NCBI RefSeq assembly: GCF_023734115.1
Contig: NZ_AP025737.1
Coordinates: 1,178,001 to 1,242,000, forward strand
Origin: Herbiconiux sp. L3-i23
GTDB lineage: Bacteria; Actinomycetota; Actinomycetes; Actinomycetales; Microbacteriaceae
DNA length: 64,000 nt
Direction of reading: 5' to 3'
How positions within the stretch are numbered: position 1 is the stretch's first letter; each line of letters opens with the position of its first letter. Shown piece after piece: positions 1 through 64,000 of the stretch. The notes below the pieces were generated by a model. That model had not been told where the DNA came from, did not search any database, and worked only from the letters and a program-made list of their open reading frames with translations. Made by a program: the position numbers and the translations under genes.

Positions 1-54
1 GTGTTGCGGTTCGGTCGGTCGGGTCGGATGCGGTTCCGCGGCGGCTGCCCGCGA

Positions 55-1374
55 TCACGGGACGGGCACGCGGGCGGGGGAGACGGCGCGCGTGATCTGC
101 GCCCAGCGGGAGTCGCCTTCCCAGCCGATCTCGGGGATTCGCAGCACGGCGAGAGCGCCGAGGATTCCGAACAGGGCGAGCGTCACGTACAGGGCGGTGA
201 AGCCGCCGACGGCGAGCAGGAACGGGGCGATGAACGGCACGAACGACTGCGGGATCGTGTTCGCCATGTTGATGATCGCGAAGTCCTTGCCCGCGTTCTC
301 GGCGCTCGGCAGCACTCGCACGCAGAGCGCGCTGTCGATCGAGAAGAAGAGGCCGGTGCCGACCCCGAGCACGCCGACGGCGAGGTAGACGATCTCGAGC
401 GACGGTGCGAGCGCGAGGAGCACGAGGGACCCCGCGGCGAGCACGCCGGCTGCGACGACGAACGGCTTTTGTCGGCGCAGACGGTCGGAGATCGGACCGG
501 CGACGACGCTCGTCACCGCGAGCAGGCCGACCGAGATCAGCGAGAGCAGCAGCACGGCGCCGCCGACGGCCTCGGGCGCGATGCCGAAGCGGTCCATCAG
601 ATAGAAGGCGTTGTAGGTGCCGCTCGCGTAGGCGCAGGTGATGAGGAAGCGCACGAGCCAGGCCCAGCCGAACGCCGGGTGCTTACGCGGGTTCAACCAG
701 AACGACTTCAGCAGTTCGACGAGGCCGAGACCTGCCTGACCCTGCGCCGGAACATGCTGAGGGTCACGCAGCAGCGCGACCGCGAGGAGACCGAGCACGA
801 CCGAGACGACCGCGATGACGCCCCACTGGACGAGGGGATCGGTGATCGCGCTGACCGCGGCGATGCCGAGGAGCGGCCCGAGTGCGGCGGCCAGGCCGAT
901 GAAGCCCGACACCGTTCCGCGTCGCAGCGGCGGCACCTGATCGGCGAGCAGCGCGCTGGTCGCGGCCTGCTGGAAGTTGAACAGCGTCTGGGTGATGCTC
1001 CAGACGATGACCACCTGCCAGATCTCGGTGGTGAAGCCGAGCGCGAAGACGGCGAGGGCGCCGCCGATCGCCCCGGTCAGGATCCATGTCCGCCGGCGAC
1101 CGAACCGCGCAGCCGTGCGGTCGCTGATGCGGCCGGCGAGGGGATTCGCCACGAGGGCGAAGAGTGCGCCGACGCCGGTGATGACGCCGAACGCGGCGGC
1201 GGCTCCGTCTCCGGCGATGCGGGTGGTCTGCAGCGTGAGAAGCAGCTGCAGCGGGGTGAGCAGTGCGATCAGCGCGCCCACGTTCGACGACAGCATCACG
1301 GCGATGAGTCGGGGGAGCGGGGTGGCGGGATTGCGGGGCGATTCGTCGACGGCGGGGTCGAGGGAAACGGTCAA
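55..1374 (-). CDS. MFS transporter
   Basis: A 439-residue polytopic membrane protein of the major facilitator superfamily, probably a drug or metabolite exporter in the cytoplasmic membrane. About twelve hydrophobic segments are visible, and the loop between segments 2 and 3 carries the basic MFS signature (GRISDRTAARFGRRR). I chose the TTG start at 1374 because AAGGAG lies 6 nt upstream; a longer reading from 1419 would put the ribosome site inside the gene. It is divergent from a TetR gene, with the two promoters interleaved in about 100 bp, so the TetR protein probably represses it. The substrate is unknown. Confidence 0.88.
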   Translation of the reverse strand: MTVSLDPAVDESPRNPATPLPRLIAVMLSSNVGALIALLTPLQLLLTLQTTRIAGDGAAAAFGVITGVGALFALVANPLAGRISDRTAARFGRRRTWILTGAIGGALAVFALGFTTEIWQVVIVWSITQTLFNFQQAATSALLADQVPPLRRGTVSGFIGLAAALGPLLGIAAVSAITDPLVQWGVIAVVSVVLGLLAVALLRDPQHVPAQGQAGLGLVELLKSFWLNPRKHPAFGWAWLVRFLITCAYASGTYNAFYLMDRFGIAPEAVGGAVLLLSLISVGLLAVTSVVAGPISDRLRRQKPFVVAAGVLAAGSLVLLALAPSLEIVYLAVGVLGVGTGLFFSIDSALCVRVLPSAENAGKDFAIINMANTIPQSFVPFIAPFLLAVGGFTALYVTLALFGILGALAVLRIPEIGWEGDSRWAQITRAVSPARVPVP

Positions 1375-1417
1375 GACACACTCCTTCGTGCGGACTCCCG
1401 AAGTGGAAGTGGCTCTC

Positions 1418-1447
1418 ACTATGGAGTGTCACCCGTCTTGGTGTCAA
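1418..1447 (-). promoter_or_regulatory. Promoter of the MFS gene, probable TetR operator region
   Basis: On the minus strand TTGACA (1447-1442) and CATAGT (1423-1418) are separated by 18 bp, a good sigma-70-type promoter. GTGTCA occurs twice as direct repeats 15 bp apart (1426-1431 and 1441-1446), one over the -35 box. The divergent TetR gene has TACCCT at 1469-1474, 6 nt before its ATG. Operator assignment is inference. Confidence 0.55.
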
Positions 1448-1480
1448 TACCATCCGGGAGGCCGCTGATACCCTCGTCCC

Positions 1481-2074
1481 ATGGGTCTCCGGGCGATGAA
1501 GGTGGCGCGTACGCGCGAGCAGATCGTGAGCATCGCGCTCGATCTCTTCATCGAGCAGGGTTACGACGAGACCACCATGGAGCAGATCGCCGAGAAGGCC
1601 GAGATCGGCAACTCGACGCTCTATCGCTACTTCCCGAGCAAGGATCTGCTGATCCTCGACCGGTTCACCCAGTCGTTCGAATTCGGGCGCCTGCTGCGCG
1701 AACGTCCCGAGACCGAACCGCTCGAGGTCTCCCTCGGCGAGGTCGTGCGCGAGTCGCTGCGGGCGTCGACGCTCGACGACGAGCGCTTCGCCGAACTCCG
1801 ACGTCTCGTCGACAATGCGCCGGGACCGCGCGCGAAGCTGTGGGATCTCGTCGCCTCATCGACCCGCGACCTCGAGGATGCGCTCGCCGAGCGTCTCGAT
1901 CGCTCCCCGGGCGACCTGCTCGTCGTGATGACCGCTCGGATGCTGTTCGCCGTCTACGAGATCGCGGGCGAGAAGTGGTGGTCCGGTGACCACCACGCCT
2001 CTCGCGAGGCGATCGTCGAGGATGTGCTCACCGACCTGGCCCGGCTGACGATCGTCCTTCCCGCGCCGAGCTGA
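1481..2074 (+). CDS. TetR/AcrR family transcriptional regulator
   Basis: A 197-residue one-component repressor. The N-terminal helix-turn-helix is clear (residues about 9-55: TREQIVSIALDLFIEQGYDE, then EQIAEKAEIGNSTLYRYFPSK). The C-terminal ligand-binding half is helical and family-specific. It starts at ATG 1481 with TACCCT six bases upstream and no Shine-Dalgarno sequence, consistent with a leaderless message; ATG 1496 is an alternative start. Divergence from the MFS gene suggests autoregulation and control of that exporter. Confidence 0.9.
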   Translation: MGLRAMKVARTREQIVSIALDLFIEQGYDETTMEQIAEKAEIGNSTLYRYFPSKDLLILDRFTQSFEFGRLLRERPETEPLEVSLGEVVRESLRASTLDDERFAELRRLVDNAPGPRAKLWDLVASSTRDLEDALAERLDRSPGDLLVVMTARMLFAVYEIAGEKWWSGDHHASREAIVEDVLTDLARLTIVLPAPS

Positions 2075-2080
2075 CCGCGC

Positions 2081-2240
2081 TCAGTCCAGCTGGACGACCA
2101 CTCCGGTGGTGTCCTGCAGTACGGAGGCGACACCGACCTCGATCGCGCTGCGCACCCGGTCGGCGGACAGCGACGCCGGATCGAGGCCGTCGACGCCGAG
2201 ACCGGTGCCGCGGAAACCTGCGCCAGGCCGGGACCGGGCG
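2081..2240 (-). pseudogene. C-terminal remnant of an unidentified minus-strand gene
   Basis: The minus strand reads as a convincing protein end (GLDPASLSADRVRSAIEVGV, then SVLQDTTGVVVQLD and stop at 2083-2081), with C or G in nearly every third codon position. The frame runs into a stop at 2305-2303 and I find no start codon with a ribosome site, so only the tail survives. Its coding signal meets an oppositely oriented remnant at roughly 2235-2265. I do not recognise the family; the right boundary is approximate. Confidence 0.5.
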
Positions 2241-2470
2241 ATCTCGACCCGCTCCCCGTCACCTCCGTCGTCGACGTGTGGGCGGTGCCGTGGACCCTGC
2301 TGCTATTCGTCCTGGTACTCGCCGGTGCGGTCGTCCTCGCGATCGTCCTCTCGCGGCGCTCGTCGCGGCGGCGGAAGCAGCAGGAGGACGCCCGCGTTCA
2401 GGAGGCCGTCGACCGGGCGCTGCGCGAGCGCGAGGCCGACTCCCCATCCGAGTCGATTCCGACCCCCTAA
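2240..2470 (+). pseudogene. C-terminal remnant of a DUF916/WxL-type membrane protein
   Basis: The plus frame reads DLDPLPVTSVVDVWAVPWT, one hydrophobic helix, then a basic stretch (SRRSSRRRK) and a charged helix ending SESIPTP. This is the pattern I know from the C-terminus of DUF916/WxL-associated proteins in Microbacteriaceae; that identification is from memory. The N-terminal hundreds of residues are missing. A GTG at 2276 could in principle start a free 64-residue membrane peptide. Its TAA overlaps the photolyase stop on the other strand. Confidence 0.45.
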
Positions 2471-3828
2471 CGGACGCTCTCCCACGCGTCGAGCGCACGC
2501 CGGCGCCCCTCCTTCAGATCGACGATCGGGGAGGGGTAGTCGGCGTCGCCAAGATCCGGTACCCACCGGTCGATGTACTCGCCGTCGGGGTCGAACTTCT
2601 CGGCCTGACGCTCGGGGTTGAAGATGCGGAAGTACGGCGCCGCGTCGACCCCGGACCCGGCGACCCACTGCCAGTTGAACGGGTTGCTCGCCGCATCCGC
2701 GTCGACGAGGGTGTCCCAGAACCACTCCTCGCCTTGCCGCCAGTCGATCAGCAGGTGCTTGACCAGGAACGACGCGGTCGTCATGCGGATGCGATTGTGC
2801 ATGTGGCCGATGTGCCAGAGCTCGCGCATTCCGGCGTCGACGAGAGGGATGCCGGTGCGCCCGCTCTGCCAGGCGACGAGGTTCGCGGTGTCGAGCGGAG
2901 GCCACGGGAAGCGCTCGTACTCCTGTCGCCACGAGCGCCGGTGCAGCTCGGGGAAGGCGTAGAGGGTGTGCCAGGCGAACTCGCGCCACATCAGCTCCCG
3001 GCGGAACGTCGCCGCGCCCTCGGTTGTGCGTCGCGCCAGCGCATGCCACACCTGCGGTGACGAGAGCTCGCCCCACCGCAGGTACGGGCTCAGTAGGCTG
3101 GTCGCGTCGGCGGCCGGCCGGTCCCGCCCCTTCGCGTAGCCGGCGAGGTCGTCGTGCAGGAACGCGTCGAGACGCTCCCGCCCCGCCGCCTCTCCCGGCT
3201 GCCACGTTTCGCGCAGTCCGCCCGCCCAGTCCGGTTTCGTCGGGAGCAGTTCCCAGTCGCCGAGATCGTCACTCTGCGCCGCGGCGTTCGAGGAGCCTGT
3301 CGGCAACGCGTCGGGGGCGGCGAACGGCCTGCGTGGCGGGTTGTGCTCGAACCGGCTGCGGAGCGCGTTCGCGAACGGGGAGTAGACGCGGAACGGTTCG
3401 CCGGCGCCGGTCTCGATGTGCCACGGCTCGGTCAGCAATGACCCGGGGAGGCTGTGCACCTCGCGGCCGCTCTCATCGAGCGCGGTCTTCAGCTCGGTGT
3501 CGATGTCGCGCTCGGGTCCGCCGTAGCGGCGGTTCCAGACGATGAGGCCCGCGTCGATCTCGTCCACGACCTCGCGCACCACGCGGCCCGCGGGTCCGCG
3601 ACGCAGCACGAGGGCGCCGCCGAGCTCGTCGAGTCGCCGGGCGAGCGCCTCGAGGGATCCGTGCAGCCACCACTTCGCCGCGCCGCCGAGCGGCCTGACG
3701 CCGTCGGACTCTTCGTCGAGGACGTACAGGGCGACCACCGGTTCGCCCCGCTCGACCGCCGCGTGCAACGCGGGGTTGTCGGCGACGCGCAGGTCGTCTC
3801 GGAACCAGACGAGTGTCGGGGACGGCAT
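2467..3828 (-). CDS. phrB: Deoxyribodipyrimidine photolyase
   Basis: A 453-residue cytosolic flavoprotein that uses blue light to split cyclobutane pyrimidine dimers. The N-terminal antenna domain (residues 1-130) begins PTLVWFRDDLRVADNPAL. The C-terminal FAD domain shows the conserved YLRWGELS, RELMWREFAWH, TGIPLVDAGMREL, HNRIRM and SNPFNWQWVAGSG blocks. Its length is normal for the class I CPD family. TATGCT lies 6 nt before the ATG with no Shine-Dalgarno sequence, so it is probably leaderless. The stop codon overlaps the stop of the convergent remnant. Confidence 0.97.
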   Translation of the reverse strand: MPSPTLVWFRDDLRVADNPALHAAVERGEPVVALYVLDEESDGVRPLGGAAKWWLHGSLEALARRLDELGGALVLRRGPAGRVVREVVDEIDAGLIVWNRRYGGPERDIDTELKTALDESGREVHSLPGSLLTEPWHIETGAGEPFRVYSPFANALRSRFEHNPPRRPFAAPDALPTGSSNAAAQSDDLGDWELLPTKPDWAGGLRETWQPGEAAGRERLDAFLHDDLAGYAKGRDRPAADATSLLSPYLRWGELSSPQVWHALARRTTEGAATFRRELMWREFAWHTLYAFPELHRRSWRQEYERFPWPPLDTANLVAWQSGRTGIPLVDAGMRELWHIGHMHNRIRMTTASFLVKHLLIDWRQGEEWFWDTLVDADAASNPFNWQWVAGSGVDAAPYFRIFNPERQAEKFDPDGEYIDRWVPDLGDADYPSPIVDLKEGRRRALDAWESVR

Positions 3829-3834
3829 CGCGCC

Positions 3835-3840
3835 AGCATA
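3835..3840 (-). promoter_or_regulatory. -10 element for leaderless phrB
   Basis: TATGCT on the minus strand, with the 6-nt spacer GGCGCG before the ATG at 3828 and no ribosome-binding site. Confidence 0.5.
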
Positions 3841-3902
3841 GGGATGGCCGCTGACACCAAACCGACCGAGTGTCGGCGACGAATTCCCTTCTCGTGGAGC
3901 GC

Positions 3903-4823
3903 ATGGTGACCGGTCAGGCGGACGGCCGCCGTCAGTCGGCGGAACTCGTGACCGACCCCGGACTCCTCGGCCTGCGCCGACTGGTGGTGCCGACCTCGGT
4001 CGGCTACGTCGTGGTGCATGTCGGCCGGGAGGCCGGGGGACCCGCGACGATCCTGCTGCACGGCGCCGCCGGGTCGTGGACGACCTGGTCGCCCCTGCTC
4101 GCCGAGTCGGACCGTGTCGGACGCCCGCTCACCGATGTCGTCGCCGTCGACCTGCCCGGCTGGGGCGAGTCCGCGGCGAGCGCCTCCATCGACGAGGTCG
4201 GCGACCTCACCGATGCGATCGTCGAGATCGCCGCGGCGCTCGGCTACCGCCACTGGAGTGTCCTGGGGCACTCGCTCGGAGGCCTCGTCGCCCTCGATCT
4301 CGCCGTGCGCGCCCCGCACGCCACCGTCTCCGTCGGACTCGTCTCGCCATCGGGCGCCGGCGTGCTCGACGCGATCCGCCGCCCTCTCCGCGGGGGCAGA
4401 CGACTCCCGGGGCTCGCGGGCATGCTCGTCGCCATGCGTGCTCTGGCTCCCTTCGGTGCCGCGGGACGCGCTCTGATCCGCGGCCTGCACCGGGTCGGGC
4501 TGCTCGCGCCGCTCAGCCGTCCACTGTTCGCACGGCCCGCGTCGATCCACCCGTCGGTGATCGACGCGCTCTCCCACGAGATCCGACCCGGCGCGTTCGC
4601 GCAGGCGGCTCGGATCGCGAAGCGCTACCGCACCGAGGCGTGGAGCGCCGTGCGGTGCCCGGTCCGTTCGGTCCGCGGCGCGGACGACGTCTTCGCCGGT
4701 GAGCGCGACTGGGCCCTGTTCGCCGGCCTCATCGCCGACTACCGCGAGCTGCGACTCGAGAACGCGGGCCACTTCGCCGGGATCGAGGCGCCCACGGCGA
4801 CGCTCGCCTTCCTCCGCGGCTGA
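3903..4823 (+). CDS. Alpha/beta hydrolase
   Basis: A cytosolic alpha/beta-hydrolase of about 306 residues. It has the oxyanion-region motif LLHGAAGSW, the DLPGWGES loop, the nucleophile elbow GHSLGG, an acid-containing VRGADDVF segment and a late histidine (ENAGHFAGIEAP), which together give a Ser-Asp-His triad. The substrate cannot be told from sequence. The start is uncertain: ATG 3903 or GTG 3906 follow a GGAG; GTG 3870 gives 317 residues. It is convergent with the next hydrolase, 9 bp away. Confidence 0.88.
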   Translation: MVTGQADGRRQSAELVTDPGLLGLRRLVVPTSVGYVVVHVGREAGGPATILLHGAAGSWTTWSPLLAESDRVGRPLTDVVAVDLPGWGESAASASIDEVGDLTDAIVEIAAALGYRHWSVLGHSLGGLVALDLAVRAPHATVSVGLVSPSGAGVLDAIRRPLRGGRRLPGLAGMLVAMRALAPFGAAGRALIRGLHRVGLLAPLSRPLFARPASIHPSVIDALSHEIRPGAFAQAARIAKRYRTEAWSAVRCPVRSVRGADDVFAGERDWALFAGLIADYRELRLENAGHFAGIEAPTATLAFLRG

Positions 4824-4832
4824 TCGCGGCGC

Positions 4833-5759
4833 TCAGCCGAGCAGTGCGCCGCGGAGCGCGTCCGCCTGCCGCTGCCAGAACTCGCGGGTGACCCGCTTGT
4901 TCCGGAAGAGTGCATCGAATCCATGGAACGCGCCGGGAACCGTCACCACGCTGCAGTCCACGCCGGCGTCCGCGAGACGCTCGGCGTAGGCGAGATCCTC
5001 GTCGAAGAAGAGATCGAGCGTGCCCACCCCGATCCAGGCGGAAGGGAGGCCGCCGAGGGCGGCGCGCCGCGCCGCTGAAGCGTAGGGCGGGACGACCGCG
5101 GAGCCGGGTTCGACTCCGAGATACGCGGACCATCCGTAGCGGTTGCTCTTCGGAGTCCATACCCGCACGTTCGTGGTGTCGATGTCGCGACGCAGCACCG
5201 TGCGGTCGTCGAGCATCGGATAGACGAGCAGCTGGAAGACGGGGGAGACCTCGCCGCGGTCGAGAGCGAGCTGGGCGAGGGCCGCGGCGATGCCGCCTCC
5301 GGCACTCGCTCCGCCGATCGCGATGCGCGTGGCGTCGATGCCGAGCTCGTCGGCGCGGGCGGCGAGCCCCGCCAGAGCGGCGTGCGCGTCCTCCACCGCT
5401 GCCGGGGCGGGATGCGCGGGCGCGAGTCGATAGCGGACCGCGGCCACCGCGATGCCGAGGGAGCGCACGAAGTCCACGTTCGTGCGGTCGTCCTGCTCGG
5501 GGCTGCCGAAGATCAGTCCGCCGCCGTGGATCCACAGCAGCAGCGGGATCGGACCCGAGCTCGACGCCGGTCGGAACAGCCGGACGCCGACCTCGGCTGC
5601 GCCGTCTCGACCCGGCAGCACCACCTCGTCGACGCGCACATCGGGGCCGGGATCGAGCGGCTTCGGCTTCGCGGTCGACAGCAGGCGGACGAGCCTCGGC
5701 CCCCACGAGAACTTGGGCAGGTACCGTGCGGCGGCGAGGTCCGGATGGAAGGCGCTCAT
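4833..5759 (-). CDS. Alpha/beta hydrolase, hormone-sensitive lipase family
   Basis: A 308-residue esterase. The HSL (family IV) hallmark HGGG is in LLLWIHGGGLIFG, the nucleophile elbow is GGASAGGG, and the acid and histidine lie in the C-terminal LDLFFDEDLAYAE and PGAFHGFD segments. Start is ATG 5759, 4 nt after the stop of the upstream RNase H gene, so the two are probably co-translated. A longer frame to 6053 is a shadow of the RNase H gene. It likely acts on short acyl esters or acetylated compounds. Confidence 0.9.
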   Translation of the reverse strand: MSAFHPDLAAARYLPKFSWGPRLVRLLSTAKPKPLDPGPDVRVDEVVLPGRDGAAEVGVRLFRPASSSGPIPLLLWIHGGGLIFGSPEQDDRTNVDFVRSLGIAVAAVRYRLAPAHPAPAAVEDAHAALAGLAARADELGIDATRIAIGGASAGGGIAAALAQLALDRGEVSPVFQLLVYPMLDDRTVLRRDIDTTNVRVWTPKSNRYGWSAYLGVEPGSAVVPPYASAARRAALGGLPSAWIGVGTLDLFFDEDLAYAERLADAGVDCSVVTVPGAFHGFDALFRNKRVTREFWQRQADALRGALLG

Positions 5760-5763
5760 CGAC

Positions 5764-6441
5764 TCAGATGAGGGAACGCAGGAGGTCTTCGGGGCTTTGG
5801 CCGACTCCGCGCGCGCGGGTGACCAGACGGGTGTGCTCGTCTTCGGTGAGCTGCAGCGAGATCTCGTGCACCGGCTCGTTCTCGAGGTCGAACAGAGCGT
5901 CGGATGGTGCCGGGACGGCGACCCGCGTCGCGGCAGACACCGCGGGCGGCGCTGTCGTGACGCTCGGCGCCGCGACAGCGCCGGCGAATCCGGGCCCCTC
6001 CGGCACGGCGAGCCCGCGCTGGTACGCCTCAGCGGCGCCTCGTGCGCGCACATCGGCGGCCTCGTTCAATACATGCCCGACGTGACCCTTGACCCACTCG
6101 AAGCGGTAGCGGCGACCGGCGATCGCCTCGTCGATCTCCTGCAAGAGGTCGACGTTCATCACCGGCTTGCCGTCGCCCTTGCGCCAGCCCTTCTTCTTCC
6201 ACCCCGGCATCCACTTGGTGACGGAGTTGATCACGTACTGGCTGTCGCAGAGGATCAGCAGGTCGTCGTCGACTCCCGCGGTGGCGCGGAACAGCTCGAG
6301 CACCGCCTTGAGCTCGCCCATGTTGTTGGTGCCGTGCTTCCAGCCGCCCGCCGACCAGTTGTCGTCGTCGATGTACCACGCCCACCCGGCGGGCCCCGGG
6401 TTTCCGAGAGCGGATCCGTCGGCGGCGGCGGTGATGGTCAT
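5764..6441 (-). CDS. rnhA: Ribonuclease HI with C-terminal extension
   Basis: A 225-residue cytosolic enzyme that cleaves RNA in RNA-DNA hybrids. The RNase H fold covers residues 1-145, with the metal ligands in [11 protein letters not shown] (D), [11 protein letters not shown] (E), ILCDSQYVI (D) and the NEAADVRAR segment (D). [14 protein letters not shown] is the usual substrate-handle region. An extra 80 residues follow: an Ala/Pro/Thr linker, then [20 protein letters not shown], which I cannot assign. Standard RNase HI is about 150 residues. TACGAT lies 6 nt before the ATG; the spacer GGAGCG also holds a weak ribosome site. Confidence 0.93.
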
Positions 6442-6447
6442 CGCTCC

Positions 6448-6453
6448 ATCGTA
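6448..6453 (-). promoter_or_regulatory. -10 element for rnhA
   Basis: TACGAT on the minus strand, 6 nt before the ATG at 6441, within the short gap to the alanine dehydrogenase stop. Confidence 0.45.
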
Positions 6454-6476
6454 GGGCGGAGCTCCGACTCGGCCCG

Positions 6477-7589
6477 TCAGCCCGCGACGGTGGCGGGCTC
6501 GACCGATTGGCGTCCGAAGGCCGCGGCCACACCCGCGTTCGTGATCGATCCGGCGTGGGTGTTGAGTCCCTTCGCGAGGGCGGGATCGCGCCGGACGGCG
6601 GCGGCCCATCCCTCGTCGGCGAGTGACACCGCGTAGGGCAGGGTCGCGTTCGTCAGAGCGCGAGTCGAGGTCTGCGGCACCGCGCCCGGCATGTTGGCCA
6701 CGCAGTAGTAGACGGAGTCGTGCACCCGGAACGTCGGGTCGTCGTGGGTGGTGGGGTGCGAGCCCTCGAAGCAGCCGCCCTGGTCGATCGCGATGTCGAC
6801 GAGCACCGACCCGGGCTGCATCCCCGCCACCATGTCGTCCGTCACGAGCTTCGGCGCCGCGGCGCCCGGCACGAGCACCGACCCGATCACCAGGTCGGCG
6901 CGGGAGAGCTGCGCGCGGATCTCGTACTCGGTCGAGATGGCCGTCTCGAGTGCCGAGCCGAAGCGTGCCTGCAGGGCGCGCAGCCGCGGAAGGCTGACGT
7001 CGAGGACCGTGACGTGGGCGCCGTTGCCGAGTGCGTTGGCCGCTGCGTGCTCGCCGGCCACTCCGCCGCCGATCACGACCACGCGGGCGCCGGGAGTTCC
7101 CGCGACGCCGCCGAGCAGCGTTCCCCGTCCGCCGTGGGCGCGGGACAGGTGGTAGGCGCCGACCTGGGGTGCGAGCCGGCCGGCGATCTCGCTCATCGGG
7201 GTCAGCAGCGGCAGCGAGCGGTCGGGCAGCTGTACCGTCTCGTATGCGATCGCCGTCGTTCCCGCCGCCTGCAGAGCGTCGGTGAGCGGCTCGGACGCGG
7301 CGAGGTGCAGGTAGGTGAAGAGCACCTGATCGGCGCGGAGGTAGCCGTGCTCGGACTCGATCGGCTCCTTGACCTTGAGCACCAGTTCGGCGCCCCACGC
7401 GTCGTCGGCGCTCGGCACGATGGTGGCGCCCGCCGCGGCGAACGCGTCATCGGAGAGGTTGGAGCCGGCTCCCGCGCCGGTCTGCACGAGCACCTCGTGT
7501 CCGCGGCGGTGCAAGGCCTGGGCGCCCGCGGGCGTCAGGGCGACCCGGTTCTCGTTGTTCTTGGTCTCGGTGGGGACTCCGACGCGCAT
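6477..7589 (-). CDS. ald: Alanine dehydrogenase
   Basis: A 370-residue NAD-dependent enzyme interconverting L-alanine and pyruvate plus ammonia. It starts [20 protein letters not shown], has KVKEP for substrate binding, YLHLA, the hexapeptide-containing ERAHGGRG-like segment ([13 protein letters not shown]), and the Rossmann motif [13 protein letters not shown]. Start ATG 7589 is set by AAAGGAGT 6 nt upstream; the longer reading to 7649 is not needed. It is divergent from an Lrp/AsnC regulator, the arrangement known for ald-aldR, where the regulator senses amino acids and switches ald on. Confidence 0.96.
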
Positions 7590-7759
7590 GGCGACTCCTT
7601 TAGGTGCTCCGCTGGTGAAGGCTCTGGGTTGCGCTCGTCCGGTCGTCATCGACGCGGCCGGCGGTGAGAACGAATATGCTCGTCCTTCGTTACAGGCGGA
7701 TGTACGCCGCAGAAGATTCGGTGATGCGGAGAAATTCCGTTGAATCGGAGGGAACCCGC

Positions 7760-8257
7760 ATGGCAGACGGCGTCGAATCGCAGGATCTTCGACCGCGCGA
7801 CGGGCTCGACGAGGTCGATCGCGCCATCCTCGCGGCGCTCGCCGCAGACGGCCGCATGAGCAACGCCGCCCTCGCCGAGGCTGTCGGAGTCGCCGCGTCG
7901 ACCTCGCTCGCCCGAGTTCGGGCGCTGACCGCGCGGGGTGTCATCTCGGGATTCCGGGCCACGATCGACCCGCGGGCCGTCGGGCGCGACATGCAGGCCC
8001 TCATCAGTGTCGCGATCCGCGCCGGCGCCCGCGCCAATATCGCGCGGTTCGCCGAGGAGATCCGCACGATGCCGGAGGTGATCCAGGTGTTCTTCCTCGG
8101 CGGCGCCGAGGACTTCATCGTGCACGTCGCGGCGCGCGATAGCGACGGCATCCGCGATTTCGTGCTCGAGGCGCTCTCGGCCAATCCGCTGGTGGCGTCG
8201 ACGAGGACGAGCATGGTCTTCGACCACCACTTCATCGGGGTTCGTGTCGGCGACTGA
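7760..8257 (+). CDS. Lrp/AsnC family regulator (AldR-like)
   Basis: A 165-residue feast/famine regulator. The HTH is at residues 20-65 (LDEVDRAILAALAADGRMSN, then VAASTSLARVRALTARGVI) and the RAM effector domain follows (ALISVAIRAG to IQVFFLGGAEDFIVHVAA). Start ATG 7760 follows GGAGGGAA; an earlier ATG at 7664 would add a poor N-terminus. Placement opposite ald makes AldR-type control likely. The 170-bp gap 7590-7759 should hold its operators; I see no single clear palindrome there. Confidence 0.92.
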   Translation: MADGVESQDLRPRDGLDEVDRAILAALAADGRMSNAALAEAVGVAASTSLARVRALTARGVISGFRATIDPRAVGRDMQALISVAIRAGARANIARFAEEIRTMPEVIQVFFLGGAEDFIVHVAARDSDGIRDFVLEALSANPLVASTRTSMVFDHHFIGVRVGD

Positions 8258-8266
8258 GGTTTGCGT

Positions 8267-8282
8267 TCGAACACATGTTCGA
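8267..8282 (+). promoter_or_regulatory. LexA SOS box
   Basis: TCGAACACATGTTCGA fits the actinobacterial LexA operator TCGAAC-N4-GTTCGA at all twelve fixed positions. A -10 hexamer TATGAT follows at 8291-8296, so the box covers the -35 region of the HNH gene promoter. LexA binding would repress that gene until DNA damage. Confidence 0.88.
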
Positions 8283-8408
8283 ATGTGTGCTATGATGAAT
8301 GCACTTCGCAGTGCCGGCGAGGTGACCGGTCCGGGTTTCGGGTCGGCCTCATCTGTTGATGGGATCCGTCGGTGCGCCCGACGAGTCCCGAGACCGTCCG
8401 GGTAGGCG

Positions 8409-9866
8409 ATGAGTCAGGCACACGACGAGCAACCGCAGCAGGACAGCCCGCATTCATGCAGCGGTGTCGAGTTCGTCGATGCTTTGACCGCCGGGCGCAT
8501 CGTCGAGCGTGGACTCGCCGCCGAGCGCTATGCGCAGATCGACGGCTTGCGGCTCTGGTGGGAGACGAACCATGGCGCGAGCTGGAGCGCCTCCGATGAC
8601 CTCGCCTGGCGCGACCTGCGCGCCGAAGTCGCCGCTTCCTTGGCGGTGCATGAGCGCACCGCCGAGTCGCTGCTGGGTTACGCGCGCCGACTCGTGCACC
8701 AGCTGCCCTCGACGCTGTCCCGGCTGAGCTCCGCGACGATCTCCGACCGGCACGCCCGCATCGTCGTCGACCAGTCGCTCGGGGTGCCGGCGCACCTGGT
8801 CGGCGAGTACGAGCGGCGGGTCCTCGAGCAGGCGGAAACGCTGCCGCCGTCGCGCTTCGAGAGGTTCGCTGCCGGTGTGGCGGCGTCGATCGAGCCGTCG
8901 GTAATGGTCGAGCAGCACCGCGAAGCGATGACCTCGCGGCGCGTCTACGCCGAAGCCGCACCCCATGGAATGGCCTGGCTGCACCTGCTGCTCGACGCTC
9001 CCGACGCCCTCGGCGGCCTCGCCGCCATCACCGGACACGCGCGCACTCTGCATCGCGTGCCGGGGGAGACCCGCACCCTCTCGCAGATCGAGGCCGACGT
9101 CGCTCGAGACCTGCTCGTCGACTCCATCGGCGTGGCGGCCACGCCCTCCGGCGGCGCCCCGGTCCCGACGCCCGCGGCGCAGCGCGGCGTGAAGGCCGAG
9201 GTCTACGCTCACGTTCCCGTCCTCACCGCGATGGGTGAGAGCGACGAGCCGGGCACTCTCGGCGGCTACGGCCCTATCGATGCGCAGACCGCGCGCGAGC
9301 TCGCCGGCACCGCATCGTCGTGGATCCGGCTCCTCACCGACCCCGCCGATGGCGCCGTCCTCGACTTCGGTCGCGACACCTATCGCGTACCGGCCGAACT
9401 ACGCCGCTACCTCCAGGTCCGCGACGAGGTATGCCGATTCGTTGGCTGCACCAGGGCCGCGAAGTACTGCGACCTTGACCATACGGTTCCTTGGGTCGAA
9501 GACGGTGAAACGATCGCCGCGAACCTCGCGAACTTCTGCCGTGGGCATCACCTGGTGAAGAGTCGCGGTCGGTGGAAGATCGACAACCACGGCGACGGCG
9601 TCATCCGGTGCACCTCACCCACCGGCAAGGTCTACGAGACAAGACCCGCGGCGATACTGCCGCGGAAGAGCGGCGTGCGGTTCGTCGATGTGGACGACGA
9701 GCCCGATCCAGGCGGAACAGACCGAGCGCCGTCGACCATCCGAGAGGTGCTCCACCGGAAGTTCGGTCGCGACGATCCAGCCCCTCCGCCTCCCTCGGCG
9801 CTCACCGGCGATGTCGAACCAGAAGCCACCCCGCCCACACCAGCCGACGGTTCCGCGCCGTTCTGA
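8409..9866 (+). CDS. HNH endonuclease, DUF222 / 13E12 repeat family
   Basis: A 485-residue protein with the DUF222 region (about 20-330) and a C-terminal HNH nuclease domain at about 340-395: CRFVGC, CDLDHTVPW, then NLANFCRGHH, giving the CxxxxC...DH...C..HH metal site. This is the 13E12/REP13E12 family, found in many copies in actinobacteria; its role is unresolved. The leader of about 110 nt carries a LexA box, matching reports that mycobacterial 13E12 genes are DNA-damage inducible. The C-terminal 70 residues are Pro/Asp-rich and look disordered. Confidence 0.92.
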   Translation: MSQAHDEQPQQDSPHSCSGVEFVDALTAGRIVERGLAAERYAQIDGLRLWWETNHGASWSASDDLAWRDLRAEVAASLAVHERTAESLLGYARRLVHQLPSTLSRLSSATISDRHARIVVDQSLGVPAHLVGEYERRVLEQAETLPPSRFERFAAGVAASIEPSVMVEQHREAMTSRRVYAEAAPHGMAWLHLLLDAPDALGGLAAITGHARTLHRVPGETRTLSQIEADVARDLLVDSIGVAATPSGGAPVPTPAAQRGVKAEVYAHVPVLTAMGESDEPGTLGGYGPIDAQTARELAGTASSWIRLLTDPADGAVLDFGRDTYRVPAELRRYLQVRDEVCRFVGCTRAAKYCDLDHTVPWVEDGETIAANLANFCRGHHLVKSRGRWKIDNHGDGVIRCTSPTGKVYETRPAAILPRKSGVRFVDVDDEPDPGGTDRAPSTIREVLHRKFGRDDPAPPPPSALTGDVEPEATPPTPADGSAPF

Positions 9867-9887
9867 CCGACACCGAGGGACTCCGGC

Positions 9888-10541
9888 TCACCGCCCCCAG
9901 GCGGACGCGGGTGCCTGGACGACCGGGACCGGCGTCTGCGACCAATGGCTGCCGTTGCCGTAATGGCTCGTCGCCCACGGCGACGCCCAGATGGCCGCCT
10001 CGATCTGCGCGGTCGGCGCCGACGCGGCGAAGCCCGCTCGGATATCCGCGTAACCGGAGTGATTGAGGAGATTCTCGGCCGCCATCTCGGCGGCGGTGAC
10101 GAGCGTGTCGTAGCTGCCGAGACCCGAGCCGCCACCGGATCCGTATCCGTTGTTGAGCGGATTGTTCCGGTTCCACCAGTCGGGCGGCCCGTTCTCCTGC
10201 CGCATCCACCGGGTGAAGACCGCGACGTTCGAGTCGGTGACCGGCCAGCCCGCGTCGAGCAGCACGAGCTTCGCCCAGTCGTGGTTGGTGCCGCCCTGGA
10301 TATAGGTGTCACGCCCGGCGGTCGCGCCGTACGCATCGCGGGCGACATCCCCGAGCACCGCGTCGGCCGACACGGTGAGCCCCTGCTCGCCGATCACGGC
10401 CGGGTTCTCGGAGGCGGACGCGTCGGCGACGGGCGGGGGAGGCGCGATCGCGAACGTCGCAGCCAGGAGGAAGGCGCCGAGCATGGTCGCGGCGGCGAAG
10501 AGGCCGTGGCGTGCAGCGCGACCGCGCGTTGCTGTGCCCAT
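9888..10541 (-). CDS. Secreted protein with lysozyme-like C-terminal region
   Basis: A 217-residue exported protein. Residues 1-42 form a signal peptide (basic start, GLFAAATMLGAFLLAATFAI, then Ala/Pro/Ser). The mature part contains DWAKLVLLDAGWPVT, VFTRWMRQENGPPDWWNRNNPLNN and a helical region TAAEMAAENLLNHSGYADI. RQENG with the WWNRNNPLN block recalls phage-lysin and lysozyme-like domains, the Glu being a candidate catalytic residue, but I cannot name the family with certainty. It is convergent with the HNH gene, 21 bp apart. Confidence 0.75.
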   Translation of the reverse strand: MGTATRGRAARHGLFAAATMLGAFLLAATFAIAPPPPVADASASENPAVIGEQGLTVSADAVLGDVARDAYGATAGRDTYIQGGTNHDWAKLVLLDAGWPVTDSNVAVFTRWMRQENGPPDWWNRNNPLNNGYGSGGGSGLGSYDTLVTAAEMAAENLLNHSGYADIRAGFAASAPTAQIEAAIWASPWATSHYGNGSHWSQTPVPVVQAPASAWGR

Positions 10542-10682
10542 CTCACCTCCCGCAGTCGAACGAACACAGCACTGTAAGCCCGTCGGCTGGGAATGGCGAG
10601 CGGATCAGGTCCTCTTCTCCTGGGCGTGCGCCGCCCCACCGGGTGCGCATGCCGCCGGGACGCATGGGATAAGACTTGAGTC

Positions 10683-11960
10683 ATGCCAGCAGCTCGGAAG
10701 GACAAGCCGCCACGGCCGCCACGGCCACCGCGTGCGTGGCGCCGCGTCGCTGCCGGCGCACTCGCGCTACTGTCTCGGCTCGAGCCGGTCACCGCGCTGG
10801 TGACTCTCGCGACGATCGCCGCGATCAGCCTGGTCGCCACGTCGACCCCGATCGCCGCGACCGTCTACCAGGTGCCGCTCGTCGTCGCTTTCGCCCTGTG
10901 CCTGCTGCACGCCGCGTCGCTTCCCGTCGCGGTCGTGCGGCCGACGATCGCCGTTCCACTGTCGCTCGGAACCGCGCTCGGGTTGCAGAGCTTCGGAACC
11001 GTTCCGGAGGCCGCAGCCTGGCCCTGGTGGGTGGTGCTCATCGTCGGGCAGTCGCTGGTGCTGCTGATCGTCGCGCTCCGCAGCTCGTGGCGCCTCGCGA
11101 CAGGTGCCTGGTTCCTCTCGGTCGCCGCGCCCGCGGTCCTCGCCATGGTGCGCCATCCCGAGCGTCTCGATCCGAGCTCCATCAACCTCGTCGTGTTCGC
11201 CTCCATCGGCGGCACCTCGGTGCTCATCGGAGTGGTCCTCGCGCAGTGGAACGAGATCCGAGCGCAACTGCTGCGGGAGCGCTCGCTCACCGTCGAGGAG
11301 TACTCGAGGCGTCGCCTCGTCGAGGACCGCGCACGGATCGCGCGGGAGCTGCACGACGTCATCGCCCACGGCCTGTCGATCATCAATGTCCAGTCGACGA
11401 CCGCCAAATACCGGAATCCAGGGCTCGACCCCGCGGTGGAACGCGAGTTCGACGAGATCGCCGCCTCCTCCCGGCAGGCGCTCGGCGAGATGCGGGCCCT
11501 ACTCGGGGTGCTGCGCGACTCGGGGCCGAGCGAACAGGCACCGCAACCGGGCCTCGGCGACGTCCCGGACCTCGTCGTGCAGGCCGAGCGTGCCGGTGCG
11601 CAGGTGCGACTCGACTGGTTCGAGGGCGACGCCGTCGAGGACGTGACCGAGCTGGTCGGACTCGCCGCGTACCGGATAGTGCAGGAAGCTCTCAGCAATG
11701 CGATCCGCCATGCGTCAGGGGTACCCGTGCGGGTGCGCGGGCGGCGGGACGACAGCCTGATCAGGGTGGTCGTCGAGAACGACGGCGGCACGACACGCGA
11801 CCCGGCGACCGCCGGCAGCGGCTTCGGCCTCGTCGGTATGCGGGAGCGCGCCGAGAGCGTCGCCGGGACGGTCACAATGGAGGACACACCGGGCGGTGGG
11901 TACGTGGTCGAAGCCGTGCTCCCCGTGCGCGGTGCCGACCAGGAGAGCGAACGACCATGA
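10683..11960 (+). CDS. Sensor histidine kinase, DesK/NarL type
   Basis: A 425-residue membrane sensor kinase. After a basic Pro/Arg-rich start there are about five to six transmembrane segments between residues 22 and 188 with almost no extracellular loop, typical of sensors that read the membrane itself. The HisKA_3 dimerisation helix has ARELHDVIAHGLS with phospho-acceptor His224. The ATPase domain (VQEALSNAIRHA, then GFGLVGMRERAESV) is complete. Its TGA overlaps the ATG of the response regulator. A desaturase lies downstream, so a DesK-like membrane-fluidity role is a reasonable inference. Confidence 0.93.
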   Translation: MPAARKDKPPRPPRPPRAWRRVAAGALALLSRLEPVTALVTLATIAAISLVATSTPIAATVYQVPLVVAFALCLLHAASLPVAVVRPTIAVPLSLGTALGLQSFGTVPEAAAWPWWVVLIVGQSLVLLIVALRSSWRLATGAWFLSVAAPAVLAMVRHPERLDPSSINLVVFASIGGTSVLIGVVLAQWNEIRAQLLRERSLTVEEYSRRRLVEDRARIARELHDVIAHGLSIINVQSTTAKYRNPGLDPAVEREFDEIAASSRQALGEMRALLGVLRDSGPSEQAPQPGLGDVPDLVVQAERAGAQVRLDWFEGDAVEDVTELVGLAAYRIVQEALSNAIRHASGVPVRVRGRRDDSLIRVVVENDGGTTRDPATAGSGFGLVGMRERAESVAGTVTMEDTPGGGYVVEAVLPVRGADQESERP

Positions 11961-12652
11961 CCACCAGCGCAGGCGCCGCCCGCGCCGCGATCACGGTTCT
12001 GATCGCCGACGACCAGGCGATGGTCCGAGCAGGATTCTCGGCACTGCTCGCCGCGCAGCCCGACATCGACGTGCTCGGCGAGGCCCGCGACGGTGCCGAA
12101 GCCGTCGCGATGGTCGACGCGCTCCGCCCCGACGTCGTGCTCATGGATGTCCGCATGCCGCTCCTCAACGGTATCGAGGCGACGCGGCTCATCACCGCTG
12201 CAGGGGAGTCGGCGCCGCGGGTCCTCATGCTGACCACGTTCGATATCGATGACTATGTCTACGACGCGCTCCGGGCGGGAGCGAGCGGATTCCTGCTAAA
12301 GGACGCGCTGCCCGAGGAGCTCGTCGGCGCAGTCCGTGTCGTGGCACGCGGCGACGCCCTGCTCGACCCAGGGGTCACCCGGCGGGTCATCGAGAGCTTC
12401 GCCACGGCGCCGGGACGCCCGCGCGAGGCGCCGGCGGCGCTCGCCCAGCTCACCGGACGCGAGCGCGAGGTGCTGACCGAGGTGGCGAAGGGGCTGTCGA
12501 ACGGCGAGATCGCCGAGAGCCTATTCATCGCGGAGCAGACGGTGAAGACCCACGTCAGTCGTGTATTCGGCAAGCTCGGCATCCGCGACCGCGCCCAGGC
12601 GGTGATCGTCGCCTACGAGTCCGGACTCGTGGTCGCCGGCAGCCCCTCATGA
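11957..12652 (+). CDS. NarL/LuxR-family response regulator (DesR-like)
   Basis: A 231-residue DNA-binding response regulator. The receiver domain has the acidic pair in VLIADDQAMVRAG, phospho-acceptor Asp64 in VVLMDVRMP, and the switch Lys in FLLKDALP. The C-terminal LuxR HTH reads LTGREREVLTEVAKGLSNGE and ends KTHVSRVFGKLGIRDRAQAV. It is translationally coupled to the kinase through an ATGA overlap and probably activates the desaturase gene 92 bp downstream. Confidence 0.95.
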   Translation: MTTSAGAARAAITVLIADDQAMVRAGFSALLAAQPDIDVLGEARDGAEAVAMVDALRPDVVLMDVRMPLLNGIEATRLITAAGESAPRVLMLTTFDIDDYVYDALRAGASGFLLKDALPEELVGAVRVVARGDALLDPGVTRRVIESFATAPGRPREAPAALAQLTGREREVLTEVAKGLSNGEIAESLFIAEQTVKTHVSRVFGKLGIRDRAQAVIVAYESGLVVAGSPS

Positions 12653-12667
12653 GGTAGCGCGCGGCGC

Positions 12668-12681
12668 ACCCCTACGGGGGT
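12668..12681 (+). promoter_or_regulatory. Candidate DesR-type operator upstream of the desaturase gene
   Basis: ACCCC-TACG-GGGGT is a perfect 5-bp-arm palindrome just after the response-regulator stop and about 65 bp before the desaturase ATG. Its place in an otherwise short gap suggests a binding site for the neighbouring regulator. This is inference. Confidence 0.4.
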
Positions 12682-12694
12682 ACTACCGCAGAAC

Positions 12695-12724
12695 GGCTCC
12701 GGAGGGGGACGCCGCCTCGGAGCC
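12695..12724 (+). other. Hairpin in the desaturase leader
   Basis: GGCTCCG (12695-12701) and CGGAGCC (12718-12724) form a 7-bp stem with a 16-nt G-rich loop, about 20 nt before the desaturase start. It could be a terminator for the two-component genes or a structured leader that affects ribosome access. Confidence 0.45.
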
Positions 12725-12744
12725 CCTTACGTACCGTCGGAACC

Positions 12745-13848
12745 ATGACGACCACTGTCGGTGAATTCCGCACCACACGGCCGAGGCGGGCCCCCGCGGG
12801 CGGCGCCCAGAAGGCGCACGCGAGCGACTACACAGAGCTCGCCCGGCGGGTGAAGGCGGCGGGGCTGCTCGAGCGCCGTCCCGTCTGGTACGCCCTACGG
12901 GTCGGAGTGCTCGCCGCCCTCTACGCGATCGGCTTCGCCCTCCTGTTCACCCTCGGGCAGACATGGTGGCAGCTGCTCGTCGCCGCCTACTTCTCGATCG
13001 TGTTCACCCAGACCGCCTTCCTCGCCCACGACAGCGCGCACCGGCAGATGTTCGAGTCGGGCAAGCGCAACGAGTGGTTCTCGCGCATCATCGGCAACCT
13101 GTTCGTCGGTCTCAGCTACGGGTGGTGGATGAACAAGCATTCGCGGCACCACGCCAACCCCAACAAGGTCGGCAAGGACGGCGACATCAAGCCGGGAGCG
13201 ATCGCGTTCACGACCGAGGACGTCGTCGTCCGCACCGGCTGGAAGCGCGTACTCACCTCGAAGCAGGGCTACTACTTCCTCCCGATCCTCCTGCTCGCCG
13301 GAATCGACCTGCATGTCTCCGCGGTCAAGTCGGTCGCGGGCGCCGAGCCGGTCAAGCACCGCGCGGTCGAAGCGGTGCTGCTCGCGATCCGTCTCATCGG
13401 CTTCCCCGTCCTCGTGTTCCTCGCGCTCGGGCCGGTGCTCGGCGTCGCGTTCATGCTCGTGCAGCTGTTCGCGTTCGGGCTCTACATGGGCGGCAGCTTC
13501 GCCCCGAACCACAAGGGGATGCCGATCATCGCCGCCGACCAGGAGGTCGACTACCTGCGGCGACAGGTCCTCACCTCGCGCAACATCAGCGGCCGCTTCG
13601 GAGTGGCGACGGGAATGGGGGGACTCAACTACCAGATCGAGCACCACCTCTTCCCGAACATGCCGAGCATCAACCTGCGCAAGGCACGCCCCATGGTCAT
13701 CGAGTACTGCGCCGAGCTCGGAGTCCCGTACACCGAAACGACCTTGGTCGGGTCGTACCGGATCGTGGTGAGGTATCTGCACCGCGTCGGCATCGGTCAC
13801 GCTGACCCCTTCGAGTGCCCCGCCGCCGCGTACTACCGGACCGCGTAG
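12745..13848 (+). CDS. Acyl-lipid fatty acid desaturase
   Basis: A 367-residue membrane di-iron desaturase that introduces double bonds into acyl chains. All three histidine boxes are present: HDSAH (95-99), HSRHH (132-136) and QIEHHLFP (near 300). Hydrophobic segments lie at about 50-95 and 175-250. The family acts on membrane lipids using ferredoxin-type reductants. It follows the DesK/DesR-like pair, the same functional set as the Bacillus cold-response des system. Confidence 0.95.
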   Translation: MTTTVGEFRTTRPRRAPAGGAQKAHASDYTELARRVKAAGLLERRPVWYALRVGVLAALYAIGFALLFTLGQTWWQLLVAAYFSIVFTQTAFLAHDSAHRQMFESGKRNEWFSRIIGNLFVGLSYGWWMNKHSRHHANPNKVGKDGDIKPGAIAFTTEDVVVRTGWKRVLTSKQGYYFLPILLLAGIDLHVSAVKSVAGAEPVKHRAVEAVLLAIRLIGFPVLVFLALGPVLGVAFMLVQLFAFGLYMGGSFAPNHKGMPIIAADQEVDYLRRQVLTSRNISGRFGVATGMGGLNYQIEHHLFPNMPSINLRKARPMVIEYCAELGVPYTETTLVGSYRIVVRYLHRVGIGHADPFECPAAAYYRTA

Positions 13849-13911
13849 CGGCACTCCGTCGGCGTCGTCCCGCCGGAGGACGCCTCGGCTCTGGCGCGCC
13901 CACGGATGGAA

Positions 13912-13936
13912 GGCCCGGCGTCGCACCGCCGGGGCC
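13912..13936 (+). terminator. Terminator hairpin after the desaturase
   Basis: GGCCCGGCG and CGCCGGGGCC pair as a nine-bp stem with one bulged C and a 6-nt loop. No T-run follows, as is common in high-GC genomes. The rest of 13849-14053 has no clear promoter. Confidence 0.45.
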
Positions 13937-14053
13937 GTTGCATACCCCCTGATCTCCTACTCCACGCCCCCGCGGCGGTCAAGCCCTGGGGGCCGATTGT
14001 GGACGGTGTTAGCGTCACCTCACGGTCGAGATGGATCGCCTGGTAGGAGTGCA

Positions 14054-15865
14054 ATGCCGTACGTGCTGGGAATCGACGTCGGCGACGAGACGTCCGCGTC
14101 GGTCATCGAATACTTCGACGGGAGCGAGGGCGCTCCCCATCGCGCGGACCTCACCGACGACGGAGTCGGCGTGCTTCCCGTTCCGCGCATCGACTCCGAG
14201 GGCGCCCTCGTTCTCACCGCCGCTGAACCTGCGGATCCCCCCACCCTGTCCCTCGCCGGGTTCCTCGCCCGCGTCGGCGATGCCGTCCCGATCGTCGCCG
14301 GCGGATTCCTGGTACGGCCCGAAGACATCGTCGCCGCCCTCGTCCGGATCTGCGTCGACCGGGTGACCGCCGAACGCGCCGAGGCGCCTGCGGCGATCGC
14401 GGTGACCCGTCCGGCGGTATGGGGCGCCTACCGCGCGTCGCTCGTACGCTCGGCGCTCGACGCAGTGGACCTTCCGGACGCCCTGCTCATCGACAGTGCG
14501 CGGGCCAGTGCCGTCGCCGCCGACCGCTCGGGTGCCACCACGGCGCCGTCCGTCGTGGTCGTCGATCTCGGCGTCTCCGCCCTCGAGGTGTCGCTGTTCG
14601 CATCACCGAGCCGCTCCGGGGACGCAGCCGAGTCGAGCGTCGGTGGCGCGATCCGCCGCGTCGAACACCGCGACCGGGGCGTCGCGGCCTTCGACCGTGC
14701 ACTGGTCGCACACGTCGTCGAGGGAGTCGGCCTCCTCGACCCCCTCGACCCCGACCTCCGGGCGCCGCTCGAGGAGCTGCGACGCCGCTGCGCCATCGCG
14801 CGCGCCCAGCTCGACGTCGACGGCGAGAGCACCGTCGAACTCGTCGTCGGAGGCCACCGCGAGCGAGTGCGCATCGTGCGGGCCGAGTTCGAAGAGCTCA
14901 TCGAGTCAGAGGTGGCGGAGATCTGCGAGATCGTCGCGCCCTTCCTCGACGACGCCCCCGACACGGTGCCGGTGCTCCTCGCCGGCAGCGGCGCCGGGAT
15001 CCCGCTCATCGCCGAGATGCTTTCCGCACGCTTCGACAGGACGATCATCGTCGCCGACGACCCCCTCGGTTACGCATCGAGCGGTGCCGCTCTCGCAGCG
15101 ACCGAGCGGCAGTCTCCGACGGGCGCCCCGTCGACCGGCGATCGGGTGCACGACCTGCTGCCGGTGCGCACCGTACGCACCGCCCGACTCGACGCGGTAC
15201 TCGGCGCGATCGCCTCCGACGCCTCCGACACGGTGCGGACCCGGCGCCTCCGAGTGGTGCGGATCGGCTCGAGCGTCGCCGCGGCGGTCGCCGTCACCGC
15301 AGGAGCCGCCGTCGTACTCGCCCTGGCCGCGACGCCGGGGGAGCGTGCCGACGGGATCTCGGACGCGTCGCCGCTCAGCGATCGGCAGCTGGAGACCCTC
15401 GTCGCCGCCGCGAACGACGGCACCGCCCCCCTCGCTGACCTGCTCGCCCCGCCGGAGGGCGACGAGGCGGCACCGCCGACCGCGGCCGAGCCGACCCCCG
15501 GAGCGCGGCTCACCCCGGGAACGAAATCGACCCCGGCGCCGAGCCCGAAGTCCTCGTCGAAGAGTTCGGACGCCTCCACCGACGGGTCGAGGCCCGCCGC
15601 GCCGCCGCCGACGACGACGGACCAGACGCCCGCACCGCAGCCGACCACCGAACCCTCGTCCGACCCGCCGCCGGATCCGGTGCCGTCGGACACACCGCCC
15701 ACCGAACCACCACCATCCGAGCCGGATCCCACCCCCACGAACGAACCGGCCCCCGATCCGAGCCCCGCCCCCGCCCCCGAACCCGCACCCGAAGAACCGC
15801 CGGCCACCGACCCTGCTCCTCCCGAACAGGTCGCCGCCTCCGGAGCCGCTCCGGGTAGCGCCTGA
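14054..15865 (+). CDS. Hsp70-like actin-fold protein with membrane anchor and Pro-rich tail
   Basis: A 603-residue protein. Residues 1-370 are a DnaK-like ATPase fold: VLGIDVGDETSAS (phosphate 1), VVVVDLGVSALEVSLF (phosphate 2) and VLLAGSGAGIPLIAEML (adenosine loop). It lacks the DnaK peptide-binding domain. Instead there is one transmembrane helix (about 405-430) and a tail of about 150 residues rich in Pro, Thr, Ser and Asp. The ATPase is likely cytoplasmic and the tail outside. Start ATG 14054 follows TAGGAG; a longer frame from 13997 has no such site. It heads the ini-type cluster, 12 bp before the LuxR gene. Confidence 0.85.
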   Translation: MPYVLGIDVGDETSASVIEYFDGSEGAPHRADLTDDGVGVLPVPRIDSEGALVLTAAEPADPPTLSLAGFLARVGDAVPIVAGGFLVRPEDIVAALVRICVDRVTAERAEAPAAIAVTRPAVWGAYRASLVRSALDAVDLPDALLIDSARASAVAADRSGATTAPSVVVVDLGVSALEVSLFASPSRSGDAAESSVGGAIRRVEHRDRGVAAFDRALVAHVVEGVGLLDPLDPDLRAPLEELRRRCAIARAQLDVDGESTVELVVGGHRERVRIVRAEFEELIESEVAEICEIVAPFLDDAPDTVPVLLAGSGAGIPLIAEMLSARFDRTIIVADDPLGYASSGAALAATERQSPTGAPSTGDRVHDLLPVRTVRTARLDAVLGAIASDASDTVRTRRLRVVRIGSSVAAAVAVTAGAAVVLALAATPGERADGISDASPLSDRQLETLVAAANDGTAPLADLLAPPEGDEAAPPTAAEPTPGARLTPGTKSTPAPSPKSSSKSSDASTDGSRPAAPPPTTTDQTPAPQPTTEPSSDPPPDPVPSDTPPTEPPPSEPDPTPTNEPAPDPSPAPAPEPAPEEPPATDPAPPEQVAASGAAPGSA

Positions 15866-15877
15866 AGGTCTCCGCCG

Positions 15878-18607
15878 ATGGATGCGACCTCGCCGAGGGC
15901 GCAGTACCACAGTCGTCCCCTCGCCCGCGCCGCGAGGGAGTTCCTCGATCAGATCTCCGCAGTCCCGGGCGCTCGCATCGTCGTCGCAATCACCGGCGCC
16001 CGTGGCTCGGGCAAGAGCGCGTTGCTCGACGCGGTGCGCGACGAGCTGTCCGCCCATCGCACGTCGGCGAGCGCTCCGCAGGGCGACGCCCCGGCCGCGG
16101 AGGACGAGGTCGTCCTCGTCGACGACGCGCACCTGCTCGCCGAGTCGCGCATCCGAGCCCTCCGCGATCTCGTCGACGGGGGCACCGCGAGCGTCATCGT
16201 CGCCTACCCCCCGTTCCGCCGCTCGCCGGCCCTGCACGAGCTGTCCGTGGCTCTCGAACGCCACCGGCCCCCGATCGCCCTCGGTCCCCTCGACCGCAAC
16301 GAGATCGCGGCGGTGCTGGGCGTGCACGGCGCCGCCCCGTCGATCGGACTCGTGGAGGCGGTCGAGTACCAGACCGCCGGGATGCCGTGGCTCGTCACCC
16401 GGCTCGCCCGGCAGCTCGGCACCCACCCGGCCGTCTCCGATCTGAGCAGGGCCGCCGCCGCGGTCGTCGAGAGGCTCACCGTCGAGCTCGGCGCGCTCGA
16501 CCCCACCCTCCGAGACCTGCTCGTCGCGCTTGCGGTGGGGTTCGACTCGGCCGGCTGGATACCGCCGGGGGAGGAGGATCGGCGCCGCCTCGACGCGCAC
16601 ATCGCCGACGCCCGCGACGCCGGCCTGCTCGACCCCCACGGCACGGTCGTGCCCATCGTGCGCCGGGCCATCCTGCAGAGCACGCCCGCCTACCGCATTC
16701 GGGCCTTGCACGGGGCCCTCGTCGACGCGATCACCCGCACGGGAGACCTCGATCCCGACGTGGCACGAGAGCTCGCGAAGAGCCGGCTGCACGACGCCCG
16801 CGTCGAAGCGGTGCTCGTCGCCGCCGCCGACGCGGCGCTCGACCGCGACCCGGCCGTCGCCGCGGGGTATTACGACGCCGCCGTGCAGGCGGGCAGCGAC
16901 CCGATCGCCCTCGCCGCACGCCGCGCACGTGCCGCCCTCTGCGCGGGCGACGTGGCGCTCGCCTCCCGCTACGTCGACGAGCACCTCGCGCAGGCGGATG
17001 CCGACGCGGCGGCGGTCGCCGACGTCTCCGCCGCCCTGTGGGCCCACCGTGGTTTGCTCGAGCGCGCCGCGGCGAGCTACCGGTTCATCGGCGGGTCTTC
17101 GGATGCCCTTTCGAGCGCTCTCGCCGCCGTCACCATGCTGGCGGTGGGCGACGTGGACGGCGCAGAGCGCCTCTTCGCCGCGCTCCCGACCGTGGCGCCT
17201 CCGACTCTCGCCGGAGCGTCGATCGCGCTGATGGCGCGAGGGGTGCGGGAGTCGCTCGCGGGACAGGGGCCCGCCGCGCTCGGGTCGCTGGTGCGTGCCG
17301 CCGACGCGATGAGCGGCTCGAGGACCTTGATGCCGATGCCCGAGTCGCCCGCCGCGCTCTGCGCGATCACGGCCCTGCACCTCGGCGACCTCGACACGGC
17401 GGCGGCGGTGCTCGACACGGCGCTCGACACCCGGCACTGCGGAGCCGCCATGACGGCGCGGCACAGCCTGCTCCGCGCCTGGGTCTGGATGCAGAACGAC
17501 CGCCCCGACCTCGCGTCCCGCCTGGCCGAGGACGTCGCCGCCCGTGGTCCGCTGCTCGGACGCGACCAGTTCACGCTCGCCGCCCTGCGGGTGGCGGTCG
17601 CCCGTCGTGCGGACGATCTGCCCGGCCTCGTCGCCTCGTGGCGGCAGGCCCGCAACGTCCTGCTGCACGTGCCGGTCGACCTGTTCGGCCTGCTCCCGCT
17701 CGGCGAACTGATGATCGCCGCGGCACGCCTGCACGATCGCGCCCGAGCGCAGGCCGCGGCGGCGGAAGGGTGGCAGCTGCTCGAACGGCTCGGCTCGCCG
17801 CCCCTCTGGAGCGCCGCGATGCACTGGGCGGAGGTGCAGGCCGCGATCCTCGCCGAACGCCCCGCCGACCTCGCCCATCACGGCGGCGCCCTCACCGCCA
17901 TGGCCGATGCCAACCCGCTCGCCGCGGCGTGCGCGACGGCGGCGCGCACCTGGGCCGACGTCCTCACCGAGTCGATCGACACCCGGGCGGTCATCATCGC
18001 CGCCAAGGGACTCGCCGCGGTCGGGCGGACCTGGGACGGCTCCCGGCTCGCCGGTCACGCCGCCGCGCACGTCGACGACCGCAAGGAGATGGCGCGCCTG
18101 CTGGCCTGCGCCCGCGACATGCATCCGGGCAGCGGGCTCGCCCACCCCATCACCGAGCCCGTGCCCGCGGTCGGGGTCGACTCGGGCAGAGCCGCCGACG
18201 ACGTGCAGCTGAGCGCACGGGAGCGGGAGGTCGCCGCCCTCTTCGTCGAAGGCAGGAGCTACCGCGAGATCGGCGAGGCCATGTTCATCTCGCCGCGCAC
18301 CGTCGAACACCACATGGCCCGCATCCGCGGCCGCATCGAAGCCTCCACCCGGTCGGAGCTCGTCGCCCGACTGCGTCGCCTGCTGGGCGAACGCGGCCCT
18401 GACGGGAGTGGCGTCGGGCGCGGACTCGGTGGATCCGCCGTCGACGGCGACGGTCGCGGCCCGCATCGAGCCGGCCCCCACGGAGCAGCCCCGAACGGAT
18501 CCGGCATGGACGAGCGGAGCGCGGGCGGTGACGGGGTGCGTCTGCTCGGCGGTCCGGCGCGCGACGGTTCGGTTCCGCAGGGCGGGTCACAGGGGGTTCG
18601 GCGATGA
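15878..18607 (+). CDS. STAND/AAA ATPase LuxR-family regulator
   Basis: A 909-residue MalT-like regulator. It has an N-terminal P-loop ATPase (Walker A GARGSGKS near residue 40; Walker B EVVLVDDAHLL), a long helical repeat region (about 300-770) of TPR-like character for signal binding, and a C-terminal LuxR HTH (LSAREREVAALFVEGRSYRE, then FISPRTVEHHMARIRGRI, about 777-840). A Gly/Asp-rich tail of about 65 residues follows. Such proteins oligomerise on ligand plus ATP and bind direct repeats. It sits between the Hsp70-like gene and the IniB-like gene and is probably the activator of the ini genes. Confidence 0.9.
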   Translation: MDATSPRAQYHSRPLARAAREFLDQISAVPGARIVVAITGARGSGKSALLDAVRDELSAHRTSASAPQGDAPAAEDEVVLVDDAHLLAESRIRALRDLVDGGTASVIVAYPPFRRSPALHELSVALERHRPPIALGPLDRNEIAAVLGVHGAAPSIGLVEAVEYQTAGMPWLVTRLARQLGTHPAVSDLSRAAAAVVERLTVELGALDPTLRDLLVALAVGFDSAGWIPPGEEDRRRLDAHIADARDAGLLDPHGTVVPIVRRAILQSTPAYRIRALHGALVDAITRTGDLDPDVARELAKSRLHDARVEAVLVAAADAALDRDPAVAAGYYDAAVQAGSDPIALAARRARAALCAGDVALASRYVDEHLAQADADAAAVADVSAALWAHRGLLERAAASYRFIGGSSDALSSALAAVTMLAVGDVDGAERLFAALPTVAPPTLAGASIALMARGVRESLAGQGPAALGSLVRAADAMSGSRTLMPMPESPAALCAITALHLGDLDTAAAVLDTALDTRHCGAAMTARHSLLRAWVWMQNDRPDLASRLAEDVAARGPLLGRDQFTLAALRVAVARRADDLPGLVASWRQARNVLLHVPVDLFGLLPLGELMIAAARLHDRARAQAAAAEGWQLLERLGSPPLWSAAMHWAEVQAAILAERPADLAHHGGALTAMADANPLAAACATAARTWADVLTESIDTRAVIIAAKGLAAVGRTWDGSRLAGHAAAHVDDRKEMARLLACARDMHPGSGLAHPITEPVPAVGVDSGRAADDVQLSAREREVAALFVEGRSYREIGEAMFISPRTVEHHMARIRGRIEASTRSELVARLRRLLGERGPDGSGVGRGLGGSAVDGDGRGPHRAGPHGAAPNGSGMDERSAGGDGVRLLGGPARDGSVPQGGSQGVRR

Positions 18608-18634
18608 GATCCGCCCGACGACCGGGGGCCGGCG

Positions 18635-18676
18635 TAGGGGGACCGCCCCACCCCGTGCGGGCCCGATAGGGGGACC
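18635..18676 (+). promoter_or_regulatory. Direct-repeat operator candidate upstream of the IniB-like gene
   Basis: TAGGGGGACC occurs twice, at 18635-18644 and 18667-18676, 32 bp apart, about three helical turns. Both sit 110-150 bp before the IniB start. Asymmetric G-rich direct repeats on one face of the helix are what MalT-type activators bind; assignment to the LuxR protein is inference. Confidence 0.5.
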
Positions 18677-18784
18677 ACCGCCGATGTGCGTCCCGCCGGC
18701 GGCGACGAGGCTCGACAGCACCCGATCGCGTTGGACCCGCCACCCGATCACAACGAACACCCGAACCCGAAGGAAATGCCCATC

Positions 18785-19675
18785 ATGACCATCGCAACGA
18801 CCCTGCTCGACTTCCTCCTCAGCCTCTTCCGCGACCCCGAGGCCGCCGAGGAATTCGCCGCCGACCCCGAGGCGGCGCTCGCGAGCGCAGGTCTGTCGGA
18901 CGTGTGCGGCGACGACGTCGACGCCATCATGCCCGTCCTGCTCGACTACGGCCCCGTCGCCGTCGGCAACCGTTCCTACGAGACCGGCGGCAACCCCCAG
19001 GCCGTCGGTGGCAACCACTGGGACCCGGACGACGACCACGGACACGCGGTGCAGCAGCTCACCCACCTGGTGAACAACTATTCGTACACCTCGCTCGACG
19101 ACCGCGACACGGTGCTCGACCAGTCGGTCAACCAGAACATCTGGGCCAACGGCGACGTCACCCAGCTGTTCGACCAGGAGGCGAACATCGCATCCGGCGA
19201 CCGCGCCGTCGTCGCCACCGACGACGCCCGCGTCGACAACTCGGACGACCACTCGGTCGACATCGACGACTCGTTCAACGACGAGTCGGATCACTCGATC
19301 AACGACTCGTACAACGACAACTCCGACAACTCGGTCGACGTCTCCGACTCGTTCAACGACAACTCCGACAACTCGGACAACTCCGACAACTCGGTGAACG
19401 ACTCGTACAACGACAACTCGGACAACTCGACCGAGGACAACGACCTCATCGTCAAGGACAACGAGGTCAACGTCGGCAACGAGGACAACTCGGAGGACAA
19501 CGACGTCATCGTCAAGGACAACGAGCTCGACTTCTCCGAGGACAACGACGTGATCGTCAAGGACAACGAGCTGAACGTCGGCAACGAGGACAACGACGAC
19601 TTCACCTACGTCGACGAGCCCATCGTCGTCGTGCTCGACGAGCCCGTCCTCGAGGAGCCCGCACCGGTCATGTGA
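18785..19675 (+). CDS. iniB: IniB-like protein with D/N/S-rich repetitive tail
   Basis: A 296-residue protein. Residues 1-50 (TTLLDFLLSLFRDPEAAEEF, then DPEAALASAGLSDV) match the IniB N-terminal domain as I remember it (LIDYILSLF..., SAGL). A Gly/Asn middle follows. From about residue 150 the sequence is almost only Asp, Asn, Ser, Glu and Val, in repeats of DNSDNS, NDSYND and EDNDVIVKDNE. No signal peptide or membrane helix is visible. Start is ATG 18785, 9 nt after AGGAA; ATG 18776 overlaps that site. The tail is very acidic and probably disordered. Mycobacterial IniB is Gly-rich instead, so only the head is conserved. Confidence 0.82.
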   Translation: MTIATTLLDFLLSLFRDPEAAEEFAADPEAALASAGLSDVCGDDVDAIMPVLLDYGPVAVGNRSYETGGNPQAVGGNHWDPDDDHGHAVQQLTHLVNNYSYTSLDDRDTVLDQSVNQNIWANGDVTQLFDQEANIASGDRAVVATDDARVDNSDDHSVDIDDSFNDESDHSINDSYNDNSDNSVDVSDSFNDNSDNSDNSDNSVNDSYNDNSDNSTEDNDLIVKDNEVNVGNEDNSEDNDVIVKDNELDFSEDNDVIVKDNELNVGNEDNDDFTYVDEPIVVVLDEPVLEEPAPVM

Positions 19676-19678
19676 TCC

Positions 19679-19742
19679 TGAGGCGTCGCGCCTCACCCCG
19701 AGAGAACCCGACCCCGTCGCGCTCCGCGCCGACGGGGTCGGG
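19679..19742 (+). terminator. Two hairpins between IniB-like and IniA-like genes
   Basis: TGAGGCG-TCG-CGCCTCA (19679-19695) is a perfect 7-bp stem. It is followed by CCCGACCCCGTCG (19707-19719) and CGACGGGGTCGGG (19730-19742), a perfect 13-bp stem with a 10-nt loop. They begin 3 nt after the IniB stop. They probably end most transcripts or protect the iniB mRNA, giving more IniB than IniA/IniC. Confidence 0.75.
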
Positions 19743-19795
19743 CCCACGTCTTCAGCACGTCGGACCCACCCCACCCGATCCCCGAGGAGCACCCC

Positions 19796-21751
19796 TTGCC
19801 CGACCCCACGACCCTCATCGACGAAGCGATCCGACTCACCGACGCCGAAGGCCGCCCCGACCTGCGACGCCGACTCGAACAGGCGAAGGAGCGCTCGAAG
19901 GCCCGAAGCATCCGGGTGATGGTCGTCGGTGAATCCGGACAGGGCAAGAGCCAGCTGATCAACGCGCTCGTCGGCGCACCGGTCTGCCCGGTCGACGACG
20001 ACGTCGCGACCGCGGTGACCACGGTCGTCAGCTACGGGGAGACTCCCTCCGCGGTTCTCGTCCGGCAGTCGGGCGACGTCTCGGCGAGCGCGGAGCCGCC
20101 GCTCGAGCGCCGGCCCATCGGCCTCGACGAGCTCGCCCAGCACGTCTCGGCACGCGCGAATCCCGGCAACCGCAGCGGTCTCGTCGCCGCCGAGGTGGCG
20201 ATTCCGCGGGCCATCCTCGCGGGCGGACTCTCCCTCGTCGACTCGCCCGGAGTCGGCGGGCTCGAGTCGGCTCACTCGCTCGCGACCATGACCGCGTTGC
20301 CGACGGCCGACGCCGTCATCCTCGTCTCCGACGCGTCGCAGGAGTTCACCGAACCCGAGATGCAGTTCCTGCGACAGGCGCTGCGCGTGTGCCCCAACGT
20401 CGCCTGCGTGCTGTCGAAGACCGACATCTACCCGAGCTGGCGCACCATCGCCGACCTCGACCGACGGCACCTCGCCGAGCTCGGGCGCGACATCCCCGTC
20501 TTCGCCGTGTCGTCGCAGCTCCGCCTCGACGCCGCCCGCGACGCGGACCCCGTGCTGAACACCGAATCCGGCTTCCCCGCCCTCGTCGGCTACCTGCGCG
20601 GCGAGGTGCTCGGCCAGGTCGAGCGGCTGCACCGGCGCTCGCTCGAGCACGACCTGCGCGCCGTCGCCGACCACCTGACCCTCGCGCTGCAGAGCGAACT
20701 CAGCGCCCTCGTCGACCCGGCCGCCACCCCCGCCGTCGTCGCCGAGCTCGCGAACGCGAAGGAGCGCGCCGACGATCTCCGCAAGCGGTCGGCGCAGTGG
20801 CAGGTGACCCTGTCCGACGGCATCGCCGACCTCATGTCCGACATCGAACACGACCTCCGCGACCGGATGCGGGCGATCCAGCGCGAGGCCGACGCCGCGA
20901 TCGACGCCGGCGACCCCGGCCCCCTGTGGGAGTCGCTCGTCGATTGGCTCGAGACCCGCATCACGACCGCGGTCTCCGAGACCTTCATCTGGTCCGACGA
21001 GCGCGCCCGCTGGCTGGCCGGGCAGGTGGCGGAGCATTTCGGCGAGGAGGAGGTGCGTCTGCCGGCGGTGCACGTCGGCTCGGGCGACGGGGCGCTCGAC
21101 GCCGTCGAACTGGTGCCCGAATTGGACCGTGGACGGGTGAGCAGTCTCCAGAAGGTGCTCATCGGCATGCGCGGCTCGTACGGCGGCATCCTGATGATCG
21201 GTCTCGTCACCGGCATCGTGGGACTCAGTCTCATCAACCCGTTCTCCATCGCCGCCGGTCTGCTGATCGGCGGCAAGGCGTACCGCGACGACAAGGACGC
21301 TCGACTGAAGAAGCGGCAGTCGGAGGCGAAGATGCTCGTGCACAAGCAGATCGACGAGGTGCTCTTCCAGGTCGGCAAGGAGCTGAAGGACCGGCTCCGA
21401 CTCGTGCAACGCACCACCCGCGACCACTTCAGCGAGATCGCGGGGGAGCTGCACCGTTCCCTGGGCGACTCGCTTCTCGCCTCGCAGAAGGCGGCCTCGC
21501 TGTTCAACGCCGAACGCGAGCAGCGGACCGGGGAGATCCGCAAGCAGCTCGCCCGCATCGGCGCCCTGACGAAGGCGGTGACCGACGGGTCGCCGCCCGC
21601 CCGAGCGGCGTCCACCAGAACAGCGCCCACCAGAACAGCGTCCACCCGAACAGCACCGCCTCGCACAGCGCCCACCGGAACAGCGCCGCCCCGCACATCG
21701 CCGACACCGGCCGCGCCGACGGTGCCGCAGAGCGCGATGAGCGCCTCGTGA
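19796..21751 (+). CDS. iniA: IniA-like dynamin-family GTPase
   Basis: A 651-residue dynamin-like GTPase. G1 is GESGQGKS (45-52), G3 DSPG (near 150) and G4 SKTD (near 206). A membrane-inserting hydrophobic hairpin (GILMIGLVTGIVGLSLINPF) lies at about 462-492, flanked by long coiled helices. Mycobacterial IniA is a bacterial dynamin-like protein shown to remodel membranes. The start is TTG 19796 with AGGAG 6 nt upstream. The last 40 residues are a Thr/Arg/Pro repeat (TRTAPTRTASTRTAPP) absent from the core family. It overlaps the iniC start by GTGA. Confidence 0.9.
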   Translation: MPDPTTLIDEAIRLTDAEGRPDLRRRLEQAKERSKARSIRVMVVGESGQGKSQLINALVGAPVCPVDDDVATAVTTVVSYGETPSAVLVRQSGDVSASAEPPLERRPIGLDELAQHVSARANPGNRSGLVAAEVAIPRAILAGGLSLVDSPGVGGLESAHSLATMTALPTADAVILVSDASQEFTEPEMQFLRQALRVCPNVACVLSKTDIYPSWRTIADLDRRHLAELGRDIPVFAVSSQLRLDAARDADPVLNTESGFPALVGYLRGEVLGQVERLHRRSLEHDLRAVADHLTLALQSELSALVDPAATPAVVAELANAKERADDLRKRSAQWQVTLSDGIADLMSDIEHDLRDRMRAIQREADAAIDAGDPGPLWESLVDWLETRITTAVSETFIWSDERARWLAGQVAEHFGEEEVRLPAVHVGSGDGALDAVELVPELDRGRVSSLQKVLIGMRGSYGGILMIGLVTGIVGLSLINPFSIAAGLLIGGKAYRDDKDARLKKRQSEAKMLVHKQIDEVLFQVGKELKDRLRLVQRTTRDHFSEIAGELHRSLGDSLLASQKAASLFNAEREQRTGEIRKQLARIGALTKAVTDGSPPARAASTRTAPTRTASTRTAPPRTAPTGTAPPRTSPTPAAPTVPQSAMSAS

Positions 21752-23334
21752 CCGTCGCGTCCGACACCGTCGTCGCCCTGCTGAGGGAGGTACGACAGTG
21801 CTACGGCGACGAGGAGGAGGCGGCGCGCGCCGTCGACGCCCTCATCGAACGGCATCGGTCCCCGTTGCGGGTCGCACTCACGGGCATGGTGAAGGCGGGC
21901 AAGTCGACCCTCCTCAACGCGATCGTCGGTGAGGAGATCGCGCCCACCGACGCGGCCGAATGCACACGCCTCATCACTTGGTACGTCTACGGCGCGACGA
22001 GGCGCATCTTCGTGCACCTGCGCGACGGCTCTGTGCACCGCCTCGCGGTGGTGCGCACCCGCGGGCGGCTCGACATCCGGCTCGGCGGTTTCGACGCCGA
22101 CAGCATCGAGCGGATCGTCGTCGAGTGGCCCGCCACCGCGCTGCGCGGCATGACTCTCATCGACACTCCCGGCTTCGCCTCGCTCTCACCGGACGTCGTC
22201 GCCCGTTCGCGGCGCTTCCTGCTGCCTGAATCGGGGCCCTCCGAGGCCGACGCGGTGCTCTACCTGCTGCGCCACCTGCACGGCGTCGACCTCGACCTGC
22301 TCACCGCGTTCCGACGGGGAGCCGACGAACCCCGGTCGGCGGTCAGCGCGATCGCCGTGCTCTCCCGCGCCGACGAGATCGGCGCCGGGCGGCTCGACGC
22401 GCTGCTCTCCGCGCGCAACGTGGCCCAGCGTTACCGCGAGGAGGGCAGCCTGCAGGAACTGACCCTCGGCATCCTGCCCGTCGCAGGCCTGCTCGCGCAG
22501 AGCGCGACGACGCTCCGCCAGGCGGAGTTCCAGGCCCTGCAGAGCCTCGCGGACATGGATCGCCGCGCCCGTGACAGGGTCCTCCGCTCGGCGGACCTGT
22601 TCGTCTCGAGCGACGAGGTCCCGGTGCCCGCACCGACGCGGGCCCTTCTGCTCGACCGGCTCGGCATGTTCGGAATCAAGCTCGCGCTCGTGCTGCTGCG
22701 CAACGGCACCCCCGACGCCACCGCGTTGTCGGCCGAACTCACGAGGCGCAGCGGACTCGACGAGCTCGTCCGGTGGATCGACGAGCTGTTCGCGGACCGC
22801 GCCGAGACGCTCAAGATCAGGGCCATCACGAGCGGGGTCCGCGCGGTGCTCGAGGCCCGCCCCGTCGCCGACCGCGAAGCGATCGACGCCCTCCTCGAGC
22901 AACTCGACGTCGCCGTCCACGAGAGCACCGAGCTGCACCTCATCTCGGTGGCGAGAACCGTCGGCTTCACCTTTCCGCGCCGCCTCGCTGCCGAGGCGGA
23001 GCGGATCCTCGGCGGCCACGGCACCGACGAGCGCCGACGTCTCGCGCTCACCGACGACGCCGACGACGCCGAGATCCTCGCGGCGGCGGTCGACGCTCAC
23101 CGCCGCTGGCGTGCCGTGCAGACCCACCCGATGACCTCACCCGACGAGACGCAGGTCGCCGCCGCTGTCGCGCGCAGCTGCGAGGCGATCATCCTCGCCC
23201 ACAGTTCCGCTCACCGGGTGTGGCGGGGCGCCGCGGTGACCCCGCGCAGCCAGTCGCCGCTCGCCGGCGTCGCGCCGACCACGGCTCCCGCCGCCGCGAG
23301 CACCAGCCCGGCGATGAGCAGCGCGCGCAGATAG
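21748..23334 (+). CDS. iniC: IniC-like dynamin-family GTPase
   Basis: A 528-residue partner GTPase of IniA. G1 is GMVKAGKS (46-53), G3 DTPG (near 140), and G4 is a diverged SRAD (AVLSRADEIGAG). It has no obvious membrane hairpin, so it may work through IniA, as paired bacterial dynamins do. The GTG start overlaps the IniA stop (GTGA). The last 41 codons (23211-23334) run antisense into the neighbouring membrane-protein gene; that Ala/Ser/Pro tail may be a late extension by stop-codon loss. Confidence 0.87.
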   Translation: MTVASDTVVALLREVRQCYGDEEEAARAVDALIERHRSPLRVALTGMVKAGKSTLLNAIVGEEIAPTDAAECTRLITWYVYGATRRIFVHLRDGSVHRLAVVRTRGRLDIRLGGFDADSIERIVVEWPATALRGMTLIDTPGFASLSPDVVARSRRFLLPESGPSEADAVLYLLRHLHGVDLDLLTAFRRGADEPRSAVSAIAVLSRADEIGAGRLDALLSARNVAQRYREEGSLQELTLGILPVAGLLAQSATTLRQAEFQALQSLADMDRRARDRVLRSADLFVSSDEVPVPAPTRALLLDRLGMFGIKLALVLLRNGTPDATALSAELTRRSGLDELVRWIDELFADRAETLKIRAITSGVRAVLEARPVADREAIDALLEQLDVAVHESTELHLISVARTVGFTFPRRLAAEAERILGGHGTDERRRLALTDDADDAEILAAAVDAHRRWRAVQTHPMTSPDETQVAAAVARSCEAIILAHSSAHRVWRGAAVTPRSQSPLAGVAPTTAPAAASTSPAMSSARR

Positions 23335-23786
23335 AGGCCGTACGGCCCCAGGGCGATGAAAGCGTCGGCGAGCACCCACACGCCGGCCTGCAGCAGCAGC
23401 GAGACGAACAGCAGCGGGCGGAACACCCCGTGCTTGCGAAGCAGGCCGCGCAGCATCAGCGCCTGCACCAGTGCGACCACCCCGATCGCGATGAGCCCCG
23501 CGGTGAGCACGATCATCGCGACCGAATCGAGTGTCTCCTCGGCCCTGTCCGGCGCGAGCTCGGCGAGGAACGCCGCGAGCTCGCTGTAGATGCGGTCGCG
23601 CGCGAGGAAGGCGACGGTGATGGCCGTGCCCGCGGCGACGAAGCTCGCGATCCACAGCCCGCGCAGAGCCCGGATCACCGTCGTGGGCCGCAGCGGAGCG
23701 AGATCGGGTGGCGCCACCCACCCGCCGGTCGCCGGACGCGGAGGACGCGGTGGCGAGTCGGGGGAGCGCCCACCGTCGTCGGTCAT
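23211..23786 (-). CDS. Small four-helix membrane protein
   Basis: A 191-residue integral membrane protein with a Pro-rich cytoplasmic start and four hydrophobic segments (ALRGLWIASFVAAGTAITVA; MIVLTAGLIAIGVVALVQAL; PLLFVSLLLQAGVWVLADAF; LLIAGLVLAAAGAVVGATP). I recognise no family. TAGAGT lies 5 nt before the ATG, so it may be leaderless. Its 3' end overlaps the end of iniC on the opposite strand by 124 bp. Confidence 0.8.
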   Translation of the reverse strand: MTDDGGRSPDSPPRPPRPATGGWVAPPDLAPLRPTTVIRALRGLWIASFVAAGTAITVAFLARDRIYSELAAFLAELAPDRAEETLDSVAMIVLTAGLIAIGVVALVQALMLRGLLRKHGVFRPLLFVSLLLQAGVWVLADAFIALGPYGLYLRALLIAGLVLAAAGAVVGATPASGDWLRGVTAAPRHTR

Positions 23787-23857
23787 ACGGCACTCTAACC
23801 CCGGCCACGCACGGGGCGACGAGTCCTCCGGGCGCACGTCCAGCCGCGCGCGCCGGG

Positions 23858-24529
23858 TCAGTCGGTCAGGTGCGCTTCGAGACTGATCGCGCGGTGATCC
23901 GACGCGCCCGCCGGCAGCACGTCGACACGGTCGATGCGGTACCCGGTCGAGGTCACGAAGTCGAAGTACCCGGTGAAGATCTTGTAGCGCAGATACGTCT
24001 TCTCGGTGGTGCGCGTCAACCGGTAGCCCTCGGCGTCGAGCCGACGCTCGAGCCCCTTGATGAACCAGGGGTAGTTGAAGTCGCCGACCATCAGGGCGGG
24101 GATTCCCGGCGCGAGGCCGCGCATGCCCTCGTGCGCGGCGGCGATCTGCTTGCGACGCAGCGAATTCGACGCGGTCAACGGGGCGGCGTGGAACGACCCC
24201 ACGATGACCTCCCGCTCGCGCTGACGGTCGTAGAGGTGAGCGGCGAGCAGACGCTCGTTCGCCGGCGCCAGCACCCGGTCGTGCAACGACTTGTGCACGG
24301 CCAGCAGCTTCGTCGCGCGCACCTCGAACCGCGACTCCCGAACGTAGACGGCGAGGCCCAGACGGTTGTTGCGGGTCGCGTCCGCGAGCACCAGGTGACC
24401 GAGCGTGTCGGGCAGCTCCGCGGTCGTGACCTCCTGCAGGCACAGGACGTCGACCTCGTGCCGCTCGCTGATCGCGGCGAGCTCACCGACCGCCGCGTTC
24501 TTACGCAGGTTGTAGCTGACGACCCTCAC
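23858..24529 (-). CDS. Endonuclease/exonuclease/phosphatase family protein
   Basis: A 223-residue EEP-fold metal-dependent hydrolase. Conserved blocks are RVVSYNLRKN (Asn), DVLCLQEV (Glu metal ligand), GSFHA (His), MVGDFNYP (Asp, Asn) and GASDHRAIS (Asp-His pair). The fold includes ExoIII, DNase I and phosphodiesterases, so the substrate is open. No signal peptide is visible, which argues for a cytosolic role. The start is GTG 24529. The preceding intergenic space holds a 15-bp tandem repeat. Confidence 0.87.
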   Translation of the reverse strand: MRVVSYNLRKNAAVGELAAISERHEVDVLCLQEVTTAELPDTLGHLVLADATRNNRLGLAVYVRESRFEVRATKLLAVHKSLHDRVLAPANERLLAAHLYDRQREREVIVGSFHAAPLTASNSLRRKQIAAAHEGMRGLAPGIPALMVGDFNYPWFIKGLERRLDAEGYRLTRTTEKTYLRYKIFTGYFDFVTSTGYRIDRVDVLPAGASDHRAISLEAHLTD

Positions 24530-24585
24530 GCGAAACCCCTCGCTCCACCATGCCCGACCGCGTGTCCCATACCCCTCGCGCCCGA

Positions 24586-24715
24586 ACCCGACAGGACCGA
24601 ACCCGACAGGACCGAACCCGACAGGACCGAACCCGACAGGACCGAACCCGACAGGACCGAACCCGACAGGACCGGACCCGACAGGACCGAACCCGACAGG
24701 ACCGAACCCGACAGG
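24586..24715. repeat. 15-bp tandem repeat, nine copies
   Basis: Unit ACCCGACAGGACCGA repeats about nine times with one substitution (GGACCG in one unit) and no indels. It lies between two minus-strand genes. Because 15 is a multiple of three, all frames stay open and produce spurious pentapeptide ORFs. It is a likely variable-number locus. Confidence 0.93.
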
Positions 24716-24746
24716 ACAGTATGCCCCGACTGGAGGGCATGCCCGT

Positions 24747-25868
24747 TCACGCGGCGGATGCCTCGTCGACCGCCGGTGGCGACGCCGGTGGCGAGGCCTC
24801 CGGCTCGGGCGTGTTCCACGCCTTGATGATCGCCCAGCCGACCGCGGCGATCGGCACCGAGATCGCCGCCCCGACGATGCCGCCGAGGATCGTTCCGATC
24901 GTCAGAGCCACGAGGACCACGAGGGGGTGCAGCTTCAGCGACTGGCCCTGGACGATGGGCTGCAGGAAGTTGCCCTCGATCTGGTTCACCGCGATGACGA
25001 TGATCGTGACGATGATGGCGGCGGTGAGACCGTTCGTGAACAGTGCCACCAGCGCGGCGAGCACGCCCGCCGCCACCGCACCGATCAGCGGGATGAACGC
25101 GCCGAAGAACACGATGACGGCGAGCGGCAGCGCGAGCGGGACTCCGATGATCGCGAGGCCGGCGCCGATGCCGACGGCGTCGACGAAGGCGATGAACGCC
25201 GTCCCTCGCACGTACCCGCCGAGGGTCTTCACCCCGACGTGGCCGATGCGGACGCCGCGCTCGCGTCGCGCGCCGCGGAACGGGCGGAGGAGGAACGCCC
25301 AGATGCGGTCCCCGTCCTTCAGGAAGAAGAACAGCACCACGATGAACAGCACGAATCCGGTGACGAAGTTCGTGAACGCGGAGACCCCCGCCAGGGCGCC
25401 GGTACCGAACTGCGAGCTCGTGACGAAGTTCTGGACCTGTGGGAGCACCGCCTCCCAGTCGATCTGCTCGAGAGGGAGGCCGAGGCCGACGAGGTAGTCG
25501 TGCAGGTCGTTGTAGCCCTGAACGGCCGCGTCGACGAGGGAGTCCCACTGACCGCGCACCGCGAAGACGATCGCCGTGACGATCCCGCCGAAGATCACGA
25601 TCGAACCGATCAGCACGATCCACGTCGCGAGGATCGGGGCGAGCCCCCGGCGGCGCAGCCACATGATCACGGGCGCGAGAGCGGCGGCCACGATCGTCGC
25701 GATGAGCACCGGGATCACGACGAGCTTCACCTGGATCAGGGCGAAGACCACGACGGTGCCGACGGCGATGAGGATGAGGGCCTGAAGCGCCCGAGTGCTC
25801 CAGCGACCGAAATGATCGGTCCACAGCGCGCCGAGGCGGCCGCGCGTGCTCTCCGGGGAGTTGTCCAT
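24747..25868 (-). CDS. AI-2E family transporter
   Basis: A 373-residue polytopic membrane protein of the AI-2E/YdiK-PerM family, with about eight membrane segments. Family features include the hydrophobic VLFFFLKDGDRIW block, GGYVRGTAFIAFVDAVGIG and GNFLQPIVQGQSLKLHPLVV. Members export autoinducer-2 or act as ion antiporters, so substrate is unknown. ATG 25868 is preceded by TATGGT with a 6-nt spacer, indicating a leaderless mRNA; the longer frame to 25964 would remove that promoter. The tail is Ala/Pro/Glu-rich. Confidence 0.92.
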   Translation of the reverse strand: MDNSPESTRGRLGALWTDHFGRWSTRALQALILIAVGTVVVFALIQVKLVVIPVLIATIVAAALAPVIMWLRRRGLAPILATWIVLIGSIVIFGGIVTAIVFAVRGQWDSLVDAAVQGYNDLHDYLVGLGLPLEQIDWEAVLPQVQNFVTSSQFGTGALAGVSAFTNFVTGFVLFIVVLFFFLKDGDRIWAFLLRPFRGARRERGVRIGHVGVKTLGGYVRGTAFIAFVDAVGIGAGLAIIGVPLALPLAVIVFFGAFIPLIGAVAAGVLAALVALFTNGLTAAIIVTIIVIAVNQIEGNFLQPIVQGQSLKLHPLVVLVALTIGTILGGIVGAAISVPIAAVGWAIIKAWNTPEPEASPPASPPAVDEASAA

Positions 25869-25874
25869 GCGCTC

Positions 25875-25880
25875 ACCATA
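25875..25880 (-). promoter_or_regulatory. -10 element for the leaderless AI-2E transporter gene
   Basis: TATGGT on the minus strand, spacer GAGCGC, then ATG at 25868. No Shine-Dalgarno sequence is present. Confidence 0.5.
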
Positions 25881-26033
25881 CGGAGCGGATGCTGAAAGGA
25901 GCACAGAAGAAGGCGAAAGCCCGGCATGGGCGGATGTGGAACGGCGAGCGCTCAGCTGTCTCATGGCATTCCCCCGGAAGACAGGCGGAATCCGTTAACG
26001 CGGCCGACAAGTGCGGTTCTTACCCTCGAAGGC

Positions 26034-26174
26034 ATGGACGACGACGCCGCCTCCAACCGATGCCCGCAGTGCGATCGAGAGCTCGAAGTGCTCCCGGTCG
26101 CGTCCGATCACCACCTCGCCATGGAGGTGAGCTGCCCCGAGCACGGCGCCGTCGCGGTGCTCGAGCCGTTCTGA
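26034..26174 (+). CDS. Small zinc-ribbon-like protein
   Basis: A 46-residue candidate protein with two metal-binding knuckles: CPQC at residues 10-13 and CPEH at about 34-37, separated by about 20 residues, plus HH between them. This spacing suits a zinc ribbon. Initiation is at ATG 26034 after a weak GAAGG; a longer frame from 25926 looks like shadow. Function unknown. Confidence 0.55.
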   Translation: MDDDAASNRCPQCDRELEVLPVASDHHLAMEVSCPEHGAVAVLEPF

Positions 26175-26333
26175 TCGGCGGGCACCAGGCCGTCGACGAC
26201 CGCCCACCCAGGCCCTCGGAACGCGACGTAATGTGACAGCCGGTTTCCGCGAGCCCTCCAATAAGCTTCTGCCCGTTCGACTCCTGCCCGATCCGTGGCA
26301 CTCTCCGTCACCCGCAGCAGTAAGGCATACCGC

Positions 26334-27269
<936 letters not shown>

Positions 27270-27293
27270 TCCGACGGAAGTCCCCTCGACGGT

Positions 27294-27326
27294 CGATCCG
27301 CGGCGTCAGCAGTGCGCCGCGGATCG
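27294..27326 (+). terminator. Strong hairpin between cysK and cysE
   Basis: CGATCCGCGGCG (27294-27305) and CGCCGCGGATCG (27315-27326) form a perfect 12-bp stem with a 9-nt loop. No T-run follows. Because a -10 element for cysE comes just after it, it probably separates the two transcripts. Confidence 0.7.
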
Positions 27327-27344
27327 GCCGCACCCGACAGTAGG

Positions 27345-27350
27345 TACGCT
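27345..27350 (+). promoter_or_regulatory. -10 element for leaderless cysE
   Basis: TACGCT followed by CGCACA and the GTG start at 27357; no ribosome-binding site. Confidence 0.5.
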
Positions 27351-27356
27351 CGCACA

Positions 27357-27908
27357 GTGTCAGTCCGCGAAGACATCGCCGAGGCGCGCCGTCGCGACCC
27401 CGCGGCGCGCGGCCCGTTCGAGGTGTGGCTGACCTACTCGGGACTGCACGCCATCTGGTGGTACCGGTTCGCTCACCGACTGTGGCGGGCCGAGCTGCGC
27501 TTCCTCGCCCGCGTCGTGTCGCAGCTCGCACGGTTCTTCACCGGCATCGAGATCCACCCGGGTGCGACGATCGGCCGCCGGTTCTTCATCGACCACGGCA
27601 TGGGCGTCGTCATCGGCGAGACCGCGGAGGTCGGCGACGACGTGATGCTGTACCACGGAGTGACCCTCGGCGGCACTTCGGCCGAGCACGTGAAGCGCCA
27701 CCCCACGGTCGGTGACCGGGTCGTCATCGGCGCGGGGGCCACACTGCTCGGTCCGATCACGATCGGCGCGGACAGCGTCGTCGGCGCGGGCGCGGTCGTT
27801 CTGGTCGACGCGCCCGAACACTCGCTGCTCGTCGGAGTGCCGGCGAAGCCGCGCCCGCAGCGTCGCGACTACAGCCACGACTTCTGGCAGGACGACTGGC
27901 AGATCTGA
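27357..27908 (+). CDS. cysE: Serine O-acetyltransferase
   Basis: A 183-residue left-handed beta-helix acetyltransferase that makes O-acetylserine for CysK. Hexapeptide repeats are evident ([59 protein letters not shown]). The catalytic Asp/His are in [12 protein letters not shown] and the second His in LYHGVTLGG. It is the short form that lacks most of the N-terminal hexamerisation domain. The C-terminus ends DDWQI, and a terminal Ile is what docks into CysK in the cysteine synthase complex. Confidence 0.96.
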
Positions 27909-27934
27909 CCCGCGGGTCGGGCCGAAGATCGGCT

Positions 27935-28030
27935 CGCTCGGGTGGTGCGGCACTATCTGGGGACGGCACTGACCGGGGACGGCACTGTCCGGGACGGCGC
28001 TGACCAGGGAGGGCGCTGTCGGTGGTGCGG
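27935..28030. repeat. 16-bp degenerate tandem repeat, six copies
   Basis: Six units of 15-17 bp follow each other, of the form CRCTGNCCGGGGACGG. The first and last units (CGCTCGGGTGGTGCGG, CGCTGTCGGTGGTGCGG) are more like each other than like the middle ones. The array ends 15 bp before the next gene start. Confidence 0.75.
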
Positions 28031-28044
28031 TGCAGGGTCACATC

Positions 28045-28545
28045 ATGTACACCGTCGAACCCGTCGAAGAAGTCCTGCCATCCATCGTCGAGATCCTCGA
28101 CTCGTGGTTCGCCAGCCGGGCGCGCCGAGTGACGGGGAGACGTCGCGAGCGGGTCGAGTCGGTGGCGGCACGGTTGCGGCGGTGCGTCGAAACGGAGTCG
28201 GACCGGGTCGCGACGGCGGGCGAGAAGGTTCTGATCGCCGCCGAGCGTCAGTTCGAGCCGGACGGCGCGGTCGCCCGTGCACTGGACTGCAGCGCTCTTC
28301 CGGAGTTCCTGCTGGTGTTCGTCGAGGACGCGTGGCTGCCGGTCGATGTCCAGGACCGTCGAGTGCAGATCTCGGAGCTGTCCGCGTTGAACAAGAAGAT
28401 GGCACGGCGGGAGTACATCGACGTCTACTGGTCGTCGTGCCCGGTGATCACGCTCGAGAGCGCCCTGGTCCGTCTCCGCAACGGGCAGCCGGCGTGGGCT
28501 CACACGCATCCGAGCGGTGAGTCGCACCACCACTGCGGCCCCTGA
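28045..28545 (+). CDS. Hypothetical protein
   Basis: A 166-residue soluble protein I do not recognise. It has an amphipathic helical N-terminal half (VEEVLPSIVEILDSWFASRA, RRRERVESVAARLRRCVE) and a compact C-terminal half with AWLPVDVQDRRVQISEL and YIDVYWSSCPVITLESALVR. It ends in a His-rich HTHPSGESHHHCGP. Codon use is typical of the window, supporting a real gene. The start is ATG 28045 with AGGG upstream. Confidence 0.7.
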   Translation: MYTVEPVEEVLPSIVEILDSWFASRARRVTGRRRERVESVAARLRRCVETESDRVATAGEKVLIAAERQFEPDGAVARALDCSALPEFLLVFVEDAWLPVDVQDRRVQISELSALNKKMARREYIDVYWSSCPVITLESALVRLRNGQPAWAHTHPSGESHHHCGP

Positions 28546-28570
28546 CGGGCGCCACGGTCTGGCGCGACGG

Positions 28571-29158
28571 TCAGGTGCGCCGGCTGCCGCCCCGGCCGGG
28601 GATCAACCGCCTGAGCCGGCCGGTCCGGCGCTGCGTGGTCGCCCTCTTCTCGTCATCGACACGGAGACGTTCCGCCTCGGCGCGAGCGTGTCGACGCTCA
28701 CGCCACCGCAGGAGCTCCGTCTCGACGTCGCGGGTCGGCGTCACCACCGGCGGGCCGCCCAGCAGTTGGCGGCGGGCCTCGACGACGCGTGAGTTGAAGT
28801 CGTCGAGCACCTCGCGCACTCCCTGCTCTGATCCGATCGCGTCGAGCCGGTCATCGAGTTCGGCGTGCTCGACGCGGAGGGTGAGAGCGGGAGGGCCCAG
28901 ACCGGTGAGCCGTTCCCGTTCGATCTTGCGCCGCATCCACCAGTCGGGGTCGTGCGTCGGACCGAGGTCGCGGATCGGCTTGCCCGCTCCCGGGAGTCCG
29001 GTGAAGTCGCCGCGGCGCTCGGCCTGCTGGATCGCGATCTCGACGTACGCCGCGCGCTGCTCCGCCGTCGGCGCCGGGGCCTCGGAGCCGTCCTGTTCGG
29101 CATCCGGCTCCTGTCCGAGCTTGTACCGCTCGGCGCGCAGACGCGGATTCTCGCTCAC
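28571..29158 (-). CDS. DUF1992 domain protein
   Basis: A 195-residue protein with the DUF1992 signature at residues about 38-85: AIQQAERRGDFTGLPGAGKP, then DPDWWMRRKIERE. The family occurs fused to, or annotated with, DnaJ-like proteins, but no J domain is visible here. The remainder is charged helix, with a basic C-terminus (TGRLRRLIPGRGGSRR) that could bind nucleic acid. GTG 29158 follows GGAGGTG. The molecular role is unknown. Confidence 0.88.
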   Translation of the reverse strand: MSENPRLRAERYKLGQEPDAEQDGSEAPAPTAEQRAAYVEIAIQQAERRGDFTGLPGAGKPIRDLGPTHDPDWWMRRKIERERLTGLGPPALTLRVEHAELDDRLDAIGSEQGVREVLDDFNSRVVEARRQLLGGPPVVTPTRDVETELLRWRERRHARAEAERLRVDDEKRATTQRRTGRLRRLIPGRGGSRRT

Positions 29159-29228
29159 CTGCCACCTCCGAGCGGCCAGGCTACGCCGCCCCGCTGGACG
29201 GATGTCCCCGGTCGCCTCGCGTCGGAGA

Positions 29229-29861
29229 TCAGCGGGGAGCGACCATGTTCCATTCGACGACCACCGGGGTGCCGTGCTCGTGCCCGAGGGCGCTCACCGC
29301 ACCGGTGCCGAGGTAGAGCCGCTCGGCGGCGACCGGGAGATCGAGCCACACTGACGCGAAGATCCGCAGGAAGTGAGCGTGGGCGAAGATCAGCGCGTCG
29401 TCGCCGCGCTCGAGCACCGGCGCGAGTCGGGCGAGCACCCGACCGGCGCGATGGCGGACGTCGTCGATGGTCTCGCCGGGAGTCTCCGCGCCGTGGATGA
29501 CGCCGTCGGTCCAGATGCTCCACGAGCCGCCGAGGCGCTCCGCGATCTCGGGCGTCGTGAGCCCCTCGTAGCCGCCGTAGTCCCATTCGACGAGGTCGGG
29601 GTCGACGACGGCGTCGGGGTAGCCGGCGAGCGCGGCGGTGTCGCGGGCACGGCTCAGCGGCGAGGTGAGGACCGCGCCGAAACGCCTCCCGCCGAGGATC
29701 ACGCCCGCCATCTCGGCCTGATGGCGGCCGTTCTCGGTGAGGGGGATGTCCGACAGGCCGGTGTGACGACCCGTGCGGCTCCACTCGGTCTCGCCGTGGC
29801 GCGCGAGCACGATGTGGGGGCGCGTGCTCTCACCGAGGACGAGGGGCGACGGATCCGACAT
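29229..29861 (-). CDS. Histidine phosphatase family protein
   Basis: A 210-residue enzyme of the phosphoglycerate-mutase-like histidine phosphatase clan. The catalytic RHG motif is in VLARHGETEWSRTGRHTG, with SPLSRARDTA, the acid EWDYGGYEGLT, and the second His in LIFAHAHFLRI. SixA/GpmB-type members act on phospho-metabolites; true PGM activity is not implied. Start ATG 29861; the upstream nitroreductase-family gene stops 15 bp before, so they probably form an operon. Confidence 0.92.
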   Translation of the reverse strand: MSDPSPLVLGESTRPHIVLARHGETEWSRTGRHTGLSDIPLTENGRHQAEMAGVILGGRRFGAVLTSPLSRARDTAALAGYPDAVVDPDLVEWDYGGYEGLTTPEIAERLGGSWSIWTDGVIHGAETPGETIDDVRHRAGRVLARLAPVLERGDDALIFAHAHFLRIFASVWLDLPVAAERLYLGTGAVSALGHEHGTPVVVEWNMVAPR

Positions 29862-29875
29862 GGTGCGGCGCGTCC

Positions 29876-30316
29876 TCAGTCCTCGACGGGAGTGAGCACG
29901 AACACCGGGATCTGGCGCTCGGTGCGCTTGGTGTAGTCGTCGTACGCGGGCCAGGCGGCGGTCGCGCGCTCCCACCAGAGTGCGCGCTCGTCGCCGGAGA
30001 GTTCACGGGCGGTGTAGTCGCGCTTCACCGGGCCGTCCTGCAGCTCGACGAGAGGGTTCGCGACGAGGTTGTGGTACCACGTGGGGTGCTTCGGGTCGCC
30101 GCCCTTCGACGCGACCACGGCGTACTCGCCGGCGTGTTCGACCCGCATCAGCGGCGTCTTGCGCAGCTTCCCGCTCTTCGCTCCCAGCGAGGTGAGCACG
30201 ATGATCGGCTTGCCCTGCAGCAGGGCGCCCTCCGATCCGTTCGTCGCCTCGAACAGTTCGACCTGCTCGCGCGCCCAGTCGGCGGTGCTCGGTGCGTACT
30301 CGCCGGTCAGCGGCAT
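29876..30316 (-). CDS. Deazaflavin (F420)-dependent nitroreductase family protein
   Basis: A 146-residue split-barrel protein of the Ddn/DUF385 family. Diagnostic stretches are [37 protein letters not shown] and [10 protein letters not shown]. Relatives use coenzyme F420 to reduce quinones or nitro compounds. The start ATG 30316 has AGGAGG at a good distance. It lies upstream of the histidine phosphatase gene. Confidence 0.93.
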
Positions 30317-30381
30317 GGGTGGCCTCCTGGAGGTCGGTGCGGTGGGAAGGAAGGAAGTGCGAAGACGAGGACGTGACCCGG

Positions 30382-30666
30382 TCAGCGGGTCAGGAGGTTC
30401 GCTCGCTCGGGGTGCTTGTCGAACCACTCGCCGACGTACCAGCACATCGGGCGCACCCGCAGTTCGGTCGTCGTCTCGACGTCGTCGATGGCGAAGTCGA
30501 CGAGCTTGCCCGCGTACCCCTTGCCGCGATGCGGCGGCGGGGTGAAAGTGTGCGTGAAGGAGATCTCGGTGGGGCTCAGCGCGTAGTCGAGGGCGCTCAC
30601 CAGATCGCCGCCGACGCGGGCCGTGTACCGGTGAGCGTCGCGTTCGTGCAGGAACTCAAGATCCAC
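30382..30666 (-). CDS. Small GNAT-type N-acetyltransferase (YjdJ-like)
   Basis: A 94-residue mini-GNAT protein. The acetyl-CoA pyrophosphate loop is [11 protein letters not shown], preceded by the strand [11 protein letters not shown], and it ends [17 protein letters not shown], typical of the YjdJ/Gtn-type minimal acetyltransferases. The start is GTG 30666 ([14 protein letters not shown]) with TAGAAT 7 nt upstream; the longer frame to 30846 is not supported. Confidence 0.87.
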
Positions 30667-30673
30667 GAGCGCG

Positions 30674-30679
30674 ATTCTA
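30674..30679 (-). promoter_or_regulatory. -10 element for the leaderless mini-GNAT gene
   Basis: TAGAAT on the minus strand, 7-nt spacer, then GTG at 30666. No Shine-Dalgarno sequence is present. Confidence 0.5.
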
Positions 30680-30743
30680 TGCCGCTGTACTGCTGATCCG
30701 GCTGGGCGGTTCCGGGGACCCCGGGACGACGGCGTGACGTCCG

Positions 30744-31541
30744 ATGGTGAGGTTGGATGGTTGCGTGCGGGACGACGTGGATGCGGTGGAGACGGGTGGG
30801 CGGCGCGGAATCCGCGTGATCGTCGATCCGGACACCGCCGGAGCATCCGCTGCCGTCGTGCGCGACTTCGTGCGCGCGGAACCCCGCGGTGTTCTGGGGC
30901 TCGCCACCGGCTCGTCGCCGCTCGGCCTCTACCGGGTGCTCGGCGAGCTGACTGAAGCGGGGGAGTTCGACGCGTCCGGGCTGCGCTACGTCGCGCTCGA
31001 CGAGTACCTCGGGCTGCCGGCGGGCAGCGCGCAGAGCTACCGGTCGGTGCTCGAGCGGGAGGCGCTCGAGCCGCTTCGAAGCGACCCGGCGAGGCTCGCG
31101 ATGCCCGACCCGTCGGCTCCCGACCCGGCCGAGGAGGCGGCGCGGTACGACAGGAGCATCGCGGCGACGGGCGGTGTCGGCCTGCAGATCCTCGGCATCG
31201 GACGCAACGGCCACATCGGCTTCAACGAGCCGCCGTCGCCCTTCGACGGCCGCACCCGCGTCGTGGACCTCGCCGAGAGCACCCGCAGGGACAACTCCCG
31301 GTTCTTCGACTCCGTCGACGAGGTTCCGCGGCGGGCGGTGACTCAGGGGATCGGCACCATCCTCGAGGCGAAGCGGCTGCTGCTCGTCGCGCGGGGCAGC
31401 GCCAAAGCCGACGCGGTCGCGGCCGCCCTCGAAGGGCCGATCGGCGAGGCGATGCCGGCTTCGGCCCTCCGGCTGCACCCCGACGTCACCGTCGTCCTCG
31501 ACCCCGAGGCGGCCGCGCTGCTCGCGGTGCACGGCAGCTGA
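30744..31541 (+). CDS. nagB: Glucosamine-6-phosphate deaminase
   Basis: An enzyme of up to 265 residues converting glucosamine-6-phosphate to fructose-6-phosphate and ammonia. Signatures are VLGLATGSSPLGLY (phosphate site), VALDEYLGL (catalytic Asp), ILGIGRNGHIGFNEP (family signature with Asp/Asn and His) and TQGIGTILEA. The true start is uncertain: the conserved fold begins near RVIVDPD, so GTG 30786 is possible besides ATG 30744. No clear ribosome site decides it. Confidence 0.93.
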   Translation: MVRLDGCVRDDVDAVETGGRRGIRVIVDPDTAGASAAVVRDFVRAEPRGVLGLATGSSPLGLYRVLGELTEAGEFDASGLRYVALDEYLGLPAGSAQSYRSVLEREALEPLRSDPARLAMPDPSAPDPAEEAARYDRSIAATGGVGLQILGIGRNGHIGFNEPPSPFDGRTRVVDLAESTRRDNSRFFDSVDEVPRRAVTQGIGTILEAKRLLLVARGSAKADAVAAALEGPIGEAMPASALRLHPDVTVVLDPEAAALLAVHGS

Positions 31542-31566
31542 TCGGATCCGCCACAGGCGGCCCGCG

Positions 31567-31572
31567 TAGCAT
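31567..31572 (+). promoter_or_regulatory. -10 element for a leaderless acyl-CoA ligase gene
   Basis: TAGCAT, a 7-nt spacer, then GTG at 31580. No Shine-Dalgarno sequence precedes the start. Confidence 0.5.
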
Positions 31573-31579
31573 CGGGCTC

Positions 31580-33289
31580 GTGACCGATCGCACCGCCGAC
31601 CCGCTCGCCTCCCGCCCCTGGCTCGCCGCCTACGCGGAGGCAGTGCCCGACGAGATCGAGGTGCCCGACACCTCGCTTCCGGAGATGCTCGAACAGTCCG
31701 TCCGCCGCCACCGCAAGCGGATCGCGCTCGAGTTCTTCGGCGCCGAGACCAGCTACGAGGACCTCGGCGATCAGATCTCGCGCGTCGCCGGTGGACTCCG
31801 GAAGCTCGGGGTGCGAGCGGGGGACCGGGTCGCGCTCGTGCTGCCGAACGCGCCGCAGCACGTGGTCGCCTTCTACGCCGTCCTCCGGCTCGGCGCGATC
31901 GTCGTCGAACACAACCCGCTCTACACCACACGCGAACTCCGCCATCAGTTCGAGGACCACGGCGCCCGTTTCGCCATCGTGTGGGACAAGGTCGCCGACA
32001 CCGTCGCCGGATTCCCCGAGGATGTGCGCCCCGAGCGAATCGTGAGCGTCGACCTCACCCGTGCTCTGCCGTTCGGAACCCGCTTCGCTCTGCGCCTGCC
32101 CGTGAAGAAGGCGCGCGACTCCCGTGCAGCGCTGACCGCCAAGCCCAAGGCGAAGCACCTGCTCGAGTGGGGCGAGCTGGTCGCCGCGAAGCGCCTGCCG
32201 CGCCGCCATCCGCTTCCCGCGGTCACCGACACCGCGGTGCTGCAGTACACGAGCGGCACCACCGGCAGCCCGAAGGGCGTCATCCTCAGCCACCGCAACC
32301 TGCACGCCAACGCCGTGCAGGGGCGAGCGTGGGTGCCGGGCCTCGAGGTCGGCCGCGAGGTCTTCTACGGGGTGCTGCCGTTCTTCCACGCCTACGGCAT
32401 GACGCTCTGCCTCACCTTCGCGATGAGCATCGGCGCGCGGCTCGTGCTCTTCCCGAAGTTCGACCTCGACCTGGTGCTGACGGCGGCGAAGAAGTCGCCG
32501 CCCACCTTCCTTCCCGCCGTGCCGCCGATCTACGACCAGCTGGCCCGCGCCGCCGGTCGTCGCGGGATCGACCTGTCGAGCGTCCGCTTCGCCATCTCGG
32601 GGGCGATGAACCTCCCGGTCCTCACCGTCACGCGGTGGGAGGAGGCGACCGGCGGGCTCCTCGTCGAGGGATACGGCATGACCGAGAGCTCGCCCGTCGC
32701 GCTCGGCAACCCGATCGGGCCGTCGCGCCGGCCCGGGACGGTGGGGGTCCCGTTCCCGAGCACCGAGATCCGCGTCGTCGACCCCGACGAGCCGTCGAAG
32801 GATGTCGAGCTCGGCGAACCCGGTGAGCTGCTGCTGCGCGGGCCGCAGGTGTTCGAGGGCTACTGGAAGCGCCCGGCCGAGACGGCCGAGACCCTGCTCG
32901 ACGGCGGTTGGCTGCGCACCGGCGACATCGTCACGGTCGCGGCCGACGGCTTCGTCACGATCGTCGACCGGCGCAAGGAGCTCATCATCACCGGCGGGTT
33001 CAACGTGTCGCCGTCGGAGGTCGAGACCGTGCTGCTCGCGCATCCCGACGTCGAGGCCGCGGCCGCCGTCGGTCTGCCCCGGCCGGGAGGCGGCGAGGAC
33101 GTCGCGGCCGCGATCGTGCTTCGTGCGGGTGCGACGCCGGACACGGCGGGCGTCCGCGAGTTCGCGCGGAAGCACCTCGCCGCGTACAAGGTGCCGAAGC
33201 ACATCGTGGTGCGCGACGAGCTGCCCCGTTCGCTGATCGGCAAGGTGCTGCGCCGCCAGGTGCGCGAGCAGCTCATCGCCGAACGCTGA
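31580..33289 (+). CDS. Long-chain fatty acid-CoA ligase (FadD type)
   Basis: A 569-residue AMP-forming acyl-CoA synthetase. The P-loop motif is LQYTSGTTGSPKGVILSH, A5 is VEGYGMTESSP, A7 is GWLRTGDIV, A8 is DRRKELIITGGFNVSPSEVE, and the catalytic A10 lysine is in RSLIGKVLRRQV. It activates fatty acids for beta-oxidation or lipid synthesis. The start GTG 31580 is probably leaderless. The ybaK-like gene starts 4 nt after its stop, so they are co-transcribed. Confidence 0.94.
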   Translation: MTDRTADPLASRPWLAAYAEAVPDEIEVPDTSLPEMLEQSVRRHRKRIALEFFGAETSYEDLGDQISRVAGGLRKLGVRAGDRVALVLPNAPQHVVAFYAVLRLGAIVVEHNPLYTTRELRHQFEDHGARFAIVWDKVADTVAGFPEDVRPERIVSVDLTRALPFGTRFALRLPVKKARDSRAALTAKPKAKHLLEWGELVAAKRLPRRHPLPAVTDTAVLQYTSGTTGSPKGVILSHRNLHANAVQGRAWVPGLEVGREVFYGVLPFFHAYGMTLCLTFAMSIGARLVLFPKFDLDLVLTAAKKSPPTFLPAVPPIYDQLARAAGRRGIDLSSVRFAISGAMNLPVLTVTRWEEATGGLLVEGYGMTESSPVALGNPIGPSRRPGTVGVPFPSTEIRVVDPDEPSKDVELGEPGELLLRGPQVFEGYWKRPAETAETLLDGGWLRTGDIVTVAADGFVTIVDRRKELIITGGFNVSPSEVETVLLAHPDVEAAAAVGLPRPGGGEDVAAAIVLRAGATPDTAGVREFARKHLAAYKVPKHIVVRDELPRSLIGKVLRRQVREQLIAER

Positions 33290-33293
33290 GCCG

Positions 33294-33785
33294 ATGTCGA
33301 AGCGGGCTGCGGGCGGGGGAGCAACCCCGGCGACCGTCGCGCTCGAGCGCGCCGGGGTCGAGTACCGCACGCATTCGTACGAGCACGATCCGGCGCACCC
33401 GAGCTACGGGCTCGAGGCCGCCGAGGCGCTCGGTGTCGATCCGGCGCGGGTGTTCAAGACGCTGGTGGTCTCGGCCGACGGCAGGCTCGCGGTCGGCATC
33501 GTGCCGGTGTCGGCGAGCCTCGACCTGAGGGCGATGGCCGCGGCGCTCGGCGCGAAGCGGGTGGGGCTCGCCGACCAGCGCGACGCGGAGCGCAAGACGG
33601 GCTACGTCGCGGGAGGCATCAGTCCGATCGGCCAGAAGACGGCATTGCCGACGGTCCTCGACGAGAGCGCGCTGGCGTGGCCGACCATCCACGTCTCGGG
33701 CGGCCGCCGCGGCTTCGAACTCGAACTGACCCCCGCGGCCTTGCAAACCGCGACGTCCGCGACAACCGCCCCCCTCTCCCGCTAG
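33294..33785 (+). CDS. ybaK: Cys-tRNA(Pro) deacylase YbaK/EbsC
   Basis: A 163-residue cytosolic trans-editing enzyme that hydrolyses Cys-tRNA(Pro). Family features: TPATVALERAGVEYRTHSYE, VFKTLVV, the invariant KKVGLA-like AKRVGLADQRDAERKTGYVA, GGISPIGQK and VSGGRRGFELELTP. Length fits YbaK. Its stop TAG overlaps the first base of a large palindromic element at 33785. Confidence 0.94.
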   Translation: MSKRAAGGGATPATVALERAGVEYRTHSYEHDPAHPSYGLEAAEALGVDPARVFKTLVVSADGRLAVGIVPVSASLDLRAMAAALGAKRVGLADQRDAERKTGYVAGGISPIGQKTALPTVLDESALAWPTIHVSGGRRGFELELTPAALQTATSATTAPLSR

Positions 33786-34016
33786 ATCCGATATTGCGGG
33801 CATAGACGCACATTCCGGCGCGGCGTGTCGCCCGGAACGTGCGTTCTCGCGGTCACCCCGAGGCCCGCGCGGACGGGGCAGGGTGTCAGCATCGCGCAGT
33901 GCGCACTCGGGACTCGAGTCGATCAGCGGGCTGAGCCGCCGCGAGTGCGAGCGAATCCGCACGTTCCGGGCTCGTGCGCCCGCCGGAACGTGCGGATGTG
34001 CCCGCAATATCGGATC
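33785..34016. repeat. 232-bp palindromic element between convergent genes
   Basis: Two 66-bp arms (33785-33850 and 33951-34016) are inverted copies, with about 51 of 66 positions matching; the outer 18 bp match exactly and begin GATCCGATATTGCGGGCA. Each arm also folds on itself (ACGCAC.TTCCGG / CCGGAA.GTGCGT; perfect 15 bp in the right arm). The ends abut the stop codons of ybaK and the FKBP gene. It may be a bidirectional terminator, a REP/BIME-type unit or a MITE relic. The 100-bp centre has no gene. Confidence 0.88.
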
Positions 34017-35009
34017 TCAGTAGGCGGCGAGGATGTCGATGACGAAGACGAGCGGGCTGTTCGCCGGGATGCTGCCGCTCTCCTGGTCGCCGTAGGCGAG
34101 GTCGGCGGGGATCACGGCGATGACCTGCGAGCCGATGGTCTGACCGGCGATCGCCTGCGCGAAGCCGGGAACGACCCCCGACAGCGCGAACTGGGCGGGC
34201 TCGCCGCGCGACCAGCTCGAGTCGAACTCGGTGCCGTCCGCGAGCAGGACGCCCTTGTACTGGACGATGACCTGCGCGTCGTCCGGCACGACCTCGCCGT
34301 CGCCCTTCTTCAGCACGGCGACCTGCAGCTCGGTCGGGGTCGCGACGCCGTCGACGTCGACGGTCGGCTCGCCGTCGTCCGCGAGCGTCACCGTCGGGAA
34401 GCCCTCGGTCGCGGGCTGGTCCTCGCCGTCGGCGGCCTGCGGGACGCTGTCGACCGTCGGCACGATGTCGAGCACGTCGATGACGGCGACGAGTCCCTCG
34501 CCGGCGCCGACACCGAAGTCCTCGCTGCCCGCCTCGCCGAAGCCCTCGGCGGCGGGGATGTAGGAGGCGACGCGGCTGCCCTCGTTCACGCAGCCGAGCG
34601 TCTTCGCGATGCCCGCGATGAACTGAGTCGTGTCGGCGGCGAACACCGCCTGGGTCTCGCCGTCGGCGTAGCCGTACTGGTCGATCTCGTCACCGGTGGC
34701 CGCGTTGAACAGGGTGAACGCGACGCGCGCCTGGCCGCCCGCCTCGAGCGTGTCGCCGTCGCCCTCGATGACGACGGTGCGCTCGGTCTCGTCGCCCTCG
34801 AGCCCGGCGTCGAACTCGACCTCGGGTGCGGCGCCGAAGTCGCCGGTGACGCTGATCGCCTCGGACGCGTCGCCCGACGGGGTGGCGCAGACGTCGACGG
34901 AGGCCGCGTCGGAGGACGCCGCGGGCTCGGGCGCGTCGCCCGAGCAGCCGGCGAGAGCGGCCACGAGACCGACCGCGGGGAGGAGGGCGAGCAAAGCACG
35001 AGTGCGCAC
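34017..35009 (-). CDS. FKBP-type peptidyl-prolyl isomerase lipoprotein
   Basis: A 330-residue exported lipoprotein. The signal peptide (VRTRALLALLPAVGLVAAL) ends in the lipobox ALAGC with Cys22. It has two FKBP-like domains: a degenerate one (about 75-175, with FAADTTQFIAGIAKTLG) and a C-terminal one (about 235-330: VIVQYKGVLLADGTEFDSSW, VPGFAQAIAGQTIGSQV, IPADLAYGDQ, LVFVIDIL). It should catalyse prolyl isomerisation of secreted proteins at the membrane surface. GTG 35009 follows GGAAAG; the longer frame from 35057 lacks a ribosome site. Confidence 0.93.
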   Translation of the reverse strand: MRTRALLALLPAVGLVAALAGCSGDAPEPAASSDAASVDVCATPSGDASEAISVTGDFGAAPEVEFDAGLEGDETERTVVIEGDGDTLEAGGQARVAFTLFNAATGDEIDQYGYADGETQAVFAADTTQFIAGIAKTLGCVNEGSRVASYIPAAEGFGEAGSEDFGVGAGEGLVAVIDVLDIVPTVDSVPQAADGEDQPATEGFPTVTLADDGEPTVDVDGVATPTELQVAVLKKGDGEVVPDDAQVIVQYKGVLLADGTEFDSSWSRGEPAQFALSGVVPGFAQAIAGQTIGSQVIAVIPADLAYGDQESGSIPANSPLVFVIDILAAY

Positions 35010-35213
35010 GAGGGGACTTTCCGGTGAACGAACAAAAACTCGCTCACCATACGTCACGTACCTAGCTGTATCGTTAGGCGCAGCAGTTGTGTTGAGGGTA
35101 GTGGGTCTGTGGGGCGCCGCCGTGAGGTGATCGTTTCTTGGAACGCGAAGTCAGCGTGACACCGCCCCGCGGCCTTCGCGGTGCGAAACCCAAGAAATGA
35201 AAGAGAAAACGCT
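35010..35213. promoter_or_regulatory. Divergent promoter region and cold-shock leader
   Basis: The 204-bp gap serves the FKBP gene (minus, TATGGT at 35052-35047) and the cold-shock gene (plus, possible TATCGT at 35069-35074). The second would give a leader of about 130 nt, typical of csp mRNAs that are controlled by RNA structure; CCGCG-N4-TCGCGG near 35166-35180 could pair. Promoter calls are tentative. Confidence 0.35.
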
Positions 35214-35417
35214 ATGCCTACTGGCGTCGTGAAATGGTTCAACTCCGAAAAGGGCTTCGGCTTCATCGCTCCCGATGACCAGGGTCCCGACCTGTTCGCC
35301 CACTACTCGGCCATCGCTTCGAGCGGCTTCCGCACGCTCGAGGAGAACCAGCGCGTCGAGTTCGAGGTGACCCCGGGCAACAAGGGCCCGCAGGCCTCGA
35401 ACATCCGCCCCCTCTGA
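35214..35417 (+). CDS. cspA: Cold-shock protein
   Basis: A 67-residue cold-shock-domain RNA/DNA chaperone. Both RNA-binding motifs are intact: RNP1 KGFGFI and RNP2 DLFAHYSAI, with the opening [17 protein letters not shown]. It melts mRNA structure during cold shock or growth. The start is ATG 35214 with AAAGAGAA upstream. A strong terminator follows. Confidence 0.97.
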
Positions 35418-35431
35418 TCTGACGCAGAGCC

Positions 35432-35446
35432 GGTCTGATTCAGACC
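35432..35446 (+). other. Small palindrome downstream of cspA
   Basis: GGTCTGA-T-TCAGACC, a perfect 7-bp inverted repeat 15 bp after the cspA stop. It may protect the mRNA end or act with the terminator that follows. Confidence 0.4.
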
Positions 35447-35477
35447 TCGCCGTCCGTCTCCGACGGATGACGCACAG

Positions 35478-35513
35478 GAGCCCACGTAGTCCTCGACGAC
35501 TGCGTGGGCTCTT
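35478..35513 (+). terminator. Terminator of cspA
   Basis: GAGCCCACGTAG (35478-35489) pairs with CTGCGTGGGCTC (35500-35511), 11 of 12 positions as Watson-Crick pairs, with a 10-nt loop, followed by TTC. Confidence 0.8.
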
Positions 35514-35591
35514 CACATTGCACCGGCACCGCGACGTGCCCCGCAGCGGCGCCGGTCCCGAGGTCGAGTCGCGGGATAGGGTGGGCGCAGG

Positions 35592-36995
35592 ATGAGCCTC
35601 TCCCGTCGTACCTTCCTCGCCGGCGCCGCCACCGGGTTCACGACGCTGGTGCTCGCGGCGTGCACGCCGAGCAGGCCGACCCCGTCGCCGAGCACGACAT
35701 CGCCCATCCTCCCGCCGAGCCCGGTGCCCGCTCCGCTCGCCGTCGTCCGCAGCGACTGGGCGGCGGACGAGTTCGCGCGCGGCTCGCACAGCTTCATCGC
35801 CGCGCACTCGTCGCCCGCCGACCGGGCGACGCTGCGCGAACCCCTGCAGGCGCGCCTCTACTTCGCGGGTGAGGCGACCTCCGACGAACTCCCCGCCTCG
35901 GTCGACGGCGCCGCGGCGTCGGGGATCCGGGCCGCCGCCGAAGTGCTCGCCGACGCCGCCGACGGGGAGAGGATCGCCGTCATCGGCGCCGGTGCGGCCG
36001 GCGCCGCCTCCGCCGCACGGCTGCGCGACTACGGCTTCCAGGTCACCGTCATCGAGGCCCGCGACCGCACCGGCGGCCGCATCGCCACGCGCGAGGACGA
36101 GGCGTGGCCGGTGCCGATCGAGCTCGGCGCGGGATGGGCGCCGGACAGCGGCTCCGCCGTGTCGCTGCGGCTCGCGAGCCTCGGCATCGGCACATCGGCG
36201 GTCGACGGCGACCCGCTGCTGCGTACCCCGGACGGCGTCGACGCCGGCGGCTCGAATGTCGGCGCGGATGCGATCGACTCGGCGGTCGGCTGGGCCGCCG
36301 GACGTCCCGACGACGGCACGCTCACCGAATCGCTCGAGGGCTCCGGTGCGGGCGACCTCGACGCCGGCGGCGAACCGCCCACGGCGCTCGAACGGCTGGA
36401 CGCCGAGCTGCTCGAACAGGTCGGCATCGCCCGCGGTGCCGACGCCGACGCGATCTCGTCCTGGTACGGGTTCGCCGAACCCGCCGCCCCGCAGGCCGAA
36501 CGGGTCACGGGCGGCTACGGACGCTACATCGACGACCAGTTGGAGGGCATCGACGTCTGGCTGTCGACCCCGGTCACCGCGGTGAGCTACGGCGACAACC
36601 GCGTCAGCATCCGGCTCGGCACGGGGGAATCGGTGAGCGTCGACCGCGTGGTGCTGACGGTGCCGCTCGGCGTGCTGAAGGGGCAGGGCATCACCTTCGA
36701 ACCCGCTCTGCCGTTCGCGCGACGCGCCGCGATCGCCGACCTCGGCTTCGGTGCGACCGACACGGTCTGGGTCCACTTCGACGAGGCCTTCTGGGAGACC
36801 GACGCCGTCCGCTGGTCGCTGCTCGGCGGAGACGCGGCCATCACCGAATGGTTGAACCTCGAGCCGCTCACCGGTGAGGCGGTGCTCGTCGGCCTCGTCG
36901 ACGAGGACCGGTCCGCCGCCCTCGCCGAACTCGACGAGACCGCGCTGGCCGCCGCCGTCAGTGCGAGTCTCGAGCCGTTCGCGCCGCTGCCCTGA
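35592..36995 (+). CDS. TAT-exported flavin amine oxidase-like lipoprotein, apparently circularly permuted
   Basis: A 467-residue FAD enzyme. It has a TAT signal (SRRTFLAG, Arg5-Arg6) with lipobox LAAC, Cys24, so a folded, cofactor-loaded protein is anchored outside. Residues 56-119 (WAADEFARGSHSF, then LYFAGEAT at 89-96, and DGAAASGIRAAAEVL) are the block that normally ends monoamine/polyamine oxidases. The dinucleotide fold follows: RIAVIGAGAAGAASA (GxGxxG 132-137) and ARDRTGGRI. The protein ends at ALAAAVSASLEPFAPLP, just where that block would be expected. TAGGGT lies 9 nt before ATG. Substrate unknown. Confidence 0.88.
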   Translation: MSLSRRTFLAGAATGFTTLVLAACTPSRPTPSPSTTSPILPPSPVPAPLAVVRSDWAADEFARGSHSFIAAHSSPADRATLREPLQARLYFAGEATSDELPASVDGAAASGIRAAAEVLADAADGERIAVIGAGAAGAASAARLRDYGFQVTVIEARDRTGGRIATREDEAWPVPIELGAGWAPDSGSAVSLRLASLGIGTSAVDGDPLLRTPDGVDAGGSNVGADAIDSAVGWAAGRPDDGTLTESLEGSGAGDLDAGGEPPTALERLDAELLEQVGIARGADADAISSWYGFAEPAAPQAERVTGGYGRYIDDQLEGIDVWLSTPVTAVSYGDNRVSIRLGTGESVSVDRVVLTVPLGVLKGQGITFEPALPFARRAAIADLGFGATDTVWVHFDEAFWETDAVRWSLLGGDAAITEWLNLEPLTGEAVLVGLVDEDRSAALAELDETALAAAVSASLEPFAPLP

Positions 36996-37707
36996 CCCGG
37001 CGACGCGAGCGGTGCGCCCGTCGGCGCAACCAGCCGGCTTTGAGCGCGGCACGCCGGTAGCCTCCGCCAGGGAGTTCACGCTGCCCGAGCGGCGCCACAT
37101 GACTCGCGGCGATCAGGCACGACTCGACGAGCGCGAACAGCGCGAGGGCGGCGGCGCCGTAGACGATGAGCGTCAACGGGTAGCCGCTCTGCGCCGGGTC
37201 GAGGAAGAAGTACGGATACCAGCCGACGAACTCGCCGCGGATGATCGTCACGATGCCCCAGACGATCGGATAGCCGAGCGCCAGCGACAGCAGCCTCCAG
37301 CCGACCCGCTTGCGTCCCGGGGAGACGAGCCAGTCGACGAGCACGAAACCGGGCAGCACGAAGTGCAGGATCTGGTCGGACCACGGGACGTCGATGCGGT
37401 AACCGACCGACGGCGCCTGACTGACCAGCAGGGCGAAGACGATGCCGGCGACCAGCAGGAAGCAGGCGATCGCCGCCCGCGCCGCGGACAGCGTCGCCGA
37501 TTCGTGGCGTCCCCTGAGGGCCGTGATGCCGGCGACCGCGGTGACGACGACCGCCGCCATGTTGCTCTGCACGGTGAGGTAGCCGAAGAAGTCGACCGAG
37601 ACGAAGCTGCGGAAACTCAGCCCGTAGATGAAGCGGGCGATGAGGGCGACGACGCCGGTCGCCGCGGCGAGCAGGCGCACGGTGCCGATCGTGTACCGCA
37701 GCGCCAT
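36958..37707 (-). CDS. Pr6Pr family membrane protein
   Basis: A 249-residue integral membrane protein with six or seven helices. The Pr6Pr (FAR-17a/AIG1-like) features are seen: FFGYLTVQSNMAAVV, the central PWSDQILHFVLPGFVLVDWL and the aromatic FVGWYPYFFLDP. Function is not established. The start ATG 37707 gives the right N-terminus; a frame to 37824 adds an unlikely Pro-rich head. Its basic C-terminal tail overlaps the 3' end of the flavoenzyme gene by 38 bp. Confidence 0.88.
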   Translation of the reverse strand: MALRYTIGTVRLLAAATGVVALIARFIYGLSFRSFVSVDFFGYLTVQSNMAAVVVTAVAGITALRGRHESATLSAARAAIACFLLVAGIVFALLVSQAPSVGYRIDVPWSDQILHFVLPGFVLVDWLVSPGRKRVGWRLLSLALGYPIVWGIVTIIRGEFVGWYPYFFLDPAQSGYPLTLIVYGAAALALFALVESCLIAASHVAPLGQRELPGGGYRRAALKAGWLRRRAHRSRRRVRAAARTARDSH

Positions 37708-37847
37708 GATCCGAACGACGATACCGGGCGCGCCTGTCACGTCGGTCGCCGGCGTCGGTCGCGGGCGACCGGGCGGCAGGCGATGCGCGAGTGCTGACGA
37801 TGGGGGAGAGTAGAGCGAGTCCACCCTCGAACCGCCGGAGGCCGTCG

Positions 37848-39374
37848 TTGACGAAGACCATGCGCGTGCGCACCCACCGCAGCGATGAAGAGCTGCCGCG
37901 CGACGCCCAACTGGCAGCCGCCATCGCCCGCGTCGCCGCCGACCCGGTCGAGGTCGACGATGCGGTGATCGAGATGATCGTCAACCGGGTCATCGACAAC
38001 GCCGCCGTCGCCGCTGCATCCCTGTCGAGGCGTCCGGTCGTGTCGGCACGGTCGCAGGCGCTCGCGCACCCGCCGAGCCGCGGAGGCGCGGGAGCCACCG
38101 TGTTCGGGGAGCAGCGCGCCGTCCGGGTCTCCCCGGAGTGGGCGGCGTGGGCGAACGGCGTCGCCGTCCGAGAGCTCGACTTCCACGACACCTTCCTCGC
38201 CGCCGAGTACTCGCACCCCGCCGACAACATCCCGCCGCTCGTCGCCGTCGCCCAGCACGCGGGACGCACCGGCCGCGACCTGGTGCGTGGGATCGCGACG
38301 GGGTACGAGATCCAGATCGATCTCGCCCGCGCCATCAGCCTGCACCGGCACAAGATCGACCACGTCGCCCACCTGGGCCCGAGTGCCGCGGCCGGCATCG
38401 GCACCCTGCTCGGCCTCGACGCCGACACGATCTTCCAGGCCGTCGGGCAGGCTCTGCACACCACGACCGCCACGAGGCAGTCCCGCAAGGGCGAGATCTC
38501 GAGCTGGAAGGCGCACGCCCCGGCGTTCGCCGGGAAGATGGCCGTCGAAGCGGTCGACCGCGCGATGCGCGGCGAGACCAGCCCGGTGCCGATCTACGAG
38601 GGGGAGGACGGCGTCATCGCCTGGCTGCTCGGCGGCCCCGACGCGGCGTACGACGTGCCGCTGCCCGTTCCGGGGGAGGCGAAGCGGGCGATCCTCGACA
38701 GCTATACGAAGGAGCACTCGGCCGAGTACCAGGCGCAGGCGTGGATCGACCTGGCGCGCCGCCTCGGCCGCGAGCACCCCGAGCTGCGCGAGCCGGGCGT
38801 CATCGTCCGGGTCGTCCTGCACACCTCCCACCACACGCACTTCGTGATCGGCTCGGGCGCCGGAGATCCTCAGAAGTACGACCCGGCCGCGAGCCGCGAG
38901 ACTCTCGACCACTCGGTGCCCTACATTTTCGCGGTGGCGCTGCAGGACGGCCGCTGGCACCAGGTCGACTCCTACGCCCCCGAGCGTGCGAACCGCCGCG
39001 ACACCGTCGACCTCTGGCGCCGCATCGAGACCCGCGAGGACCCCGAGTGGACTCGCCGCTACCATTCCGAGGATCCCGCCGAGAAGGCGTTCGGCGGACG
39101 CGTCGAGATCGAGCTGCGCGACGGCACCCGCATCGTCGACGAGATCGCGGTGGCGGATGCCCACCCGCAGGGGGCGCGCCCGTTCGCTCGCGACGACTAC
39201 ATCGCGAAGTTCCGCACCCTCGCCGCCGACGCCCTCGACGCCGATGAGATCGAGCGGTTCCTCGACAGGGCGCAGCGCCTGCCCGAGCTGCGCGCCGAGG
39301 AGCTCGTCGGCCTCACCATCACCGCGCGACCTGGACTCCTCGACTCGATCCCCGCACCGAAGGGCCTGTTCTGA
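37848..39374 (+). CDS. prpD: 2-methylcitrate dehydratase
   Basis: A 508-residue MmgE/PrpD enzyme of the methylcitrate cycle, dehydrating 2-methylcitrate to 2-methyl-aconitate during propionyl-CoA disposal. Family blocks: [52 protein letters not shown], and [16 protein letters not shown]. The start is TTG 37848 with GGAGG 7 nt upstream. Its TGA shares one base with the prpB ATG. Confidence 0.96.
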
Positions 39375-40291
39375 TGCTGCACTCTGCCGTTCCCGCCCAC
39401 CAGAAGCGGGCCGACTTCCGGGCGGCGCTCGCCTCGGGACGCCTGCTCCGCCTCCCCGGCGCCTTCAACCCGCTCTCCGCGCGACTGGTCGAACGCAAGG
39501 GCTTCGACGGCGTCTACATCTCGGGCGCGGTGCTCTCCGCCGATCTCGGCCTGCCCGACATCGGGCTCACCACCCTCTCCGAGGTGGCCGGGCGAGGGGC
39601 GCAGATCGCGCGCGTCACCGACCTGCCCGCCCTCATCGACGCCGACACCGGGTTCGGCGAGCCGATGAACATCGCGCGCACGGTGCAGATGATCGAGGAC
39701 GCCGGCATCGCGGGCCTGCACATCGAGGATCAGGTGAACCCGAAGCGGTGCGGCCACCTCGACGGCAAGCAGGTCGTCGGCCTCGACGTCGCGCTGCGAC
39801 GCATCAAGGCGGCGGTCGACGCCCGGCGCGATCCCGGCCTGCTCGTCATGGCGCGCACCGACGTGCGGGCCATCGAAGGTCTCGACGCAGCGAAGGACCG
39901 CGCGAAGGCCCTCGTCGACGCGGGCGCCGACGCGATCTTCCCCGAGGCGATGACCGACCTCTCCGAGTTCGAGGCCATCCGGCAGGCCGTCGACGTGCCC
40001 GTGCTCGCCAACATGACGGAGTTCGGCAAAAGCGCGCTGTTCACCACCGACCAGCTCGCATCGGTGGGCGTGAACATCGTCATCTACCCCGTCTCGCTGC
40101 TGCGCATCGCGATGGGAGCCGCCGACCGCGCGCTCGACACCCTCCTCGCCGACGGGACCCTCGAGGCGGAGGTGCCGGCGATGCAGACTCGGACCGACCT
40201 CTACGACCTGCTCGACTACGGGTCGTACAGTGCCTTCGACGGCGGAGTGTTCGACTTCAGCCTCGACGGTCACCACCACACCAGGGCCTGA
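39374..40291 (+). CDS. prpB: 2-methylisocitrate lyase
   Basis: A 305-residue PEP mutase/isocitrate lyase superfamily enzyme splitting 2-methylisocitrate into pyruvate and succinate. The catalytic signature is NPKRCGHLDGK (Cys base), with LIDADTGFGEP for Mg binding, ARTDVRAIEG, and LANMTEFGKS. It starts with a one-base overlap of prpD, so the pair is translationally coupled. Confidence 0.97.
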   Translation: MLHSAVPAHQKRADFRAALASGRLLRLPGAFNPLSARLVERKGFDGVYISGAVLSADLGLPDIGLTTLSEVAGRGAQIARVTDLPALIDADTGFGEPMNIARTVQMIEDAGIAGLHIEDQVNPKRCGHLDGKQVVGLDVALRRIKAAVDARRDPGLLVMARTDVRAIEGLDAAKDRAKALVDAGADAIFPEAMTDLSEFEAIRQAVDVPVLANMTEFGKSALFTTDQLASVGVNIVIYPVSLLRIAMGAADRALDTLLADGTLEAEVPAMQTRTDLYDLLDYGSYSAFDGGVFDFSLDGHHHTRA

Positions 40292-40322
40292 CCCGGATCA
40301 CCTGTTCGAAGGAGCGCGAGAG

Positions 40323-41435
40323 ATGACCGAGATCCGTAAAGGACTGGCGGGCGTCGTCGTCGACACGACGGCGATCTCCAAGGTCAACCCCGACACGAAC
40401 TCGCTGCTCTACCGGGGCTATCCGGTGCAGCAGCTCGCCGCCCGCTCCTCGCTCGAGGAGGTCGCCTGGCTGCTGTGGCACGGCGAGCTGCCGAGTTCCG
40501 ACGAGCTCGCCGGGTTTGAGGCGCTCGAACGCTCCGACCGCACGCTCGACCCGCACGTGCTCACCGTGCTCGACGCCCTCCCCGACACCGCGCATCCCAT
40601 GGACCTGCTGCGCACCGCCGTCAGCGCGATCGGGGCGCTCGACGAGACCCTCGGCGGCGACGGCGACCTGGACAGGGCTCTCAACGAGCGCCGGTCCGTC
40701 GCGCTGCTCGCGAAGATCCCGACGATCGTCGCCCTGCTGCAGCGCCGCCGCCGCGGGCTCGAGCCGGTCGCGCCGAGAGACGACCTCGACTACTCCTCGA
40801 ACTTCCTCTGGATGACCTTCGGCGAGCTTCCCGAGCCCATCGTCATCGACGCCTTCCGCGTGTCGATGGTGCTGTACGCCGAGCACTCCTTCAACGCGTC
40901 GACGTTCGCGGCCCGTGTCATCACCTCGACGCTCGCCGACCTCTACTCGGCCGTGACCGGAGCCATCGGTGCGCTGAAGGGCCCCCTGCACGGCGGCGCG
41001 AACGAAGCCGTCATGCACACCTTCGAGGAGATCGGCGACGCCGACGGCGTCGATGAGTGGCTCGACGGTGCGCTCGGCGCGAAGCGCAAGATCATGGGGT
41101 TCGGCCACCGCGTCTACAAGCACGGCGACAGCCGGGTGCCGACCATGAAGGCGGCTCTCGACACCCTCGTCGATCACTACGATCGCCCCGATGTCGCCGC
41201 CCTGTACGACCGGCTCGAGGCCGGCATGCAGGAGCGGAAGCAGATCAAGCCGAACCTCGACTACCCGAGCGGGCCGGCCTACGCGCTGATGGGCTTCGAG
41301 ACGGAGCTGTTCACCCCGCTCTTCGTCGCCGCCCGCGTCATCGGCTGGACGGCGCACATCATGGAGCAGCTCGAGGCCAACGCGCTCATCCGTCCGCTCA
41401 GCGAATACGTGGGGCCCGACGAGCGCTCGCTCTGA
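40323..41435 (+). CDS. prpC: 2-methylcitrate synthase
   Basis: A 370-residue citrate-synthase-fold enzyme condensing propionyl-CoA with oxaloacetate. Catalytic residues are in YAEHSFNASTFAAR (His), IMGFGHRVYKHGDSR (His) and NLDYPSGPAYALMG (Asp). The LHGGANEAVMH block is typical. AAGGAG is 8 nt before ATG 40323. With prpD and prpB upstream the whole methylcitrate cycle except aconitase is encoded here. No prpR regulator is adjacent. Confidence 0.96.
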   Translation: MTEIRKGLAGVVVDTTAISKVNPDTNSLLYRGYPVQQLAARSSLEEVAWLLWHGELPSSDELAGFEALERSDRTLDPHVLTVLDALPDTAHPMDLLRTAVSAIGALDETLGGDGDLDRALNERRSVALLAKIPTIVALLQRRRRGLEPVAPRDDLDYSSNFLWMTFGELPEPIVIDAFRVSMVLYAEHSFNASTFAARVITSTLADLYSAVTGAIGALKGPLHGGANEAVMHTFEEIGDADGVDEWLDGALGAKRKIMGFGHRVYKHGDSRVPTMKAALDTLVDHYDRPDVAALYDRLEAGMQERKQIKPNLDYPSGPAYALMGFETELFTPLFVAARVIGWTAHIMEQLEANALIRPLSEYVGPDERSL

Positions 41436-41456
41436 ACCGGCCTTGTGGGGGAGTAG

Positions 41457-41825
41457 TCAGCGCCCCCGCAACCGGTCGAGGTCCCGCCGCTCGCGCTTCG
41501 TGGGGCGCCCCGCCCCGCGATCCCTCGCGACGACCGCGGGGGCCTCGACGCGCGGCGGCTCGGGCGGCGTCAGATCGGTGAGGCACTCGGCGGCGACGAC
41601 CGCGCTCACCCGCTTGATCAGCAGGCGCCGCGCGATCACGACGCGTTCCCGGCCGGCGACCCGGATGCGCACCTCGTCGCCGACGCGCACCGGTGCCGCC
41701 GCTTTCGCCCGCTCTCCGCGCAGCGTGACATGACCGGCCCGGCAGGCCGCGGTGGCGGCCGCCCTGGTCTTCACCAGTCGCACCGCCCAGAGCCAGCTGT
41801 CGACGCGCACCGAGGTCGGTTCCAT
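41457..41825 (-). CDS. S4-domain RNA-binding protein (Hsp15-like)
   Basis: A 122-residue protein with an N-terminal S4 domain (VRVDSWLWAVRLVKTRAAAT, ACRAGHVTLRGERAKAAAPV) like Hsp15, which binds the 50S-nascent-chain-tRNA complex. The C-terminus is basic (RPTKRERRDLDRLRGR). TAGTCT lies 6 nt before the ATG, consistent with a leaderless mRNA. It is divergent from the NUDIX fusion gene. Confidence 0.93.
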   Translation of the reverse strand: MEPTSVRVDSWLWAVRLVKTRAAATAACRAGHVTLRGERAKAAAPVRVGDEVRIRVAGRERVVIARRLLIKRVSAVVAAECLTDLTPPEPPRVEAPAVVARDRGAGRPTKRERRDLDRLRGR

Positions 41826-41831
41826 GCTGGA

Positions 41832-41837
41832 AGACTA
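41832..41837 (-). promoter_or_regulatory. -10 element for the leaderless S4 gene
   Basis: TAGTCT on the minus strand, spacer TCCAGC, then ATG at 41825. Confidence 0.5.
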
Positions 41838-41882
41838 GACAGGTCGCGCCGAGCAGCGGCGGGACGAGCGGGGAGGAACGGC

Positions 41883-42788
41883 ATGAACGCGGACTTCGAG
41901 TCGGTCACCGCCGAACCCGGTGTGCTGCCGCGGCGTCCCCTCGGCTCCGGCGACGAGTGGGTCGAGCTGCCCGACGGACGCCGCTTCTGGGGGCGGTTCG
42001 GCGCGGCGGGGCTCCTGCTGTCGTCGCCCGCGGGGATCCTTTTGCAGCACCGCGCCGGCTACAGCCACTTCGGCGACACCTGGGGTCTTCCGGGCGGTGC
42101 GCGGCACGAGGACGAGTCGGCCATCGCCGGCGCGATCCGCGAGTCAGGAGAGGAGGCGGGGGTCCCCTCCGAGGGTCTGCGCCTGCGCTTCACCAGTCGA
42201 CTGGACCTCGGGCCCTGGAGCTACACCACGGTCGCCGCAACCATCCGCAGCGTATTCGATCCCGTCATCGGCGACGCCGAGAGTGCGGCACTCGCCTGGG
42301 TCCCGCCGCACGCGGTCGCGGGCCTTCCGCTGCACCCCGGCTTCGCCGAGGCGTGGCCGCGGCTACGCCCGGCGCTCGAGGCGAGACCCGTGCTGCTGGT
42401 CGACGGAGCGAACGTCGTCGGCAGTCGGCCCGACGGATGGTGGAAGGACCGGGCGGCCGCCGCGACGAGGCTCGCCGAGGCCCTCCAGCGGCTCGCCGGC
42501 GTCGGAGTCCCGGCCACCGAGCTGGGGTTGCCGCTCGAGCACTGGTGGCCGCAGATCCGGCTGGTGCTCGAAGGCGAAGCCCGCGCCGCCGACCCCGCCA
42601 CCCCCGATGTCGTGATCGAACGCGCGCACGACGACGGCGACAGCGCGATCCTCGACTACCTCGGCGGCGAACCGGCGCCCGACGCCGTCCTCGTGACCGC
42701 CGATCGTGCGCTCGCCGCCGAGGCGGAGCGACGCGGCGCCCGAATCATGGGCCCCGGTCGCCTCCTCGCGCTGCTCGACGCGAGCTGA
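41883..42788 (+). CDS. NUDIX hydrolase fused to an NYN/PIN-like domain
   Basis: A 301-residue two-domain protein. The NUDIX half (residues 35-165) has the box GARHEDESAIAGAIRESGEEAGV, matching GX5EX7REUXEEXGU except Ser for U. The second half (about 168-300) begins PVLLVDGANVVGSRPDGWWK and has ERAHDDGDSAILDYL and VLVTADRALAAEAERRGARI, the acidic pattern of NYN/YacP or PIN endoribonucleases. It may couple cleansing or decapping of a nucleotide with RNA cleavage; this is inference. The start ATG follows GGGAGGAA. Confidence 0.88.
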   Translation: MNADFESVTAEPGVLPRRPLGSGDEWVELPDGRRFWGRFGAAGLLLSSPAGILLQHRAGYSHFGDTWGLPGGARHEDESAIAGAIRESGEEAGVPSEGLRLRFTSRLDLGPWSYTTVAATIRSVFDPVIGDAESAALAWVPPHAVAGLPLHPGFAEAWPRLRPALEARPVLLVDGANVVGSRPDGWWKDRAAAATRLAEALQRLAGVGVPATELGLPLEHWWPQIRLVLEGEARAADPATPDVVIERAHDDGDSAILDYLGGEPAPDAVLVTADRALAAEAERRGARIMGPGRLLALLDAS

Positions 42789-42814
42789 GGCTCCGGACGG
42801 GCGCCCGCCCGTCC

Positions 42815-42945
42815 CTGAATGAACCCGCCCCGGACGGACCCCCGCCCTGGACGAACCCGCCTCGGATGGGCACCCGCCCTGGATGAACCCGCCTCGGAGG
42901 GGCACCCGCCCTGGATAGGCACCCGCCCCTGGATAGACTCGGTGG
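42815..42945. repeat. 32-bp tandem repeat upstream of pgsA
   Basis: Three full 32-bp units (42815-42846, 42847-42878, 42879-42910; each of the form CTGGAYGAACCCGCCTCGGA plus 12 bp) are followed by two shortened units of 17-18 bp that begin CTGGATAG. The last one carries the -10 element of the next gene. Mutations between units are mostly substitutions. Confidence 0.88.
42934..42939 (+). promoter_or_regulatory. -10 element for the leaderless pgsA-like gene
   Basis: TAGACT, spacer of 8 nt, then ATG 42948. It lies inside the last degenerate repeat unit (CTGGATAGACTCGG), so the promoter evolved within the tandem array. Confidence 0.5.
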
Positions 42946-42947
42946 CG

Positions 42948-43586
42948 ATGAGCAGCGACGCGCGCGATGGGGAGGCGGCACCCCCCGGCGAGCCGAGCTC
43001 GCAGGTCGTCACGCTGCCCAACCTGCTGAGCTTCGTGCGCCTGGCGCTCGTCCCCGTCTTCCTGATCCTGCTGCTCGGCGAGCAGGACGTCGCCGCGCTG
43101 CTCGTGCTCGTCTTCTCGAGCGTCACCGACTTCCTCGACGGATGGCTCGCCCGCAAGCTCGGACAGGTCACCCGGCTCGGTCAGCTGCTCGACCCCGCCG
43201 CCGACCGGCTGTACATCATCGCCACCGTGCTGGGGCTCGCGATCCGCGAGGTCGTCCCGTGGTGGCTCGTCGCCGTGATCATCGGTCGCGACGTGCTGCT
43301 CGTCGTCCTCGGCGTCGTGCTCGCGAATCACGGCTACGGCCCGCTGCCGGTGCACCACCTCGGCAAGGTCGCCACCTTCTGCCTCTTCTACGCGCTCCCG
43401 CTCATCGTGCTCGGTCAGGCCTTCCCCGTCCTGCAGCCCTTCGCGGAACCGCTAGCCTGGGCGTTCGCGCTATGGGGGGCGTTCCTCTACTGGTGGGCGG
43501 GCATCGTGTATGCCCTGCAGACCGCCAGAGTGGTCGCCGAGAAAGCGGGCGAGTCTCGACCCGTTTCGGATAATGTGGACGGCTGA
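42948..43586 (+). CDS. CDP-alcohol phosphatidyltransferase (PgsA-like)
   Basis: A 212-residue membrane enzyme that transfers a phosphatidyl group from CDP-diacylglycerol to an alcohol such as glycerol-3-phosphate. The catalytic motif D-G-x2-A-R-x8-G-x3-D-x3-D is complete in DFLDGWLARKLGQVTRLGQL followed by LDPAADR. About six helices. I take ATG 42948 as start; the frame reaching back into the repeats to 42819 is an artefact. It precedes the FHA gene by 10 bp, as in mycobacterial pgsA-garA loci. Confidence 0.92.
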   Translation: MSSDARDGEAAPPGEPSSQVVTLPNLLSFVRLALVPVFLILLLGEQDVAALLVLVFSSVTDFLDGWLARKLGQVTRLGQLLDPAADRLYIIATVLGLAIREVVPWWLVAVIIGRDVLLVVLGVVLANHGYGPLPVHHLGKVATFCLFYALPLIVLGQAFPVLQPFAEPLAWAFALWGAFLYWWAGIVYALQTARVVAEKAGESRPVSDNVDG

Positions 43587-43596
43587 GGAGGACGCT

Positions 43597-44094
43597 ATGT
43601 CGAATGAACGGGCAGACGACGGAGGGATCCGTCGCGGGCAGCCCGGCGCGAGCAGGTCGCATGCGAACGCCGACACCACGGCGTCGTTCGGGGACGACTT
43701 CATCGCCGAGGTGGCCTCACTCGAGCAGCGCTCCGGCGCCGAGGAGCAGGCGGCGATCGCCGCGCTCCCGTCCGGGTCGGCTCTCCTCGTGGTGCGTCGC
43801 GGACCCAACAGCGGTGCCCGATTCCTGCTCGACGCCGACGTGACGACCGCGGGTCGGCACCCGAGCGCCGACATCTTCCTCGACGACGTCACCGTCTCGC
43901 GCAAGCACGCGCAGTTCGTGCGGCACGGCACCGCGTTCGAGGTCAAAGACCTCGGTTCGCTGAACGGCACCTACTACGACGGCGTCCGCATCGACACCGC
44001 GCTGCTCTCCGACGGCGCCGAGGTGCAGGTCGGCAAGTTCCGGTTGACCTTCTACGCGTCGCGTCACGACCTCGCCTACACCGCGGCGCACTGA
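43597..44094 (+). CDS. FHA-domain protein (GarA/OdhI-like)
   Basis: A 165-residue cytosolic protein with a C-terminal FHA domain (about 65-155): TTAGRHPSADIFLDD, VTVSRKHAQFV and LGSLNGTYYDGVR hold the phosphothreonine-binding residues. The N-terminal region has a Thr-containing segment (ADTTASFGDD), which corresponds to the ETTS-type kinase target of GarA. In relatives it inhibits 2-oxoglutarate dehydrogenase according to PknB/PknG phosphorylation. A PASTA kinase is encoded at 60226-62187. RBS is GGAGG. Confidence 0.92.
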   Translation: MSNERADDGGIRRGQPGASRSHANADTTASFGDDFIAEVASLEQRSGAEEQAAIAALPSGSALLVVRRGPNSGARFLLDADVTTAGRHPSADIFLDDVTVSRKHAQFVRHGTAFEVKDLGSLNGTYYDGVRIDTALLSDGAEVQVGKFRLTFYASRHDLAYTAAH

Positions 44095-44096
44095 CC

Positions 44097-44816
44097 GTGT
44101 CCGCTCTTCCCGCCCGCGACCTGAGGGCAGCGCGAGACGACCGTGCCCCGGCGCCGCAGCTGCTCAACATCGGCCAGCTGCTCGCGAAGCTGAAGCCCGA
44201 CTTCCCCGACCTGACCTCGTCGAAGGTCCGGTTCCTCGAAGACGAGCGGCTGCTGTCGCCCGCCCGTACCGAGTCCGGCTACCGCAAGTTCTCCGCCCGC
44301 GACCTCGAGCGGCTGAAGCTCATCCTCACCCTGCAGCGCGACCAGTACCTGCCGCTCAAGGTGATCCGCAGCTACCTCGCCGACCTCGACGCGGGCCGCT
44401 CCCCGTCGTGGCCGGGACGCGCGAACGCCGACGACCAGTCGATGCTCGCCGAGGAGCGTCGGTACACCCGCGACGAGCTGCTCACCGAGGCGGGCGCCAC
44501 CGCCGCGTTGCTCGACGAAGCCGTGAGCGCATCGCTGCTTCCGGCGGCCGACCTCCACGGCGACGAGTCGCTCGCGGTGCTGAAGGCCCTCACCGAGCTG
44601 CGCCGTTACGGTATCGAACCGCGTCACCTGCGTGCGCTGCGCTCGGCGGCCGACCGCGAGGCGGGGCTCATCGAGACGGCGGTGCAGCCCGTGCTGCGCC
44701 GACGAGAGCCCGGAAGCCGGGCCAGAGGGGTCGAGCTCGCGTTCGATCTGTCGGCCCAGCTCGACGTCGTGCGAGCCAGTCTCATCCGGGCGGGGCTCTC
44801 GAAGCTGAGCGGCTGA
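44097..44816 (+). CDS. MerR-family regulator, FtsR-like
   Basis: A 239-residue regulator. The MerR-type winged helix is at about 22-95: LLNIGQLLAKLKPDFPDLTS, SKVRFLEDERLLSPARTESGYR, then LKVIRSYLADLDAG. It starts 2 nt after the FHA stop (GTG 44097). Position after garA and sequence style match FtsR (Rv1828), which in Corynebacterium activates ftsZ; that role is inferred here. The C-terminal half is helical and may bind an effector or dimerise. Confidence 0.9.
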   Translation: MSALPARDLRAARDDRAPAPQLLNIGQLLAKLKPDFPDLTSSKVRFLEDERLLSPARTESGYRKFSARDLERLKLILTLQRDQYLPLKVIRSYLADLDAGRSPSWPGRANADDQSMLAEERRYTRDELLTEAGATAALLDEAVSASLLPAADLHGDESLAVLKALTELRRYGIEPRHLRALRSAADREAGLIETAVQPVLRRREPGSRARGVELAFDLSAQLDVVRASLIRAGLSKLSG

Positions 44817-44864
44817 GAATCCGCGCCCCGAGCGCGACACGCCGAGGCCCGAATGCGGATGTCG

Positions 44865-44893
44865 TTGTTCGGGGCACCTCCTCTCGCTACCGT
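44865..44893 (+). promoter_or_regulatory. Promoter of the second merR gene
   Basis: TTGTTC and TACCGT are separated by 17 bp, 47 bp upstream of the ATG. AGGAAGG for ribosome binding sits between. Confidence 0.55.
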
Positions 44894-44939
44894 AGAGGAG
44901 TCGCACAAGACACCACCGCAGCCAGGAAGGCAGCCCCCT

Positions 44940-45485
44940 ATGAGTGAAATCAGCCGTAGCGAAGATCGCTACGACCTCGGGCTGCTTTTCACCGACGGGC
45001 TCCCTGATCTCGACGCCAACGAGGGCTACCGCGGGGCCGTCGCCGCTCGCGCTGCCGGCATCAGCTACCGCCAGCTCGACTACTGGGCCCGCACCCGCCT
45101 CGTCGAGCCCACCGTCCGCGGCGCCGCCGGCTCCGGATCCCAGCGCCTCTACGGCTTCCGCGACATCCTGGTCCTCAAGCTCGTCAAGCGACTGCTCGAC
45201 ACCGGCATCTCGCTGCAGCAGATCCGCACCGCCGTGAACCAGCTCCGCGAAGCCGGGGTCAACGACCTCGCCCAGACCACGCTGATGAGCGATGGGGCGA
45301 GCGTCTACCTCTGCACCTCGAACGACGAGGTCATCGACCTCGTCAGCCGCGGGCAGGGCGTCTTCGGCATCGCCGTCGGCAAGGTCCTCCGCGAGGTCGA
45401 GAGCAGCCTCGTCGAGCTCGACACGCAGTCCTCGGATCCCGCCGACGAGCTCGCCGCTCGTCGCGCCGCCCGCGCCGCCGGCTGA
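44940..45485 (+). CDS. MerR-family regulator (Rv1830-like)
   Basis: A 181-residue MerR protein. The HTH is at about 30-95: AARAAGISYRQLDYWARTRL, then GSQRLYGFRDILVLKLVKRL. The second half (LMSDGASVYLCTSNDEVIDL, GQGVFGIAVGKVLREVE) looks like a small ligand-sensing domain. In actinobacteria this gene follows garA and the first MerR gene, usually with a bifunctional nuclease gene between; that gene is absent here. Confidence 0.92.
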   Translation: MSEISRSEDRYDLGLLFTDGLPDLDANEGYRGAVAARAAGISYRQLDYWARTRLVEPTVRGAAGSGSQRLYGFRDILVLKLVKRLLDTGISLQQIRTAVNQLREAGVNDLAQTTLMSDGASVYLCTSNDEVIDLVSRGQGVFGIAVGKVLREVESSLVELDTQSSDPADELAARRAARAAG

Positions 45486-45512
45486 GGTCGATCCTTCGCC
45501 GCAGCGACGCCT

Positions 45513-45540
45513 CCTGATCGGGCCGCGCCTTCTGATCAGG
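45513..45540 (+). terminator. Possible terminator after the second merR gene
   Basis: CCTGATC (45513-45519) and GATCAGG (45534-45540) form a 7-bp stem with a 14-nt loop 28 bp after the stop. Confidence 0.4.
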
Positions 45541-45596
45541 GACGGGCTGGCGGGAAGACGACGGCGATGACCGTCGTCGGCTGGAAGTATGGGCAC

Positions 45597-46265
45597 ATGC
45601 CCCGCTACATCGACCTCAGCCACACTCTTCGCGATGGACTCGTGACGATGCCCGGGATGCCGGCGCCGACCGTGTCGCTGCACCTCGGGCGCGAGCAGTC
45701 CCGATCGGTCTACGCCGAGGGGACCGAATTCGAGATCCCCATCGTGCGGATGGTCGCCAACACGGGCACCTACCTCGACACCCCGTTCCACCGGTACGGC
45801 GACGGTCACGACCTCGCCGGGCTCCCGCTCGCGCGGGTCGTCGACCTCCGCGCCGAGGTCATTCACGTCGATGTCCACGCGGAGCGCGGCATCACTCCGG
45901 AGATGTTCGACGGGCGCGATCTGCGCGGAGCGGCCGTCCTGCTGCACACCGGCTGGGATCGGCACTTCGGCACCGAGACGTATTCATCACCGGCGCCCTT
46001 CCTGACCCGCGCGGGCGCCGCCCACCTCGTCGACCAGGGGGTGACGCTCGTCGGTATCGATTCGATCAACATCGACGACATGACGGCGGACGCCGCGGGG
46101 GAGAGGCCCGCGCACAGCGTGCTGCTCGCGGCCGACATCCCCATCGTGGAGCACCTCACGAAGCTGTCAGAGGTGCCGTCGACGGGGGCGCGCTTCACCG
46201 CGGTGCCGCCCAAGTTCGAGGCGTTCGGCACCTTCCCGGTGCGGGCCTTCGCAACCGTCGACTGA
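45597..46265 (+). CDS. Cyclase family protein (kynurenine formamidase-like)
   Basis: A 222-residue member of the metal-dependent cyclase/KynB fold. It starts PRYIDLSHTLRDGLVTMPG and has LLHTGWDRHFG and VGIDSINIDD. The usual metal motif HxGTHxDxPxH reads NTGTYLDTPFH, so two histidines are Asn and Tyr; the Asp and last His remain. Either a known variant subgroup or altered metal binding is implied. ATG 45597 is taken as the start; 45567 would add ten residues. Confidence 0.87.
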   Translation: MPRYIDLSHTLRDGLVTMPGMPAPTVSLHLGREQSRSVYAEGTEFEIPIVRMVANTGTYLDTPFHRYGDGHDLAGLPLARVVDLRAEVIHVDVHAERGITPEMFDGRDLRGAAVLLHTGWDRHFGTETYSSPAPFLTRAGAAHLVDQGVTLVGIDSINIDDMTADAAGERPAHSVLLAADIPIVEHLTKLSEVPSTGARFTAVPPKFEAFGTFPVRAFATVD

Positions 46266-46276
46266 CGGCGGCGGTG

Positions 46277-47101
46277 CTAGGAGCGAGTCGCCTTCGCCGT
46301 GAGTTCGGCGTACTCGCCGACGCGACCGGTGCGCATGACCCGCTCGAGGAGCTGGTCGAACATGCCCGCCATCTCCTGGGCGCTCTCGCCCGGCCAGATG
46401 TGCAACGGCTTCGCCGCACCCTGCGCCTGCTGCAGCGACGTGCGCTCGGGCAGCTGCGGCGAGAGCACGAGCGGACCGAACATGTCGCGCAGCTCCTTGA
46501 TGCGGAACTGGTGCTCGAGCGACTGCACGCGCGCCCGGTTGACGATGATGCCGAGCGGCTGCAGACGCGGCGACAGTCCGCGGCGGATCTCCTCGATCGC
46601 GCGCAGCGCGCGGTCGGCGGCGGCCACGGAGAACAGACCCGGTTCGGTGACGACGGCGACACGGTCGCTCGCCGCCCACGCGGTGCGGGTCAGGGCGTTG
46701 AGCGAGGGCGCGCAGTCGATCAGCACGAGCTCGTAGTCCTGCTCGACCGACGCGAGGGCCTCTTCGAGTTTCCAGATGTCGCGGATGCTGGGGTGCGGTC
46801 CGTCGAAGTTGATGGCGGACGGGCTGCCGACCATCACGTCGACCTTGCCGGAGCGGCCGCGGGTCCACCCGCTCGGCGCGATGGCGGCGCGGACGACCTT
46901 CTCCTTCGGCGAGGTCAGGACGTCGGCGACGTTCAAGTGCCCCTGCACTTGGATGTCCATGCCGGTCGACACATCGGACTGGGGATCGAGATCGACGACG
47001 AGAGTGCTGAGACCCTTGGCGAAGGCCGCGGACGCGAGTCCGAGGGTCACAGTTGTCTTGCCGACTCCTCCCTTAAGGGAGCTGACGCTCAGGACATGCA
47101 C
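46277..47101 (-). CDS. ParA-family ATPase
   Basis: A 274-residue Walker-type partition ATPase. The deviant Walker A is SLKGGVGKTT, A' is VVDLDPQSDVS, Walker B is ELVLIDCAPSL. No ParB lies beside it, so it is not the chromosomal parAB pair; it resembles orphan ParA proteins of actinobacteria. It overlaps nothing and is divergent from pyc. I start at GTG 47101 because TAACCT lies 7 nt upstream; GTG 47107 adds two residues. Confidence 0.92.
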   Translation of the reverse strand: MHVLSVSSLKGGVGKTTVTLGLASAAFAKGLSTLVVDLDPQSDVSTGMDIQVQGHLNVADVLTSPKEKVVRAAIAPSGWTRGRSGKVDVMVGSPSAINFDGPHPSIRDIWKLEEALASVEQDYELVLIDCAPSLNALTRTAWAASDRVAVVTEPGLFSVAAADRALRAIEEIRRGLSPRLQPLGIIVNRARVQSLEHQFRIKELRDMFGPLVLSPQLPERTSLQQAQGAAKPLHIWPGESAQEMAGMFDQLLERVMRTGRVGEYAELTAKATRS

Positions 47102-47108
47102 AGGCACA

Positions 47109-47114
47109 AGGTTA
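47109..47114 (-). promoter_or_regulatory. -10 element for the leaderless parA-like gene
   Basis: TAACCT on the minus strand, spacer TGTGCCT, then GTG at 47101. Confidence 0.45.
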
Positions 47115-47208
47115 CCGCCAGTAGTCTGTGAGAACCTAAACGTCGGACGGGCGCGGCGCAGACGAGTCGATCGACGAGCGCGCCCTTCGTTCTTGTAGAA
47201 GGGCTGCA

Positions 47209-50200
47209 GTGTTCACGAAGATCCTGGTCGCCAACCGAGGCGAGATCGCGATCCGCGCTTTCCGTGCCGCTTACGAGCTCGGCGCGAAGACGGTTGCCGT
47301 GTTCCCGTACGAGGACCGCAACTCGATGCACCGTCTGAAGGCCGACGAGGCGTACCAGATCGGTGAGATCGGGCACCCGGTGCGCGCCTACCTCGACGTC
47401 GACGAGATCATCCGGGTCGCGAAGGAGTCCGGCGCCGACGCGATCTACCCCGGCTACGGGTTCCTCAGCGAGAACCCCGACCTCGCCGAGGCCGCCGCGG
47501 CTGCCGGAATCACCTTCATCGGCCCCCCGGCGTCGGTGCTGCGCTCGGCGGGCAACAAGGTGACGGCCAAGGAGCAGGCGCTCGCGGCGAAGGTGCCCGT
47601 GCTGAAGTCCTCGAAGCCGAGCCGCGACGTCGACGAGCTGCTCGCCGCCGCCGACGAGATCGGCTTCCCCATCTTCGCGAAGGCCGTCGCGGGCGGCGGT
47701 GGGCGCGGCATGCGCCGTGTCGACGACCGCTCGCAGCTCAAGGAGGCCCTCGAGGCCGCCATGCGCGAGGCCGACAGCGCATTCGGCGACCCCACCATGT
47801 TCCTCGAGCAGGCGGTCGTCCGTCCCCGGCACATCGAGGTGCAGGTGCTCGCCGACGCGACCGGCGACACGATCCACCTCTTCGAGCGCGACTGCTCCAT
47901 CCAGCGGCGCCACCAGAAGGTCGTCGAGATCGCGCCCGCCCCGAACATCAGCGATGAGCTGCGTCAGGCCCTGCACCGCGACGCGATCGCCTTCGCGAAG
48001 TCGGTCGGCTACGTCAACGCGGGCACCGTCGAGTTCCTCGTCGACACCGCGGGCGAGCGCGCCGGCGAGCACGTCTTCATCGAGATGAACCCGCGCATCC
48101 AGGTCGAGCACACCGTGACCGAGGAGGTCACCGACGTCGACCTCGTGCAGGCGCAGATGCGCATCGCGGCGGGCGAGTCCCTCACCGACCTCGGGCTGCG
48201 CCAGGAGGACATCACCCTCCGCGGCACCGCGCTCCAGTGCCGCATCACGACCGAGGACCCGTCGCAGGGCTTCCGACCCGACACCGGCAAGATCACCACG
48301 TACCGGTCGCCCGGCGGCGCCGGCGTGCGTCTCGACGGCGGTACCGTCGCCGCGGGCGCGCAGGTCAGCCCGCACTTCGACTCGATGCTCGTGAAGCTGA
48401 TCTGCCGCGGCCGCGACTTCACCTCCGCCGTGTCGCGCACCCGTCGTGCGCTCGCGGAGTTCCGCATCCGCGGCGTGACGACCAACATCCCGTTCCTGCA
48501 GGCGGTGCTCGACGACCCGGTGTTCGCCACCGGCGACCTCGCCACCTCGTTCATCGACGAGCGTCCCGAGCTGGTCCACGCCCAGCCGTCGAAGGACCGC
48601 GGCACGAAGATCCTGTCCTGGCTCGCCGACGTCACCGTCAACCAGCCGAACGGCCCGCGCCCCGCCGGTGCGCGTCCCGCGGACAAGCTCCCCGCCGCCG
48701 ACCTGAGCGAGCCGGCACCCGCCGGCTCCCGTCAGCGTCTGCTCGAGCTCGGCCCCGAGGGGTTCGCGGCGCAGCTGCGCGCGCAGACCGCTCTGGCGGT
48801 GACCGACACCACCTTCCGCGACGCCCACCAGTCGCTGCTCGCCACCCGAGTGCGCACCCGCGACCTGGTCGCCGTGGCGCCGTACGTCGCGCGCCTCACC
48901 CCCGAGCTGCTCTCGGTCGAGGCGTGGGGCGGTGCGACCTACGACGTCGCGCTGCGCTTCCTCGGCGAGGACCCGTGGGAGCGCCTCGCGGGCCTCCGCG
49001 AGGCCCTGCCGAACGTCGCCATCCAGATGCTGCTGCGCGGCCGCAACACCGTCGGCTACACGCCGTATCCGACCAAGGTGACCGACGCGTTCGTCGCCGA
49101 AGCGGCGTCAACCGGTGTGGACATCTTCCGCATCTTCGACGCCCTCAACGACGTCGAGCAGATGCGCCCCGCGATCGATGCCGTCCGGGCGACCGGAACC
49201 GGTGTCGCCGAGGTGGCGCTCTGCTACACCGGCGACCTGCTCGACCCCGCCGAGGACCTCTACACCGTCGACTACTACCTGGGGCTCGCCGACAAGATCG
49301 TCGACGCCGGGGCGCACATCCTCGCGATCAAGGACATGGCGGGTCTCCTGCGGCCGTTCGCGGCGGCGAAGCTCGTCGCCGCGTTGCGGGAGCGCTTCGA
49401 CCTGCCCGTGCACCTGCACACCCACGACACCGCGGGTGGTCAGCTCGCCACGCTGCTCGCCGCCAGCGCGGCCGGAGTCGACGCGGTCGACGTCGCGAGC
49501 GCCGCCATGGCGGGCACCACCTCGCAGGTGTCCGCGTCCGCGCTCGTCGCCGCGCTCGCCCACACCGACCGCGACACCGGCCTGTCGCTGCAGGCGGTCT
49601 CCGACTTCGAGCCGTACTGGGAGGCGGTCCGCGCCCTCTACAAGCCGTTCGAGTCGGGACTGCCCGGGCCGACGGGACGCGTGTACCACCACGAGATCCC
49701 CGGCGGTCAGCTCTCGAACCTGCGTCAGCAGGCCATCGCGCTCGGCCTCGCCGACCGCTTCGAGCTCATCGAGGACCTGTACGCGTCGGCGAACCGCATC
49801 CTCGGACGCATCCCGAAGGTGACGCCCTCGTCGAAAGTCGTCGGCGACCTCGCGCTGCACCTCGCCGCGGTCGGCGCCGACCCCGACGAGTTCGAACGCA
49901 ACCCGCAGGGCTTCGACATCCCCGACTCCGTCGTCGGTTTCATGGCCGGCGAGCTCGGAGACCTGCCGGGCGGATGGCCCGAGCCGTTCCGGTCGAAGGT
50001 GCTCGAGGGCCGCACGGTGGACATCGAGGTCGAAGACCTCTCCGCCGAGGACACCGCCGCGCTCGACGCCGACAGCGAGACCCGCCGCGCCGCCCTCAAC
50101 CGGCTGCTCTTCCCCGCTCCGACCAAGAGCTTCGAGCAGGTGCGCGAGCAGTACGGCGACGTCTCGGTGCTCGACACCGCCGACTACCTGTACGGCCTGC

Positions 50201-50607
50201 AGAGCGGGCTCGAGCACACGGTCGGCATCGAACGCGGCGTGAAGCTGTTCGTCGGACTCGAAGCAATCAGCGAACCCGACGAGCGGGGCCTGCGCAGCGT
50301 CATGACGACCCTCAACGGCCAGATGCGTCCCATCGCCGTGCGCGACCGGTCCATCGACGTCGAGATCAAGTCGGCCGAGAAGGCCGACCCCTCGAAGCCG
50401 GGCAACATCGCGGCACCGTTCTCCGGCGTCGTCTCCGTCAAGGTGACGGCGGGGGAGGCGGTCGCGGCCGGCCAGGCGGTCGCCACGATCGAGGCGATGA
50501 AGATGGAGGCCGCTATCACCTCCCCGGTGGCGGGGACGGTCGGTCGCGTCGCCATCGCCGCGACCCAGCAGGTGGAGGCCGGAGACCTGATCGTCGACAT
50601 CACCTAG
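47209..50607 (+). CDS. pyc: Pyruvate carboxylase
   Basis: A 1132-residue biotin enzyme making oxaloacetate from pyruvate and bicarbonate. The biotin carboxylase domain (1-450) has KILVANRGEIAIRAFRAA, the ATP loop KAVAGGGGRGMR and EMNPRIQVEHTVTEEV. The carboxyltransferase domain (about 525-800) has TDTTFRDAHQSLLATRVRT and HLHTHDTAGG. The C-terminal biotinyl domain has EAMKMEA with the biotin lysine near 1098. It feeds the TCA cycle and complements the methylcitrate genes. GTG start with AGAAGGG upstream. Confidence 0.98.
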   Translation: MFTKILVANRGEIAIRAFRAAYELGAKTVAVFPYEDRNSMHRLKADEAYQIGEIGHPVRAYLDVDEIIRVAKESGADAIYPGYGFLSENPDLAEAAAAAGITFIGPPASVLRSAGNKVTAKEQALAAKVPVLKSSKPSRDVDELLAAADEIGFPIFAKAVAGGGGRGMRRVDDRSQLKEALEAAMREADSAFGDPTMFLEQAVVRPRHIEVQVLADATGDTIHLFERDCSIQRRHQKVVEIAPAPNISDELRQALHRDAIAFAKSVGYVNAGTVEFLVDTAGERAGEHVFIEMNPRIQVEHTVTEEVTDVDLVQAQMRIAAGESLTDLGLRQEDITLRGTALQCRITTEDPSQGFRPDTGKITTYRSPGGAGVRLDGGTVAAGAQVSPHFDSMLVKLICRGRDFTSAVSRTRRALAEFRIRGVTTNIPFLQAVLDDPVFATGDLATSFIDERPELVHAQPSKDRGTKILSWLADVTVNQPNGPRPAGARPADKLPAADLSEPAPAGSRQRLLELGPEGFAAQLRAQTALAVTDTTFRDAHQSLLATRVRTRDLVAVAPYVARLTPELLSVEAWGGATYDVALRFLGEDPWERLAGLREALPNVAIQMLLRGRNTVGYTPYPTKVTDAFVAEAASTGVDIFRIFDALNDVEQMRPAIDAVRATGTGVAEVALCYTGDLLDPAEDLYTVDYYLGLADKIVDAGAHILAIKDMAGLLRPFAAAKLVAALRERFDLPVHLHTHDTAGGQLATLLAASAAGVDAVDVASAAMAGTTSQVSASALVAALAHTDRDTGLSLQAVSDFEPYWEAVRALYKPFESGLPGPTGRVYHHEIPGGQLSNLRQQAIALGLADRFELIEDLYASANRILGRIPKVTPSSKVVGDLALHLAAVGADPDEFERNPQGFDIPDSVVGFMAGELGDLPGGWPEPFRSKVLEGRTVDIEVEDLSAEDTAALDADSETRRAALNRLLFPAPTKSFEQVREQYGDVSVLDTADYLYGLQSGLEHTVGIERGVKLFVGLEAISEPDERGLRSVMTTLNGQMRPIAVRDRSIDVEIKSAEKADPSKPGNIAAPFSGVVSVKVTAGEAVAAGQAVATIEAMKMEAAITSPVAGTVGRVAIAATQQVEAGDLIVDIT

Positions 50608-50672
50608 CGATACTCGGCGATACGGTGCGGTGCGCCTCCGGGCGCTCGCGGCACCGTCTCGTAGGCTTCACG

Positions 50673-50678
50673 TAAAAT
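50673..50678 (+). promoter_or_regulatory. -10 element before the MinD-like gene
   Basis: TAAAAT, 41 nt before ATG 50720. It stands out as A-rich in a 70 percent GC background; I see no clear -35. Confidence 0.4.
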
Positions 50679-50719
50679 CATCGGAGTTTGCGAGAGAACG
50701 GGTGGGAAAGGCTGTGCTC

Positions 50720-52282
50720 ATGAGTAAGCGCAAGTCGCCTGAGGAATCTGCCCAGGTGCTCGGTTCCGGGGGTGTCACGGACGAGTCCGTCGACGGCGCG
50801 TCGGAGCAGGAGTTCAACGGCGAGCTCCTCGAGGAGTCGGGCGACCGCCTCGCGTCGAGCCTGCCGGAGAGCCTGTCGATCCACATCGACCTGCCGCCCG
50901 TCGCGAAGAAGGAGCTGCCCGAGGACGAGGCGGCGGTGCGCATCGACGACGTCGCCATCGCGCCGTCCGCGGTGCCCGGAGAGCTGACCGGCGAGGTGAC
51001 GCTGCCCGCCGTGTCGATCGATCCGAACCCCACCGGCGACACCGGGTTGACCCGCGGTCGCACCGGCAGCGCGTACGACGCCGTCCTCGGCGGTCACGTC
51101 CCCGGCACGACGGGGGAGTTCCCGCGCTGGTCATCGGCCGAGCTGTCCCGGTACGCGACGGGCGAGATCCCGCGCACCGCGACGGGTGACTACGCACGCC
51201 GCGCCGACCGGTACAACACCGGTGAGGTGCCCTCGCTGGCCTACACGGGCGAGGCGCCGCGCGTCGAGCCGGCGACCCCCGCAGGCGGCACCGGGCTCAC
51301 CCGGCGCGACCGCCTCCGCGGCGAGCACGGCGAAGGCCCCGAGTCGTCCGCGATGCTCACCGCCGACCGTCTGATCGACGAGTCGAAGAAGAAGCGTCAG
51401 GCGCCGACCGGCCGCTGGAACAAGTTCGTCTACGGGGTCACCTTCCACGGTGTGAACCTCGGCGACTCGCCGGCGGAGCGCGCCCGCAAGGAGCTGAACG
51501 CCCGCATCGACAAGCAGTTCGAGGGCGGCACCCGCTTCGTGCCGGTGCTCACCCGCAAGGGCGGCGTCGGCAAGACCACGATCACCACCCTGCTCGGCAT
51601 GGCGCTCGCGACCACCCGCGAGGACCGGATCGTCGCGGTCGACGCGAACCCCGACCGCGGCACCCTCTCGGAGCGGGTCAACAAGCAGACCCGCGCCACG
51701 GTGCGCGACGTCGTGCACCGTGCGGCGAGCATCAACGGCTTCACCGATTTCAGCAGCCTCGTCTCGCGCGACGAGACCCGCCTCGACATCATCGCCTCCG
51801 ACACCGACCCGCTGCTCAGCGAGGCGTTCGACGAGGACGACTACAACGTGGTCGCCGACCTCGCCGCTCGCTTCTACTCGATCATGCTCACCGACTGCGG
51901 CACCGGCATCGTGCACTCCGTCATGCGCGCGACGCTGCAGCGGGCCGACTCGGTGGTCATCGTGTCGGGCGGCAGCGTCGACGAGGCGCGGCTCGCGTCC
52001 GAGACGCTCACCTGGCTCGAGGCCAACGGCTACAGCGACCTCGTGAAGAACGCGATCGTCGCGCTCAACACGGCGACGCAGGGCACGAACCTGGTGAAGC
52101 TCGACGAGATCGAGTCGCACTTCAAGTCCCGCGTCCGCGACATCGTCCGCATCCCGTACGACCCGATCCTCGCCGCCGGTTCGGTCGTGTCGTACAAGGA
52201 TCTGAAGCCCGTCACCAAGGACGCCGCACGGCAGCTCGCCGCGCTGGTCGTCGACGGGTTGCCCGTCCGCCGCGGTGCCTGA
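50720..52282 (+). CDS. MinD/ParA-like ATPase with long disordered N-terminus
   Basis: A 520-residue protein. Residues 1-250 are acidic and low-complexity, with short TGE repeats (TGEFPRW, ATGEIPR, ATGDYAR, NTGEVPS, YTGEAPR) at about 130-180. The C-terminal ATPase has a deviant Walker A (RKGGVGKTT, near 279), VAVDANPDRGTLSERV, and Walker B IMLTDCGTG. This architecture resembles the EspI/ESX-associated or MinD-like ATPases of actinobacteria. Start ATG 50720 is 9 nt after AAAGG. It overlaps the deformylase start by 8 nt. Confidence 0.88.
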   Translation: MSKRKSPEESAQVLGSGGVTDESVDGASEQEFNGELLEESGDRLASSLPESLSIHIDLPPVAKKELPEDEAAVRIDDVAIAPSAVPGELTGEVTLPAVSIDPNPTGDTGLTRGRTGSAYDAVLGGHVPGTTGEFPRWSSAELSRYATGEIPRTATGDYARRADRYNTGEVPSLAYTGEAPRVEPATPAGGTGLTRRDRLRGEHGEGPESSAMLTADRLIDESKKKRQAPTGRWNKFVYGVTFHGVNLGDSPAERARKELNARIDKQFEGGTRFVPVLTRKGGVGKTTITTLLGMALATTREDRIVAVDANPDRGTLSERVNKQTRATVRDVVHRAASINGFTDFSSLVSRDETRLDIIASDTDPLLSEAFDEDDYNVVADLAARFYSIMLTDCGTGIVHSVMRATLQRADSVVIVSGGSVDEARLASETLTWLEANGYSDLVKNAIVALNTATQGTNLVKLDEIESHFKSRVRDIVRIPYDPILAAGSVVSYKDLKPVTKDAARQLAALVVDGLPVRRGA

Positions 52283-52766
52283 GCGGCCCATCCGGATCTT
52301 CGGAGATCCGGTGCTGAAGACCGTCTGCGAGCCGGTCGGCGTCATCGACGACCGTGTCCGCGGTCTCGTCGAGGACCTGGTCGATTCGGTGACCGTGCCG
52401 GGGCGCGCGGGTGTCGCCGCGAACCAGATCGGCGTCGGCCTGCGGGTGTTCAGCTACAACGTCGACGGGCGGATCGGCTACCTGATCAACCCGGAGATCG
52501 TCGAGCTGAGCGGTGAGCCGGCGTTGGTCGACGAGGGCTGCCTGTCGGTGCCGGACCTCTGGTATCCGGTGCTGCGCTACCCGCATGCGAAGGCGCGGGG
52601 CACCGACCTCGACGGCAACGAGGTCGAGGTCGAGGGCGACGGCATCATGGCTCAGGCGCTGCAGCACGAGACCGACCACCTCGACGGCAAGCTGTACCTC
52701 GACCGCCTCGACAAGGAGAACCGGCGCGACGCGATGCGCGTCATCCGCGAATCCCCCTGGTTCTGA
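52275..52766 (+). CDS. def: Peptide deformylase
   Basis: A 163-residue metalloenzyme removing the N-formyl group from new proteins. All three motifs are present: GRAGVAANQIGV (motif 1), EGCLSVP (motif 2, Cys ligand) and QHETDHLDG (motif 3, the HExxH site with the acid as E). Initiation at GTG 52275 overlaps the MinD-like gene, so the two are translationally linked. Confidence 0.97.
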   Translation: MPERPIRIFGDPVLKTVCEPVGVIDDRVRGLVEDLVDSVTVPGRAGVAANQIGVGLRVFSYNVDGRIGYLINPEIVELSGEPALVDEGCLSVPDLWYPVLRYPHAKARGTDLDGNEVEVEGDGIMAQALQHETDHLDGKLYLDRLDKENRRDAMRVIRESPWF

Positions 52767-52780
52767 CGCCCTTAGCCCTC

Positions 52781-52890
52781 CGGTCGTCGAGTAGCGACGA
52801 AGGAGCGGACCGAGATCACAGCGGCGAGGTTCGGAACTGCGCTCTCGATACGCTCGTTCCTCGCTACTCGAGCCGTCTACTCGACGACCG
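52781..52890. repeat. REP-like palindromic element A
   Basis: It begins CGGTCGTCGA and ends TCGACGACCG, a perfect terminal inverted repeat, with GAGTAGCGACGAAGGAGCG inside one arm and its inverted copy in the other. 52767-53156 has no gene, only this element and element B. Confidence 0.85.
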
Positions 52891-52942
52891 GGTGGGGAGT
52901 CGTGGCCTTCGTATCGCTTCGCTCAACGAGCGGGCTCTACCC

Positions 52943-53100
52943 CGGTCGTTGAGTAGCGACGAAGGAGCGTATCGAAACGGGTCGAGTAAGCGGAGCGCAT
53001 CGAGACCATAGCGTCGAGCTTGTGGCCGTGCTCTCGACACGCTCGTTCCTCGCTACTCGAGCCGTCTCGATACGGCGCTGGCGCGCCTACTCGACGACCG
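52943..53100. repeat. REP-like palindromic element B
   Basis: A second, longer copy of the same family, beginning CGGTCGTTGAGTAGCGACGA and ending CTACTCGACGACCG. It holds extra inserted copies of the ATCGAGA/TCTCGAT core. Elements A and B are in tandem with 52 bp between them that itself carries a partial copy (GCTCAACGAGCGGG). Confidence 0.85.
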
Positions 53101-53156
53101 GACAGGCAGCGTCGAGGTTCAGTCACCTTTCAGGTGGCGTCGACACAGTCGTGTGC

Positions 53157-53780
53157 ATGCCCGCGGACACCGACGTCGCCACCGACCAGGGGTGGGAGCG
53201 GCTCGGGCGGTACCGCTGGTCCACCGGCTGGGCGGGCCTGTCCACGATGGCGTCCGTGTTCGCGACGATGCTGCCGATCCAACTCGGGGTGCGGTTCGGC
53301 TGGGACGTCGGCGGGATCCTCGGTGCGGTCGCCGCCGTCATCGTGCTCTTCGGAGGAACATTCGGCGTCGTCACCCTGGTCCTCATGCGTCGCCACCCGC
53401 AACCGTGGGTGAATCGGGCATCACAGCAGGTCCGGTTCGGGGATCGGGTCTTCGCCTTCGCCGACTTCGACTGGGCGAAGCTGCGGGTGGACGGGCTGAA
53501 CCGCGGCCGCCGGACGGTGGTGCTCGTCGCCGGAGCGGGCTCAGGACCGAACCTCGTCTTCACGTTGCGCGACGTGCGCGACAAGACGATTCCCGCCCCC
53601 GTCGCGACTCTCCTCGCGGAGGTCGTGCGCGGCTCGAGCATCGCGATGCCGACGACTTCGAACGACCCGACCGGCCGTTTCGGCCACGTCAACTTCCCCG
53701 AGAACGTGAGTCGCGAGGAGGCGCTCGCGCTCATCGAGAACCCGCCTCGCGCCGAGGACAGGCTCCCGATCGGCCAGTGA
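53157..53780 (+). CDS. Two-helix membrane protein of unknown function
   Basis: A 207-residue protein with two transmembrane helices near the N-terminus (about 25-75: TMASVFATMLPIQLGVRFGW, LGAVAAVIVLFGGTFGVVTL). A cytoplasmic domain follows with QQVRFGDRVFAFADFDWAKL and SSIAMPTTSNDPTGRFGHVN. I know no family for it. ATG 53157 lies 57 bp after the REP-like element; the longer frame from 53022 runs through that repeat and is unlikely. Confidence 0.72.
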   Translation: MPADTDVATDQGWERLGRYRWSTGWAGLSTMASVFATMLPIQLGVRFGWDVGGILGAVAAVIVLFGGTFGVVTLVLMRRHPQPWVNRASQQVRFGDRVFAFADFDWAKLRVDGLNRGRRTVVLVAGAGSGPNLVFTLRDVRDKTIPAPVATLLAEVVRGSSIAMPTTSNDPTGRFGHVNFPENVSREEALALIENPPRAEDRLPIGQ

Positions 53781-53802
53781 ACCGCGGGGGCAGTAGCGTC
53801 GG

Positions 53803-55632
53803 TCAGTGGACCAGGGAGATGCCCTCCGTCTTCGTCGGGGCGTCGGGGGAGTAGATGCCCTCGATGACCTCGGCGAAGTCGGTGAGGATCACGTTGCGCT
53901 TGATGCTCAGCTTCGGGGTCAGGTGACCGCTCGCCTCCGTGAACTCCACGGGGATGATGACGAACTTGCGGATCGACTCGGCGCGGGAGACGTGCGAGTT
54001 CGCGTGATCGACGGCGCGCTGCACCTCGGCGAGGACCGCCTCGTCGCGGGAGGCCTGCTCGAGGCTCATCGTCTCGTCGTGCCCGTTGTTCTTCAGCCAG
54101 GTGGGCAGCATCTCGGTGTCGAGGGTGATCAGGGCCGAGATGAACGGCTTCTGATCGCCGACCACGACCACCTGTCCGACGACCGGGTTGGCGCGCAGCG
54201 GGTCCTCGAGGGCGGCGGGCGACACGTTCTTGCCGCCGGCCGTGACGATCAGTTCCTTCTTGCGTCCGGTGATGCGCAGGTAGCCGTCGGAGTCGAACTC
54301 GCCGATGTCGCCCGTCTTGAACCAGCCGTCGTTGAACGCCTCGGCCGTCGCCTCCTCGTTCTGCCAGTACTCGCTGAAGAGGTTGACGCCCTTCGTCTCG
54401 ATCTCGCCGTCGTCGGCGATGCGGATCGAGACTCCCGGCAGGGCGGGGCCGACGGTGCCGATCTTGTACTTGCTCGGCCGGTTCACCGTCATCGGCGCCG
54501 TGGTCTCGGTGAGGCCGTAACCCTCGAGGATCATGATCCCGAGGCTGCGGTAGAAGTGTCCGAGGCGGGTTCCGAGCGGAGCCGAACCCGACACCGCGAA
54601 GCGCACCCGACCACCGAGGGTGGTCTTCAGCTTGCTGTAGACGAGCCGGTCGAACAGGGCGAACTGCACCTTGAGCCCGAAGGGCACGTGTCCGGCGTCG
54701 AGCGCCTTCGAATGGGCGATCGCGACGTCGGCGGCGCGACGGAAGATCTTGCCCTTGCCGCCCGCCTCGGCCTTCTGCTCGGCCGAGTTGTAGACCTTCT
54801 CGAACACGCGCGGGACGGCGAGCAGGAACGTCGGCCGGAACGAGCCGAGCGACGGCACCAGCTTCGTGGTGTCGGGCTGGTGGCCGACTTTCACACCGCC
54901 GAACGTGCACAGCACCGCGATGAAGCGGGCGAAGATGTGCGCGGTGGGGATGAAGAGGAGGGTCGACTGGCCCGGCTGGATGAGTTCGGGGATCGCCGCC
55001 TGCGTGTTGCGGCACAGCTCGACGAAGTTGGCGTGGGTGAGCACGCAGCCCTTGGGGCGCCCGGTGGTGCCCGAGGTGTAGATGATCGTGGCGATGTCGC
55101 TCTCGACGGCGCGGGAACGGCGTTCTTCGAGCAGCTCGTCGGTCACCTCGGCGCCGCCGGCGACCAGCTTCGTCAGGTCGCCGCGCTCGATCTGCCAGAC
55201 ATTGCGGACGGCGGGGAGGTCGGGGTGAACCTCGTCGAACTTCGCGAAGTGCTCGGGACCCTCGACGATGACCGCGGTCGCGCCGCCGTCGTTGAGGTTC
55301 CACAGGATCTGGTGCGGTGACGACGTCTCGTAGACGGGGACGAGGATCGCTCCGGCGAACCAGGCGGCGAAGTCGATGAGTGTCCACTCGTACCGGGTCT
55401 TCGCCATGAGGCCGATGCGATCGCCCGGCTCGACGCCGGCGGCGATGAACCCCTTGGCGAGGGCGCGCACCTGGTCGAGGAAGTCGCGGGCCGTGACGTC
55501 GACCCATTCGTCTCCGCGCTGCAACGCGAACAGCGGGGCGTCGGGTGTCGCCGCGACGCGCTCGAGCAGGAGGTCTGTTGCGTTGTCGTCGGGGGTGGCC
55601 TGGGTGACGGCGGGGGCGTCGATCTGCTTCAC
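53803..55632 (-). CDS. Long-chain acyl-CoA synthetase (FadD15-like)
   Basis: A 609-residue AMP-forming acyl-CoA ligase. P-loop IIYTSGTTGRPKGCVLTH, A5 LEGYGLTETTAP, A7 GWFKTGDIGEF, A8 GRKKELIVTAGGKNVSPAAL, and the A10 lysine in LTPKLSIKRNV. The extended form matches actinobacterial FadD15/FAA1-type enzymes. I start at GTG 55632, with AAGGAG upstream, rather than ATG 55665, because a -10 hexamer TAGAAT overlaps that ATG. Divergent from the glucokinase gene. Confidence 0.94.
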   Translation of the reverse strand: MKQIDAPAVTQATPDDNATDLLLERVAATPDAPLFALQRGDEWVDVTARDFLDQVRALAKGFIAAGVEPGDRIGLMAKTRYEWTLIDFAAWFAGAILVPVYETSSPHQILWNLNDGGATAVIVEGPEHFAKFDEVHPDLPAVRNVWQIERGDLTKLVAGGAEVTDELLEERRSRAVESDIATIIYTSGTTGRPKGCVLTHANFVELCRNTQAAIPELIQPGQSTLLFIPTAHIFARFIAVLCTFGGVKVGHQPDTTKLVPSLGSFRPTFLLAVPRVFEKVYNSAEQKAEAGGKGKIFRRAADVAIAHSKALDAGHVPFGLKVQFALFDRLVYSKLKTTLGGRVRFAVSGSAPLGTRLGHFYRSLGIMILEGYGLTETTAPMTVNRPSKYKIGTVGPALPGVSIRIADDGEIETKGVNLFSEYWQNEEATAEAFNDGWFKTGDIGEFDSDGYLRITGRKKELIVTAGGKNVSPAALEDPLRANPVVGQVVVVGDQKPFISALITLDTEMLPTWLKNNGHDETMSLEQASRDEAVLAEVQRAVDHANSHVSRAESIRKFVIIPVEFTEASGHLTPKLSIKRNVILTDFAEVIEGIYSPDAPTKTEGISLVH

Positions 55633-55663
55633 GGCAGCTCCTTCGGTACCGGTGGTGCCGCTC

Positions 55664-55669
55664 ATTCTA
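55664..55669 (-). promoter_or_regulatory. -10 element that excludes the upstream ATG of the FadD15-like gene
   Basis: TAGAAT on the minus strand overlaps the ATG at 55665. Transcription would begin about 7 nt downstream and leave AAGGAG and GTG 55632 as the initiation site. Confidence 0.5.
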
Positions 55670-55699
55670 TGGGGGCGAGGATCGTGAATCCCGCAGGGA

Positions 55700-55705
55700 T
55701 AGGCT
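55700..55705 (+). promoter_or_regulatory. -10 element for the leaderless ROK kinase gene
   Basis: TAGGCT, spacer CATCGC, then GTG at 55712. No ribosome-binding site. Confidence 0.5.
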
Positions 55706-55711
55706 CATCGC

Positions 55712-56704
55712 GTGCATTCAATCGGTCTCGACATCGGTGGAACGAAGATCGCCGGCGCCCTCGTCGACGAGCTGGGGACCATCGTCGCCGAACGTCGCGT
55801 CGCCACGCCGGCGGGGGACTCGGCGCTGCTGGAGGACTCGGTCGTCGAGATGGTGAAGCAGCTCGACGCGGAAGCGGCGGCGATCGGCGATCGCGTCGCC
55901 GCGGTCGGAGTCGCGATCCCCGGCTTCATCGACGCCGCCCAATCGGTGGTCTACTACACGCCCAACCTGCCATGGCGGCACGAGCCAATGCGCGAGAAGC
56001 TCGAGACCCGTCTCGGGTTGCCGATCGTGATCGAGAACGACGCGAACGCCGCCGGGTGGGCTGAATTCCGGTTCGGCGCGGCCCGCCTCGTCAGCGACAT
56101 GGTGATGCTCACCATCGGCACCGGCGTCGGCGGTGCCATCGTGCACGACGACACGCTCTTCCGGGGCGGGTTCGGCGCGGCCGCCGAACTCGGACACCTG
56201 CGGCTCGTTCCCGGCGGCCTGCCGTGCGGCTGCGGCGCCCGCGGCTGCATCGAACAGTACGGATCCGGCCGCGCCCTGCTGCGGATGGCGAACGAGGTCG
56301 CCGACGCCGGCGGCATCGGGCTGCCCCTCGCCGAAGCCCGCGCTGAGACGGGGGTGCTCACCGGTGACCAGGTGAGCACACTGCTGCAGGCGGGCGACGC
56401 CGGCGCTCTCGCCGCGCTGCGCCGGCTCGGCCGACACCTCGGTGAGGCGTGCGCGAGCCTCGCCGCCGTGCTCGACCCGCAGATGTTCGTCTTCGGCGGT
56501 GGCGTAGCCCAGGCGGGGGAGCTCATGCTCGAGCCGATCCGGGCCGCGTTCTTCGAGAATCTGCCCGCTCGCGGCTATCACCCGGAGCCCGAGTTCCGCA
56601 TCGCGGAACTCGTGAACGACGCGGGAGTCGTCGGCGCAGCCGACCTCGCCCGCCACCACTTCCCGTCGGCGGGCGACCCGACGGCGTTCTCGGCGCACGG
56701 CTGA
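55712..56704 (+). CDS. ROK-family glucokinase
   Basis: A 330-residue sugar kinase of the ROK family. ATP-binding DIGGTKIAGALVD, the sugar-binding ENDANAAGWAEF with catalytic Asp, GTGVGGAIV, ELGHLRLVPGG, and the zinc-binding CGCGARGCIEQYGSG are all present. It probably phosphorylates glucose in the cytosol. It is followed by the acyltransferase gene after 116 bp. Confidence 0.94.
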   Translation: MHSIGLDIGGTKIAGALVDELGTIVAERRVATPAGDSALLEDSVVEMVKQLDAEAAAIGDRVAAVGVAIPGFIDAAQSVVYYTPNLPWRHEPMREKLETRLGLPIVIENDANAAGWAEFRFGAARLVSDMVMLTIGTGVGGAIVHDDTLFRGGFGAAAELGHLRLVPGGLPCGCGARGCIEQYGSGRALLRMANEVADAGGIGLPLAEARAETGVLTGDQVSTLLQAGDAGALAALRRLGRHLGEACASLAAVLDPQMFVFGGGVAQAGELMLEPIRAAFFENLPARGYHPEPEFRIAELVNDAGVVGAADLARHHFPSAGDPTAFSAHG

Positions 56705-56820
56705 GCGGCTCCGTCGCGTCGGTCGTCCGGCGCTGCGTCGCCTAGTGTTGTGCTGGACTGCCACTGCTTCGAGCGGGCAGTCCTGGCGAGGCCGGTTGGC
56801 GGGAAGCGGAGGAGGGGCAG

Positions 56821-57516
56821 ATGAGGGCGTTCTATTGGGTCCTCAAAGCGATCGTCGTCGGTCCGTTCCTGCGTCGGACGTTCAGGCCCTGGGTCACCGG
56901 TCGCGAGAACGTGCCCAAGAAGGGCGCCGCGATCCTCGCGAGCAACCACCTCTCCTTCATCGACTCGGTGATGCTGCCGCTCGAACTCGACCGCCGCATC
57001 TCGTTCCTCGCGAAGGCCGAGTACTTCCGCGGCAAGGGCATCAAGGGGTGGGCGGTGCGCTCCTTCATGCTCGCCACCGGTCAGCTGCCCATCGACCGTT
57101 CCGGCGGCAAGGCGTCGGAGGCGGCGCTCAACAGCGGTCTCGCGGTGCTGCGACGCGGTGAACTGCTCGGCATCTACCCCGAGGGCACCCGCAGTCTCGA
57201 CGGACGGCTCTACCGCGGCCGCACCGGCATCGCGCGGATGATCGTCGAAGGGCACGTGCCCGTCGTGCCCGTCGCCATGATCGACACCGAGAAGGCGATG
57301 CCCGTCGGCACCCGCCTTCCGAAGGTGCGCCGGATTGGCATCGTCATCGGCGAACCACTAGATTTCTCACGTTTCGCGGGTCTCGAAGGCGACCGCTTCA
57401 TCCTCCGCTCCATCACCGACGAGATCATGCACGAGCTCGCCCGGCTGAGCGGTCAGGAATACGTCGACGTCTATGCGTCTTCGGTAAAGGACACGCGCGT
57501 TCCCGCAACGCGCTGA
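56821..57516 (+). CDS. plsC: 1-acyl-sn-glycerol-3-phosphate acyltransferase
   Basis: A 231-residue membrane-associated acyltransferase making phosphatidic acid. The catalytic NHLSFID box (HX4D) is at about 41-47, followed by AKAEYF, the GQLPIDRSGG region and YPEGTRS for glycerol-phosphate binding. One N-terminal hydrophobic stretch is the membrane contact. ATG follows GGAGGGG. It lies in the same neighbourhood as fadD15 and aroG in mycobacteria. Confidence 0.93.
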   Translation: MRAFYWVLKAIVVGPFLRRTFRPWVTGRENVPKKGAAILASNHLSFIDSVMLPLELDRRISFLAKAEYFRGKGIKGWAVRSFMLATGQLPIDRSGGKASEAALNSGLAVLRRGELLGIYPEGTRSLDGRLYRGRTGIARMIVEGHVPVVPVAMIDTEKAMPVGTRLPKVRRIGIVIGEPLDFSRFAGLEGDRFILRSITDEIMHELARLSGQEYVDVYASSVKDTRVPATR

Positions 57517-57562
57517 CCGGTTCCCCTTCGTCCCGTTCCACCGTCATCTGAGGAAGTAACTC

Positions 57563-58930
57563 GTGGTCGATCCCACCGAGACCGTCGTGTCCGCCAGCCC
57601 CGATGTCCTGGCCGGCCTCGACTATTGGCGGACCCTCGAGATCAAGCAGCAGCCGACCTGGCCCGACAGCGCGGCGGTCGCCGCAGCGTCCGCCGAGCTC
57701 GCGGTGCTGCCCCCGCTGGTGTTCGCGGGCGAGGTCGACCAGCTGCGCGACCGCCTCGCGAAGGCGGCGCGCGGTGAGGCGTTCCTGCTGCAGGGCGGAG
57801 ACTGCGCCGAGACCTTCGCCGGGGCGACCGCCGACCAGATCCGCGCGCGGGTGAAGACGATCCTGCAGATGGCCGTCGTGCTCACCTACGGCGCCTCCAT
57901 GCCGGTCGTGAAGATGGGCCGGATGGCGGGCCAGTTCGCGAAGCCGAGGTCGAGCGACTCCGAGACCCGCGGCGACGTCACCCTGCCCGCGTACCGCGGC
58001 GACATCGTGAACGGGTACGACTTCACCCCCGACAGCCGGGAGGCCGACCCGCGCCGGCTCGTGCAGGGCTACCACACGGCCGCGTCGACGCTGAACCTCG
58101 TGCGCGCGTTCACGCAGGGCGGGTTCGCGAGTCTCAAAGAGGTGCACAGCTGGAACAACGGGTTCGCGCGCAACCCCGCGAACGCGATGTACGAGGGGCT
58201 CGCGAAGGAGATCGACCGCGCCATCCGCTTCATGGAGGCCGCCGGCGCCGACTTCGACGAGCTGAAGCGCGTCGAGTTCTACACGGGCCACGAGGGCCTG
58301 CTGATGGACTACGAGCGTCCTCTCACCCGCATCGACTCGCGCAACGGCACGCCCGTCGCGACGTCGGCGCACTTCCTCTGGATCGGCGAGCGCACGCGCG
58401 ACCTCGACGGGGCGCATGTCGACTACTTCTCGCGCATCCGCAACCCCATCGGGGTGAAGCTCGGACCGTCGACGACGCCCGAGACCATGGAGCGTCTCAT
58501 CGACAAGCTCGACCCCGAGCGCGAGCCGGGTCGACTGACTTTCATCACGCGGATGGGGGCGGGCAAGATCCGCGACGCCCTGCCCCCGCTGCTCGAGCAC
58601 ATCAAGACGCTCGACGCGACGCCGCTCTGGGTCACCGACCCGATGCACGGCAACGGCGTGACGACCCCGACCGGCTACAAGACGCGCCGGTTCGACGACA
58701 TCGTCGACGAGGTCAAGGGCTTCTTCGAGTCGCACCGCGCGGCGGGAACCCACCCGGGCGGCATCCACGTCGAGCTCACGGGCGACGACGTCACCGAGTG
58801 CCTCGGCGGATCCGAGCACATCGACGAGGCCACCCTCGCGACCCGCTACGAGTCGCTCTGCGACCCGCGCCTCAACCACATGCAGTCTCTCGAGCTCGCC
58901 TTCCTGGTCGCCGAGGAACTCAGCCGCTGA
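57563..58930 (+). CDS. aroG: Class II DAHP synthase
   Basis: A 455-residue enzyme of the first shikimate step, condensing PEP and erythrose-4-phosphate. Class II signatures: FLLQGGDCAETF (metal Cys), VVKMGRMAGQFAKPRS, EVHSWNNGFARNP, FYTGHEGLLMDYE, SAHFLWIGERTR, VTDPMHGN and GGIHVELTGDDVTEC. Length fits the mycobacterial AroG type without extra regulatory domains. GTG 57563 with GAGGAAG upstream, 46 bp after plsC. Confidence 0.97.
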   Translation: MVDPTETVVSASPDVLAGLDYWRTLEIKQQPTWPDSAAVAAASAELAVLPPLVFAGEVDQLRDRLAKAARGEAFLLQGGDCAETFAGATADQIRARVKTILQMAVVLTYGASMPVVKMGRMAGQFAKPRSSDSETRGDVTLPAYRGDIVNGYDFTPDSREADPRRLVQGYHTAASTLNLVRAFTQGGFASLKEVHSWNNGFARNPANAMYEGLAKEIDRAIRFMEAAGADFDELKRVEFYTGHEGLLMDYERPLTRIDSRNGTPVATSAHFLWIGERTRDLDGAHVDYFSRIRNPIGVKLGPSTTPETMERLIDKLDPEREPGRLTFITRMGAGKIRDALPPLLEHIKTLDATPLWVTDPMHGNGVTTPTGYKTRRFDDIVDEVKGFFESHRAAGTHPGGIHVELTGDDVTECLGGSEHIDEATLATRYESLCDPRLNHMQSLELAFLVAEELSR

Positions 58931-58952
58931 CCCCACCCCTGGCACCGCCACT

Positions 58953-59064
58953 CGTGGGTGCACGGATCAGGAGTTCGTGCACGGATCAGGAGAAGTTCTT
59001 GGAACACTCCTGATCCGTGTGCGAGTTGCCCTGTTTTGGATCAGAACTCCTGATCCGTGCACAC
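58953..59064. repeat. Left 112-bp inverted repeat flanking the DUF559 gene
   Basis: Contains GTGCACGGATCAGGAG twice in direct orientation and CTCCTGATCCGTG twice inverted, so it is itself partly palindromic. It matches the right repeat in inverse orientation at about 92 of 112 positions with no indels, the outer 21 bp exactly. It begins 22 bp after the aroG stop. Confidence 0.88.
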
Positions 59065-59091
59065 AGGTGAGGCCCACCGCACCGGGTGTGC

Positions 59092-59988
59092 TTACCTCCG
59101 GGGCTGGGTCAGCCGGTTCGCGGCCAATGCTCTGAGGATGGCGGGCAGCACCACCGAGTCCCACCCGTCGACGATCTGCGCGTAGGTGAAGCGCAGCACG
59201 GTATAGCCGGCAGCGACGAAGAACGCGTCGCGTGCCCGGTCGGAGGCGAACTGCGCCTCCGTGCCGTGCTGTCTGCCATCGCACTCGATGACCAGGCGCC
59301 CATCGACGAGGAGGTCCACCCGGTATGGCCCGATGGGCACCTGCAGTCGCAGATCATCGACGATGCCGGAGAGACGAAGCCGTGCGAAAGTCTCGAGCGG
59401 ACTCTCAGCCACCGAGACGCTGAGTCCTACCGCCTGTCGGCCCTGCTCGCCGCCGACTTCGACGAGCCGCTGAACGCCCACCTCGCCGAGGAGCGGGATT
59501 CCGTCATCCGCCGGGCGACGGGCGGCATCGATCGCCGCCACCGCCCACTCCAGCGAGACACACGTCAGCATCTGATGGAGGGTGTCGACGATGCCGACCC
59601 GGAAACGCTGATGAGGCACCGCCCGGTCTCGCCAGTGCAGGATCACGCCGCGTTCGGCGCCCGCCTTCGGGTGCTGCGTCGAGTCTCGGCTCGACCGCAG
59701 CCGCGAGGCACTCGGATCGACGGCGACGTGCAGCGCGGTGCTGTTGGGCACCGGGAGTCCGTAGGTCGCCGCCGCGGAACAGCATCCGAGCATCCCGCCG
59801 ATGCGGATCGCTCGGATCACGTCCTCCGAGCAGTCGGGTGAGAGGTACCAGCCGATCCTCGGCCGGATCAGCTCGCCCTGATTCTTCATCGCGGCGATCT
59901 GCCGTCGATGGAAGCCGGCCGCGAGCAAGTCCTGAATATGGGCGACGCCGTGCAGGCGCGCCATGTGTCGGGCGATAGCGGTGTCCAT
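59092..59988 (-). CDS. AbiEi-like HTH plus DUF559 nuclease-fold protein
   Basis: A 298-residue protein. Residues 12-50 (GVAHIQDLLAAGFHRRQIAA, GELIRPRIGWY) are the AbiEi_4-type winged helix seen in type IV antitoxins. The C-terminal DUF559 domain (about 205-290) has YRVDLLVDGRLVIECDGRQH, a PD-(D/E)xK/Vsr-like active site, then DRARDAFFVAAGYTVLRFTY. The family is common in actinobacteria and has no known function. No toxin gene is adjacent. Start ATG 59988; no ribosome site. Inverted repeats enclose it on both sides. Confidence 0.9.
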   Translation of the reverse strand: MDTAIARHMARLHGVAHIQDLLAAGFHRRQIAAMKNQGELIRPRIGWYLSPDCSEDVIRAIRIGGMLGCCSAAATYGLPVPNSTALHVAVDPSASRLRSSRDSTQHPKAGAERGVILHWRDRAVPHQRFRVGIVDTLHQMLTCVSLEWAVAAIDAARRPADDGIPLLGEVGVQRLVEVGGEQGRQAVGLSVSVAESPLETFARLRLSGIVDDLRLQVPIGPYRVDLLVDGRLVIECDGRQHGTEAQFASDRARDAFFVAAGYTVLRFTYAQIVDGWDSVVLPAILRALAANRLTQPRR

Positions 59989-60083
59989 GCGCAGAACGTT
60001 GGCGGTTCGCGATACCCGTCGGAGGCGAGGCGGTCAGATCTGTGGACGCTTGCCGAAGGAGGCGCCTGTTCAGGACGTTTCGC

Positions 60084-60195
60084 GTGTGCACGGATTAGGA
60101 ATTTCGACGCGAAACCGGGCAACTCGCATACCGATCAGGAGAACTCAGCGCACTTCTCCTGATCCGCGCACAATCTCCTGATCCGTGCACCCACG
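60084..60195. repeat. Right 112-bp inverted repeat flanking the DUF559 gene
   Basis: Inverse copy of 58953-59064 (about 82 percent identity by hand count). It starts GTGTGCACGGATTAGGA and ends CTCCTGATCCGTGCACCCAC. Internal copies of CTCCTGATC make it able to fold on itself. Confidence 0.88.
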
Positions 60196-60225
60196 GGTGC
60201 GGCGGGCCGGAGTTCGAGGGCCCCG

Positions 60226-62187
60226 CTAGAGGAGGAGGAAGGAGATGGCGACGCTTGTGCCGCGGCCCACCGTCGTGCCCGCGCCCGGGTTGATGCTCGC
60301 CACCTCGTACGCCGAGGGGGAGCTGTCCGCGAGAGAGCTGTAGACCGGGACGACACCCGCCGCCTCCAGTGCACCGCGGGCTTCCGCCCACGACAGACCC
60401 ACCACGTCGGGAACCGTCACCTGCTCGATGCCGAGCGAGACGGTCAGACCGATCTCGTCGCCGGGGACGATCGCCCTCGCGTTGCCCGCCTCATCGGTGG
60501 GTCCGTAGGCGCGGATGACATTGCCCGACGGGATGGCGCCCGTGTTCTCGTATTCGTCGGAGGCGCGCACTCCGACGAGTCCGACCGCCTGCAGCCGCGA
60601 CATCGCTTCGTCGAAGCTCACGTTCACCAGGTCGGGGACCGGCCCGGCGGAGACCACCAGCGAGATGGTGCCGTGGTCGGGGTAGGTGGCGCCCTCGCCG
60701 AGCTGAGCGCCGTCGGTGCCCACCGCCCGGAGCACCGTGCCCGCGGCTACGTCGGCGCTGAACTCCTGCGCCGCCGTGTCGGCGACGATGAACCGGGCGT
60801 CGGTGAGGGCGGTGCGCGCCTCGGCTTCGACGAGGCCGGTGACGACGGGGACGGGTAGGCTCTCGGCCCCCTTCGACAGGACGAGGGTCACCTCGGTGCC
60901 CTTGCCGACCCGGTCGCCCGGCTGCGGGTCGGTCGTCGAGACGAGGCCTTCCGCGACCTCGTAGTCGAAGGTGCTCTGCTGTTCGGCGGCGACGGTGAAC
61001 CCGGCCTCGAGAAGCGCCGCGGTCGCCTGCTCGGGCGTCGCGCCCGTGACGGACGTCGGGATCTGGGCTGCCGATCCGGGTCCCGAACCGAAGTACCAGC
61101 CCGTTCCGGTCGCGAAGGCGGCGAGCAGGATCACCAGCCCCGCGATCCAGAACCCCCTGCGGTGCCGTTTGCGGGTCTCGCCGGCCAGCCGGCTCGCCGA
61201 GTCGAGGGCGATGGGCCCGGTGCGCCGCGCACGTGAGAGCACCTGCGTGTTGTCGCCCGAGTCGAACGTGACCGCGCTCGTGCCGCCCACGGCGGGCAGC
61301 ACCATGGTGTGCTGCTGGCCCGTCGGCGTCTGCGCGACCCCGTCGCGGATCATGTTCTGGGTCTCGAAGAGCTGGTCGAGCAGCGTGCGCGCGTCGCGGG
61401 GGCGCTCCTCGGGGTCGCGGGCGGTCGCCCACAGCACCAGCTCGTCGAGTGCCACCGGCACCTTCGCGTTCTTGCTGCTCGGGCTCGGCACCCGCTCGTT
61501 GGCGTGCTGGTAGGCGATCTGCACCGGCTGGTCGCCCTTGTACGGCTGCTCGCCGACGAGCATCTCGTACATCATGATGCCGACCGCGTAGATGTCGCTG
61601 CGGGTGTCGGCGATACCGCGGGTCACGAGCTCGGGGGAGAGGTAGGCGATGGTGCCGAGCAGCGCCTGACCGGTCGCCGTGTTCGCCGTCGCGGCACGGG
61701 CGAGACCGAAGTCGCTGATCTTGATGCGGCCGTCGTCGGCCAGCAGGACGTTCTCGGGCTTCAGGTCGCGGTGCACGATGCCGGCCTTGTGCGCGGCGGC
61801 GAGTCCCGCGAGCACGGCCTCCATGATGTCCATGGTCTGCTCGGGGGTGAGCTTGCCGTACTCCTTCAGCAGGTCGCGCAGCGTGATGCCCTGCAGGTAC
61901 TCCATGACCAGGTACGCCATGTCGGAGTCCTGGCCCTGGTCGAACACGTTGACCACGTTCGGATGCGCGAGACGCGCGGCGGAGCGGGCCTCCTGGATGA
62001 ACCGGTCGCGGAACGCGGCGTCGTCGGCGAGGTGGCCGTGCATGACCTTGATCGCGACTCGGCGCTCGAGCCGCAGATCGGTCGCGAGATAGACGGTCGC
62101 CATCCCTCCACGAGCGATGCGGGCGCGCACCTGATAGCGCCCGTCGAGGAGGTGACCGACCATCGGATCGGTCTGGCTCGTGTTCAC
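60226..62187 (-). CDS. Ser/Thr protein kinase with PASTA domains (PknB/StkP type)
   Basis: A 653-residue membrane kinase. Kinase domain 17-285: ARGGMATVYLA, VAIKVM (Lys47), HRDLKPENVLL, KISDFGLARA and GTIAYLSPE. A transmembrane helix (about 345-367) follows the basic juxtamembrane segment. Four PASTA repeats (about 372-653) face outward to bind peptidoglycan or lipid II. It should sense cell-wall state and could phosphorylate the FHA protein encoded in this window. TAAACT lies 6 nt before GTG 62187. Confidence 0.96.
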   Translation of the reverse strand: MNTSQTDPMVGHLLDGRYQVRARIARGGMATVYLATDLRLERRVAIKVMHGHLADDAAFRDRFIQEARSAARLAHPNVVNVFDQGQDSDMAYLVMEYLQGITLRDLLKEYGKLTPEQTMDIMEAVLAGLAAAHKAGIVHRDLKPENVLLADDGRIKISDFGLARAATANTATGQALLGTIAYLSPELVTRGIADTRSDIYAVGIMMYEMLVGEQPYKGDQPVQIAYQHANERVPSPSSKNAKVPVALDELVLWATARDPEERPRDARTLLDQLFETQNMIRDGVAQTPTGQQHTMVLPAVGGTSAVTFDSGDNTQVLSRARRTGPIALDSASRLAGETRKRHRRGFWIAGLVILLAAFATGTGWYFGSGPGSAAQIPTSVTGATPEQATAALLEAGFTVAAEQQSTFDYEVAEGLVSTTDPQPGDRVGKGTEVTLVLSKGAESLPVPVVTGLVEAEARTALTDARFIVADTAAQEFSADVAAGTVLRAVGTDGAQLGEGATYPDHGTISLVVSAGPVPDLVNVSFDEAMSRLQAVGLVGVRASDEYENTGAIPSGNVIRAYGPTDEAGNARAIVPGDEIGLTVSLGIEQVTVPDVVGLSWAEARGALEAAGVVPVYSSLADSSPSAYEVASINPGAGTTVGRGTSVAISFLLL

Positions 62188-62193
62188 CCGTCG

Positions 62194-62199
62194 AGTTTA
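62194..62199 (-). promoter_or_regulatory. -10 element for the leaderless PASTA kinase gene
   Basis: TAAACT on the minus strand, spacer CGACGG, then GTG at 62187. Confidence 0.5.
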
Positions 62200-62269
62200 C
62201 GAACGGGAGGGTGCGCCGACCGGTGCGGCCGTGCGGCGCGCCGGAGAATTCGTCGCGAGACGGTCCCGA

Positions 62270-63400
62270 TCAGAGGGTGGGGAGCCAGGCCCAGGCGTCC
62301 GACTCCCACTTCGCGTAGGCGTCCGGGTAGGCCGAGATCTGCACGGCCTGCGCCGCCTCGGTCACCGTCATGCTCTGCCAGCCGTCGATGTCGAGCAGTC
62401 CGAGGCTCGTCGTGTCGGTCGTGTGGATGCCGACGTAGAACGCGCGGATGGCGTAGTCGGTGTCGAGGATCTGGTCGGGGGTTCCCCAACCGGTGCTGGG
62501 ACGCTGCTGGAACAGGCCGAGCGAGTCGAGGTGGCCCCAGTCGAGGTTGCGCAGCGTCGACTCCTGCATCGCCGCCGCGAGGGCGATGACGATGCCGCGG
62601 TCGGGGACGCCGAGTTCGCGGCCGACGCGCACGATCTGCGCCGCGTTGGCGCGCATCTCGTCGGTGAGCCCGACGCTCGAGCCGATCGGCGTGACCGAGG
62701 CGACGGGGGTCGCGTCGAGCACGGGCAGAGCCGGGGCGAGCGGGGCGACCGCGCTCGAGGTCTGCGGCAGCACGATGCTCTGGCCGGGGTAGATGATGCT
62801 GTCGCGGCCGAGGCCGTTCGACGAGAGCACCGCTTCGGTGTCGAGTCCGTGCTGAGCGGCGATGCCGCTGATCGTGTCGCCCGAAGTCACCGTGTAGCGG
62901 GTGAGGGGCACGTCGACGGGCAGCGACGGCGACGCCGACGCGTTGAGGCTCAGCACCTGGCCGGGGAAGATGAGCGACTTCCAGCTCAGGCCGTTGAGGG
63001 CGAGGACCGAGGCGGTCGAGAGCCCGTAGCGCCCCGCGATGTCGCTGATGGTGTCGCCTTCGACCACGGTGTATTCGAACGGCGCCATGGTCTGCGCCGG
63101 CGCCGTGGCGTGCGCCCTGTCGGTTGATGAGCTGTCGGCGAGCGGGGCAGCGACGGCGGGCGTGGCGGAGGAGAAGTCGAGGCGACCCGTGCCGGCGTCA
63201 TCGGGTGCGAGGTCGGGGCGCTCGCGGTCGCTCTTGCGCGCCGACGCGTCGGCGGGAGTCGCTCCGAGCGTGAGTGCGAGCGAGCCGACGAGCACGACGG
63301 GCACGGCACCGAAGAGTCCGCGGGCGAAGGATCCGCGCGCACGGTGAGCCGCGCGGCGGCCCCGGCGGCTCGGGCTGCTGATCCGGTCGACTGCGCTCAT
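62270..63400 (-). CDS. Secreted double-LysM protein with lysozyme-like domain
   Basis: A 376-residue exported cell-wall protein. The signal peptide ends near ATPADA (residue 53). Two LysM domains bind peptidoglycan: FEYTVVEGDTISDIAGRYGL (about 108-152) and TRYTVTSGDTISGIAAQHGL (about 168-212). The C-terminal domain (about 240-376) has GIVIALAAAMQESTLRNLDW and LGLFQQRPSTGWGT, a lysozyme-like fold with Glu in MQEST as the candidate catalytic acid. It lies next to the PASTA kinase and has a long structured leader. Confidence 0.92.
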   Translation of the reverse strand: MSAVDRISSPSRRGRRAAHRARGSFARGLFGAVPVVLVGSLALTLGATPADASARKSDRERPDLAPDDAGTGRLDFSSATPAVAAPLADSSSTDRAHATAPAQTMAPFEYTVVEGDTISDIAGRYGLSTASVLALNGLSWKSLIFPGQVLSLNASASPSLPVDVPLTRYTVTSGDTISGIAAQHGLDTEAVLSSNGLGRDSIIYPGQSIVLPQTSSAVAPLAPALPVLDATPVASVTPIGSSVGLTDEMRANAAQIVRVGRELGVPDRGIVIALAAAMQESTLRNLDWGHLDSLGLFQQRPSTGWGTPDQILDTDYAIRAFYVGIHTTDTTSLGLLDIDGWQSMTVTEAAQAVQISAYPDAYAKWESDAWAWLPTL

Positions 63401-63430
63401 GATTCCCCTGTGGTGCCTGACGGCGACGCT

Positions 63431-63492
63431 GCGCAGATGCTGCGCGTGGACCGGCTCCTGCTGCAGCCGGTGTTCCTTACCCCCGGAACACC
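63431..63492 (-). ncRNA. Structured leader of the LysM gene, three stem-loops
   Basis: In the minus-strand transcript GGTGTTCC-GGGGGTAA-GGAACACC (63492-63469), ACCGGCT-N8-AGCCGGT (63471-63450) and GCGCAG-CAT-CTGCGC (63445-63431) are consecutive stems. Upstream ACACC (near 63500) can compete for GGTGT of the first stem. It resembles a riboswitch or attenuator in design but I cannot match it to ydaO/c-di-AMP or another known class. Confidence 0.5.
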
Positions 63493-63500
63493 TTCACGGT

Positions 63501-63570
63501 GTCACAGAAGGGTTAACGAGTCAATCAACGTGGCTGATGTTGTTTGAGTTAACACGGTTGTAACAAACGG
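63501..63570 (-). promoter_or_regulatory. A+T-rich regulatory region upstream of the LysM gene
   Basis: About 70 bp of clearly lower GC than the rest. On the minus strand GTTAC-N6-GTTAA (63565-63550) forms half-sites 11 bp apart, like the MtrA motif that controls wall hydrolases in actinobacteria. A second GTTAA occurs near 63512-63517. MtrA control is a guess. Confidence 0.35.
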
Positions 63571-63642
63571 CCGGGCCGACTGCGGCCGCGACGGGGCGGC
63601 CTTCCCGTGCGCGAAGCCGAGCGACCTGGCATCCTTGTTCCC

Positions 63643-63981
63643 GTGAGTGCAACCGACGGCCGCGACTGGCTCTCGCTTCCCGAGCTCGCCGAACGATTCG
63701 GGCTTCCCCTCGGCAAGGTCCGACGGCTCATCGAAGACCGCCACCTGATCGCCCTCCGCGTGGACGGCGCGCTGCGGGTGCCGGGCGACTTCCTCGACGG
63801 CGACGCGCCCCTCCACGATCTGCGGGGCACCATCATGCTCCTCGGCGACAACGGCTTCTCCGACGACGAGGCCGTCGACTGGCTGCTCGCCGTCGACGAG
63901 AGCCTCGACGTCAGTCCGGTCGAGGCGCTCCGCGCCGGCCGCAAGGCCGAAGTGCGTCGGGTGGCTCAGGCTCTCGCCTGA
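63643..63981 (+). CDS. Rv2175c-like DNA-binding protein
   Basis: A 112-residue protein with an N-terminal MerR-like winged HTH (WLSLPELAERFGLPLGKVRR, LIEDRHLIALRVDGALRVPG) and a C-terminal helical half (GTIMLLGDNGFSDDEAVDWL). Rv2175c of M. tuberculosis is a DNA-binding target of a Ser/Thr kinase encoded beside it; here the PASTA kinase is also near. GTG 63643 is chosen as start; a frame to 63607 is possible. Confidence 0.9.
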   Translation: MSATDGRDWLSLPELAERFGLPLGKVRRLIEDRHLIALRVDGALRVPGDFLDGDAPLHDLRGTIMLLGDNGFSDDEAVDWLLAVDESLDVSPVEALRAGRKAEVRRVAQALA

Positions 63982-64000
63982 CCCGACCCAACGTCAGGAT

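Follow-up and report, generated by a model that had tools for sequence, protein, structure and literature searches.

A divergent iniR-iniBAC cluster in Herbiconiux sp. L3-i23 and its Hsp70-like neighbour

Mycobacteria switch on the ini membrane-repair cluster when they are exposed to wall-targeting drugs. The Microbacteriaceae are known as a family without mycolates and hence the published trehalose/mycolate signal for this response cannot simply be assumed in a member of that family. The window analysed here (64,000 nucleotides of the 3.18 Mb genome of Herbiconiux sp. L3-i23) carries five genes on the + strand in the order Hsp70L (an Hsp70-like protein), IniR, IniB-like, IniA and IniC. This co-directional arrangement, described in an earlier note made from the letters of the sequence, is borne out by the ORF coordinates and by matches to Pfam, NCBIfam and the solved structure 6j72. 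The question that the locus raises is what an Hsp70-like protein might be doing beside such a regulator and a pair of dynamins.

The window cluster is of the mycobacterial iniR-iniBAC kind, in a divergent form. Its second gene (15878..18607, +), which the earlier note called a STAND-LuxR gene and put forward as a dedicated activator linked to the dynamins, is by its sequence an IniR homologue: the product matches the NCBIfam IniR model NF038181 at 460 bits over model positions 1-825 of 827, a score below the equivalog cut-off of 750, so it is no certified equivalog. The protein has a STAND-type ATPase P-loop (GARGSGKS), a MalT-like middle and a C-terminal LuxR-type HTH (Pfam LuxR/GerE, 48 bits). 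The activator is thus not a new link, since IniR is already established by ChIP and over-expression as a direct activator of iniBAC in mycobacteria (NF038181; PMC5760070). In M. tuberculosis ChIP placed IniR upstream of iniBAC, and in M. smegmatis, a host with its own dnaK-like gene, over-expression of IniR alone was enough for induction (PMC5760070). That the M. smegmatis dnaK-like gene adjoins iniR was noted once (PMC5760070), and we found no later work on it in the literature searched.

The IniB-like protein (18785..19675, +; the mechanical ORF start lies further 5'), whose gene is upstream of iniA, matches the IniB_NTERM model NF038175 at 74.5 bits (cut-off 40). It consists of the IniB N-terminal domain, a second conserved motif, DRDTxxDQSVNQNIWAxGDVxQ, which recurs as DRDTIxDQSVNQNIWAxGDVxQ in 69 of 142 IniB-N ORFs and in 20 other ORFs, and Asp/Asn/Ser-rich repeats. 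Its structure model is confident mainly for residues 1-50; the idea of an ordered repeat fold was rejected, the model being disordered past the N-terminal domain. Two dynamin-like GTPases follow, IniA (19796..21751, +) and IniC (21748..23334, +), adjacent to the point of a 4-bp overlap (GTGA) and matching Dynamin_N at 73 and 41 bits. IniA scores 453 bits against 6j72, the solved structure of M. smegmatis IniA, in an alignment of ~580 residues. Besides its GTPase domain it has a hydrophobic stretch (residues 462-480) that corresponds to the membrane-binding element of a dynamin. For IniC, the identity to Nocardia farcinica IniC is 40% across 491 aa. Between iniB and iniA there is a strong hairpin (19707..19742, +), a possible attenuator or processing site. 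The folding z-score of this spacer is -3.2 against dinucleotide shuffles, and homologous spacers have z < -2 in 67 of 90 cases (mononucleotide shuffles); this folding in excess of the shuffles suggests that IniB and IniA are unevenly expressed.

How these genes are organised for transcription can be read from the 177-bp gap between iniR and iniB. Because this gap contains a conserved operator, the five-gene run is probably two transcription units, Hsp70L-IniR and then B-A-C, rather than one. A de novo EM motif search gave the consensus taGGGGG-N5-CCCCGATGCC upstream of iniB, its core, GGGGG-N5-CCCCGATG, lying ~116 bp before the gene (about -116 from the start of the IniB domain, interquartile -122 to -109). 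The window copy, TAGGGGGACCACCGCCGATGTG (18667..18688, +; 18.5 bits), is the predicted IniR site for iniB; a half-copy, TAGGGGGACC (18635..18644, +), is found 32 bp upstream of it, and GAGGCT (18707..18712, +), a weak -10-like hexamer, occupies the -10 position that is conserved in the cross-locus alignment. Across the aligned loci the CCCC boxes recur every 33 bp with the conserved -10 ~18 bp downstream; counted from the first base of the motif, an A at +41 and a T at +45 are conserved across 110 loci. As a bare word TAGGGGGACC has two copies in the window, which is within chance; only the cross-locus motif carries weight.

The operator was detected in 119 of 130 non-redundant iniB upstream regions, an optimistic figure for a model trained on those very regions. 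The control counts, which the training does not affect, were 2 of 123 for regions preceding Hsp70L and 2 of 105 for those preceding iniA. An operator before every iniA is therefore not the rule, which is hardly surprising because iniA usually follows iniB; autoregulation of Hsp70L-iniR via the same operator was likewise not seen. In several Microbacterium loci the operator precedes separate AC units, ahead of intervening IniB-like ORFs, and operators of the same design stand upstream of both iniB and iniB* in mycobacterial-type loci. Beside IniA/IniC pairs that have no IniR it is absent, save for one stray match. By analogy with the published ChIP in M. tuberculosis, IniR would be expected to bind the iniB operator, and the layout of boxes and -10 is like that of MalT-type activation.

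This genome is by no means alone in carrying the module, which occurs in many actinobacterial groups. Of 395 genomes sampled evenly from the class, 38 have IniR (E <= 1e-40), and the set with a strong IniA is identical (in one member, G431, the match is in two pieces). When the sequence around each locus was read, Hsp70L proved to be within the cluster in all 38; in 28 it immediately precedes iniR on the same strand, and in the other 10 this is not clearly so. The control was 40 genomes without IniR, and none of the 29 of these that belong to the same order has an Hsp70L, their best matches being DnaK-level (<= ~209 bits); the best copy in the IniR-bearing genomes scores 195-647 bits. Ignoring kinship, the association gives a Fisher p of ~1e-19, although the genomes are related and this is no true probability. 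In a single genus of the family (g3), all 5 IniR-bearing genomes have Hsp70L and none of the 6 sampled genomes without IniR does; this contrast is the best control for kinship. The phylum sample added one genome outside the class, with a weaker IniR-like match.

The same picture emerges from a set of 80 named loci, which were chosen through IniR and are biased towards Arthrobacter relatives. Hsp70L is directly upstream of iniR in 78 of the 79 testable loci: 76 by ORF call, one (L133) with both in a single open frame and one (L147) where a contig edge leaves just the end of Hsp70L. In the exception, L185, Hsp70L is on the opposite side of the cluster; L161 is outside the testable set. These loci span Microbacterium, Agromyces, Arthrobacter and relatives, Georgenia, Micromonospora and relatives, Pseudonocardiales, Rhodococcus and Nocardia, besides mycobacteria. 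Their gene order is H+R+B+A+C+ in 37, C-A-B divergent from H+R+ in 17 and H+R+B+ facing C-A- in 9; in at least 26 named loci an inversion of iniAC or iniBAC has left Hsp70L in its place by iniR. An IniR without any Hsp70L in the 20 kb that were read occurs in one genome (G073, L036). The earlier note had staked its proposal on the Hsp70-like and LuxR genes accompanying iniBAC elsewhere; the neighbourhood survey it called for shows clearly that they do, and the genes are inherited together beyond the mycobacteria. The observation is thus less novel for the regulator, and more general for the Hsp70-like partner, than first stated: IniR was already known as the iniBAC activator, and what is new here is the scope and logic of the Hsp70L link.

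What kind of protein is Hsp70L (14054..15865, +)? The earlier description of it as chaperone-like holds for the fold and fails for the rest. Pfam HSP70 matches at 25.8 bits (cut-off 20.6), the AlphaFold model has pLDDT 87-98 across most of its core, and the closest solved folds in Foldseek are DnaK/Hsp70 nucleotide-binding domains (NBDs; E 5.5e-18 for that of DnaK), with alignments of about NBD length. There is no substrate-binding domain, the Pfam match stopping at model position 372 of 599. Instead, the NBD (residues 1 to ~355) is followed in the model and the topology prediction by one transmembrane helix (residues 408-426; 15275..15331, +; hydropathy 2.39), preceded by an Arg-rich stretch, and then by a low-confidence tail of 177 aa with 27% proline. 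Such a helix is present in 94 of the 101 complete IniR-adjacent Hsp70Ls with a usable tail, several Micromonosporaceae-type proteins having no clear one, and the tails of the IniR-adjacent set have a median of 205 residues and 21% proline. The 15 residues before the window helix contain 5 K/R, as against 1 after it, and the same excess holds in 94 of the 94 helix-bearing proteins (mean 3.4 vs 0.3). Because of this bias the predicted orientation is N-in, with the NBD in the cytosol and the tail outside.

The catalytic machinery, in contrast to the fold, is altered. The DnaK columns T11, K70, E171 and T199 are D, E, S and A in the window protein, so that the catalytic set of an Hsp70 chaperone is not retained; as T12, G197 and G198 are changed as well, the window Hsp70L is a candidate pseudo-ATPase. 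Among 146 Hsp70L copies, 90 have Glu and 2 have Lys at the Lys70 column, and 82 keep a canonical phosphate-2 GGGT core; that core is degenerate in the mycobacterial-type copies, in Nocardia and in the window protein. In a tree nearly all cluster copies form one radiation separate from DnaK, with the extra mycobacterial-type copies appearing as lineage duplications. IniRs that have no N-terminal P-loop region (most of those from Arthrobacter relatives) pair nearly always with a canonical Hsp70L. A general reciprocal loss of ATPase function between the two proteins was considered and rejected: genus g133 breaks the pattern, and most cases come from one family.

On balance, we lean towards an IniR-controlled envelope-stress module in two units, with Hsp70L-IniR doing the sensing and iniB-iniA-iniC providing the response. 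Hsp70L, its membrane-anchored and probably weakly or non-hydrolysing NBD in the cytosol and its proline-rich tail outside, would hold or license the STAND/MalT-type activator IniR according to the state of the wall or membrane. Once freed or licensed, IniR would oligomerise and bind the tandem GGGGG-N5-CCCCGATG boxes that immediately precede the iniB -10. Transcription of iniB-iniA-iniC would follow, with IniB probably in excess owing to the B-A hairpin, and the IniA/IniC dynamins may then remodel or seal the membrane, as could be expected from the membrane fission performed by IniA of M. smegmatis (PMC6715688). Of this scheme, the identity of the genes, their co-inheritance, the topology signature and the operator come from the sequence comparisons, and activation by IniR and fission by IniA from published work; wall stress as the input, Hsp70L as the gate of IniR and the binding of IniR to the operator are inferred. 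In its most specific form Hsp70L would be a transmembrane Hsp70-fold receptor, passing wall stress from the proline-rich tail to the NBD and so directly gating IniR, that was ancestral to the ini system and was displaced from the side of iniR in some mycobacteria; this we regard as possible and offer tentatively.

Rather unlikely, yet the main rival, is the alternative that Hsp70L serves the dynamins, as a membrane anchor or an assembly/disassembly factor for IniA/IniC, its adjacency to iniR reflecting joint inheritance only. In several genomes Hsp70-like genes adjoin, or lie within ~13 kb of, IniA/IniC pairs that have no IniR (L188, L189, L190-L195, L201 and L004), and given these neighbours the older link of Hsp70L may be to the dynamins. 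Moreover, Hsp70L is found by iniB or iniC, away from iniR, in two families (f31 and f16), and mycobacterial-type genomes have an extra copy by iniC or downstream of iniR. Against this, Hsp70L stays with iniR in the loci where the other strand carries iniAC or iniBAC, and the scarcity of iniB-type operators upstream of Hsp70L makes its co-induction with the dynamins unlikely. The sensor role and the dynamin-serving role could both hold.

It is improbable that Hsp70L is a structural or mechanical element of the envelope, its tail spanning the wall and tying the membrane to it while the Hsp70 domain forms a cytosolic plug. The single N-in helix and the long Pro/Thr/Ser-rich tail of most Hsp70Ls would suit such a role, as would the degenerate catalytic residues of the window and mycobacterial-type copies, but the retention of the GGGT core in more than half of the copies implies that nucleotide binding still matters, and the tight Hsp70L-iniR pairing would be left unexplained. 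More doubtful still is a role in phage defence or biological conflict, as a dynamin (LeoABC-like) or GTPase-Hsp70 system. IniA does match LeoBC (67 bits) and LeoA (47 bits) in PADLOC, and actinobacterial GTPase plus Hsp70 conflict systems have been described (PMC7159879), in a paper that mentions neither dynamin nor IniA. However, PADLOC gave only weak dynamin and domain-level matches for the cluster, with no complete defence gene set and no match for Hsp70L or IniB; there is no effector, IniA is far nearer to the solved mycobacterial IniA than to the Leo proteins, and the regulator and operator suit a stress regulon. Finally, that Hsp70L is an ordinary chaperone gene placed by chance is scarcely credible: Hsp70 genes are common in actinobacteria and several mycobacterial-type genomes have the true dnaK ~15-20 kb away from the cluster, but Hsp70L has no substrate-binding domain, DnaK and Hsp70L are the only Hsp70-type genes (E <= 1e-12) in seven IniR-bearing genomes, the window's and six relatives, and its strict co-occurrence with IniR excludes a chance placement.

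The sensing reading thus gives IniR a candidate envelope-stress sensor, a membrane-anchored Hsp70-like partner beside iniR in most lineages. If an Hsp70-fold receptor does gate a STAND factor, it would represent a previously unrecognised class of envelope sensor in bacteria. What IniR senses bears on the response to tuberculosis drugs, for which the comparative data provide one candidate partner and one operator. The module is widespread in actinobacteria known to be without mycolic acids, which suggests that the ancestral ini signal was something other than a mycolate-specific one.

With the mycobacterial iniR-iniB*-iniBAC locus (M. tuberculosis, M. marinum, M. smegmatis) the window cluster shares IniR, the IniB N-terminal domain, the order of IniA and IniC and the operator design upstream of iniB. 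It differs in that its iniR points the same way as iniBAC and a separate iniB* is absent; mycobacterial IniB has a glycine-rich body, the window IniB Asp/Asn/Ser repeats, and the window IniR scores below the equivalog cut-off. The comparison with MalT of E. coli extends to tandem G-rich boxes next to the -10. IniR has the same plan of ATPase, MalT-like region and LuxR-type HTH (PMC5760070) and may similarly act as a gated, oligomerising activator, but there are no maltose genes, and the gate is proposed to be a membrane protein of the Hsp70 type rather than MalK, MalY or Aes. DnaK/Hsp70 and Hsp70L have the NBD fold in common, a transmembrane helix and Pro-rich tail replacing the substrate-binding domain in the latter. 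As in other bacterial dynamin pairs (IniA, CjDLP1/2, LeoABC), there are two adjacent dynamin-like GTPases, but those of the window are linked to IniR and Hsp70L.

The gene for Hsp70L, the Hsp70-like protein with a nucleotide-binding domain and no substrate-binding domain, is linked to iniR, which encodes the MalT-type LuxR-HTH activator homologue, with a sole clear exception: at L036, in genome G073, iniR is an orphan, and Hsp70L, iniA and iniC are all absent from the 20 kb read. In Arthrobacter sp. Br18 (L133, 7733-12076) a single uninterrupted reading frame covers both Hsp70L and IniR; the two genes are naturally fused there, or else the assembly is wrong at this point. Most IniRs of the Arthrobacter group (L119-L140 and similar) are missing their N-terminal 200 residues, P-loop included, and these shortened proteins may be NTPase-free.

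The iniA gene of L090, in a mycobacterial-type genome (G431), is split over two overlapping frames and therefore looks broken there. Those Microbacterium-type loci that have their iniA-iniC pair set apart from iniB encode one or two Asn/Asp/Ser-repeat proteins upstream of iniA (L103, 2026-3901; also L141, L149, L167 and L181), and the IniB N-terminal domain (NF038175) is absent from these proteins. The L141 contig is labelled 'Planococcus sp. APC 4015' and carries an actinobacterial ini cluster of Microbacterium layout; this record is probably a contamination or a misnaming.

In the window, a 223-aa ORF on the minus strand (23137-23808) overlaps the 3' end of iniC in antisense by nearly 200 bp, and no Pfam family was found for it. 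Between the genes for an endonuclease/exonuclease-family protein and an AI-2E-type transporter there is an intergenic tandem array (24582-24717) of the 15-bp repeat CCGAACCCGACAGGA, in 9 copies that are 98% identical.

With respect to true dnaK, this gene lies some 15-20 kb away from the ini cluster in several mycobacterial-type genomes (G322, G194, G387 and others), and in Nocardia farcinica (L003, 12634-14481) a DnaK-type gene comes directly after iniC.

Follow-up and report, generated by a model that had tools for sequence, protein, structure and literature searches.

The window, i.e., the whole stretch of 64,000 nucleotides that was analysed, carries five same-strand genes in an operon-like arrangement, encoding an Hsp70-like protein, an IniR-like regulator, IniB, IniA and IniC (Table 1). 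The locus is a Micrococcales-type ini locus. The product of the second gene is called IniR-like only, since its score for NF038181 is lower than the equivalog cut-off (750 bits). Near residue 409 of its translated frame, after the ATPase domain, the Hsp70-like protein is hydrophobic over a single segment (maximum 2.39). Its homologues, as far as they were displayed, have a comparable layout (ATPase-like domain, hydrophobic segment, long Pro/Thr/Glu-rich tail).

IniA of the window is aligned over residues 7-585 with the structure of M. smegmatis IniA (6j72; phmmer E 2.5e-134); this likeness belongs to the neighbour gene, not to IniB. PADLOC matches the dynamins only, to LeoA/LeoBC. A minus-strand ORF of 955 aa across the region was set aside, being judged a by-product of high-GC codon structure. 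Further downstream, a 15-bp tandem array, CCGAACCCGACAGGA (9.1 copies, 98% matches), is found at 24582-24717, between the minus-strand ORFs 24747-25964 and 23858-24529; a 32-bp tandem repeat (3.4 copies) is found at 42808-42929.

Table 1. Features of the ini locus, with positions in the window.
Feature	Position	Strand	Evidence or remark
Hsp70-like ATPase domain and Pro/Thr/Glu-rich C-terminal tail	14054..15865	+	Pfam HSP70 25.9 bits (cut-off 20.6)
IniR-like ATPase / LuxR-type regulator	15878..18607	+	NF038181 460.4 bits; Pfam GerE 48.4 bits
Candidate operator box TAGGGGGACCACCGCCGATG	18667..18686	+	CCGATG 104 bp 5' of iniB
iniB-like gene, 296 aa	18785..19675	+	ATG at 18785, stop ends at 19675
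IniB head, residues 1-55, predicted four-helix bundle	18785..18949	+	NF038175; AlphaFold pLDDT about 90
Linker, residues 56-80	18950..19024	+	Variable, 13 to 119 residues (60 homologues)
Predicted helix, residues 81-98	19025..19078	+	AlphaFold pLDDT about 83
Second conserved block, residues 104-150, DDRDTVLDQSVNQNIWANGDVTQLFD...	19094..19234	+	27 of 47 columns at >=90%
Asp/Asn/Ser/Glu repeat array, residues 151-275	19235..19609	+	Composition; tandem repeats
IniA-type dynamin-like GTPase	19796..21751	+	Dynamin_N 73 bits (cut-off 27)
IniC-type dynamin-like GTPase	21748..23334	+	Dynamin_N 43 bits (cut-off 27); start GTG 21748 or TTG 21745

The original prediction was that the protein has an IniB-like head, which a profile search could refute. 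The likeness held, since residues 6-54 match NF038175 (IniB_NTERM) with E 3.8e-21 and 74.8 bits, for a curated cut-off of 40. With NF038176, the family of Rv0340 / iniB*, the head region is common but the score (58.1 bits) is below the cut-off of 100; no D/N/S array is described for Rv0340 / iniB* in the part of the source available (PMC5760070). No Pfam family reaches its gathering score with the window protein. The whole genome contains a single IniB head. A phage or plasmid origin was rejected because the protein has no tblastn match among 50,697 phage and 72,556 plasmid records, and none in PHROGs. As for mycobacterial IniB (Rv0341), the gene is directly before iniA and iniC and an IniR-like regulator is nearby; the dnaK-like gene nearby is a likeness to the ini locus of M. 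smegmatis, as far as that locus is described in PMC5760070. Judged by profile and neighbourhood, the window protein is a genuine IniB with an unusual tail.

The alignment is made of 60 homologues, i.e., the window protein and 59 others from named loci, for which 80 sequences are available. Mean identity to the window protein is 57% for the head, 28% for the linker, 56% for residues 81-103, 68% for the block (residues 104-150) and 32% for the tail (residues 151-286). The length of the block is nearly constant (43-48) and that of the tail ranges from 69 to 261 residues. The block, with the consensus DDRDTxxDQSVNQNIWAxGDVTQxFDNxAxxASGDxAxAAG, is the best-kept stretch of IniB: 27 of its 47 columns are at >=90%, versus 14 of 55 for the head. 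It has no Pfam or NCBIfam model.

The comparison of tails among IniB-head proteins, which had been proposed together with a two-part design (a fixed head and a free tail), leads to the conclusions that: (i) the tails do vary; (ii) the block nevertheless surpasses the head in conservation, so that the fixed-head and free-tail reading needs correcting; (iii) the two-part design gives way to a succession of head, variable linker, helix 81-98, block and array.

The repeat tail is as extreme as first claimed: residues 151-275 contain 71% D+N+S+E. The best 120-residue segment reaches 65% D+N+S, versus at most 34% in each of 278 proteins crudely called in 400 kb sampled from this genome. The acidity alone is not unique, since the D+E density is equalled by one of these 278 proteins. 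Neither is the low Lys+Arg content: the lowest 150-residue segment has 2%, versus 0.7% for the lowest background segments. Over its full length, the protein counts 76 acidic residues and 8 basic ones. From residue 56 onward, D accounts for 20%, N for 15% and G for 5%; the predicted difference from the Gly-rich tail of mycobacterial IniB is thus confirmed, the window tail being a D/N/S acidic array. Pfam gives no Ca2+-binding repeat family (RTX, TSP3-like) for the window protein at E 1 or better.

At the DNA level, the array contains degenerate tandem repeats at 19246-19402 (period 42) and 19434-19570 (period 21). Its codons are nearly uniform (GAC 33/34, AAC 27/27) and match the genome bias. 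A recent DNA-level expansion of the repeats was considered from this uniformity; the codon test says nothing on it because array codons follow the genome bias.

The acidity of the array is kept in 80/80 homologues, whose C-terminal halves range from -0.21 to -0.37 in net charge per residue, with 0 to 7 Lys+Arg. In other families the IniB tails are Gly/Ala/Leu-rich, His/Asp-rich or mixed. They are mostly poor in Lys+Arg (0-1.7% in 13 of the 15 proteins listed), the exceptions (4.8% and 5.4%) being one protein each of loci L081 and L082.

The tail could be a neutral low-complexity spacer drifting in composition, the head alone being of importance. Tails that differ by family (Gly/Ala/Leu in mycobacterial-type loci, His/Asp elsewhere) and codons that track the genome bias agree with such drift. 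It has nonetheless but a slight chance, given a block that is better conserved than the head, an acidity retained in every homologue and, as described below, a block-plus-array module that is also encoded alone beside iniA.

AlphaFold, run with the 60-row alignment, gives a mean pLDDT of 57.9 for the window protein. Helices are predicted in the head at residues 3-16, 18-26, 28-34 and 42-55. Outside the head and helix 81-98, the model has no regular structure save a three-residue helix turn, and pLDDT is mostly <60 (about 50-56 for the block). A small folded head and a tail lacking predicted stable structure are supported by this model. The tail is nevertheless not merely a free one, since its module is also encoded on its own, with no head, beside iniA (see below).

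The block and the array might also be ordered, as a fibre or a beta-roll (YadA-head-like, solenoid or functional amyloid) that acts as an assembly platform for the dynamins. The motif ASGDxAxAAGxD of the block points in this direction, together with weak matches to Pfam YadA_head (4/60 homologues at E 1 or better, best E 0.028; none for the window protein) and with an alternating V/I-D pattern that many of the arrays show. Set against them are the absence of strands in the modelled tail of the window protein, the mere two short low-confidence strands in the model of a headless protein (pLDDT 34.5, from 19 sequences) and the great variation of the array in length and order (69 to 261 residues). 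An ordered fibre of this kind is regarded as improbable.

For the head, a docking function had been suggested. It is plausible through a weak resemblance to LigA and borosin leaders. A profile of 14 heads matches the LigA-type leader of SonA in PDB (E 0.0037-0.0058), the seven SonA matches being constructs of one protein. VIA-align also ranks SonA first for the head (Z 3.7, rmsd 2.2-3.2 A over 45-48 residues); Foldseek gives no match to the model of the window protein at E 0.001 or better. Pfam LigA (PF07746) is the top weak match of the window protein, with E 0.11 and 13.1 bits for a gathering score of 25.3; it reaches E 1 or better in 6/60 homologues (best E 0.018). In both cases a small N-terminal helical bundle precedes a variable C-terminus, but the IniB head has four predicted helices, not five. 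SonA is reported to bind its enzyme mostly through the helical bundle (PMC8429565). A scan of five window proteins revealed no methyltransferase and no other family of RiPP enzymes. The resemblance is a lead for a docking head and not a proof of homology.

The IniB head was found in 5/9 genomes of the genus, 10/199 of Microbacteriaceae, at least 40/394 of the class (37 above cut-off) and 11/296 of the phylum (6 above cut-off), these samples sharing some genomes. The same 10/199 Microbacteriaceae genomes carry the head, the block and IniA (E 1e-87 or better); an eleventh has a distant IniA-like protein only (35% identity, E 2.6e-21) and no head. In the class, the block was found in at least 9/394 genomes, all 9 with the head as well. 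It must be noted that at most 17 and 14 candidates per genome were scored in the class searches and at most 13 in the IniA search, so that misses are possible in the class and IniA counts. Across the family sample, a close IniA is gained or lost along with the head and the block.

Among the 79 named loci, IniA is present in 75, IniC in 76, IniR-like in 76 and Hsp70-like in 66; most of the missing genes fall at contig ends, and the 13 loci lacking the Hsp70-like gene end before its expected place. One locus departs from this pattern: L135 (Microbacterium sp. Leaf151) has Hsp70, IniR and IniB, with no IniA or IniC within 20.6 kb. Two headed IniB genes are found in tandem before iniA in L091, L125 (Georgenia) and L104 (Arthrobacter). 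Among the loci of other families, L080 has a lone IniB-head protein of 977 aa with a Gly-rich tail (L080:9672-12602), with no Hsp70, IniR, IniA or IniC match in 20 kb. In L083, an IniB-head protein of 1548 aa with Gly/Leu/Asn-rich repeats (L083:4028-8671) adjoins an Hsp70-like gene; the sole IniA match of L083, at about 18 kb, belongs to another cluster, some 12 kb away.

In 25 of the 79 named loci, genes with the block and a D/N/S array, and no head, are located directly 5' of iniA, in twos in 10 of these loci and singly in the others. The loci concerned are those of Microbacterium and a few other lineages, where iniA and iniC are on the strand opposite to iniB. The headless proteins begin directly with D/N/S repeats, carry the block and have 1 to 6 Lys+Arg in 281-403 residues (n=19). 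When the profiles of 60 IniB and 19 headless proteins are compared by hhalign, the block and the first repeats are matched with probability 99.9 and E 2.3e-32. None of the 19 has an NCBIfam or Pfam match at E 0.1 or better. From their sequences, the headless proteins are an undescribed family lacking a Pfam or NCBIfam model, and the block and the array together make up a separate module. Two other block-only ORFs, in L134 and L149, both start at contig ends and are interpreted as truncated IniB genes.

The gene ending at most 700 bp 5' of iniA bears the block or the IniB head in 105/105 loci: 59 are headed with block, 36 have the block only and 10 have a head and no block. Among the block-only cases, L068 looks like an IniB gene broken by a frame change, its head and block being in different frames. 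These 105 come from 112 loci (6 lack IniA and 1 an IniA start); 8 of them have less than 2.2 kb upstream, at least five genomes appear to be counted twice because L053-L072 and L085-L163 overlap, and only the block-only cases are informative since the loci were picked by IniB hits. The position of the headless module beside the dynamin genes in these relatives suggests that it may serve those dynamins.

All 19 headless proteins lack a signal-peptide-like segment (maximum 19-residue hydropathy 0.42-1.29). This bears on the possibility that IniB and its headless relatives are exported non-classically and form an acidic layer at the wall or membrane, stabilising the envelope, perhaps with Ca2+. 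In favour of such a layer, mycobacterial IniB was reported in the cell wall and to lower permeability when expressed in M. smegmatis (PMC7350357), a role of the conserved IniB N-terminus in interaction or secretion was suggested by Boot et al. (PMC5760070), and the acidic array is conserved. On the other hand, the headless proteins have no hydrophobic export segment and keep the array without the head proposed as export signal; among the 80 IniB homologues, hydropathy exceeds 1.6 in only 5, and its maximum is within the helical head in 73. The exported-wall reading is weakened by this lack of export signals and is considered unlikely. IniB and the headless proteins would rather be soluble, since they have no clear signal-peptide-like or membrane segment; the reported localization of M. 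tuberculosis IniB in the cell-wall fraction (PMC7350357) is against it.

In Micrococcales, a box of the type TAGGGG-N6-12-CCGATG is found repeatedly in front of iniB and of headless-iniA operons. CCGATG is present upstream of iniB in 61/81 cases, of the first headless gene in 14/23 and of the second in 1/10, versus 15.9% of 3160 segments drawn at random from these loci; for the full box, the values are 31/81, 4/23 and 0/10, versus 0.7%, all these contrasts with random segments being inflated by the relatedness of the loci. The 23 headless leaders leave out 2 of the 25 (short upstream), and their starts were set by a composition rule, some being likely wrong. The box seems to be a Micrococcales feature, because it is absent upstream of all 19 IniB-head ORFs listed in L072-L084 and present in 10/19 of the loci L053-L071. 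No sigma-70-type promoter was found in 18400-19900.

The simplest reading of this box distribution is that iniB and the headless-iniA-iniC operon would form one regulon. Its controller is probably the IniR-like protein, which would bind the box; the IniR-like gene and the shared promoter box make induction by cell-wall inhibitors through such a regulator a candidate here. In mycobacteria, IniR is reported to bind upstream of iniBAC (PMC5760070).

The reading that we favour, tentatively and with a likelihood somewhat short of even, is that IniB has a helical head for docking and serves the IniA/IniC dynamins as a soluble, polyanionic scaffold or partner. The mechanism that we infer would be as follows: (i) under envelope stress, the IniR-like regulator would turn the ini locus on; (ii) IniB would stay soluble; (iii) block and array would act as a multivalent polyanionic partner of IniA/IniC, holding and concentrating them, or alternatively covering, until needed, the basic surface of IniA used for anionic lipids; (iv) through the head, all of this would be docked to another partner, the membrane-anchored Hsp70-like protein being a possibility. 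IniA binding to anionic lipids is reported to be salt-sensitive (PMC6715688); since salt disrupts this binding, a polyanion could hold the lipid surface of IniA or gather the dynamins.

A conserved basic partner for the array was sought in the dynamin C-terminal tails, which give none, and this counts against the dynamin-partner reading. In the window, iniA has 15/30-bp DNA repeats at its 3' end (21594-21718), which are translated into an Arg/Thr/Pro repeat tail; the net charge of this tail (+6) seemed to complement the array. Over 103 loci, the IniA tails have a median length of 25 and a median net charge of +1 (63 positive, 15 negative), thus a basic IniA tail is not a conserved feature. It was dropped as the array partner, the Arg-rich tail being private to the window IniA. 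The following also count against the dynamin-partner reading: (i) the head of L135 that lacks IniA/IniC, the head alone in L080 and the block-less Gly/Ala/Leu tails; (ii) the low AlphaFold confidence of the block and of the headless protein.

The head may instead dock to the Hsp70-like protein as the chief partner of IniB, the tail being its client or lid and the dynamins only co-regulated. Consistent with this, iniB of the 25 headless loci shares its strand with iniR and, where covered, hsp70, away from iniA-iniC; the large head protein of L083 adjoins an Hsp70-like gene, its IniA being elsewhere; and the Hsp70-like gene is absent only from loci that end before its place. However, the headless module adjoins iniA and not hsp70. 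Moreover, a dnaK-like gene sets M. smegmatis apart from the other mycobacteria compared, yet iniB is absent there, according to the part of PMC5760070 available. A chief partnership with Hsp70 is quite unlikely.

The dynamin-partner reading can be extended. The headed and headless D/N/S proteins would then be a new family of soluble, Lys/Arg-poor polyanionic dynamin partners that form a stress-induced condensate or fibre, storing, concentrating or nucleating IniA/IniC at the damaged envelope, while the head, a possible cousin of the RiPP-leader bundle, would tether them to the Hsp70-like protein. As a whole, this extension is rather doubtful.

IniB is a tuberculosis drug-stress protein. Besides the composition of its tail, the window protein differs from mycobacterial IniB by the extra block 104-150, which was not detected in the 12 other-family loci L073-L084, and by the separate headless relatives found in many Micrococcales loci. 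The iniBAC operon is described as isoniazid-induced (PMC5760070) and as linked to envelope permeability (PMC13413693). In the open-licence literature, nothing was found on IniB repeats/Hsp70 in Actinobacteria, on the IniB N-terminal domain in Arthrobacter or on iniBAC in Corynebacteriales; the papers found for IniB or IniA dynamins in Microbacterium/Arthrobacter look unrelated by title. The Micrococcales loci split IniB into its natural parts, i.e., a head, a conserved block and a stand-alone acidic array by the dynamin genes. They point to a protein family not yet described, and these natural parts, available in harmless species, offer a direct way to learn what IniB does for bacterial dynamins.
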